31,144 bases of DNA, taken from a virus. Below the pieces are notes generated by a model. It did no database searches. It worked only from the letters and a program-made list of their open reading frames with translations, and was not told the DNA's origin. The stretch spans positions 1-31,144 of IMG/VR virus record IMGVR_UViG_3300025669_000135, one strand, 5' to 3'. This document shows, in pieces, positions 1 through 31,144 of this stretch (position 1 is the first letter of the stretch; each line of letters opens with the position of its first letter). Both the position numbers and the translations under genes were made by a program.

Positions 1-20
1 GTATTTATCATTTTCTTCAT
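1..20 (-). CDS. 5' end of an unidentified gene leaving the window
   Basis: Only the first six codons lie inside the window, reading MKKMIN. The start ATG (complement of 18-20) overlaps the TGA stop of the preceding gene as ATGA. A strong SD, AGGAGG, lies at 30-35 on the minus strand with nine bases before the ATG. The Lys-rich start could open a signal peptide, but six residues cannot identify a product. Start and coupling are seen directly; function is unknown. Confidence 0.6.
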
Positions 21-514
21 CTTGGAGCTCCTCCTATAAAATAAGCTATTGAACTGTCTGATAAATTTGAATCTCCATCCATACTAACACCAGGAATTAA
101 AGTAGTATCAGCAGACCAATCACCATTTAAATCCTGCCCAACTATAATTATATAATAAGGAGAATCTTCCGTTATCTGGTCTGTTCCTAATTCTGCAATT
201 ACAAAAGGAGCTTCTCTGTTTATATCTTCTATTTTTGCACCTGTATAAGGAATATCAACTCTAGCATTCCATTCCGCTTGACTAACATAGGTATCTCCAT
301 CAGATTCTTCTAAAAACCAAACTTCAGTGTGGTCTATTCCTTGCTCGGTGTTATATTGTTCAATCGCCACATTTATAGGCACTTTGCATGTATCTGCATC
401 ACCAATAGCATCAGGATAAACTACACGAACAGTTGGATTTGAACCAACCCACGCAAATGCTATGCCTACTGTTAGTATGATTGCAAAACTAATAATCAAG
501 GTTTTTATAGACAT
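17..514 (-). CDS. Predicted secreted or membrane-anchored protein of unknown function
   Basis: The 165-residue product starts with a typical signal peptide or membrane anchor: Lys4, a hydrophobic run at about residues 5-21, then Ala-Phe-Ala before Trp22, a plausible signal peptidase I site. No lipobox cysteine is present. The mature part (about 22-165) is acidic, with few Lys/Arg and a single Cys at 43. It has beta-strand-like alternation and could be a small Ig/fibronectin-like domain, but I recognise no family. The start is set by a G-rich SD ahead of the ATG at 514. It overlaps the end of the fibre gene by ten bases and couples to the next gene by ATGA, so it is expressed with the late genes. 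GC looks somewhat higher (about 33-43% in lines counted) than neighbours. A secreted protein at the end of a fibre block could act at the cell envelope; that is inference. Confidence 0.7.
   Translation of the reverse strand: MSIKTLIISFAIILTVGIAFAWVGSNPTVRVVYPDAIGDADTCKVPINVAIEQYNTEQGIDHTEVWFLEESDGDTYVSQAEWNARVDIPYTGAKIEDINREAPFVIAELGTDQITEDSPYYIIIVGQDLNGDWSADTTLIPGVSMDGDSNLSDSSIAYFIGGAPR
30..35 (-). promoter_or_regulatory. Shine-Dalgarno of the gene leaving the left edge
   Basis: AGGAGG on the minus strand inside the last codons of the secreted-protein gene, nine bases before the ATG at 20. It is the main evidence that a further gene begins at the window edge. Confidence 0.65.
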
Positions 515-2223
515 ATCATCCCCCCTTTATAATCTGTTGCAGTTCCTGTATCGCCATGCTTATATGTCCTCCACCTATAATAGTAAACTGTGCCTCTTGT
601 TAAAGTTGCACCTATATATATAATTGACCTTACATCTGTTGAGGGCATACCACTTGCACTCCATGCTTCATAACTATCTGAAGCCGCACAATACGCAAGC
701 CAATCTGTTTGTGATGTCGCTGTATCAATATCAACAGTAGGAGTAGAAAAATCAGAATTTGTACTTATAACCAATTGACAGTCTATGTATCCTATGTATG
801 CCTCTTTAAGAGCTTCTCTATATAATTTATATTCAAGAGTAATTGGTGCTATTCCAGAAACAACGATTCCTAAATCAACATTTGCATCTGGAAATGTAAT
901 GGTTCTCGTAGTTGCAGTAGAGATAGCAGATAAGTCTACTTGAACTTCTTTTGTACTATCAGTTGTATTATATAAAGTAAATCCAGAAGCACCATCAGGA
1001 AATTCAGTTCCAATAGCAGTAGAAGAACCCGCTCCTGTATTTGGAAATTGTCCTCTTAAATCATCTCCTGAACCACCTGTATATAAAGTCCATGTAGTAT
1101 CGTTATTATTCTTAATAAGTAATCTATAAATTAGAAATCCAACACCTCTGTAATCTTCTGGTATATTATAATTTATACACTTCTTTTTATCTTCTCTAGC
1201 TTTATTTTCATCTCTTTCTCCACAAGATGGTAAAGTAACAAATATCTTACTATCACCATCATCACTCATTGCACCCCAGAAAACCAAACCATAAGTTTCA
1301 TCTTTTAAAGGATCACCTGAACTATCTTTTAATAAATCAGCAATATTTGTTATTTTTCTATAAGGAGTATCAGGATCATTTACACAATATACATCAGTAC
1401 CATCACTAAATGAAGGAAAAGTCTTAGTGTGTAACTGTCTAACAACTCCTGATGTTGAAGCATATCCAATAGTAGCTGTACCTGTACCTGAAAAAGAAGG
1501 TACAACACCTGATTCATAAGTAGCCCATTGTCCTCTTATCCAGGCATTCATATGAGATAAATGTCCTCTTTTGGCATCATTAGCAATCTCATCCATCCAA
1601 GTATGTTGTTTTAATGGACCATCACTTTGAAGTGTAGTAGCAGATTGACAAATTACTTTAGCAACAGAGCATAATTCAGTAGCTGCTGGCCATCCTGTTG
1701 TATTTGATACTAAAGTTGTTGGGTCAGTCTTTAAAACATAAATATAATTCACTACAGGAATTGTATCTGTTCCCTCAGTTAGAAGTACTGTCTTAGGTGT
1801 AGTTACATCTACCTCTGTTAATCCATCAGAAAATTTAAAGGTTATTGTAGTCCCAACATTTGAAGATAAACTAGCTGTAATATCTGCACCATCAGAAGTA
1901 ACTGATAAATCTACTGGTCTCAATGTAGTTCCATTAATAACGTCAAGTGATTTATCTATTATAGTTACTTCATCATCTACTGATTTTTTTGTAGCAGCAT
2001 CTTGATTTGCACTAGGGTCTGTTACATTTACTACTTTATGAGTATTCATATCCAGATTTTCTGCTTGAGCACCTAAAGCTGTATCTGTATTTTGTGCATG
2101 CTTTTTATCTACAGCATCATCTATGTTTATTCCACTAGAACTAATATCACTATGACTTGCTGCATTATGACTTTGTGGTACATGTAAATCTGTACCGCTT
2201 AAATTTTTATGATAACTTGACAT
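505..2223 (-). CDS. Tail fibre-like protein
   Basis: A 572-residue probable fibre subunit, probably acting in host adsorption. The N-terminal 90 residues hold a His/Ser/Asp-rich segment followed by NVTDPSANQDAATKKSVDD (about 66-84), a motif repeated in many phage fibres just after the attachment region. The middle (about 90-460) is Thr/Ser/Gly-rich and beta-predicted. The C-terminal ~110 residues, after APITLEYKLYREA, look like a fibronectin III-type domain ending in Tyr/Trp-rich strands. An AAGGAG SD precedes the ATG at 2223. It lies immediately downstream of a glycine-rich adhesin-like gene and overlaps the secreted protein by ten bases. Fibre assignment rests on the motif, composition and position; the receptor is unknown. 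Confidence 0.65.
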   Translation of the reverse strand: MSSYHKNLSGTDLHVPQSHNAASHSDISSSGINIDDAVDKKHAQNTDTALGAQAENLDMNTHKVVNVTDPSANQDAATKKSVDDEVTIIDKSLDVINGTTLRPVDLSVTSDGADITASLSSNVGTTITFKFSDGLTEVDVTTPKTVLLTEGTDTIPVVNYIYVLKTDPTTLVSNTTGWPAATELCSVAKVICQSATTLQSDGPLKQHTWMDEIANDAKRGHLSHMNAWIRGQWATYESGVVPSFSGTGTATIGYASTSGVVRQLHTKTFPSFSDGTDVYCVNDPDTPYRKITNIADLLKDSSGDPLKDETYGLVFWGAMSDDGDSKIFVTLPSCGERDENKAREDKKKCINYNIPEDYRGVGFLIYRLLIKNNNDTTWTLYTGGSGDDLRGQFPNTGAGSSTAIGTEFPDGASGFTLYNTTDSTKEVQVDLSAISTATTRTITFPDANVDLGIVVSGIAPITLEYKLYREALKEAYIGYIDCQLVISTNSDFSTPTVDIDTATSQTDWLAYCAASDSYEAWSASGMPSTDVRSIIYIGATLTRGTVYYYRWRTYKHGDTGTATDYKGGMICL

Positions 2224-2239
2224 TATTTATTCTCCTTCA

Positions 2240-3520
2240 TCATAGTAGCATCATTCCTCCACCTAAAGCTTCTTCTGCTTTTAATGTTGTTAAACTTCTT
2301 CCTATACCTCCAGAGGCATATGAGCCTACTCCACCTGTTATTTCTAATGATATAGTAGAAGGAATATTTCTTCCATGATATATAAATATACTTCCTCCAC
2401 TTCCTCCAAACTGCCCTCCTGATAAGCGTGCTGTCATCCAAGCTACATTATTAACACCACCCCAACTACCAGGATAATATGTTAATATATAATCTGAACC
2501 TGCAGAACCATTACTTTTAATATTACCATTACCAGAAATTTCTATTGCATCTATATATATTATACCACCACCAGATCCTCCAAAAACATTTGATTCAGTA
2601 GCATTGTCTCTTACACCTAAAGAACCTGCACCACTTCCAAAAAATAACTTTAATAATGCAGCAGTACCATAAGCTTGACCTGGAAATTTACTTCCACCAA
2701 CAGTTCCATATCCTGCAGAACCACCACTTGGATCTGTATAAACACCACCACCACCAGCTCCTTCATGAGCAGCATTAGGTACTGTCCAACTTTCGGTACT
2801 CCAAATAACAGCGTCTATAGATTCTCCTGTAAATCCTGAACCCTTTGAATCTGTACCATGAGAAGACCTAGCTGATGCTCCTTGAAAACCTTTTCCTGAA
2901 ACATCAATATTACCATCTAATACTAGTTTTCTAGCTTTAAATGCAACTATACCACCATTTAATGGTAAAGTCTTTTTTCTACATGCTTTTGAAGTAGTAC
3001 CCTCACACACATAAAATTCTCCTGTTCTAGTAGCACAAGTTAATGTGCCTGCAGCTTCTATAGTTAAAACAGTATAATTTGGTACTCTTTGAATAACTAC
3101 TCTATTATCATTAGCAGCGTCCGCATCGCCATAAGCTGGATAGCCACTAGCACCAGAACCAGTACCTAAATTTTGACTTACACCAATAGCACTATCATCA
3201 GATACACCTGTACCATAGTATTTAGTCTTCAAAGCTGTACACGTAATTACATTACTTAGAACACTATCAACTGTTAATAGCTCATAATTACCTACATTTG
3301 TAACATTTCCAGTTCTTCCTTGTGTACAGATAACTAGAAATTCATCACCAGCTACTATACCATCTGGACTACCACTTGTAGTTATTACTGTTACTCCTCC
3401 AACCTCTGTAATTGCAGTTACATTATAAGTAATCCCATCCGCATGGCTTCTTCCAACTGCTAATATATCTGTATTTATATTTTTACTAGTTGATATTGTT
3501 ACTGAACCGTCATTACTCAT
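2240..3520 (-). CDS. Glycine-rich adhesin-like tail tip protein
   Basis: This 426-residue protein is a probable host-recognition component. Residues ~1-180 form a beta-rich N-terminal part. A segment with LPLNGGIVAFKARKLVLDGN (about 182-201) resembles the entry of beta-helical adhesins. From ~205 to the C-terminus Gly and Ser dominate, with repeated short runs such as GAGGGG, GGSAGYG, GSGAGS, GGSGGG and FGGSGGS, spaced by hydrophobic strands. Clustered poly-glycine motifs of this kind are known in the T-even gp38 fibre-tip adhesins, but no homology can be claimed by eye. The protein ends with a hydrophobic GGGMMLL. AAGGAG precedes the ATG at 3520. The gene is followed 16 bases later by the fibre gene. 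A virion tip or fibre chaperone role is inferred. Confidence 0.55.
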   Translation of the reverse strand: MSNDGSVTISTSKNINTDILAVGRSHADGITYNVTAITEVGGVTVITTSGSPDGIVAGDEFLVICTQGRTGNVTNVGNYELLTVDSVLSNVITCTALKTKYYGTGVSDDSAIGVSQNLGTGSGASGYPAYGDADAANDNRVVIQRVPNYTVLTIEAAGTLTCATRTGEFYVCEGTTSKACRKKTLPLNGGIVAFKARKLVLDGNIDVSGKGFQGASARSSHGTDSKGSGFTGESIDAVIWSTESWTVPNAAHEGAGGGGVYTDPSGGSAGYGTVGGSKFPGQAYGTAALLKLFFGSGAGSLGVRDNATESNVFGGSGGGIIYIDAIEISGNGNIKSNGSAGSDYILTYYPGSWGGVNNVAWMTARLSGGQFGGSGGSIFIYHGRNIPSTISLEITGGVGSYASGGIGRSLTTLKAEEALGGGMMLL

Positions 3521-3530
3521 TATCTACTCC

Positions 3531-4328
3531 TTATGTTAAATATTGTTTAACATTTATTGTAATTACACCTTGAGTAGCACTGAATGCAGAAGTTAAAATA
3601 TCCACATCAGCTGTAAAATCACTGTCAGCAGTAACTGTAACTATATCTGGAACATTTCCTAATGATTGATAGGTAGCTCCTGTAATAGATGGTCTAAGTC
3701 CTTGAGTAGTAAATATTGTTACTCCTGCTTTATTTACATCTACTGTTATTGTTTTTCCTACTCCAATAGACGTATCTAAAACTAAATCTACACTTTCTAT
3801 TACTATTTTTCCTGCTGCTATTGTATGAGGTATATGAGCTATAATTGATACACTAGATCCTGTAGTAGTTAAGTAGAAAGGTAATACTATTGCTCCTCTT
3901 ACATAACTTGTTGCAACTTCTGCTTCTATTGCTGCTAATCTTGCTTTTACCGTAGCTTCACTACCTGCTGGGTCTGTTCCTAATTCTGCTTCTATTGCCT
4001 TAATAACGTCTTTTAATCTATTATGCATAATAGCTGTTATATTTAAGTCTACTGCATCTGCTGCACTAGCAGAAGCTGCTGATGTTCCATCTGCTCCTCT
4101 TGTACAACCTTGTAGAGTGTTTGTTGCTATACTTGTATAATGAACTATTTCTACGTCTTTTATACTTATAAAACCACTAGCTGGAAATATACTTGCATCT
4201 ACTAATCCTATTGTAGTCTGTACAGCTGTAATATCTGCGGATAATGTAGATCCAATATTGTTAGCTGCTAGGAATAATGTACTATCCAAATCTAGAGCTC
4301 CTGGATAATTTATTGCTGGAACAGTCAT
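3531..4328 (-). CDS. Virion/fibre-base structural protein
   Basis: A 265-residue protein whose first ~110 residues contain a recognisable phage module: a Leu-Ser-Ala-Asp-Ile strand, an ASIFPASGFISI strand pair, an EIVHYTS turn and the core LQGCTRGADGTSAA (about 72-85). The pattern 'fP.sG.i.i...ei.yts...n.l.gctRG..GT' recurs in phage tail fibre and baseplate-peripheral proteins. A helical stretch at about 103-140 may trimerise, as in fibres. The remaining ~120 residues are beta-rich without a known motif. AAGGAG precedes the ATG at 4328. It lies between the gp53-like wedge gene and the adhesin genes, so it may join fibre to baseplate; this is inference. Confidence 0.55.
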   Translation of the reverse strand: MTVPAINYPGALDLDSTLFLAANNIGSTLSADITAVQTTIGLVDASIFPASGFISIKDVEIVHYTSIATNTLQGCTRGADGTSAASASAADAVDLNITAIMHNRLKDVIKAIEAELGTDPAGSEATVKARLAAIEAEVATSYVRGAIVLPFYLTTTGSSVSIIAHIPHTIAAGKIVIESVDLVLDTSIGVGKTITVDVNKAGVTIFTTQGLRPSITGATYQSLGNVPDIVTVTADSDFTADVDILTSAFSATQGVITINVKQYLT

Positions 4329-4352
4329 ATTTATTTCTCCTTATTAATTTGA

Positions 4353-4658
4353 TTATGCTTGTGAGTACATGTGATAAAAGTCATGGATGTCGGTAATATT
4401 GGGAACTTCAAGCGTCATACCTGCTTTTATATCTACTAAAGGACTTAGTACATCATTTATTAAACATAGTAACCACCAAAAATACTCTGTTCCATACATC
4501 TTCCAAGATATTACATCTGGACATCTTAAGTCTGATTGAATTACTGTATAATAACTTGGTTGTCTTTTCATTACAAATTTACTTAAATTATTATTTAAAA
4601 AATCACACTCATCTACATTATCTATTGCTACTGTTTTATAGAAATCAAGTCTATTCAT
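4353..4658 (-). CDS. Baseplate wedge protein, T4 gp53-like
   Basis: The 101-residue product matches the pattern of T4 gp53-type wedge proteins: a Tyr-Tyr-Thr-Val-Ile segment, then DLRCPDVISWKMYGTEYFWW (about 43-62), Leu/Ile-rich LLCLINDVLSP (63-73), and a C-terminal IKAGMTLEVPNITDI strand reminiscent of a LysM-like motif. In T4, gp53 joins wedges around the hub. T4 gp53 is longer (about 196 residues), so this is a short form. The ATG at 4658 overlaps the TAA of the upstream fusion gene (TAATG), with a weak AAAGG before it, indicating coupling. Clustering with gp25-, J- and gpI-like genes supports the call. Confidence 0.7.
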   Translation of the reverse strand: MNRLDFYKTVAIDNVDECDFLNNNLSKFVMKRQPSYYTVIQSDLRCPDVISWKMYGTEYFWWLLCLINDVLSPLVDIKAGMTLEVPNITDIHDFYHMYSQA

Positions 4659-6739
4659 TACTTGTATACCTTTACTTTTATCTTTAATACTGTCCCATCT
4701 ATTTTATCTAAATAAGGTAATGTAGCAAATAACATTGGAGTTGTTCCATTAAATAAGCCTAACTCTGTAATGTTATTTTGAGCTATTGCACTAGCTATCT
4801 CAAAGCTGTATAGATAATAAGTTCCTTGATCTGATATGTTAGAAGTTGTGATTGTTCCATTTAATACCTCTGTTTCTAAATCATCCCAAGATTGACTTGG
4901 TGGTATACCAACATGACCAGTTCCTAACTTCCATTTATTTATATCAGAATAACCTGCTATATTATATCCACCATACTCTATGTTATTATATGGATTTACA
5001 TTGTACTCTCCCTCATCTGATGTCTCTGAAGTAAATGTCCAATCATCTGCTATTACAGTTGCTACTCCAGAATCTGTAATTGTATATACAACATGGTCTC
5101 CATAAGTCATAGCTTCTAATATTAAAGAAATATGAAATACATTATTAGCTGGTCTATCTTGCTCTAATATATCTGTTAAATCACTTAATCTTTCAGATTC
5201 CATTAGGTGATAATCACTACCTACTTTATACTTATTTAAGTTTACATCAATAGTTAGATGAGGAGATTTATAATAGCCACTCTTATAAGATGTAACTTCT
5301 GGAGCTACTAACTTAAATGTACTGTAATTATTTGTCCACATATCATATACTGTTCCTGACATTCCTGCTAAGTATAATGCTATGTTTATAGATTTATATA
5401 ATCCTTTTTCTTTATACCAATCTATTGCCCATTTTAATTGTTTTCTTAATTCCTCATCATTATCTCTTGGAAAGTTTAATCCTTCAAATCCTATAAATTC
5501 TGATAAATATCTTACATATTCTACTGGAGCACTATCAATATTAGATAATAATCCAAAATCATCTATCTTTGAATATATCTCATTATATAATTCACTACAA
5601 GTATCTATGTAATCTACTATTCTTTGATTTTCATCTCCCTCTACAAACTTTCTAGGTAATAGCAATTTTAAATCGACAAAAGAAATATAACCTAAATACT
5701 TAGAAGCTGTAGCATAAAAAGTTTGGGTAGCTATGTCTATGTAATCTGCTCTTTCTACTGCTGAACTCATAGAACTTACTACTGTAATACCAACCTCTTC
5801 TATTATTGGAGAATAACCATTATAAGGTATTTTATTATACTGCCATTCATTATAGTGAAATCCTATTGGCTTATCTGTAACTAAACGATCATTTCCTGAA
5901 CCTGTATCTTTTATTTCTACTACAATATTGACTGATATATCATCACTTCCTGCACCTGAGTCTGTTACTACTATTGGTGTTGGAGGTACATCACCAAGAA
6001 AAGTAGGATAACTAACTCCTTCATCTATTGACCATATTGTAGTGAAATCCCAATTAGTAAAAGTCGCTTCTTGATACATCTGCGCTGTGGTTTTTCCTGT
6101 GCCACCATCACTTGTGGCGCTTCCTGATGTTTCTGTATCCCAGAAGCAGTCATTATATGTGCCACCACCTTGTGCAGCTAAGCCTCCAGTAACGGAAGCA
6201 CCCGTAGTTCCTATAGAATAAATATTTGTTGCTATTCCTACATTAACTCCAAATGCTCCTCCTGCGGTACCTGTACCAATTACAGCTCCTGTGGAAAAGC
6301 CATCTGTTATTATACCAGCATTATACCCTAATAATCCCCCAGCCTGCCCAACTGCAGTTATAAAACCAGTAGTATAGGCGTTTGTTATTGTACCATCTGA
6401 GCGCCCAGCTAATATACCCCCATCCTCATTACTAGATGTTATATCAGCATTTATTAAGCCAATATTTTTAACTTCAGCAGCAACACCAATATAACCAAAC
6501 AAACCTACTCTATCACCACTACTACTATCTATAAACAAACTCGTTATTGTATGCTCGTCTCCGTCAAAAATTCCTGAAAATTTATTGATACGATTTCCAA
6601 TGGGTATAAATCCAGCACCAGCATTCCAACCAGTTGTAGCAGAAGCGTCTATATCATTTGCTAGATAATAACTACCAGCAAGGTCATTCTCCATTGCTTG
6701 AAGTTCAGTTACATTTGTTATTGCTGTTCCAACAGGCAT
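4658..6739 (-). CDS. Baseplate protein: GLUG beta-helix fused to gpI-like tail domain
   Basis: A 693-residue composite. Residues ~1-250 are a GLUG-type repeat region (GLFGYIG, GGLLGYN, GGAFGVN, GGLAAQG) ending in the CFWDTETSGSA...GTGKTTAQM...YPTF block known from bacterial secreted adhesins. Residues ~250-290 are a linker with two DSG/DTG-G-D repeats. Residues ~350-540 resemble the P2 gpI/T4-type tail protein: DYIDTCSELYNEIYSKID, EYVRYLSEFIGFEG, LRKQLKWAIDWYKEKGLYKS. The C-terminus (about 645-693) has ITELGLFNG and ATLPYLDK, as in phage fibre-base proteins. An AGGAG SD fixes the ATG at 6739. GC over 6061-6360, inside the GLUG part, is about 46% by hand count against about 28% in the gpI part sampled, suggesting captured DNA. 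A role as a baseplate arm carrying an adhesive domain is inferred. Confidence 0.7.
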   Translation of the reverse strand: MPVGTAITNVTELQAMENDLAGSYYLANDIDASATTGWNAGAGFIPIGNRINKFSGIFDGDEHTITSLFIDSSSGDRVGLFGYIGVAAEVKNIGLINADITSSNEDGGILAGRSDGTITNAYTTGFITAVGQAGGLLGYNAGIITDGFSTGAVIGTGTAGGAFGVNVGIATNIYSIGTTGASVTGGLAAQGGGTYNDCFWDTETSGSATSDGGTGKTTAQMYQEATFTNWDFTTIWSIDEGVSYPTFLGDVPPTPIVVTDSGAGSDDISVNIVVEIKDTGSGNDRLVTDKPIGFHYNEWQYNKIPYNGYSPIIEEVGITVVSSMSSAVERADYIDIATQTFYATASKYLGYISFVDLKLLLPRKFVEGDENQRIVDYIDTCSELYNEIYSKIDDFGLLSNIDSAPVEYVRYLSEFIGFEGLNFPRDNDEELRKQLKWAIDWYKEKGLYKSINIALYLAGMSGTVYDMWTNNYSTFKLVAPEVTSYKSGYYKSPHLTIDVNLNKYKVGSDYHLMESERLSDLTDILEQDRPANNVFHISLILEAMTYGDHVVYTITDSGVATVIADDWTFTSETSDEGEYNVNPYNNIEYGGYNIAGYSDINKWKLGTGHVGIPPSQSWDDLETEVLNGTITTSNISDQGTYYLYSFEIASAIAQNNITELGLFNGTTPMLFATLPYLDKIDGTVLKIKVKVYK

Positions 6740-6751
6740 TGTTTATATCTC

Positions 6752-7246
6752 CTATTGCATTGTTATTTTAGTTGATAATGTAAATGTAGCTCCATCTGAT
6801 AGTGTTCTTTCTCTTGCTAATGAAAAATAGCAAACTAACTTACCTGTATCATCTGAGGTAGTAGCTAAATAAGCTGTATCGAATGGACCAATACTTCCTC
6901 CAGAAGCTGTATAAACAACTTGTTTAGATGATATTGTCCAATCTCCACTCACTTGTGCTAGTGTTGGGAAGTCTGTTATTCCTACACTTAATGATTTTGA
7001 TTCATATCCATTTCCTGAAGGCTCTCCTGATACTGTTGCTAAAGTACTTGATTCTGTTAGATTTCCTTCACATAATCTTAAATAGAATGTACTTGGTATG
7101 TCTACTCCTTGAAAATATGTTTGTAAAAAACTATACTCTCCTTCATCTGCTAAATGATTTCTTCCTTCTTCTGTCCATAAAACCTTACCATTTTTATCCT
7201 TAGCTTCAAGAGTCCAAATAGCTTTAAACCAATCATGCTTTCTCAT
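6752..7246 (-). CDS. Probable tail/baseplate-associated structural protein
   Basis: A 164-residue protein starting MRKHDWFKAIWTLEAKDKNG, then KVLWTEEGRNHLADEGEYSF and FYLRLCEGNL (about 56-65). I associate this 'W...a.d..G.v....gkN.l.deGe....yf.G...P..fYlrL' pattern with uncharacterised phage tail proteins next to baseplate genes, from memory only. The C-terminal half is strand-rich and Thr/Ser-rich, consistent with a beta-sandwich. AAGGGG precedes the ATG at 7246. Its position between the J-like wedge and the GLUG/gpI fusion suggests a baseplate-peripheral or fibre-connector role. No catalytic motif is visible. Confidence 0.5.
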   Translation of the reverse strand: MRKHDWFKAIWTLEAKDKNGKVLWTEEGRNHLADEGEYSFLQTYFQGVDIPSTFYLRLCEGNLTESSTLATVSGEPSGNGYESKSLSVGITDFPTLAQVSGDWTISSKQVVYTASGGSIGPFDTAYLATTSDDTGKLVCYFSLARERTLSDGATFTLSTKITMQ

Positions 7247-7256
7247 ATTTTACCCC

Positions 7257-8945
7257 TTATAAACTGATATAACTTGTTGATACTTCTGTCTCATATAATT
7301 TTAATGCCTCATTTTTATCTGTTACTAAATCACCATTCTCGTCTTGTTGATATCTACAATAGTAAACTGCTCCTGAAGTAACTCCACTAACTACAGTTCC
7401 ACTAAAAGTAAGAGCTCCTGTAGAGTAATTTACACTACCTACAACTTGACCACTTCCACTTCCTCCAGAATCTATTAAATTTCCAAGACCATCATCACTT
7501 GCCATCAATGTATCATTACTATCATATATTCTTACTGTACTTACTTTTACAGTAGTTAGATCTAAAGTAGCTATATATGAACCACTTTGTAATGTTAAAT
7601 CTTTTCTTATATCAAATACTATATAATGATAGCTAACTCCAGCTAAACTATCTATACTTTTTACTACATCAGAATGTCTTATATCTGTTCCTAATGTATC
7701 TCTTCCTAAAGCAAAAGTAGTAGCTAACTGTGTATTTACTAAGGCTGTTACTGTATTTAATACTGCACTTCTTTCTGCATAAATTGTAACTACAGGAACT
7801 ATATTAACTATTGTAGGATCTACATAAGATAATCTAACTGTAACTGTTTTATAATCAGCAAGATAAATAGTAGTATCAGATTCATATTCAGTATCTGGAA
7901 TTTCCCATTCTTGTAAAATCATACATATTTTTACTACATTATACATATCTTGGTTAGGAGAATCTTCTTCTTGTTCTCCCCACACTATTGCACTTTCTAC
8001 TTTTGACCTTAATAACAATAAGGCTTTGTAATCTGCTTTTGTTACCGCTCTATCTCCTGTTGCAAATACTCTAGGAGCATTATATTTTATATCATCTATA
8101 CTCTCTTCATTTTCTCCACCTAATACACTAGAAGCATTTGTTACAGTTAATGTTACTGCATCCCCATCTGCATCCACTAGGCTGGATATTATTTCAGTTA
8201 TTACTGCAGAAGCTGTTACATTTCCATTCTCTCCATCAGATTCTATATAACTAAATGTAATTGTTTTTCCTACTTCTGGGACTTTTCCAAACTTACTATC
8301 TCCAAAAGTAATTCTTATACCACCATCAAATAGAAAGTTCTCAGTATATACAGTGTCTGACGCTCCATAATTTACAAATGAACTCACTTTAGTCCAAGCA
8401 ACACTATCAACTGATACTGCTAAACTTGTATTCTCTACCTTTAAACTTGTTATCTTATATACTGCGTCTATTGTTCCAGGAGATACCCAAGTTTCTACTA
8501 TTCTTTTTCCTTGAACTATTCCTGCATCTATTGATGTATCTCCAGCTTTTAATGTTACGTCACTTGTTGTAATATATTCGTAATCTGCACCCTTAATTCT
8601 AGTATAAGCAGGTATTGGAATATCTAGAGTGTGAGCAGAAGCTATTGTAAATGTTACTGTTCCAGTAGAAGATATTGTTCTTGTAGCATTATAGTTAAGT
8701 AAAGAAACTAAATTCTCTACACTACTTCTTACTTTAGCTGTTGGTAGATAATTTTCCTCAGCTCTTCTTTCTAAATAATATTGATTCATTTCCATAGCAT
8801 ACGCAAACATCTCTAATAATGTTTTACCAGTACCAGATTCATATAAATCAGTCCAAGTATCTTTTGTTGCTATTATATTCTGTAGTTGAACTACCATAGA
8901 ATCAAAATCATAATTTGTGTAATTCAAAATATTACTACTACCCAT
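7257..8945 (-). CDS. Baseplate wedge protein, baseplate J / T4 gp6-like
   Basis: A 562-residue protein of the baseplate J/gp47/gp6 group, which forms the ring of wedges around the hub. The N-terminus has the characteristic helical entry: TGKTLLEMFAYAMEMNQYYL (about 39-58), ERRAEENYLPTAKVRSSV, then LLNYNATRTISSTGTV, equivalent to the 'G.....A.G.....f' region of the family. The middle is beta-rich with GENGNVTASAV (about 235-245) and the family-typical GGENEESIDDIKYNAPRVFA followed by RAVTKADYKALLL (about 298-310). The C-terminus is more variable. AGGAG precedes the ATG at 8945. It is longer than P2 gpJ (about 302 residues) and close to T4 gp6 (about 660). It lies directly downstream of gp25, as in many myoviruses. 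Confidence 0.88.
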   Translation of the reverse strand: MGSSNILNYTNYDFDSMVVQLQNIIATKDTWTDLYESGTGKTLLEMFAYAMEMNQYYLERRAEENYLPTAKVRSSVENLVSLLNYNATRTISSTGTVTFTIASAHTLDIPIPAYTRIKGADYEYITTSDVTLKAGDTSIDAGIVQGKRIVETWVSPGTIDAVYKITSLKVENTSLAVSVDSVAWTKVSSFVNYGASDTVYTENFLFDGGIRITFGDSKFGKVPEVGKTITFSYIESDGENGNVTASAVITEIISSLVDADGDAVTLTVTNASSVLGGENEESIDDIKYNAPRVFATGDRAVTKADYKALLLLRSKVESAIVWGEQEEDSPNQDMYNVVKICMILQEWEIPDTEYESDTTIYLADYKTVTVRLSYVDPTIVNIVPVVTIYAERSAVLNTVTALVNTQLATTFALGRDTLGTDIRHSDVVKSIDSLAGVSYHYIVFDIRKDLTLQSGSYIATLDLTTVKVSTVRIYDSNDTLMASDDGLGNLIDSGGSGSGQVVGSVNYSTGALTFSGTVVSGVTSGAVYYCRYQQDENGDLVTDKNEALKLYETEVSTSYISL

Positions 8946-9041
8946 ATCTTCTCCTAAATCATTAAGTTAAGCCCAACCTACCTATTTCTTATTAAAGTAT
9001 ACAGAGTGACTGATTTGACGCTTTAAAACCGATTCTAATCA
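8946..9041. other. Non-coding gap between gp25-like and J-like genes
   Basis: A 96-base spacer, long for this block. On the minus strand it holds TTAGAATC (complement of 9032-9039), a TATACT that could serve as a -10 but lacks a recognisable -35, and the J-gene SD. A weak imperfect AGTGA/TCACT pairing is visible. No ORF of note is seen. A late promoter or processing site is possible but unproven. Confidence 0.3.
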
Positions 9042-9425
9042 CTAACTCTCTGGAACTATCTGCCTACTGTATTGAAAATCACCAACCCCAGAGATTCTAA
9101 ATATTATTGATAATGCATATACACCATTATCATAATCAGGAACTGCTACTAATGAAAGTATCTCAGGTCTATCATCCCAAGTGTTTATTGCATCTTTTAT
9201 TTCCATATCTAATCTTTGTGCCATATCATCTGACATAGGTTCAAATAATAAAGATTGAATAGCTCCTCCAAAACTGCGAAGCATACAACGCTCTCCTTTG
9301 TTAGTTCCTAATATATTATCTATACTAGTCATTACAGCTTCTGCATCTTTTACTATCTTTATATTCTTTTTACTGTTTAATCCTAAATGTTGATCTAATT
9401 CAGAATAAGCTACAAATCTTGACAT
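9042..9425 (-). CDS. Baseplate wedge protein, T4 gp25-like
   Basis: The 127-residue product has the signature of the gp25 family: GERCMLRSFGGAIQSLLFEP (about 44-63), where family members carry 'GeR.mrp.fG..l...lFep', followed by a helix with AQRLDMEIKDAINTWDDRPE and strands ending in FRISG. gp25 homologues belong to the conserved wedge core of all contractile injection systems and interact with gp6/J, encoded immediately downstream here. Length is typical (T4 gp25 132 residues). AAGGAG lies ten bases before the ATG at 9425. The family was once described as lysozyme-like, but its role is structural. Confidence 0.9.
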   Translation of the reverse strand: MSRFVAYSELDQHLGLNSKKNIKIVKDAEAVMTSIDNILGTNKGERCMLRSFGGAIQSLLFEPMSDDMAQRLDMEIKDAINTWDDRPEILSLVAVPDYDNGVYALSIIFRISGVGDFQYSRQIVPES

Positions 9426-9428
9426 GGT

Positions 9429-9656
9429 TTACTTACTCCTTTTTAACTCATCATAGTCTCTTTGAAGCAGTTTAGTGGAATTAATTAGTTTCTGCGCCAC
9501 TGCACTAACTCTAGCAGTAGATATAACTGTCTTTTGTATTTTATCTTTTATATATCTTTCTTTATCTGATGGTATATTGCTATTCTCTATTGCTATAAGT
9601 AAATTACCAAATAACTTTCTTAGAAGTTTTAATTCCCCTTGTAATTGACCTGTCAT
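9429..9656 (-). CDS. Small helical protein of unknown function in the baseplate operon
   Basis: A 75-residue, charged, almost wholly helical protein: heptad-like Leu/Ile spacing at about residues 5-25, an SNIPSDKERY break, then a second helix to the Lys/Arg-rich C-terminus. No Cys, no membrane segment and no motif that I recognise. AGGAG precedes the ATG at 9656. It sits between the PAAR tip and gp25 genes with spacings of two to three bases. It could be an assembly chaperone or small hub component; both are guesses from position. Confidence 0.6.
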   Translation of the reverse strand: MTGQLQGELKLLRKLFGNLLIAIENSNIPSDKERYIKDKIQKTVISTARVSAVAQKLINSTKLLQRDYDELKRSK

Positions 9657-9658
9657 AA

Positions 9659-9934
9659 TTAATCTCCTACCTTTGTATTTAAACTACCTGTTCCTATAGT
9701 GTGTCCACAGGAAGCAGCATCACCTTTTCTACATACACCTTTTCCGTTTATCTTAACTGTAGAACTTCCTTCAATCATAACAGCAACAGCGTGTGGTCCT
9801 ACTCCATGAGGAGCAATTGCATCTCCAATAACAGCTACTAATGAACCATTACATTTTGTAGTAGATTGGCCACCACCAAGTATCAATCCACCAGCTGAAT
9901 CTATACCAACTCTTGCTACATCTTTTGCATTCAT
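9659..9934 (-). CDS. PAAR-repeat membrane-puncturing tip protein
   Basis: The 91-residue protein has the glycine-rich, strand-turn pattern of PAAR proteins: DSAGGLILGGG near 12-22, GDAIAPHGVGPHAVAVMIEG (about 37-56), TVKINGKGVCRKGDAASCGH (about 59-78) and a terminal GSLNTKVGD. His and Cys residues (His43, His48, Cys75, His77) are placed to bind the metal at the cone tip, as in known PAAR tips. PAAR proteins cap the central spike and pierce the cell envelope during tail contraction. The gene directly follows the spike gene. Length is normal for the family. GAGG precedes the ATG at 9934. Confidence 0.85.
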   Translation of the reverse strand: MNAKDVARVGIDSAGGLILGGGQSTTKCNGSLVAVIGDAIAPHGVGPHAVAVMIEGSSTVKINGKGVCRKGDAASCGHTIGTGSLNTKVGD

Positions 9935-9944
9935 TCATCTACCT

Positions 9945-10673
9945 CTATGGATTTAAGCTTATTTCACTACCTTTTATAATAAGTTTACCAGTAACATCAA
10001 TGGTAGCATCTCCAGTAACTGTTACCGACCAGTCTCCACCTATTGATTTTGTACTATCCTTTGTTATAGTGCCTACTTCAGATACCTCTATAGTAAGCTC
10101 TTTATTACCACTTATAGTAACTTTTTTATCGTTTTTTATTACTTCTACTTTATCATTATTTATTGTTTCATTCTTATCATTAGTTATTACTTCTATCTTA
10201 TCATTTCCGATAGTAGAAGTTTTATCATTACCTATTACTTCTGTTTTATCATTAGGAATGGTTATATCCTCATTACCTAAAGTGTCATTGAGTATAAATT
10301 GTATTCCACCTTTTGTTCTTAGTATTTTTACTCCTGTCTCAAAACTATTATGCTTAGTAACAGGATTTGCAGCTTCTCCCATATAGATAGGTTTAAGAAT
10401 ATCTCCACCTTCAAACATAAACCATAACTGACTACCTACATCTGGAACTACCCACCAACCTACTTGATCTTGACTTCCTCCACCTAATAAAGGATAACAA
10501 GGAATAGCCCATGGTAAATCTGCATCTTTAAGATTTACAGCGTCTCCCATCATTGGATATATTCTTGCTTTCAATCTAAGAGCATTATCTGTATCAGAAA
10601 TGCTTACTACTGTTCCTCTATATAGTCCAGAGAAGTGATTTTTCCTAATATGCATATCTTGTAATACGTTCAT
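9945..10673 (-). CDS. Central spike protein, gp5/gpV-like, with octapeptide beta-helix
   Basis: A 242-residue spike. Residues ~15-100 form the OB-fold of gp5/VgrG/gpV spikes: LYRGTVVSISDTDN, RLKARIYPMM, LPWAIPCYPLLGGG, then GWWVVPDVGSQLWFMFEGGD (72-91), the family-typical 'vP.vG..v.v.Fe.gd' motif. Residues 141-196 are seven consecutive octads (NDKTEVIG and variants, ending GNKELTIE), followed by a continuing strand region to about 235. In T4 gp5 octapeptide repeats wind into a triple-stranded beta-helix needle, so the same is expected here. No lysozyme domain is inserted, unlike T4. The ATG at 10673 overlaps the hub gene stop (ATGA), and the PAAR gene follows 10 bases after. Confidence 0.87.
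   Translation of the reverse strand: MNVLQDMHIRKNHFSGLYRGTVVSISDTDNALRLKARIYPMMGDAVNLKDADLPWAIPCYPLLGGGSQDQVGWWVVPDVGSQLWFMFEGGDILKPIYMGEAANPVTKHNSFETGVKILRTKGGIQFILNDTLGNEDITIPNDKTEVIGNDKTSTIGNDKIEVITNDKNETINNDKVEVIKNDKKVTISGNKELTIEVSEVGTITKDSTKSIGGDWSVTVTGDATIDVTGKLIIKGSEISLNP
10086..10253 (-). repeat. Seven tandem 24-base units encoding spike octapeptides
   Basis: Each 24-base unit encodes Asn-Asp-Lys plus five residues with beta-branched residues alternating; the last unit begins Gly-Asn-Lys. The DNA units are diverged at third positions, so selection is on the protein repeat rather than recent DNA duplication. Confidence 0.8.
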
Positions 10674-11860
10674 CTAGATGCACCTTCTTTTACTAATACT
10701 TCTCCAACATCTTTTGGTAACTCTAATCCTGCTCTAGTCAATCTTAACTTAGTAAAGTATTCCTTAGCCCAATATTGTGTAACTGATTCTACTAACCAAT
10801 CTCCAGAATATCTTGTATTTATTGCTCCTGCTCCTTCCATATCTAAAAGAATAGTATGAACCTTATCTCCACAATGTATGTCTTTTTGTCCTATTACCAT
10901 AATAGATATTTTTACCATGTTCTCTAACTTGTTTATAATGTCTGAGTCAATAATTGACTTAGGATATCTATCACTATTATACGTTCTTACTTCATACAAA
11001 CTTCTATTATTCTCATTTTCCTTAAAAGCATTTACCATGTATGTTTTTGTTAAACTAGCTCTCTCTAAGGTAGATGGCTTTAATCCATATGATCTTTGTT
11101 CATTAGTCATGTAATCATACCAATAAGCTGTTTCTCCTGCAGCTCCTTGTATCTGTAATGGTAGATTAACAACTTGTATATCCCAATCTAATACTGCTCT
11201 CTCTCTTCCAGCTTTTAATCCTCCATACATTGTATGAGCATCTTCTTTGTAAGTACAAGCGATGCTGTTACTAATTAAAGTGTTAATATCTTTATAATGA
11301 AGCTTTTTATCAAAAGTAACATAAGCTACATACTTATCCGCATCCTTTGCTGTTGCTTTACTAGCTAGATAATTTAGCATTTGTAAATTAGTCCATCTAG
11401 GCTGTAACCAATTTTGAGAATCTACACTATCATCTATATCTTTTGTTAAATTGCAATCAGTTCCAATTGTATCTGCTATACTAGAAGTAGAAACAAAATT
11501 AAAAGATCTACAATATTCAGGAGTTAACATATTATCTACTGCCAGTACTCCATACAATTCTACAACACTTGACTTACCATCTATTTTTGAATACTTAACA
11601 GCCTTGAAATTAGATATAGTAAAAGCATATTGATTAAAAGTTTCAGAATCCTCTCCAAATCGTATATTTAAAGTAGGAGTAGATAACGCTAATAATGCCT
11701 CTATTAGTGTGTTATTTCTATCTAATATGTGCATCTTTAAACTAGGCAATACTGTGTTTATAGACTCTACCATATATAATTCTAGTATATCACCAGTAGC
11801 AATTTCAATATATCTATTAGAATCTCCAAATAATATATGTAATGGGGTTGACCCTATCAT
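10670..11860 (-). CDS. Baseplate hub protein, T4 gp27 / P2 gpD-like
   Basis: A 396-residue hub candidate. The N-terminal half carries strand-rich segments with LNIRFGEDSETFNQYAFTIS (about 83-102), SNFKAVKYSKIDGKSSVVEL and YCRSFNF, then SSIADTIGTDCNL and WLQPRWTNLQMLNYLASKA, equivalent to the helical spacer of gp27/gpD hubs. The C-terminus GDKVHTILLDMEG ... YSGDWLVESVTQYWAKEYFT (about 355-374) fits the family pattern of 'sG.wlV..v.h.......l.l.R.g'. Such hubs bind the trimeric spike, encoded immediately downstream and coupled by ATGA. The start at 11860 overlaps the upstream stop as ATGA with only a weak SD, so translational coupling is likely. No peptidase motif is seen. Confidence 0.75.
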   Translation of the reverse strand: MIGSTPLHILFGDSNRYIEIATGDILELYMVESINTVLPSLKMHILDRNNTLIEALLALSTPTLNIRFGEDSETFNQYAFTISNFKAVKYSKIDGKSSVVELYGVLAVDNMLTPEYCRSFNFVSTSSIADTIGTDCNLTKDIDDSVDSQNWLQPRWTNLQMLNYLASKATAKDADKYVAYVTFDKKLHYKDINTLISNSIACTYKEDAHTMYGGLKAGRERAVLDWDIQVVNLPLQIQGAAGETAYWYDYMTNEQRSYGLKPSTLERASLTKTYMVNAFKENENNRSLYEVRTYNSDRYPKSIIDSDIINKLENMVKISIMVIGQKDIHCGDKVHTILLDMEGAGAINTRYSGDWLVESVTQYWAKEYFTKLRLTRAGLELPKDVGEVLVKEGASR

Positions 11861-12900
11861 AATTTCTTTTTATCGCCTTTTTGATTTGGTGCTATATCAG
11901 CTCTTGGATTATTATATATACTTCTAACAGCTTCTTTTGTTAACACTTCATAAGTTTCAAAAGTTATAATAGCCTCTGCACTAGCTGGACTACCATCAGT
12001 ACGAAGCTTCGTTGCATATTTTATATTTAAATCCGTTATTACTACATTCGTAAAAGTTAAAAAATTACCAATATTTATTAATATGCTATCACCGTCACCT
12101 CTAATATTAGTATATTTAAGACCAGCGTCTATAAGTTTTTCTACAAAAGGTTTAACAACTTTTTCTACTCCAGTACTACTAAGAGAAACTACCTTTTCTG
12201 GTAATGAAGTTTTACCAACCGCTTTCTTTGCTGTTGTAGCTTGTTCAGAATTTATAGAATAAGGATTAGGTCCAGGTGGGATAAGTGTAAAAGTAGACTT
12301 ATTAACTCCTGGAGATACCATCATCTGTAAGGCTTGGCAAGATGCCATAACATTCCAATTATCTGCATCTATACTTTGAAACTTTAATGGTATTGTTAAT
12401 TTTAAAGGAGAAGTACCTGCCCATACTCTTCTTGTCATAAAACGAGGTAATGCTGTAGATCCTGTAGTTGCTGTAGCTAATTTAGTAGCTGATTTTAATA
12501 GAGAAGTTATAGGGTCAAAAGCGTTTTCCCAATTCGATGACATAGACATATCCAACGAATCACCTTGTAAATACCCCATTACTGGAGATGGTGCTACTTT
12601 TTGTGAAAATATCTTAACTTTATAATTTGCATACTCATTTTCAGTATTACCTGCAGGTTTACTAGTAATACCAAATAATCCTAGAACATCTCCAACAGCA
12701 GATGCAGCTTGGTTAATTCCCGTATTTATTTTATGAGCTGTATTAATAGCATCATTTACCTGTCCAGCTACTTTACTTATTTGACCTCTCGCTTTTCCTA
12801 CTGCCTTATTACTATTTAAGTAAGGTAAGGAAGTTAAAGATTGAGCTGCACCAAATCCAGTACCTAATGCTCTAAATCCGCCATCTCTTATTTTTGGCAT
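11857..12900 (-). CDS. Baseplate/tail-tube junction protein, possibly gp48/gp54-like
   Basis: A 347-residue structural protein. An Ala/Gly-rich helical N-terminus (about 1-80) precedes a core starting YANYKVKIFSQKV, with SLDMSMSSNWENAFDP (about 115-130), RRVWAGTSPLKLTIPLKFQS (about 159-178) and LMVSP-like segments. The C-terminal part, ILINIGNFLTFTNVVITDLN (about 276-295) and DGSPASAEAIITFETYEVLT, resembles the C-terminal fold of proteins that cap the hub and start the tail tube. In T4 these are gp48 and gp54. Position between tape measure and hub fits. Residues at the C-terminus are Lys-rich. AGGAG precedes the ATG at 12900. The exact T4 counterpart cannot be assigned by eye. Confidence 0.55.
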   Translation of the reverse strand: MPKIRDGGFRALGTGFGAAQSLTSLPYLNSNKAVGKARGQISKVAGQVNDAINTAHKINTGINQAASAVGDVLGLFGITSKPAGNTENEYANYKVKIFSQKVAPSPVMGYLQGDSLDMSMSSNWENAFDPITSLLKSATKLATATTGSTALPRFMTRRVWAGTSPLKLTIPLKFQSIDADNWNVMASCQALQMMVSPGVNKSTFTLIPPGPNPYSINSEQATTAKKAVGKTSLPEKVVSLSSTGVEKVVKPFVEKLIDAGLKYTNIRGDGDSILINIGNFLTFTNVVITDLNIKYATKLRTDGSPASAEAIITFETYEVLTKEAVRSIYNNPRADIAPNQKGDKKKL

Positions 12901-12901
12901 A

Positions 12902-14509
12902 TTATATTGCTCCTAAAGTAGCTAATACTAATAAAACATCATCAACTTTATCTGGTATTCTTGTTACTTCTAATCCACCACCTGTATTTATTGTTTGAGT
13001 AGTAGATGCATTTGTTTGTTCTTTCATAATCTTAGTTAGGTTTATTATCTCGTTTGTTGTTGTTCTAGAAGCTGCTTCTTGAGCTACAGCTGCTTTTGTT
13101 AGAGACTCAGTACGTGGTGTTTGTAATGTAGAAATTGAAGTAGCTGGAATAACCGCTTCTCCTTTATGTAATCCATATATTCCTGTTTCTGGAACATAAT
13201 CAGTACCTTGTTGAAAATTGCGTAATGGTGAGGTACTCCATGTTACTTTAGGTCTCATTCCCTTTATAAACTCAGACAATCCAAAACTTATTGTTGAAGA
13301 AGCCTTTTCCCACAAGTCCTTTAAAAACGTACCTTCTTTCTCTTTTTCAAGATTCCATATAATATGTTCACTAGGTTTTTTTATCCCAAACTTACGAAGA
13401 AAAATATCCAATGCATCATTAATAGAACGCATAGTACCTACAAAAGTTGATAATGCTTTAGGTAACCCCTGCATAGACTTCCATAACTCTTCTGTAAATT
13501 TTTTATACTCTGGAAACTTCTCTTTTAACCAAGTATGTATAACATCAAACAATAGAAAAGCTGCAGCACCTAACAATACAAATTTTGTAAGCTTTTTTAC
13601 AAATCCAGTGATTACATCCTTAATACTAATAGGTTCTTTTACCTTCTTCTCTGCTACTTCTACTTTAGAAAGTATATCTGCTCCTGTACCCATTCCCTTA
13701 AGTGACGTGTCTCCAGAAAGCTTTTTCCAGAATGCTTGTTTTTGTGCCTCTCTTCCAAAATATATTCTTAAACCCATCACTAAATTACTTATACCTTCTT
13801 TTTGTGACTCTCTTTTCTCAGGAGATATATCTAATTTTGTTTTAGTCTTTGTTCCAAATAAGCCTTCTTTTTCTTGTACCTTTTCTCCACCCATTGTTGT
13901 ACGCTCAGTAAGCTTAGCTAACTTTTCTCCTATAAATGTTGGAGATAATACCTTTACAACAGTTTTTACTGAATCTTCTAATGTTCCAATCATAAGAGCT
14001 GCCATTGTAGTTGCAGTAGTCTTAACTGGTTCTCCTAGAGCTGCTTTTGCTGGTCCTTCTTCATATTTAGATGCAACAATTCCTGAAGCTTGCTTTTTAT
14101 ATACTCCACCTAACTCTGTTATAGATCTTCCGCTAAATATAACACGTTCTAAATTTATTTTACCTAATGCAGTTGATACTTCTTTAGTAGAATCTTTAGA
14201 TAACTTTTTTTGGTCTATACCAGATTTAGTTATTGCTTTAAATATTTCGCCCATTAAAACAGCAGGTTTCTTTTGAGATTCTACACTCTTATCCGTAGCT
14301 TCTTTTGATAATTTTACTATGTCTTTAATATCCTTAAGTAGAGAATTAATTAGCTTATTATTTGATTCTCTACTTAACTTCTCCCAAAGAGGTATAGCAT
14401 CAGATAATTTCTTATTTACATCTTTTAATCCATCTGCTAAAGCTCTATCAGGATTAATGTTTTTCATAGCTGCATTAATAGTAGCCTGTCCAGTTTTATT
14501 TATTCCCAT
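12902..14509 (-). CDS. Tape measure protein
   Basis: A 535-residue protein with long charged helices and coiled-coil-like stretches through residue ~300, a hydrophobic membrane-type segment at about 308-324 (LLGAAAFLLFDVI), and a C-terminal DYVPETGIYGLHKGEAVIPA (437-456), a signature widely seen near the end of phage tape measures. Tape measures set tail length and help DNA cross the inner membrane. The size is near T4 gp29 (590 residues), predicting a tail somewhat shorter than T4's if the usual residues-per-length relation holds; that is inference. It follows two small genes in the position of tail assembly chaperones. GAGG precedes the ATG at 14509. Confidence 0.75.
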   Translation of the reverse strand: MGINKTGQATINAAMKNINPDRALADGLKDVNKKLSDAIPLWEKLSRESNNKLINSLLKDIKDIVKLSKEATDKSVESQKKPAVLMGEIFKAITKSGIDQKKLSKDSTKEVSTALGKINLERVIFSGRSITELGGVYKKQASGIVASKYEEGPAKAALGEPVKTTATTMAALMIGTLEDSVKTVVKVLSPTFIGEKLAKLTERTTMGGEKVQEKEGLFGTKTKTKLDISPEKRESQKEGISNLVMGLRIYFGREAQKQAFWKKLSGDTSLKGMGTGADILSKVEVAEKKVKEPISIKDVITGFVKKLTKFVLLGAAAFLLFDVIHTWLKEKFPEYKKFTEELWKSMQGLPKALSTFVGTMRSINDALDIFLRKFGIKKPSEHIIWNLEKEKEGTFLKDLWEKASSTISFGLSEFIKGMRPKVTWSTSPLRNFQQGTDYVPETGIYGLHKGEAVIPATSISTLQTPRTESLTKAAVAQEAASRTTTNEIINLTKIMKEQTNASTTQTINTGGGLEVTRIPDKVDDVLLVLATLGAI

Positions 14510-14722
14510 TTATGTTACCTCATTAACCGTTGTCTTTTCTTGCTCTTTTTGTTTAATTAACCTTTGATAGAACCAATTAAATTCTGTTACTTCCATATTT
14601 TCTATGTCTGAATAAGACAAATGTAAAAAATAACATAAGGCAAATTCCTTATCTAATGTGTTTTTTAGATTTATCTCTGGAAAACAATTTCTAACTTGTT
14701 TACTTATGTCCTGCAAATTCAT
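14510..14722 (-). CDS. Small tail/baseplate assembly protein, possibly gp51- or chaperone-like
   Basis: The 70-residue product has the string CYFLHLSYSDIENMEVTEFN (about 30-49) followed by WFYQRLIKQKEQEK. The 'hlsy.diE.m...ef.wfy..L..q' pattern recalls the second, short component of tail assembly chaperone pairs and T4 gp51-type proteins in relatives. Its ATG overlaps the stop of the gp26-like gene (TAATG), and the tape measure gene begins immediately after its stop, the position where chaperones are normally found. No programmed frameshift heptamer is visible at the junction, so the two seem to be made as separate proteins. Confidence 0.55.
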   Translation of the reverse strand: MNLQDISKQVRNCFPEINLKNTLDKEFALCYFLHLSYSDIENMEVTEFNWFYQRLIKQKEQEKTTVNEVT

Positions 14723-15519
14723 TACTTATATGTATTCCTTGAAGCTATTACTGAACCCTCTGGAACAAGTAAACCAGGTCTGAATGGAATATCTAATACT
14801 TCAGTAGCTTCACATTCAGGACAAGTGTATGTTTGTTTAAAGTCAACTCCATGATTAAATATTTCTTGATATCCTCTTATTATAGAGAAATCTTTACTAG
14901 TTAGATTATTTAAATACTTCAATTTTTCAGGTACTGTCATTGCACCAACCATAGAATAAGCATATCTTAATAACCATTCATCATCAGCACCAGACGCCAT
15001 CTTCTGGGCTATTTCCATTTCATCCTTAACTCTTAATAGTCTTAATTGAACTGTGTCACCTATATCCTCTAATGTAGCAGTCATTGGTTCATGATAGTCA
15101 TCTGCTAACTCTAAAATAGTTAATTTAGCTAAATTGAATTCATTCATGATTTTCTTATTACAAGATAAACAATTAAATTCAATAAGATATTTACTTGAAT
15201 ATGAATTTATTCTAAGCCATAAGATACAATATAATCTATCTCCTATTGTCATCTCTTTCGCATCTATACCTCTTACTGTATTTCTTAATAATTGTAAGAA
15301 TCTAGATTCAAAATTAATACCTGTCATTTCTGCTATTAACTTCTCATCTTTAACTCTCATAGGTCTTATTTTTGTAGTAGGTACATTACCATCTTTATCT
15401 TTATATGGTAATCCTTTTGATGGTAGCGTTAGTTCAAGAAACTCTGAAGTATCTTCTTGGCTTTTTTCTACCATATTAAACTGCTTAGCTTTTGCTATAA
15501 ACTTTTTTGGATCTGGCAT
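14722..15519 (-). CDS. T4 gp26-type baseplate hub / tail assembly protein with zinc motifs
   Basis: A 265-residue protein of the 'T4 baseplate protein' type (T4 gp26 and relatives). It opens LELTLPSKGLPYKDKDG (about 28-44), continues with IRPMRVKDEKLIAEM, and has two separated CxxC pairs: CLSC (117-120) and CPEC (233-236), which likely join to bind one zinc. The part between is helical, with LLRVKDEMEIAQKM. In T4, gp26 acts in hub assembly. In other phages the same family occupies the tail-chaperone position before the tape measure, as here. GAGG precedes the ATG at 15519; its stop overlaps the next start as TAATG. Confidence 0.75.
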   Translation of the reverse strand: MPDPKKFIAKAKQFNMVEKSQEDTSEFLELTLPSKGLPYKDKDGNVPTTKIRPMRVKDEKLIAEMTGINFESRFLQLLRNTVRGIDAKEMTIGDRLYCILWLRINSYSSKYLIEFNCLSCNKKIMNEFNLAKLTILELADDYHEPMTATLEDIGDTVQLRLLRVKDEMEIAQKMASGADDEWLLRYAYSMVGAMTVPEKLKYLNNLTSKDFSIIRGYQEIFNHGVDFKQTYTCPECEATEVLDIPFRPGLLVPEGSVIASRNTYK

Positions 15520-15537
15520 ATTATTATCCTCTATTTG

Positions 15538-16167
15538 TTATTTAAAGTAATTAAAGAAACTCTTTAATGCTCCTAAACCTATATTATTATCTCCTGGTGA
15601 TTCAATATCATCTACACTTAATCTAACGTCCACTACTGTTACTTTATTGTCTCCATAAGACATATTATAAATAGGCTGAGCTATTGGGAAACATCCCTTA
15701 GCTTTAAACTCTTTTCTTTTTACTCCATATGTACTTAACAAATTAAACGATAAAGATTTTTTATACATCTTTTGTGGATTATAACTGTTACCACCTTCTG
15801 GTAATATAGCGGTCCACCACTCCATCATATAATTCCAAACTGATCCAAATTCGTCTTCAAGCATGCTAAGTCTTAAATTAGGTACCTGATACTTTCCAGG
15901 TTCTTTTCTTAATCTAGGTCCCATATTCATACTATCTACAGTTACAAACTCTGCTCCTGCAAAATCAATAGCCAATACTCTCGTACTTATTTCACCAAAG
16001 TCAGGTAGTATAACATCCCACATATAGTTTCTTTGAAGTTGCAAAGCATCTATATTTCCATATACACCTTGAAACATTCCAAAAGCTTCTACAGTTTTAC
16101 CTATAAACTTACTTGTTTTAGGAAAGAATGTTACTTTATTTCCTGTACTGTCAACTTTGTCAGCCAT
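15538..16167 (-). CDS. Second tail-tube-like protein
   Basis: A 209-residue protein with a tube-protein-like core: LQLQRNYMWDVILPDFG (about 42-58), FAGAEFVTVDSMNMGPR, KYQVPNLRLSMLEDEFGSVW and a late strand TVVDVRLSVDDIESP. This resembles gp19-type tube proteins, whose signature is R-N-x-W plus a mid 'f.Ed' turn. It is encoded right after the main tube gene. T4 has gp19 plus the tube-initiator relatives gp48 and gp54, so this could be a tube initiator or a specialised tube ring. Its SD is weak (an AAGGG close to the ATG at 16167). Extra residues at both ends distinguish it from the first tube protein. Confidence 0.65.
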   Translation of the reverse strand: MADKVDSTGNKVTFFPKTSKFIGKTVEAFGMFQGVYGNIDALQLQRNYMWDVILPDFGEISTRVLAIDFAGAEFVTVDSMNMGPRLRKEPGKYQVPNLRLSMLEDEFGSVWNYMMEWWTAILPEGGNSYNPQKMYKKSLSFNLLSTYGVKRKEFKAKGCFPIAQPIYNMSYGDNKVTVVDVRLSVDDIESPGDNNIGLGALKSFFNYFK

Positions 16168-16184
16168 ACCCTTAAATCCTTATA

Positions 16185-16712
16185 TTATGTACTGGCTGGA
16201 TCGTTAAGAGTCCAGCGATCATAGGATAAAGTAAGAGTAGGTTTTATTAGTTCATTAGCCTTCATATCTAATCCTATTGTAGGTACTTCTTCTGGATATG
16301 CTCCTATTAATCTTATATCAAGATAAACACTACCATCAGTTTTTAATAATTCTAAATAAGCATCTGCCTTGTAATCTACAGGTTGTCCACCAGTACCTGT
16401 TTCTGGATCTGTTATTAAAGCTCTCCAATTGTATAAAGCTTTCATAATCTTTACATCTTCTGCTTCTAAAAATGTCAATGATATAGTCTGACTATAATTC
16501 ATCTTACCAGCAACTTTAAATTTCATTGCCTTCCAATCAATTACTATTGGTTCAGATCCTACATTAGGTAACTCAGCTACCTGACATCTTGTTCTTATTG
16601 AATCGATATCCCCACCACCAGGTAAGTTAGGAACAAAAAACTCCCATAAATAATTTCTTGCTGGTGACGATAAATCAGCTTTTATACTTTCTACACTCAT
16701 TTCACGTGCCAT
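16185..16712 (-). CDS. Tail tube protein, T4 gp19-like
   Basis: A 175-residue protein, near T4 gp19 (163). It has SSPARNYLWEFFVPNLPGGG (about 15-34), the R-N-x-L/W entry of tube proteins, RTRCQVAELPNVGSEPI, a central YSQTISLTFLEAEDVKIMKA strand-helix and a final strand with PTLTLSYDRWTL. Tube subunits stack as hexamers inside the sheath. The gene order sheath, two small genes, tube, second tube, chaperones, tape measure follows the contractile-tail plan. GAGGAGG precedes the ATG at 16712, which overlaps the upstream stop (TAATG). Confidence 0.83.
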   Translation of the reverse strand: MAREMSVESIKADLSSPARNYLWEFFVPNLPGGGDIDSIRTRCQVAELPNVGSEPIVIDWKAMKFKVAGKMNYSQTISLTFLEAEDVKIMKALYNWRALITDPETGTGGQPVDYKADAYLELLKTDGSVYLDIRLIGAYPEEVPTIGLDMKANELIKPTLTLSYDRWTLNDPAST

Positions 16713-17284
16713 TATACTGCCTCCTCGTTTAATCTAATATACACATATGTGTAAGTTAATAATTTTTTAACTACACTACTATCCTTATCAAAATTCTCAA
16801 GATAAGTGTCTAACATTATAGAATCTCCTCTTTTTACTTTTTCTAATATGATAGCCTTATCTTCTATATCATTTGCTATTTCTAATGCAAAAGACTTCAT
16901 GAATGGTTTATCTCGTAACATTCCTTTATTTGCAATAGACATACCTACATATTTATGTTTATATGATGTACGATTCTCATTACACACTAATTCATCTTTT
17001 AAAGTCTTTCTTAACTCTCTTTTAAATACAGTCCAATTGTCCTTATTTGCATTTAATTTTGCTACTTTATCTGAAAGAAATAGAATAACACCCTCAAACA
17101 CAGTAGAATAACCACCACCTATAACATAAGTAGTATCATTATAGTTTGATGTTTCAAATATAAGCTGAGTACCATCTACTGCTATGTTTAAAATACTAGC
17201 AATAGTTCCAATGTCAAAGTTATTTTCAAGTATATCTTGTTTTGCTTTATCTATCTTTGATATTACCTCTGTTATATTTATCAT
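16712..17284 (-). CDS. Unknown protein between sheath and tube genes
   Basis: I do not recognise this 190-residue protein. It is helix-rich, with a glycine turn YVIGGGYSTVFEGVILFLSD (about 53-72) in a beta-alpha context, a Lys-rich centre, and a KPFMKSFALEIANDIEDKAI helix. No membrane segment, and only one Cys (about 102). Its ATG overlaps the stop of the 79-residue gene (ATGA), and its stop overlaps the tube start, so all three are translationally linked. A sheath or tube assembly factor or neck component is possible from position only. Confidence 0.6.
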   Translation of the reverse strand: MINITEVISKIDKAKQDILENNFDIGTIASILNIAVDGTQLIFETSNYNDTTYVIGGGYSTVFEGVILFLSDKVAKLNANKDNWTVFKRELRKTLKDELVCNENRTSYKHKYVGMSIANKGMLRDKPFMKSFALEIANDIEDKAIILEKVKRGDSIMLDTYLENFDKDSSVVKKLLTYTYVYIRLNEEAV

Positions 17285-17520
17285 TCTATCCTTCCTGTTT
17301 TTGGATTGAACTGCTTTCCTTCTTTTATTGGAATATGGGTAGACTCTATATCGTCAGACTCAAATATACCTCGTAGTATACTCGACTCTAAATTATCTTC
17401 TGGCTCACTACTTGTAATGACCTCATCAATGGTATCATGCTGGCTCTCTTTTTTTTCATTATTAACCAAGCCATTGATTAAAGATTCCACTAAAGGGTCT
17501 ACCATATTCGCTTCACTCAT
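17281..17520 (-). CDS. Small acidic, probably disordered protein after the sheath gene
   Basis: 79 residues, rich in Glu, Asp, Ser and Ile, with little predicted globular structure until a short helix at about 45-55. The C-terminus is KEGKQFNPKTGRIE, whose 'F.p.tG.i' ending resembles short docking tails. It lies 12 bases after the sheath gene and couples to the next gene by ATGA. The SD is only AAGGC. Function unknown. Confidence 0.5.
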   Translation of the reverse strand: MSEANMVDPLVESLINGLVNNEKKESQHDTIDEVITSSEPEDNLESSILRGIFESDDIESTHIPIKEGKQFNPKTGRIE

Positions 17521-17532
17521 TTTATCGTTGCC

Positions 17533-19092
17533 TTATGCATTCCTAGAAATTATTTCTTCAAAACTCGCTCCTGTTTTAGTAATTATTGTTCTAAGCTTGA
17601 TAAACTCTGCTGCCTTAACTGGTTTCAAGTAAATATCAACCCATAACTCATTACCATCCATTCTCTGTGCTGTATTGTTACTAGCGTCACATACTATTCT
17701 GTAATCATACAATCCTCTTCTTGATTTTATATCTCTCAAATAATTATCTACCATATCCGTAATTCTGAATCTAGTAAGCTCATCATTTGGTTCAAACACA
17801 AAATACTTAAGAGCTATCGTAATAGATTTTTCAAGTACTATTAATAATCTTCTTACAGCTACTCTATCTAATGCGGATGCTTTAGATTGTAGTGTCTTTT
17901 GTCCCCAAACTACTACACCTTCTCCAGTAAATGATTGTATTGGATTTATGCCTGCTTCATATAGAGTATCTCTCTCACCTGAAGTAAATACCTTAGATAC
18001 ACCTAGTACATTCAATACACCTCTATTCATACCAGCAGGTGCAAACCACGCCTCTGATACACTGTCTGTATATGCAAGTACTCCTGCAATAGCACCAGAT
18101 GTTGGAACTGTTGTTTCTTCTTTATCATTATACTGGTCATATATCTTTAATAATGGTGAATATAACGCTGCATAATTTGTGTTAGCATTTAAATCAGTTT
18201 CTCTGTAAGTAACCATGTCTGTAACAGATGTCTTATCAGAAGGCATATCCAGTATGGCTATACAATCTTTTCTAGCTTCTGCTACTGCAATCATCTTATT
18301 TTGTACTGCTGTTGACGAATATCCTGCATTTATCATTATGTTTATGTCAACTTCATCAGGATTACTAAATAAATCCCACCCTGTGTTAACTATCCCAGAA
18401 GTAGCTGCAACTCCGTCATCTCCTCCATCTAAAACTAATGCTGTTTCTTGCATTTTTGGTCTTGTAGTATCTGCAACATCCGTATTATCTACTACATAAA
18501 TATAACTTGATCTTAGATTAACCATATCTTCTATGTATTCTGATTTTCCAAAATCATCTTGTTGCTGTATTCTAGAAACTGTCCAAGACTCTACTTCTGT
18601 ACCAGAATAATAAACAGTTATAAGAAATGTTTCATCAACAATCATTGCTGCAGTTTCGGTTATTTTTATAGAAATATTATCATTATAATCCCCTGGACCA
18701 TATCCAAATATATCAAATAGAATTGTCTCTCCTGATATACTTCCTAATGTTCTAGTTGATACTCCTGCAGAGAATGCTTGATTTGTTCCTGCATCTCCCT
18801 CTATATGAACTCCACCATATAAAGCTCCATTTACTACTCTATCTACATACAATTTATTACCTTTTTCAAGATAACCTAAAGCACAATACTGACTATCATT
18901 ACCCTCTTCAACTTTTTCATTTAAACAAAATGTCTCTATAAATTGTTGATTAGACGTAATTAAAACTCTTTCATCAATTTTTCCCTTTTTAGCCTCTATT
19001 ATAATTGCTCCAATAGACGTTGCTACTGAAGGAACTATCTCAGAAAGATCCAACTCTTGACTAAATACACCTGGCGATAACATGAAACCCAT
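17533..19092 (-). CDS. Tail sheath protein
   Basis: A 519-residue contractile sheath subunit. N-terminus MLSPGVFSQELDLSEIVPSV (4-23) is the typical 'PGV...E.d.s..v..v.ts..a.vg' linker strand used to knit sheath subunits. The middle contains ALVLDGGDDG and VDINIMINAGYSS (about 250-262), as in sheath insertion domains. The C-terminal third has the family hallmarks: VAYTDSVSEAWFAPAG-like region (about 336-351), NPIQSFTGEGVVVWGQKTLQ (about 381-400) and RVAVRRLLIVLEKSITIALK (about 408-427). It ends with the conserved C-terminal strand. It is shorter than T4 gp18 (659) and near many environmental myovirus sheaths. A strong AAGGAGG precedes the ATG at 19092, fitting high expression. Confidence 0.93.
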   Translation of the reverse strand: MGFMLSPGVFSQELDLSEIVPSVATSIGAIIIEAKKGKIDERVLITSNQQFIETFCLNEKVEEGNDSQYCALGYLEKGNKLYVDRVVNGALYGGVHIEGDAGTNQAFSAGVSTRTLGSISGETILFDIFGYGPGDYNDNISIKITETAAMIVDETFLITVYYSGTEVESWTVSRIQQQDDFGKSEYIEDMVNLRSSYIYVVDNTDVADTTRPKMQETALVLDGGDDGVAATSGIVNTGWDLFSNPDEVDINIMINAGYSSTAVQNKMIAVAEARKDCIAILDMPSDKTSVTDMVTYRETDLNANTNYAALYSPLLKIYDQYNDKEETTVPTSGAIAGVLAYTDSVSEAWFAPAGMNRGVLNVLGVSKVFTSGERDTLYEAGINPIQSFTGEGVVVWGQKTLQSKASALDRVAVRRLLIVLEKSITIALKYFVFEPNDELTRFRITDMVDNYLRDIKSRRGLYDYRIVCDASNNTAQRMDGNELWVDIYLKPVKAAEFIKLRTIITKTGASFEEIISRNA

Positions 19093-19104
19093 AATACTTC
19101 CTCC

Positions 19105-19284
19105 TTAATCCTCGTTTAACATTTCTTTAATTCTAATATTACTTTCTCTTAACTCATTTATATTACTTATCTCTAAAGGTTTACTAAATCTTTTCTTCTC
19201 ACCTTTTTTAACAACTGTTACATTAGATCCATTTAGAGAAATATCATGATTAGATTTATTTTCAATTTCTACTATTTTATTCAT
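19105..19284 (-). CDS. Small unknown protein (59 residues) upstream of sheath
   Basis: This short ORF fills what would otherwise be a 190-base gap. It starts MNKIVEIENKSNHDISLNGS, continues with VTVVKKGEKKRF and ends in a charged helix to MLNED. The ATG (complement of 19282-19284) overlaps the TAA of the preceding gene as TAATG, and the sheath SD follows its stop. Strand-rich N-terminus and helical C-terminus, no Cys. The tidy coupling and clean frame argue that it is real. Position suggests a small neck, tail-terminator or sheath-associated role, but no family is recognised. Confidence 0.6.
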   Translation of the reverse strand: MNKIVEIENKSNHDISLNGSNVTVVKKGEKKRFSKPLEISNINELRESNIRIKEMLNED

Positions 19285-19898
19285 TAAGCGTCTTCTCCCT
19301 CTTCAATTGTAAAATATTTTAATTGGTCTTGTTCTCCACTAGCTGCCCAATCATATGCATTAATAATAACCTTTTTAATTGATGGTATTGTCATACTTTC
19401 TACTGCCATACTCTCTACCATAAAACTAATTCTAAAATGGTATAATAATCCTATGTCATATTGTCTTGATAATGGAGACATATCATCACAACTTTCAAAC
19501 TTTACTAGAAAATTCCATTCATAATCTGAATCTATTCCTATATCACTTTCTTTATAATTTAAATTAGGTTCATTATATTTCCACAGAAACCATATTCTTT
19601 GAAATTCATTAGCTTCTCTTTTTAAATGTGTATAAAAATGAGCCTCATATGTAGAATCCACTGGTGCTGCTTTTAATCCATCATATGAATTATGCTTAGA
19701 ACTATGGATACCTTTTAAAATACCTTGCTGACCTACTACTGTCTTAGCTCTTCCAGGTGCTTCTTTATCTAGCATTCTATAATATGCTAGAAATGGAAAC
19801 TGAGAAGTACCTCCTTGCTTGCATTGCTCTGCTCTAGCTCTTAATGCTATATCTGGATGCTCATATAAAATATCACTAGCAGATATTAAATTAGCCAT
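19284..19898 (-). CDS. Neck or tail-terminator-type structural protein
   Basis: 204 residues from the first ATG. The protein has YEAHFYTHLKREANEFQRIW (about 84-103), FLWKYNEPN, then WNFLVKFESCDDMSPLSRQY and LYHFRISFMVESMAVESMTI, an alternating strand pattern like tail terminators or head-tail completion proteins, which sit just upstream of sheath genes. No family can be named firmly. The ATG at 19898 has no SD. A perfect AGGAGG at 19955-19960 instead sits eight bases before an in-frame ATT (19944-19946), and the 16 codons between are open (LETVDRFIKLKLTTK...). The true start may thus be this ATT, giving 220 residues. The gene overlaps the 59-residue gene by TAATG. Confidence 0.65.
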   Translation of the reverse strand: MANLISASDILYEHPDIALRARAEQCKQGGTSQFPFLAYYRMLDKEAPGRAKTVVGQQGILKGIHSSKHNSYDGLKAAPVDSTYEAHFYTHLKREANEFQRIWFLWKYNEPNLNYKESDIGIDSDYEWNFLVKFESCDDMSPLSRQYDIGLLYHFRISFMVESMAVESMTIPSIKKVIINAYDWAASGEQDQLKYFTIEEGEDA

Positions 19899-19954
19899 CT
19901 TTGTAGTTAATTTAAGTTTAATAAAACGATCTACTGTTTCTAAAATTGTTCTAT

Positions 19955-19960
19955 CCTCCT
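19955..19960 (-). promoter_or_regulatory. Strong SD pointing to an ATT start
   Basis: AGGAGG on the minus strand partly overlaps the TAG stop of the upstream gene. The next in-frame candidate start at usual spacing is ATT at 19944-19946. No ATG, GTG or TTG lies within the usable distance in that frame, and the annotated ATG is 57 bases away. Confidence 0.45.
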
Positions 19961-20306
19961 AGTCTATCTCTAAGTCTTTATAATGAACTTTGTATAATCT
20001 CTTCTCTACACTTTCAGATAATTCAACTACTCCTTTTAAAGAACCAAATACTTCCTTGATAAAAGCTTCATCATCCCCTAAGTCAATTACAACATCATCA
20101 ACTGTTAATTTATATCCCTCTTTCGTAGGTTCTATTATTGCTTTCTTTTTCTTTTTTTTCTTTACTCCTTGTTCTCCCTCAGATGGTTCTGATGGTACTC
20201 TACCCTTTATCTGAGCTATATCAGATGATTCAGTATCTTCTCTTAATTGAACTTCATCTTCTATATCATTTTTTGTTAGATCCTTTAGAATCTTACTATA
20301 ATCCAT
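19959..20306 (-). CDS. Lysine-rich small protein with possible -1 frameshift site
   Basis: A 115-residue protein in two parts. Residues 1-60 are charged and probably disordered, ending in a run of seven lysines (about 49-55). Residues ~60-115 look globular: KLTVDDVVIDLGDDEAFIKE followed by a helix and KRLYKVHYKDLEID. The Lys run is encoded by A-rich DNA holding A_AAA_AAG in the correct phase with an upstream AAGGAG, like E. coli dnaX. A -1 shift would yield a product of about 65 residues lacking the C-terminal part. AGGAGAGG precedes the ATG at 20306. It ends with TAG. Its role near the neck/sheath genes is unknown. Confidence 0.6.
   Translation of the reverse strand: MDYSKILKDLTKNDIEDEVQLREDTESSDIAQIKGRVPSEPSEGEQGVKKKKKKKAIIEPTKEGYKLTVDDVVIDLGDDEAFIKEVFGSLKGVVELSESVEKRLYKVHYKDLEID
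20151..20170 (-). other. Candidate -1 frameshift signal (SD plus A6G heptamer)
   Basis: On the minus strand AAGGAG (20165-20170) is followed seven bases later by AAAAAAG (20151-20157), with the heptamer in X_XXY_YYZ phase. The -1 frame stops at the TAA at 20110-20112 after 13 codons. I saw no clear downstream hairpin. Confidence 0.35.
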
Positions 20307-20443
20307 ATTATCCTCTCCTAATTATATTGGTTAAACTATGCTGTTTGCATCCGTTTTAATGAGTCACATCTATTCATTAGAATGACTTTGATTCTAAACA
20401 GGTAGCTTAGTACCTACTGTTAATTTAATGCTCATCTAAATGG
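20307..20443. other. 137-base non-coding gap with two small hairpins
   Basis: This is the longest apparent intergenic gap. Minus-strand features: a 7-bp perfect stem TTAGAAT/ATTCTAA with a 7-base loop (about 20377-20397), and AGGTA/TACCT with a 6-base loop (about 20400-20415). Neither is followed by a U-run, so they are not classic terminators. Two 13-codon ORFs exist, without SDs. A TATAAT occurs just before the SD of the next gene but is too close to serve that gene well as a -10. It may be a regulatory or processing site or decayed DNA. Confidence 0.35.
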
Positions 20444-20908
20444 CTAATTTAAGCTTTTTCTACGAGGTGCTATTACAAAGTGTTGAATTACCTCTTCTCC
20501 AGCATGAGTTCCTATTACTCTTTGGTCTGTAATATCAAATTGAGTAGTTTGAATATCTCTTGGAGTTGTATATAATACACGTATATCAAACCAAGAACCT
20601 CGTACTGCGTTAACTTCTGCCTTAAAATAAGCTAGTATAGGCAAACTATCTTCCAGATATATTCCTAAATTAACTACTTTCTTTATGCTAGGTGTCCAAT
20701 CTATATATACTTTTGTTTCTATTGGTTCTTCATAGCTAAGTACAGGAGATTCTTTGTATATATCAGCATCAGCAACAGTTAAATCTTTAGGTATATATAA
20801 TTGACAAGGTAATCCTACTTGCTCTACAAGCATAGCTAATGTACTTCTGGTAGCTAATACTATTTCATGAGGAAATTGATTTACATGTCTTGCTACATCG
20901 TCACTCAT
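20444..20908 (-). CDS. Neck-type structural protein (tentative)
   Basis: 154 residues. A helical N-terminus (about 1-32, HVNQFPHEIVLATRSTLAML) is followed by beta-rich sequence: LPCQLYIPKDL, KVYIDWTPSIKKVVNLGIYL (about 67-86) and a C-terminal GEEVIQHFVIAPRRKSLN (about 137-154). A helix followed by a small barrel with a DWTP/strand pattern fits the general shape of neck or head-closure proteins, and it lies in the gene block before the sheath. I do not recognise a specific family. The ATG at 20908 overlaps the upstream stop as ATGA with AAGGA before it. It ends with TAG before the longest gap of the window. Confidence 0.5.
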   Translation of the reverse strand: MSDDVARHVNQFPHEIVLATRSTLAMLVEQVGLPCQLYIPKDLTVADADIYKESPVLSYEEPIETKVYIDWTPSIKKVVNLGIYLEDSLPILAYFKAEVNAVRGSWFDIRVLYTTPRDIQTTQFDITDQRVIGTHAGEEVIQHFVIAPRRKSLN

Positions 20909-21270
20909 TTAGGATATTCCTTACATAATTCTAAATATTCTGTTGGTGTATACTTTTTACCAACAACATAATCTATATTTTCTAAATCTTCCTCAGACAC
21001 ATCATCTTCCTTAAATTGATATAATGTTTTGTCTATTACTGTTCCATCATCTAATTCTAGCCATGTATGTGTAGGTCTTCCAGCTCTATCATATAATCGT
21101 ACCCATCCTTCTATTACTTTGAAATCAGAAATATCATTCGCTAAAAAAGCTTTTGTTACTTCTTCACTAGCTTTCATACACGTACCAGCGTCTGTAACAT
21201 GTATATCTTTAACTGCTTCTTCTGCTACTTTATCATAATCATACATGCTTTCAATTATTTTAGTTAACAT
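20905..21270 (-). CDS. Papain/transglutaminase-fold-like mini-protein
   Basis: 121 residues with an ordered Cys, His, Asp pattern: GTCMKASEEVTKAF with Cys31 at a helix start, then EGWVRLYDRAGRPTHTWLEL with His68, and DGTVIDKTLYQF with Asp80 and Gln85. The order C...H.W.e...g..iD.T..qf is typical of transglutaminase/papain-like folds, where Cys-His-Asp form the triad. It could be a cysteine peptidase, an amidase or an inactive structural relative. Size is small for the fold, so it is a minimal version. It is coupled on both sides (TAATG and ATGA) within neck genes. Motif placement is seen; activity is inference. Confidence 0.5.
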   Translation of the reverse strand: MLTKIIESMYDYDKVAEEAVKDIHVTDAGTCMKASEEVTKAFLANDISDFKVIEGWVRLYDRAGRPTHTWLELDDGTVIDKTLYQFKEDDVSEEDLENIDYVVGKKYTPTEYLELCKEYPK

Positions 21271-21572
21271 TATATTCCGTAATCTCCACCATGTCTATCC
21301 GCTAGCTCTCCTATCTTTCCCTTATTCCAATTCTTTATCTGGCTGAAATATCCTACAATTCTTGACATCTTTTTTAAAACCTCAACTTCTCCACCATGTA
21401 ACACTCTTGCTAAATCAACCCACTTCTGTTTACATACGGCTTTAAATGAACATTCATACGATTCTTTTAATTTTGAATTATTAACTACAAAACAATCTTT
21501 CTTATTGTCAAAACTAGATATAGAAAGGTCTTTATCTTTATCTATATTTTCTGCAAAATCTGCTATTATCAT
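21270..21572 (-). CDS. Mini-protein ending in an NrdD-like glycyl-radical tail
   Basis: A 100-residue protein whose last 30 residues read MSRIVGYFSQIKNWNKGKIG... and ELADRHGGDY. This matches, from memory, the C-terminus of class III (anaerobic) ribonucleotide reductase NrdD, 'tRv.GY...v..WN.gK..El.dR'. There the Gly of the R-V-x-G-Y motif carries the radical; here it would be Gly74. NrdD proper has about 600-700 residues, so the catalytic barrel is absent. Residues 1-60 contain Cys27, Cys41 and Cys47 but not the two CxxC pairs usual before this tail. It could be a spare radical domain (as GrcA is for pyruvate formate-lyase) or a reused fold. AAAGG precedes the ATG at 21572. Confidence 0.5.
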   Translation of the reverse strand: MIIADFAENIDKDKDLSISSFDNKKDCFVVNNSKLKESYECSFKAVCKQKWVDLARVLHGGEVEVLKKMSRIVGYFSQIKNWNKGKIGELADRHGGDYGI

Positions 21573-21868
21573 TTTTTAACCTTTATTTCACTGAATTTCA
21601 ACAAGTCAATACCTAACTTTCTAGCTGTACTTTGATTTAAAATAACCATATCACACCAGACTGTTCCTCTCCTAAATATTTCCCAGCACCATCTTAATCT
21701 TTCTTTCCAACCTAGTATTCCGCTACTGTCAAAACCTAACTTAAAAAACGCTACATCTATATATTGTGTTCCTATACTATCCGTAGAAGTCTTATCTTCA
21801 TAATCATGGCTAATAGTAATATTACCAGAAGCACAATCACAGTAATAACTTTTCTTCCAAATTTTCAT
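21569..21868 (-). CDS. Small unknown protein
   Basis: 99 residues, starting MKIWKKSYYCDCASGNITIS with Cys10 and Cys12. The centre is aromatic and basic, LGWKERLRWCWEIFRRGTVW (about 52-71), and is followed by CDMVILNQSTARKLGIDLLK. The strand-helix-strand ending in 'dmviLn...a..L...L' is a pattern I associate with small uncharacterised phage proteins. AGGGG precedes the ATG at 21868, which overlaps the stop of the homing endonuclease gene as ATGA. It overlaps the next gene as well. Function unknown. Confidence 0.55.
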   Translation of the reverse strand: MKIWKKSYYCDCASGNITISHDYEDKTSTDSIGTQYIDVAFFKLGFDSSGILGWKERLRWCWEIFRRGTVWCDMVILNQSTARKLGIDLLKFSEIKVKK

Positions 21869-22794
21869 GTGTGTGATACCCCTGTTACAAAATTAGCGAT
21901 TCTATTCTGTAACTCTTCTATATTAGACAACTCATGCTCCCAAATTATAAGACAATCCCAATTATTTTTCTTATATATGTCTAACTTTAGTTTATCTTTT
22001 TGTCTTATGCTTTCTACCGACACTCCTCCATTTATTTCTGTTATACCGTTCAGTTTACAAAATTCTTTATTGGCATGCCAATAATCTCCTTGATGTTCAA
22101 TAATCTTTTTGTCTTTTAGATTTACTATATCTGGCTTCTTATTTTCTAATGTTAGATATTCTCCTTTTATATTTAATAACCAACTACCTGGAGATAGCTT
22201 GTCTACCATATTGAATAATAATTTCTCTGGTCCATTTGGTTCTTTGGTAATACCAGCCGCCATAGCCTTTAATTGATTATTTCTATACTCTGGATCCTCC
22301 CACAATTTTTTAGAATTGTCACTTTTTACTTCTTGAGTTATATTTTTTAAATTATGTCCATGAATATACTGTTTGTCCGATGTTACTTTGCATATAAATG
22401 TTTTATTACAACCACATAGACATGTTCGGGTCTCTCTTGGAATTGTATTACTTTTAGCTCTCTTATCTATTGTTTCTTGAGACCATTTAATATCCTTAGT
22501 ATGATGATGAGATAAAAATCTTTGATCTGAAGTTACTTTACATATGAACGTTCCTCCACATCCACATTCACATACTCTTGTTTCTATTAAAATTCGTCTA
22601 CTATATCCCTGCTTAGCTACTCTTTTATCTGTTTTAGCGGTTAATCCTTTATTCCAAGACGTACCTCCTTTTTTATTTTTATTCCAAGCTACTTGAACAC
22701 CTTTCTTATCCTTATTCCAAGGAGTACATCCTTTCTTAGATTCACTGTTTATTTTGTTACACTTAGCTGTCCTAATATATACACCTTTTGGCAT
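21865..22794 (-). CDS. Homing endonuclease with zinc motifs and Vsr-like nuclease domain
   Basis: 309 residues. Residues 1-65 contain three W-N-K-x-K/L repeats (TPWNKD, VAWNKN, TSWNKG) resembling NUMOD3-type DNA-binding modules of homing endonucleases. Residues 75-98 and 125-148 are two copies of a C-x-C-G-C ... TFICKVTSD ... H motif, probable zinc ribbons. The C-terminal ~120 residues look like a PD-(D/E)XK/Vsr fold: GPEKLLFNMVDKL, KKPDIVNL (Pro221-Asp222), IIEHQGDYWH (231-240), SVESIRQKDKLKLD and a final LIIWEHEL. This matches the free-standing EDxHD/Vsr-like homing nucleases of phages. It has its own AAGGA SD and couples to the next gene by ATGA, so it is well settled in the late operon. 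Target site unknown. Confidence 0.75.
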   Translation of the reverse strand: MPKGVYIRTAKCNKINSESKKGCTPWNKDKKGVQVAWNKNKKGGTSWNKGLTAKTDKRVAKQGYSRRILIETRVCECGCGGTFICKVTSDQRFLSHHHTKDIKWSQETIDKRAKSNTIPRETRTCLCGCNKTFICKVTSDKQYIHGHNLKNITQEVKSDNSKKLWEDPEYRNNQLKAMAAGITKEPNGPEKLLFNMVDKLSPGSWLLNIKGEYLTLENKKPDIVNLKDKKIIEHQGDYWHANKEFCKLNGITEINGGVSVESIRQKDKLKLDIYKKNNWDCLIIWEHELSNIEELQNRIANFVTGVSHT

Positions 22795-22809
22795 TACCTA
22801 TATTCCTTT

Positions 22810-23337
22810 TTATGTTCTTGATATACCTGTTTTGTCAGCTTGCAACATTGCTGATGCCAACTCATTCCTATAAAAAGGTAGTATTTGAAGTGCTCTAATA
22901 AGATGCTTACAACCTACTCCCTGCTTTCTAGGATTTCTTATCTTTGGTGACCTTGGTTCTTTTCTACCCCACTTTGCACCCTCTTTAGATAATAAATAAG
23001 CACCACCCCAATACAAATTTGCTGGACAATTACAATCTACACTTATATCTCCTTTTAAAATAGCGTCTGCTCTTTGATTATAGTTTAAGCTAGTGTCATT
23101 TCTATATTTTTGATAGTCTAATAATTTTATATGTTGAATATATTTCTTTCCGTTCTTAGAATAGAATTCAGAAGGAGTTTCAAATACAAATGTACCTTCT
23201 CTTTCATGGAATCTTTTTAATTTAGTTCCACTTAACCTTTTTGCTCTATCTCTAGGTTGTGTCTTAAGAGTACTTACAGGTTCCTTAGATTTTCTTAATA
23301 GATCCTTATTTGTTAATTCAAAAATTCTTTTCAACAC
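22810..23337 (-). CDS. SWIM-type zinc-finger protein
   Basis: 175 residues. The N-terminal 50 are strongly basic. Residues 100-145 hold a SWIM-like signature: DCNCPANLYWGG (Cys102, Cys104), a 38-residue spacer with Lys/Arg/Pro, and GVGCKHL (Cys143, His145), i.e. CxC...CxH. SWIM fingers bind DNA or proteins. A long basic insertion between the two halves is unusual but typical of phage versions I recall. The start is GTG at 23337, overlapping the TAG of the sugar dehydrogenase gene (TAGTG) with GAGG upstream. Whether it belongs with the virion genes or the sugar cassette is unclear. Confidence 0.6.
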   Translation of the reverse strand: MLKRIFELTNKDLLRKSKEPVSTLKTQPRDRAKRLSGTKLKRFHEREGTFVFETPSEFYSKNGKKYIQHIKLLDYQKYRNDTSLNYNQRADAILKGDISVDCNCPANLYWGGAYLLSKEGAKWGRKEPRSPKIRNPRKQGVGCKHLIRALQILPFYRNELASAMLQADKTGISRT

Positions 23338-24278
23338 TATATATTTACCTCTGTTCCATTTAGTTTAAGTGACAATTGAATAGCTCCTAATACATTTACA
23401 CAATCTATTCCTCTTTCAAGAGCCCATATATCTATAACACCATCCTCTATAGCATCAATAAATTCAAAACACTCTCTTACTAATGCATTATTAGGCTCTA
23501 CATCAACAACTCCACCATGCTGTAATACGATAGGAGATATTGTGTTAGTGTCATCAAACATTAATGAGTTTTTACTTCCTATAATATCTATTGTTCTTAT
23601 TTTTCTAGGATATAACCAGCCACAATGTATCTTTACAATTACTCTATTAGGGTAAGTTAGCTGGATAAAACAGACATCCTCTACTTTTTTTGATACATAA
23701 TTCATACCTTTTGCAGATACGCTTACAGGAATATCATCAAATATATAATTAAATATGGAAACTTCATGCAATGCTAGATCCCAGGATGCTCCTACATCTT
23801 TTCTTACTGGACCATCATTTGTTCTTTGAGAATAAGCATAATAAATATCGCCTAATTTCTTAGCTCTTATAATGTCTTTAATCTCAGCTATTGAATTGCT
23901 ATATTCAAAGATCTGCCCAACCATTAATACTTTACGTTCATACTTTGCTCTTTCTCTTAACTCTTTTGCTTCTTCTAAATTAGTTGTAAGAGGTTTTTCT
24001 ACTAATACATGTTTGTTATAAGCTAGTGCTGTCTTACATAGTTCAAAATGAGTAGTAGCAGGAGTAGCTATTATTACCGCTTCTATGCTAGTATCATACC
24101 AAATATGGTCTAAATTAGTAGTTGTTTCAATATCTAAATCAGGAAATTTCTCTCTAACAATATCTAATTTATTAGTGTCCCTATCACAGACTACTTCTAT
24201 ACTAGATCCTTCTATTTCATTAACTGTTTTAATATAGTTTGGACCCCAATAACCACAACCTATTAAACCAAGCTTCAT
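23337..24278 (-). CDS. Gfo/Idh/MocA sugar dehydrogenase, WbpB/WlbA-like
   Basis: 313 residues, the usual length for WbpB/WlbA (about 316). Rossmann signature GLIGCGYWG (4-12), nucleotide-specifying Asp32 after the second strand, ATPATTHFEL (71-80), and the family hallmark VEKPLTT with Glu94-Lys95-Pro96. The active-site helix ASWDLALHEVSIFNY (164-178) places His171 where these enzymes bind substrate, after a GPVRKDVG loop. WbpB/WlbA oxidises C3 of UDP-N-acetylglucosaminuronic acid with NAD, giving the 3-keto sugar. The aminotransferase and acetyltransferase that use this product are encoded directly upstream. TAATG coupling to the acetyltransferase. Exact substrate is inferred from the three-gene set. 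Confidence 0.82.
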   Translation of the reverse strand: MKLGLIGCGYWGPNYIKTVNEIEGSSIEVVCDRDTNKLDIVREKFPDLDIETTTNLDHIWYDTSIEAVIIATPATTHFELCKTALAYNKHVLVEKPLTTNLEEAKELRERAKYERKVLMVGQIFEYSNSIAEIKDIIRAKKLGDIYYAYSQRTNDGPVRKDVGASWDLALHEVSIFNYIFDDIPVSVSAKGMNYVSKKVEDVCFIQLTYPNRVIVKIHCGWLYPRKIRTIDIIGSKNSLMFDDTNTISPIVLQHGGVVDVEPNNALVRECFEFIDAIEDGVIDIWALERGIDCVNVLGAIQLSLKLNGTEVNI

Positions 24279-24757
24279 TATACTGCTTCCTTATTCATAT
24301 CTCTTGCAGGAACACCTATTACTGTTACATTATCAGGAACATCATGCGTAACTACCGCTCCAGCTCCTATAATCGCTTTCTTACCTATTGTTATACCACC
24401 TAGAATAGTAGCTCCACTACCAATCGTAGCTCCCTCTTTTACTAATACAGGTAATAATCTCCATGTTTTATTTAGTATCTTTTCTACAGTAGGATTGTTA
24501 TCGTTTATAAACACTACTCCATGTCCGATAAATACTTCATCTTCAATAGTTACACCTTCACAAATAAATGTATGTGATTGTATATGACATTTTTTACCTA
24601 TCTTTACACATCTTTGAATCTCTACAAAAGTACCTATTACAGTATCATCATCAATTTGACATCCATATATATTAACAAAATCAAAGATTTTAACATTATG
24701 TCCAACTATTGCATTTATAATAGTTTGTTTTGAGTTATTTATATCTAACACTCTCAT
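24278..24757 (-). CDS. Hexapeptide-repeat N-acetyltransferase, WbpD/WlbB-like
   Basis: 159 residues with left-handed beta-helix hexads throughout: AIVGHNVKIFDFVNI, CQIDDDTVIG, VKIGKKCHIQ, VTIEDEVFIGHGVVF, then GATIGSGATILGG, ITIGKKAIIGAGAVVTHDVP and a closing VIGVPARDM. The arrangement, including the NDNNPT loop after the third coil and the GVPA end, fits WbpD/WlbB and QdtC/FdtC-type enzymes that acetylate a C3 amino group on a nucleotide sugar with acetyl-CoA. Partner enzymes on either side are the dehydrogenase and aminotransferase. The ATG at 24757 overlaps the upstream stop as ATGA. SD is weak, so coupled translation is expected. Confidence 0.82.
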   Translation of the reverse strand: MRVLDINNSKQTIINAIVGHNVKIFDFVNIYGCQIDDDTVIGTFVEIQRCVKIGKKCHIQSHTFICEGVTIEDEVFIGHGVVFINDNNPTVEKILNKTWRLLPVLVKEGATIGSGATILGGITIGKKAIIGAGAVVTHDVPDNVTVIGVPARDMNKEAV

Positions 24758-25869
24758 CTATAAAACTCTTTTATTTTATTAGTTACCCTATCTATCTCTT
24801 CATCTTTTAACATAGGGCACATTGGAATACTTATTATGTCATCTGCTATACTCTCTGCTACTGGAAAGCTACCCTTCTTGTAGCCTAAATCTTTATAAGT
24901 ATCTTGTAAATGTAGTGGAACAGGGTAATGTATTCCACACTGTATCTCACTTGCATCTAGAAACTTTAATAATTTATTTCTTTTTTTTGCTTTTAATACA
25001 TAAAGATGAAATACATGATAATTTCTTATCTCTGGAGTTATTACCTCATCAACATCTTTTAATAACTCGTTGTATAAGTTAGCTATTTTTAATCTTCTAT
25101 CATTCCACTTATCTAAATGTCTTAGCTTAACTCTTAATACAGAAGCTTGTATAGTATCTAATCTCATGTTGTATCCTTCACCAACATGCTCATATTTTAC
25201 TTTTTGTCCATAATTTCGTAACATTAATAACTGTCTATATGTATCCTCATCATCTGTGGTTATCATACCACCGTCACCGAAGCCACCAAGATTCTTTCCA
25301 GGATAAAAACTAAAGCAACCACATTTTCCTATACTTCCTACTTTCTTATTTAATCCTAAACACCAAGATCCATGAGCCTGAGCACAATCTTCTATAATTG
25401 ATAATTTATACTTATTCGCTATCTCTATTATCTTTGTACTACAGCCTTGCCCATATAAATGAACAGGAATAACTATGTTGGAGGCTACATCATTACAAGC
25501 CTCTTCAAACTTAATTGGATCCATCTGATACATACCATCTTCAATGTCTACAAAATGTATCTTTCCTCCCACTCTCTTTACTGCTAGTGCTGTAGCTGTA
25601 AATGTATTTACAGGTAATATTACATTGCCTAAAGAAATACTACCTACCATCCTAAAATCTAATACCTTTAGAGCAAGAAATAATGCATCAGTTCCAGAAG
25701 ATACTCCTACTGCATACTTTGTACCTATATACTCTGCAAACTCTTTCTCAAATAACTCTACCTCTTCTCCTAGTATATAATCTGTCCTATCTATATACTT
25801 AAATAAAGACTCTTGTAGCTCTTCTCTGATTGAATCATTTAAAGCTAATAAATTAACAAATTGTATCAC
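24754..25869 (-). CDS. DegT/DnrJ/EryC1 PLP aminotransferase, WbpE/WlbC-like
   Basis: 371 residues, the family length. SSGTDALFLALKVL (57-70) binds the cofactor phosphate, PVNTFTATALAV (86-97) and VDIEDGMYQMDP (107-118) are family motifs, EDCAQAHGS (160-168) holds the Asp161 that contacts the pyridine N, and SFYPGKNLGGFGDGG (187-201) contains the PLP Lys192. HYPVPLHLQ near 314 is the C-terminal hallmark. Such enzymes transfer an amino group to a keto nucleotide sugar, here most likely the 3-keto product of the dehydrogenase. The start is GTG at 25869, with AGGG ahead and overlapping the previous stop (GTGA). Substrate choice rests on context. Confidence 0.88.
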   Translation of the reverse strand: MIQFVNLLALNDSIREELQESLFKYIDRTDYILGEEVELFEKEFAEYIGTKYAVGVSSGTDALFLALKVLDFRMVGSISLGNVILPVNTFTATALAVKRVGGKIHFVDIEDGMYQMDPIKFEEACNDVASNIVIPVHLYGQGCSTKIIEIANKYKLSIIEDCAQAHGSWCLGLNKKVGSIGKCGCFSFYPGKNLGGFGDGGMITTDDEDTYRQLLMLRNYGQKVKYEHVGEGYNMRLDTIQASVLRVKLRHLDKWNDRRLKIANLYNELLKDVDEVITPEIRNYHVFHLYVLKAKKRNKLLKFLDASEIQCGIHYPVPLHLQDTYKDLGYKKGSFPVAESIADDIISIPMCPMLKDEEIDRVTNKIKEFYR

Positions 25870-26771
25870 AGATTTTCCCTAACTTTGTTTAGAATATTCT
25901 TAGCCATTGCTTTTGGTGTAAGCCACTTCTTATAATAATCTAAACCATTTCTCGCTATTTGTTTTCTTTCTTCATCATGCTCTAAATAGTAATTTACTGT
26001 CTCTACTAAATCAGATAAATCTCTTTTTATGGTTATTTGGCAATACTTTTTATAATATTCAGTGTCTTTAGGTACTAAATAATCCATATCTACATTTAAT
26101 AAACAACTGCCCATACCCAATACTTCTGTATCCCTCCAACACCAATCATCTTTACCACCAACTCCAGGTAAAGATATGCAAATTTTACTCTTACTTTGTT
26201 TTTTTAAATGGTCACTAAATGATAGTTTCTTAATCAGTAATTCTTTAGGTATGTCAGGTCTGTTTCTAAAAAAGCATAGCCCACTAAAAGTATTCCAATT
26301 AATTTGTTTCTTTATTATCTCAACACAGTGTTTTCTTAAATCATAATTAGTTGCTCTAAATACACCTACTACATCATAATCCATCTTATCTTCTTCTATA
26401 TTATTTCTTAATTCTGGTAATACTTTAAAATAATCCATAGAAGAATTTGTTTGTCCAATAGGATATACATTTTTATACTTTATTGGATAATCTTTATGAC
26501 ACATTATCTTAAAATATAAATCACCATCACTCATTATATCTGTATGAATAGGTAAGAAGTCGCAAAAGTCATACCAAATTCTAGTTTTCTTTCCGTCTAT
26601 ATCTATGTCTATTGCTAATACAGTAAATCCAGTTATATAATGAGATTGTTTTCCTAACTCTCTTGATATTGTAACCTCACCTAATTCTTTGAATCCAGAA
26701 AGTAAATAATGATACCAAACACTATTAGGATTATTAAATACAGACGTATCAGGATATTGTATTTTTATCAT
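25866..26771 (-). CDS. Glycosyltransferase, group 1 type (copy A)
   Basis: 301 residues. The C-terminal half fits GT-B family 1 donors: SDHLKKQSKSKICISLPG, WCWRDTEVLGMGSCLLNVDM with a Glu in the E-x(n)-G-x-x-L region, then DLSDLVETVNYYLEHDEERK and the closing RNGLDYYKKWLTPKAMAKNI typical of the CgeB-like/Glyco_trans_1_2 group. The N-terminal part (about 1-150) carries WYDFCDFLPI and PIGQTNSS. It is a clear paralogue of the next gene upstream, sharing long blocks such as DLSDL, YYL.HDEER and SPKAM/TPKAM. The ATG overlaps the stop of that gene (ATGA) without an SD. Acceptor and sugar are unknown; the adjacent pathway suggests a diacetamido-uronic acid. Confidence 0.72.
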   Translation of the reverse strand: MIKIQYPDTSVFNNPNSVWYHYLLSGFKELGEVTISRELGKQSHYITGFTVLAIDIDIDGKKTRIWYDFCDFLPIHTDIMSDGDLYFKIMCHKDYPIKYKNVYPIGQTNSSMDYFKVLPELRNNIEEDKMDYDVVGVFRATNYDLRKHCVEIIKKQINWNTFSGLCFFRNRPDIPKELLIKKLSFSDHLKKQSKSKICISLPGVGGKDDWCWRDTEVLGMGSCLLNVDMDYLVPKDTEYYKKYCQITIKRDLSDLVETVNYYLEHDEERKQIARNGLDYYKKWLTPKAMAKNILNKVRENL

Positions 26772-27631
26772 AGTTTATTTAATATATTATTAACCATAGC
26801 TTTTGGGCTCAACCACTTCTCGTAATACTCTAAGCCACTTCTAGCTATACTTTCTCTTTCTTCGTCATGACTTAAGTAGTAATCTACTTTCTCTTCCATA
26901 TCGGATAAGTCTCTTTTAAGAATAATTGCAGATCCTTCTAAACTGCTTGGCATTCTTGCTTCTAATTCTGGTAGTATTAAACAATTACCAGTACCTAATA
27001 TCTCAGTTATCCGTCCATTTATACCAAATCTATTTCCAACACCGTGTATTGCTAAACATAATTTACTTTTACATTGCTTCATTAAATGTTCAGTATATGA
27101 TAAGCCAGTACTTAATAATTCTTTAGGAACTTTCGGTCTATTACTTGTCTGTTCTAACCAAGCTAATGACTTCCAATCTTTTCTACTTCTTATTATTTCT
27201 ACTGCTTTCTTTCTAGTATCATAATTAGTAGTTCTAAACACCCCTGTAATGTCATAATCATATTTCTTTTGATATTTAAGTTTTCTTCTAACAGTTAAAT
27301 CTTTAAAATAACTACTTCTTGATGACCCTAACCCTATAGGAAACATATTTACTGTCTCTTTTACTACATCATCATAGTATTGGACTTTAAAGTATAAATC
27401 ATTATCATTCATTATACTTGGGCATATTGGAGCAAAATCACTAAAATCATACCAAACTCTTCTACTATAAATATCTATGGGTATAAGCGTTTTACCTGTA
27501 ATAAAAAAACAATCTTTAAGTAGCTTATCAGTTTGAACTACCTCATCTGCTACTTCTTTGAATCCTTTTAAAAGATATTGATACCAACTTGATCTAGATA
27601 ATTGAGAACTAACAGGTAATACTACACGCAT
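26768..27631 (-). CDS. Glycosyltransferase, group 1 type (copy B)
   Basis: Paralogue of copy A. I choose the ATG at 27631 (MRVVLPVSSQL), which aligns with the start of copy A and has an AAAGGA SD; an earlier in-frame ATG at 27646 lacks one. From that start it has 287 residues. Shared blocks include WYQYLLKGFKE, WYDFSDFAPI, DYDITGVFRTTNYDTRKKAV, a TEHLMKQCKSKLCLAIHGVG segment and the C-terminal RSGLEYYEKWLSPKAM. In the donor-binding region copy A has GKDDWCWRDTEVLG and copy B FGINGRITEILG, so specificity probably differs. It overlaps the methyltransferase stop by ten bases. Two related transferases could add successive sugars; inference. Confidence 0.72.
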   Translation of the reverse strand: MRVVLPVSSQLSRSSWYQYLLKGFKEVADEVVQTDKLLKDCFFITGKTLIPIDIYSRRVWYDFSDFAPICPSIMNDNDLYFKVQYYDDVVKETVNMFPIGLGSSRSSYFKDLTVRRKLKYQKKYDYDITGVFRTTNYDTRKKAVEIIRSRKDWKSLAWLEQTSNRPKVPKELLSTGLSYTEHLMKQCKSKLCLAIHGVGNRFGINGRITEILGTGNCLILPELEARMPSSLEGSAIILKRDLSDMEEKVDYYLSHDEERESIARSGLEYYEKWLSPKAMVNNILNKL

Positions 27632-28524
27632 GATATTCCTTTGCATTGATATATCTTTCTAGTTCCTCTTACATTATGTTTATATGTTAACAAAGCTTTT
27701 CCATCTACTAGTTTATCTATTTCTTCTTCTGTCATAGTGTTTCCAAACATAGGTGGTAGTATTAATTCTACAAATAAAGTTTCCCTTGCTCTACTTTTTA
27801 ACTTATCAATAGTTACCTTTAAGTTTTTATAACTAGGATCTGGTTGATGATGAACACTTAAATAAGTTATTACATCATATGTTTCACCATGGTCTACTTT
27901 TCTAAAATTAACATCCGACATCTCTATACTATCATTTACTATAATAGCATTACCTCTTGAACAATCATTTGGTTCAAAACCAATTACATAAGCTCCTGCT
28001 TGAGACATCTTCATAGAATGATAACCTTGATGACATCCTATGTCTAATACAGATTTACCACTCCAATCTATTATGTTTATTTCGTCCCAGCTCTTTTGAC
28101 TATCTGCATAAGCATTAGGTAACCAATCATATGTTTGAAACCAATGCTGTTGCATTGTCCAGCTTTTTATTTGAGCTTCAGTCCATCTTTTTAAAACAGT
28201 AACTTCCAACTTACCTTCTTTAAAGCTTTCTGGAAACTTTCTCTTACTTAATAATTCTAAGATTCTTGGATTCTGTTTACTATCAGCCCATCTTACAGCC
28301 CAACCATATCTGTAATCGTCTCCTTTTTTAACTTTTACTAACCAATGTTTTCTCTTTGGAAATCTCTTATGAGCAACTTCCATAACGGGCTTGAAATTCT
28401 CTACTGAATTAATATTTTTTATATAGATATTAAAAGTTCCATACATTCTACAATTAAAAACATCTGAGTATACTTCGTCCATCTTGTGAGCATTTCCTAT
28501 ACCCCTAACAAAAGTACCTTGCAT
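27622..28524 (-). CDS. SAM-dependent methyltransferase with extra N-terminal domain
   Basis: 300 residues. The C-terminal part is a class I methyltransferase: motif I SVLDIGCHQGYHSMKM (158-173), acidic residue in GFEPN (182-186), and motif IV region YDVITYLSVHHQPDP (216-230), with HH in the position used by many small-molecule or sugar methylases. The first ~115 residues are a separate domain: TFVRGIGNAHKMDEVYSDVF and YGTFNIYIK resemble, loosely, the DUF120/riboflavin-kinase-like fold. The linker around WTMQQHWFQTYDWLPNAYAD is aromatic. It opens the sugar cassette, with AGGAG before the ATG at 28524. It may O-methylate the transferred sugar, but lipid or nucleoside substrates cannot be excluded. 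Confidence 0.72.
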   Translation of the reverse strand: MQGTFVRGIGNAHKMDEVYSDVFNCRMYGTFNIYIKNINSVENFKPVMEVAHKRFPKRKHWLVKVKKGDDYRYGWAVRWADSKQNPRILELLSKRKFPESFKEGKLEVTVLKRWTEAQIKSWTMQQHWFQTYDWLPNAYADSQKSWDEINIIDWSGKSVLDIGCHQGYHSMKMSQAGAYVIGFEPNDCSRGNAIIVNDSIEMSDVNFRKVDHGETYDVITYLSVHHQPDPSYKNLKVTIDKLKSRARETLFVELILPPMFGNTMTEEEIDKLVDGKALLTYKHNVRGTRKIYQCKGISCV

Positions 28525-28525
28525 A

Positions 28526-28768
28526 TTAGCTCCTACTCATTGTATTATATTTTTTATATATTTTTGCTATCTTTTGCTCATCTTGTATTGGAGCAATGTC
28601 CTGCTTAAACTTATCCATAGCTTTTACTTTATCCTCATAACTCGGATACTTATCATCTAACTCTTTATTAAATCTAATAGCATCTCCATAAGCATCTTCC
28701 GCATTTCTTTTTATCTTTTCTAGATTAGATACTGTTGTAAAACTACTTTCTAATATACTACGTATCAT
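28526..28768 (-). CDS. Small helical protein of unknown function
   Basis: 80 residues, helical and charged: MIRSILESSFTTVSNLEKIK followed by amphipathic helices with Tyr/Lys to the end. No Cys and no membrane segment. Its first residues MIRS echo the MIRE starts of the two genes upstream, and the DNA over its start repeats the junction sequence seen at 28923. The ATG overlaps the previous stop as ATGA, with AAGG about ten bases ahead. It ends just before the methyltransferase gene. Role unknown. Confidence 0.6.
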   Translation of the reverse strand: MIRSILESSFTTVSNLEKIKRNAEDAYGDAIRFNKELDDKYPSYEDKVKAMDKFKQDIAPIQDEQKIAKIYKKYNTMSRS

Positions 28769-28923
28769 TTTGTCTCTGCCTTTATAGTAGTTTGTCTTTG
28801 ATTCTTACTTGTTCTTTTTCCTGCATTGCAATTAAAGATATGTAAGAAAGATATAGCTTCAATTTGTGATACGTTACTTGGTGCTTTTATATCTGTATTT
28901 GGTTCATCTATTTCTCTAATCAT
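28765..28923 (-). CDS. Very small unknown protein (52 residues)
   Basis: A complete 52-codon ORF fitting exactly between its neighbours: ATGA overlap at both ends. It starts MIREIDEPNTDIKAPSNVSQ and ends KNQRQTTIKAETK; its centre AISFLHIFNCNAGKRTS could form a short amphipathic helix with Cys32. The exact coupling at both ends, with the frame kept, supports it as a gene. Its N-terminal MIRE and C-terminal ETK match the neighbour encoded at 28920-29279, suggesting descent by partial duplication or a repeat-mediated exchange. Function unknown. Confidence 0.55.
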   Translation of the reverse strand: MIREIDEPNTDIKAPSNVSQIEAISFLHIFNCNAGKRTSKNQRQTTIKAETK

Positions 28924-29279
28924 TTCGTCTCTGACTTTATAAGGCTTTTCACTTCCGTTTTACTCAATACATTCTCTGATCTAAGTTTTTCTTTTACTAT
29001 TCTTGCTATATACGAATCTAGCTCTGTTTTATTTAATCCAGATACTCCCATCTTACCTGTTATATCAGTAACTTTAGGCTTGTAGCTTTTTAATATAGTA
29101 GTTACAACATCCTTAGCTCTACTGTCTATTGTACTTTTTAATCTAACAATTCCCCAGTAAGCTATTGTTCCAAGAGTTGCAATCTTTAATGCTACACTTT
29201 TCCAATCTTCATATAACTGCTCTCTTTCTGTTTTTATTCTAATAGGAATATTATTATTTTCTATTACTTCTCTAATCAT
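28920..29279 (-). CDS. Small protein with one possible membrane helix
   Basis: 119 residues. MIREVIENNNIPIRIKTERE is followed by a moderately hydrophobic segment KIATLGTIAYWGIVRL (about 32-47), which may be a membrane helix or a buried helix, then a basic helical region and TEVKSLIKSETK at the end. The TELDSYIARIVKEKLRSENVL stretch is coiled-coil-like. GAGGG precedes the ATG at 29279. It lies between the neck-like gene and two small genes sharing its terminal sequences. Unknown function; possibly a virion internal or assembly protein. Confidence 0.55.
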   Translation of the reverse strand: MIREVIENNNIPIRIKTEREQLYEDWKSVALKIATLGTIAYWGIVRLKSTIDSRAKDVVTTILKSYKPKVTDITGKMGVSGLNKTELDSYIARIVKEKLRSENVLSKTEVKSLIKSETK

Positions 29280-29280
29280 A

Positions 29281-29940
29281 CTATTCCCTCACTGGTAAAA
29301 ATATTGCTTGGTCTCTTAACCAATCTTCTTGTTTTTCTAATACCTCTTTTCCATCTGATACCATTGACTCACCATCTAAATCTACACCAATTAATCTTGA
29401 TTTTCTTAACCTTTTTCCTTCTTCTACTGTTACATAAGCTTTTGCATATCTTACTAACCAATTTATTATCTCTCTTTGCTGTATGTCTTCTCCCTCTACA
29501 ATCATCTTATAATAAACAGCTAAGAATCCAGTAGCTCCCTCAGGAACATTATCAACATATAAAGTAGTACCAACTTGCTTCCAACTAAAATCTTTTCCTA
29601 AATATATACGTAGAGCATTAATGTAATACCATAAACTTGCTACATCTTCTAATGTTCTATCTAATACGTCAAATCCAAATATACTCCAAATAGGTGTAAT
29701 AGCATAAGGCATAGCTGGTTGACTTGATGGATATAACCTTACTACTTCATCCATATCATCATCTAAAGTTATAACATTACCTTTAGACCACGTTACCATC
29801 TTATTCTCTGTAAATCCTGCAAATTCATTCCAATAATCGATAGCTTTTTGTACTGCTTCTCTTATTACATAATCAGTAGTAGCTAATGCTAATGGTTCGA
29901 ATTCGCCTCTTACTTGAGCTTCTATTTGTTCTCTATTCAT
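29281..29940 (-). CDS. Neck / head-completion adaptor-like protein
   Basis: 219 residues. A helical N-terminus (TDYVIREAVQKAIDYWNEF, about 22-40) is followed by strands GNVITLDDDMDEVVRLYPSS, a beta region ending LAVYYKMIVEGEDIQ, and a C-terminal helix INWLVRYAKAYVTVEEGKRL (about 158-177) then GVDLDGESMVSDGKEVLEKQ. The last parts match a pattern I know from neck proteins of T4-like and jumbo myoviruses: 'WlvryA.A.ake..g.iRsk', then 'dG..lls.gkee.e.l'. Such proteins close the capsid after packaging. AAAGG precedes the ATG at 29940. The counterpart (gp13- or gp14-like) is not certain. Confidence 0.65.
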   Translation of the reverse strand: MNREQIEAQVRGEFEPLALATTDYVIREAVQKAIDYWNEFAGFTENKMVTWSKGNVITLDDDMDEVVRLYPSSQPAMPYAITPIWSIFGFDVLDRTLEDVASLWYYINALRIYLGKDFSWKQVGTTLYVDNVPEGATGFLAVYYKMIVEGEDIQQREIINWLVRYAKAYVTVEEGKRLRKSRLIGVDLDGESMVSDGKEVLEKQEDWLRDQAIFLPVRE

Positions 29941-29949
29941 TATATACCT

Positions 29950-30264
29950 TTAATTAATAATCGAACTTGCTACTGCCTCTACTTTTCCCCATATTACAAA
30001 TAAACATCTTATTAGAATAGCAGCTCCTGTAACACACGTAGCCATAAACCAATTATAAAATGTACGAGATGTGCTTAAAGATGCTATCCTAGCATCATGT
30101 GTTCTAACTGTACCATTAGTTAAGTCTGCTTTTTTATTCATTAATTTCATCTCTACTAAAACAGTTGCTTTAAATAGAGCATCTTTACTTGCTATTCTCT
30201 TTACATCCTTTAATTCAGCTTCTGATAATGTTATTACTTCCATCACTTTGTCTTCACATGCCAT
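29950..30264 (-). CDS. Small C-terminal-anchored membrane protein (holin/XhlA-like shape)
   Basis: 104 residues. Residues ~1-68 are charged and helical with coiled-coil tendency and an NGTVRTHDARIASLSTSR stretch. Residues ~70-92 (NWFMATCVTGAAILIRCLFV) are a single membrane helix, interrupted by one Arg, followed by about ten residues. A coiled-coil plus one C-terminal membrane helix is the layout of haemolysin XhlA-type and some accessory holin proteins, but the sequence is not diagnostic and no endolysin lies nearby in the window. AAAGGA precedes the ATG at 30264 by about ten bases. Unknown, with holin-associated as a weak possibility. Confidence 0.5.
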   Translation of the reverse strand: MACEDKVMEVITLSEAELKDVKRIASKDALFKATVLVEMKLMNKKADLTNGTVRTHDARIASLSTSRTFYNWFMATCVTGAAILIRCLFVIWGKVEAVASSIIN

Positions 30265-30285
30265 GAGGATTGTCCTTTCTATTAT

Positions 30286-31144
30286 TTATGGTTTCATTAA
30301 TTCAGTGTAAGCATCTACATATTCTTGACATTTATCTTTAGGATGCCAATTCTTCTCTATCCAACTTCTTGAATTTTCTTTATAACGTCTTAATACACCT
30401 CTATTTTTAACTAGCATCTTCAATACAGCTACTAAATTATCTAAAGAAGCATTTATAAAAGGGTCTCTCTTAATATTATTTATAACTGCCAATCCAAAAC
30501 TCATTCCTTCTAAACTTGTTCTATGCCAATTGCCTGTAGCTACATCATCTATAAGTATATCCACTCCTTTTTTTAATTCTAAATTCTCTATATAATCTAC
30601 TCCCTCTATCCATACAACTTCTATATCTTTTTGTTTTGCTAAGGTATACAAAATTGCCCTTACACTAGAATAAGCTTTTGAATCTAGATTTCCTACTGGA
30701 GTTTTTGATGTTGGAGCAAATGCTATTCGTATAGGTCTATTTTCTAAGTCTAACCAATTATCTCTTGGTTTATATTTTTCTATATCAATTACATTTGGTA
30801 ACCCTGTTAACCCATATTCTCTTTTGTGTAACGGTTGATCTATTGTATAACAAGCATTAGCAATAGCACTTAAGTTATTAAAAGTAGGTCTAATAGGTAA
30901 AGAATGAAATTGAGCTAATATCTTTTGATTCTCTAAGGAATTAAAATAGTTGATAGGAAATACATTATTATGCATATGCCAAATATCTGCCATTTTAAGT
31001 ATTGTTTTTGATATTCCGTCTCTTAATAAAACATCATATGGAAAACTTCTACCATCCATATAACTATTTCTTTCTGAAATTGATCTAACTTTTACATTTT
31101 TAGTATACTTATTTAAACATTGCATCAACTCATAAGGAGCAGCT
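30286..31144 (-). CDS. Glycosyltransferase, GT4-like (5' end outside window)
   Basis: A GT-B glycosyltransferase cut at the right edge. An internal TTG (31128) or ATG (31125) could start it, but neither has an SD, and the frame stays open to the edge with a sensible A-A-P-Y-E-L sequence before the Met. It is therefore most likely 5'-partial. Seen motifs: ADIWHMHNN (mid N-domain), GLTGLPNVIDIEKYKP (the inter-domain 'N.id...y.p' turn), IRIAFAPTSKTPVGN in the C-domain, and RTSLEGMSFGLAVI with the nucleotide-binding Glu. The end is KNWHPKDKCQEYVDAYTEL. It is less related to the two paralogous transferases. Donor and acceptor unknown. Confidence 0.72.
   Translation of the reverse strand, partial: AAPYELMQCLNKYTKNVKVRSISERNSYMDGRSFPYDVLLRDGISKTILKMADIWHMHNNVFPINYFNSLENQKILAQFHSLPIRPTFNNLSAIANACYTIDQPLHKREYGLTGLPNVIDIEKYKPRDNWLDLENRPIRIAFAPTSKTPVGNLDSKAYSSVRAILYTLAKQKDIEVVWIEGVDYIENLELKKGVDILIDDVATGNWHRTSLEGMSFGLAVINNIKRDPFINASLDNLVAVLKMLVKNRGVLRRYKENSRSWIEKNWHPKDKCQEYVDAYTELMKP

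Follow-up and report, generated by a model that had tools for sequence, protein, structure and literature searches.

Phages carry promiscuous extracellular domains on or near their structural proteins, and Ig-like, BACON and PKD domains serve as such virion decoration (PMC13370021). The receptor-binding and baseplate proteins of phages have likewise been described as domain mosaics, with recent shuffling in tail and baseplate proteins that involves pectin-lyase-like and Ig-like domains among others (PMC10684548). In Pa193, the baseplate holds six triplexes, each formed by the wedge protein gp46 with two copies of gp45, and gp46 bears the fibre attachment loop (PMC11042391). Two protein families are closest to the locus studied here. 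The first is GLUG (PF07581) together with the Peptidase_M26_N solenoid, represented by structure 3n6z and by the IgA1 proteases 6xja and 7uvl; the second is Tail_P2_I with gpI of P2, the equivalent of T4 gp7. We analysed a virus record of 31,144 bases (the window, i.e. the whole stretch of DNA under study), in which a single intact frame of 693 codons at 4658-6739 on the minus strand combines the two.

The locus resembles each of these systems and differs from each. Its N-terminal part shares the solenoid fold and profile homology with GLUG and Peptidase_M26_N, and, in common with the GLUG relatives, it has repeats of GG-L-G...NCY type and a CFWDTETSG / GTGKTTAQM cap. However, its repeats are too degenerate for the direct Pfam Glug call that members of PF07581 receive, and unlike 3n6z and the IgA1 proteases it comes without a peptidase domain and is fused to a phage wedge protein. 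The remainder is like P2 gpI in its position after a J-like gene, its helical core and the Tail_P2_I match found in most orthologues, and the gp25 - J - I order of the gpI wedge family within the tail module is also present in the window. Compared with P2 gpI, however, the protein is divergent and adds a fibre-base-like C-terminal beta domain as well as the N-terminal solenoid. As in Ig-like decoration, GLUG acts here as a promiscuous domain, missing from orthologues and present in unrelated proteins, and relatives of the window phage use Ig, LamG and Kelch at the same site; in the window, by contrast, a GLUG solenoid and not an Ig fold is placed in frame on a core wedge subunit. The locus also shares shuffling within a baseplate protein with the mosaicism mentioned above, though the domains named in the available part of that article do not include GLUG (PMC10684548). 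We consider the fusion a clear new example of a known practice, in which virions are decorated by domains taken from elsewhere, and not a system of a new type. Less expected are the carrier, a core wedge subunit, and the domain itself, as the literature searched yielded no account of GLUG either in structural proteins of phages or as a phage decoration domain.

The fusion gene in its tail module

The genes of the tail module, all on the minus strand, are listed below with the start signal of the fusion gene.

4353..4658, minus strand: gp53-like wedge protein (weak match)
4658..6739, minus strand: fusion gene for GLUG beta-solenoid, linker and gpI-like wedge protein (693 aa, one open frame)
6749..6753, minus strand: Shine-Dalgarno AGGAG, 9 nt upstream of the ATG at 6739
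6752..7246, minus strand: small fibre-base-like protein (Pfam Gp80, weak; orthologue L009:9689-10177, 39%)
7257..8945, minus strand: gpJ/gp6-like baseplate wedge protein (phrog_219, 4e-64)
9042..9425, minus strand: gp25/gpW-like wedge protein (domain/family match)
9945-10673, minus strand: hub-like protein
17533-19092, minus strand: sheath (phrog_23, 3e-100)

The order gp25, J-like, Gp80-like, fusion gene and gp53-like is retained in L009, which is syntenic with this tail module and in which GLUG is missing. The AGGAG of the fusion gene has a spacing that resembles that at many other genes of the window. The first-pass annotation had named a start further downstream, with the GLUG part left untranslated, as an outcome that would overturn its reading. 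Such a start was ruled out, because no in-frame ATG or GTG with a Shine-Dalgarno sequence occurs near the ancestral N-terminus; in-frame ATG and GTG codons are absent altogether between residues 221 and 324. The intact frame, its own Shine-Dalgarno sequence and the lack of an alternative start near the ancestral one thus indicate that the GLUG and tail parts are made as one protein.

The exact GLUG-gpI fusion was present in one contig only, and no second example was retrieved with the tail part by single-sequence or alignment searches. A unique fusion on a single uncultured contig could reflect metagenomic assembly, with an unrelated GLUG gene joined to a tail gene. This explanation is very improbable, since it needs a false join at each border, one of which would have to preserve the frame, while both flanks belong to one tail module that is syntenic with L009. 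It is further opposed by the intact frame, by a GC content at third codon positions (GC3) that is still low (19%), and by the extensions tolerated at the same place in relatives. A 15-nt direct repeat (93%) at 5849-5863 and 6036-6050, close to where the GLUG part ends and the old N-terminus lies, was considered as microhomology at the join and dropped; about 0.2 such repeats are expected by chance (rough estimate), and the two copies lie in different reading frames.

Two other regions of the window were noted by eye. Genes at 23337-28524 read like sugar-nucleotide, aminotransferase, acetyltransferase and glycosyltransferase genes and may relate to modification of surface sugars by the phage, and an ORF at 21865-22794 with repeated CECGCGGTFICKVTSDQRF-type units looks homing-endonuclease-like.

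Domains of the fusion protein

The fusion protein was divided into the following parts.

5999..6739, minus strand: GLUG / M26-N-type beta-solenoid domain, residues 1-247 (homology, repeat model, predicted fold)
6110..6508, minus strand: about five GLUG-like repeats of 26 residues, residues ~78-210 (strand periodicity of the predicted model, repeat model)
6032..6148, minus strand: C-terminal cap CFWDTETSG...GTGKTTAQM...WDFTTIW, residues 198-236 (conserved in L002, L003, L004 and others)
5870..5998, minus strand: linker of low predicted order with two DSGxG-type repeats, residues ~248-290 (low pLDDT, sequence)
4661..5869, minus strand: gpI-like wedge protein, residues 291-693 (orthologous to L009:10177-11436 and others)
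5306..5557, minus strand: Tail_P2_I match, residues 395-478 (weak alone; orthologue rows match)
4661..4945, minus strand: C-terminal fibre-base-like beta domain, residues ~599-693 (pLDDT ~77-93; conserved LGTG...ELGLF...FP.IDK columns)

The initial description of residues 1-250 as GLUG-like agrees with homology, repeat model and predicted fold. The closest full-length match is a GLUG protein of another virus contig, L002, with 54% identity to these residues. Pfam Glug (PF07581, cut-off 20.5 bits) did not match the window protein, but it matched L002 at 4e-13 and 15 of the 17 aligned rows. A repeat model built from the other loci scored the window protein at 27.5 bits (E 6e-8), against 7.9 bits for the best of 500 shuffles; its strongest units were residues 134-158 and 185-209. 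The CFWDTE...GTGKTTAQM block, also singled out in the first-pass annotation, was found to be common to the relatives. By homology in sequence, the N-terminal domain is therefore GLUG-related without being a Pfam Glug member. In addition, phrog_30905 matches residues 5-137 of the fusion protein (1.1e-9).

The GLUG and tail halves were modelled separately, as a joint MAFFT alignment of both row sets misaligned the tail half. With 17 rows, AlphaFold2 predicted a confident beta-solenoid (mean pLDDT 87.5, pTM 0.82) that ends near residue 247. The best match of this model among solved structures was 3n6z, of IgA1-protease type (Foldseek E 5e-7, TM 0.68, probability 1.00), and the sequence profile of the GLUG part also retrieved 3n6z (1.4e-23) and IgA1 proteases (~1e-12), whereas a PDB sequence search with the single protein gave chance-level matches only. 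This fold match, together with a weak Peptidase_M26_N match to the fusion protein (E 0.004, below the cut-off), raises the question of a remnant M26-family protease with a retained proteolytic role. We regard that as the least credible of the explanations considered: no match to a catalytic peptidase (M26) domain was obtained in the fusion protein, and the GLUG unit occurs in many proteins that have no peptidase match.

As to the linker repeats, no ORF in the retrieved loci had three or more matches to the DSGxG pattern used. When the window protein was aligned with 19 orthologues, it matched through their short N-terminal stretch and placed the ancestral N-terminus at about residue 285-290. 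Residues 353-693 align to L009:10177-11436 (26%, 2e-29), which is without GLUG, and identity of the tail part to GLUG-less orthologues is 25-32%. On the window protein alone, Tail_P2_I reached 15-17 bits (E 0.007-0.02), under the cut-off of 20.6; among the aligned gpI-like rows it matched 18 of 20 (best 1.8e-7), in agreement with the gpI-like assignment made initially. The gpI-like core is divergent and was modelled with modest confidence (pLDDT 63), while the last 90 residues were modelled well and form a beta domain that we take to be fibre-base-like from knowledge of the family. The best fold matches of the tail part, all at low TM, came from HFTV1, P1 and a contractile injection system of Streptomyces, in each case from a chain of the baseplate or tail.

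Gain and origin of the GLUG domain

A step in GC content within the gene had been read as a sign of capture. The underlying counts were correct, with 45.7% GC at 6061-6360 (residues 127-226) and 25.7-28% around 5100-5700; overall, residues 1-250 have 40.0% GC and residues 251-693 have 30.1%. However, the values expected for the two parts from their amino-acid composition and the codon use of the window are 37.7% and 30.7%, so about 7 of the 10 points of the step are due to composition. The step was consequently dropped as proof of foreign origin and replaced by a leave-one-out codon test with amino-acid composition removed. The residual GC excess of the GLUG part is nevertheless real (GC z +3.3; GC3 18.8% versus 13.1% expected). 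In the codon test, codons 1-250 were the most deviant of the 58 blocks of the window (z -4.15; GC3 z +3.05), whereas the most deviant block of any other gene reached z -2.2.

For comparison with orthologues, an alignment of the J protein yielded 80 related contigs, and an iterated profile of the tail part gave 63 hits, corresponding to 61 contigs after the duplicate loci of L009's contig were merged. GLUG was present in none of the orthologous gpI-like genes of these 61 other contigs, a set that includes near-identical records and some loci cut by contig ends. An N-terminal domain shared by all relatives, which would have undermined the earlier reading, was thus not what the comparison returned. 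Because GLUG is absent from all orthologues and its codon use is deviant, gain on the lineage of the window phage is supported by the sequences. In the J tree the branch leading to the window is long, and the phylogeny therefore gives no age for the fusion.

To place the domain among its relatives, we used a scan of 84,980 genomes, which identified 16 GLUG relatives in archaea and bacteria, mostly in MAGs, and the 39 GLUG loci found in virus contigs. In a 52-row tree the window groups with the viral L002 and two archaeal MAG sequences, with support of 89/91, below the starred level. Virus and cell rows are mixed in this tree, with at least three changes forced.

GLUG also occurs in several unrelated phage gene contexts. 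In L005:2774-6787 (phrog_31, 4e-104) and L108:1337-4288 it is inserted within a central tail fibre J-like protein, and it lies in or beside phrog_376 tail proteins in L133, L007 and L139. In L007:5755-7370 and L139:5779-7503, the GLUG protein opens with 54 residues that share 49% and 62% identity, respectively, with the N-terminus of the product of the adjoining phrog_376 gene; from its sequence, this stretch reads as a duplicated docking segment that carries the GLUG domain. L111, L112, L118 and L126 are small phage-like elements in which a major-head-type gene (in L112 phrog_1328, 1e-51) is preceded, at a distance of a few genes, by the gene for a GLUG protein of ~410 aa, and L112 and L126 have, by eye, an integrase-like ORF at one end. 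None of the other GLUG loci, some of which are short fragments, contained a gpI-, J- or Gp80-like gene, and for this reason GLUG appears, judging by gene content, to have entered different phage backgrounds separately.

The first-pass annotation had proposed capture of a cellular adhesin. Gain by the lineage holds, whereas the cellular donor is conjectural, because GLUG is also at home in a number of phage gene neighbourhoods unrelated to one another, and the tree does not separate virus copies from those of cells; either a phage or a cell may have supplied the domain. Origin from another phage, with GLUG already circulating as a phage-decoration domain, has in our estimate close to an even chance and is compatible with our preferred reading of the protein, since it concerns origin only. 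It is favoured by the viral closest full-length match (L002, 54%) and by the GLUG copies within J (L005, L108), behind or in the phrog_376 tail protein (L007, L139, L133) and adjoining head genes (L111-L130), while the two archaeal MAG sequences in the window's own tree group (89/91) and the mixture of virus and cell rows speak against it.

An accessory site beside the wedge gene and a proposed role

Among relatives with a Gp80-like gene, some have nothing between it and the gpI-like gene, and the others have one to three accessory genes there (131-896 aa), which often overlap the gpI-like start by one base. An Ig domain was detected in 16 of the 18 slot proteins scanned (one weak), and several add LamG, Kelch, DUF4082 or F5/8-C-like modules. 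Slots of this kind were seen at L013, L015, L016, L019, L021, L022, L023, L027, L030, L031, L032, L034, L035, L037, L043 and L045. L049 has an in-frame fusion of an Ig domain to the front of its gpI-like part. Given the Ig, LamG and Kelch modules in the slot of the relatives, the site of GLUG in the window corresponds to their accessory-module site.

Our preferred reading, to which we assign a probability of about 0.7, is that the fusion protein is a gpI-like (T4 gp7-equivalent) wedge subunit of an uncultured contractile-tailed phage, with an acquired N-terminal accessory adhesion module, predicted to serve reversible surface tethering; its location in the virion, copy number, ligand and benefit are what we infer. 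The GLUG beta-solenoid would have been joined before the old start codon through a flexible linker, at the position taken in relatives by a separate upstream gene with Ig, lectin-like or propeller domains or, in one case, by an in-frame Ig fusion. The gpI-like C-terminal part, which we presume from its family and the Pa193 structure to sit in the baseplate wedge, would assemble with two J-like subunits into each of the six wedges, and six GLUG solenoids per baseplate would project on flexible linkers. These may make weak, reversible contacts with glycans or proteins in the envelope of the host or in its matrix, and such tethering would raise residence time ahead of engagement by the dedicated fibres.

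The GLUG of IgA1 proteases is not a stand-alone adhesin, which counts against an adhesive role. Alternatively, the solenoid might have no adhesive role and be structural, as a spacer or collar that lends the baseplate stability or sets the direction of the fibres. Beta-solenoids make good rigid spacers, and fusion to a fibre-anchoring wedge subunit (compare Pa193 gp46; PMC11042391) would suit a scaffold. We nevertheless judge this role unlikely: the long linker of low predicted order argues against rigidity, the orthologues manage without GLUG, and the unrelated Ig, lectin and propeller modules in the slot of relatives fit binding better than a shared structure. Binding through an accessory adhesion module thus remains our preferred reading.

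More broadly, and as a tentative proposal with rather less than even odds, the site before the gpI-like wedge gene may, in a group of uncultured contractile-tailed phages, be set aside for the exchange of accessory adhesion modules. Cassettes of Ig, LamG, Kelch or discoidin-like type would be swapped there as a neighbour gene, often overlapping the wedge start, and the window phage would have locked GLUG onto the wedge itself. The same proposal makes GLUG a previously undescribed general phage decoration domain, spread along three routes: N-terminal fusion, insertion into the central tail fibre J, and attachment to a duplicate of the docking segment of the neighbouring tail protein. The fusion would place a GLUG solenoid on a core baseplate subunit instead of on a fibre, and the exchange slot next to the wedge gene offers a place to look for phage adhesion modules. 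Finally, the duplicated docking segments of L007 and L139 suggest that domains may be attached to the tail without altering the original subunit.
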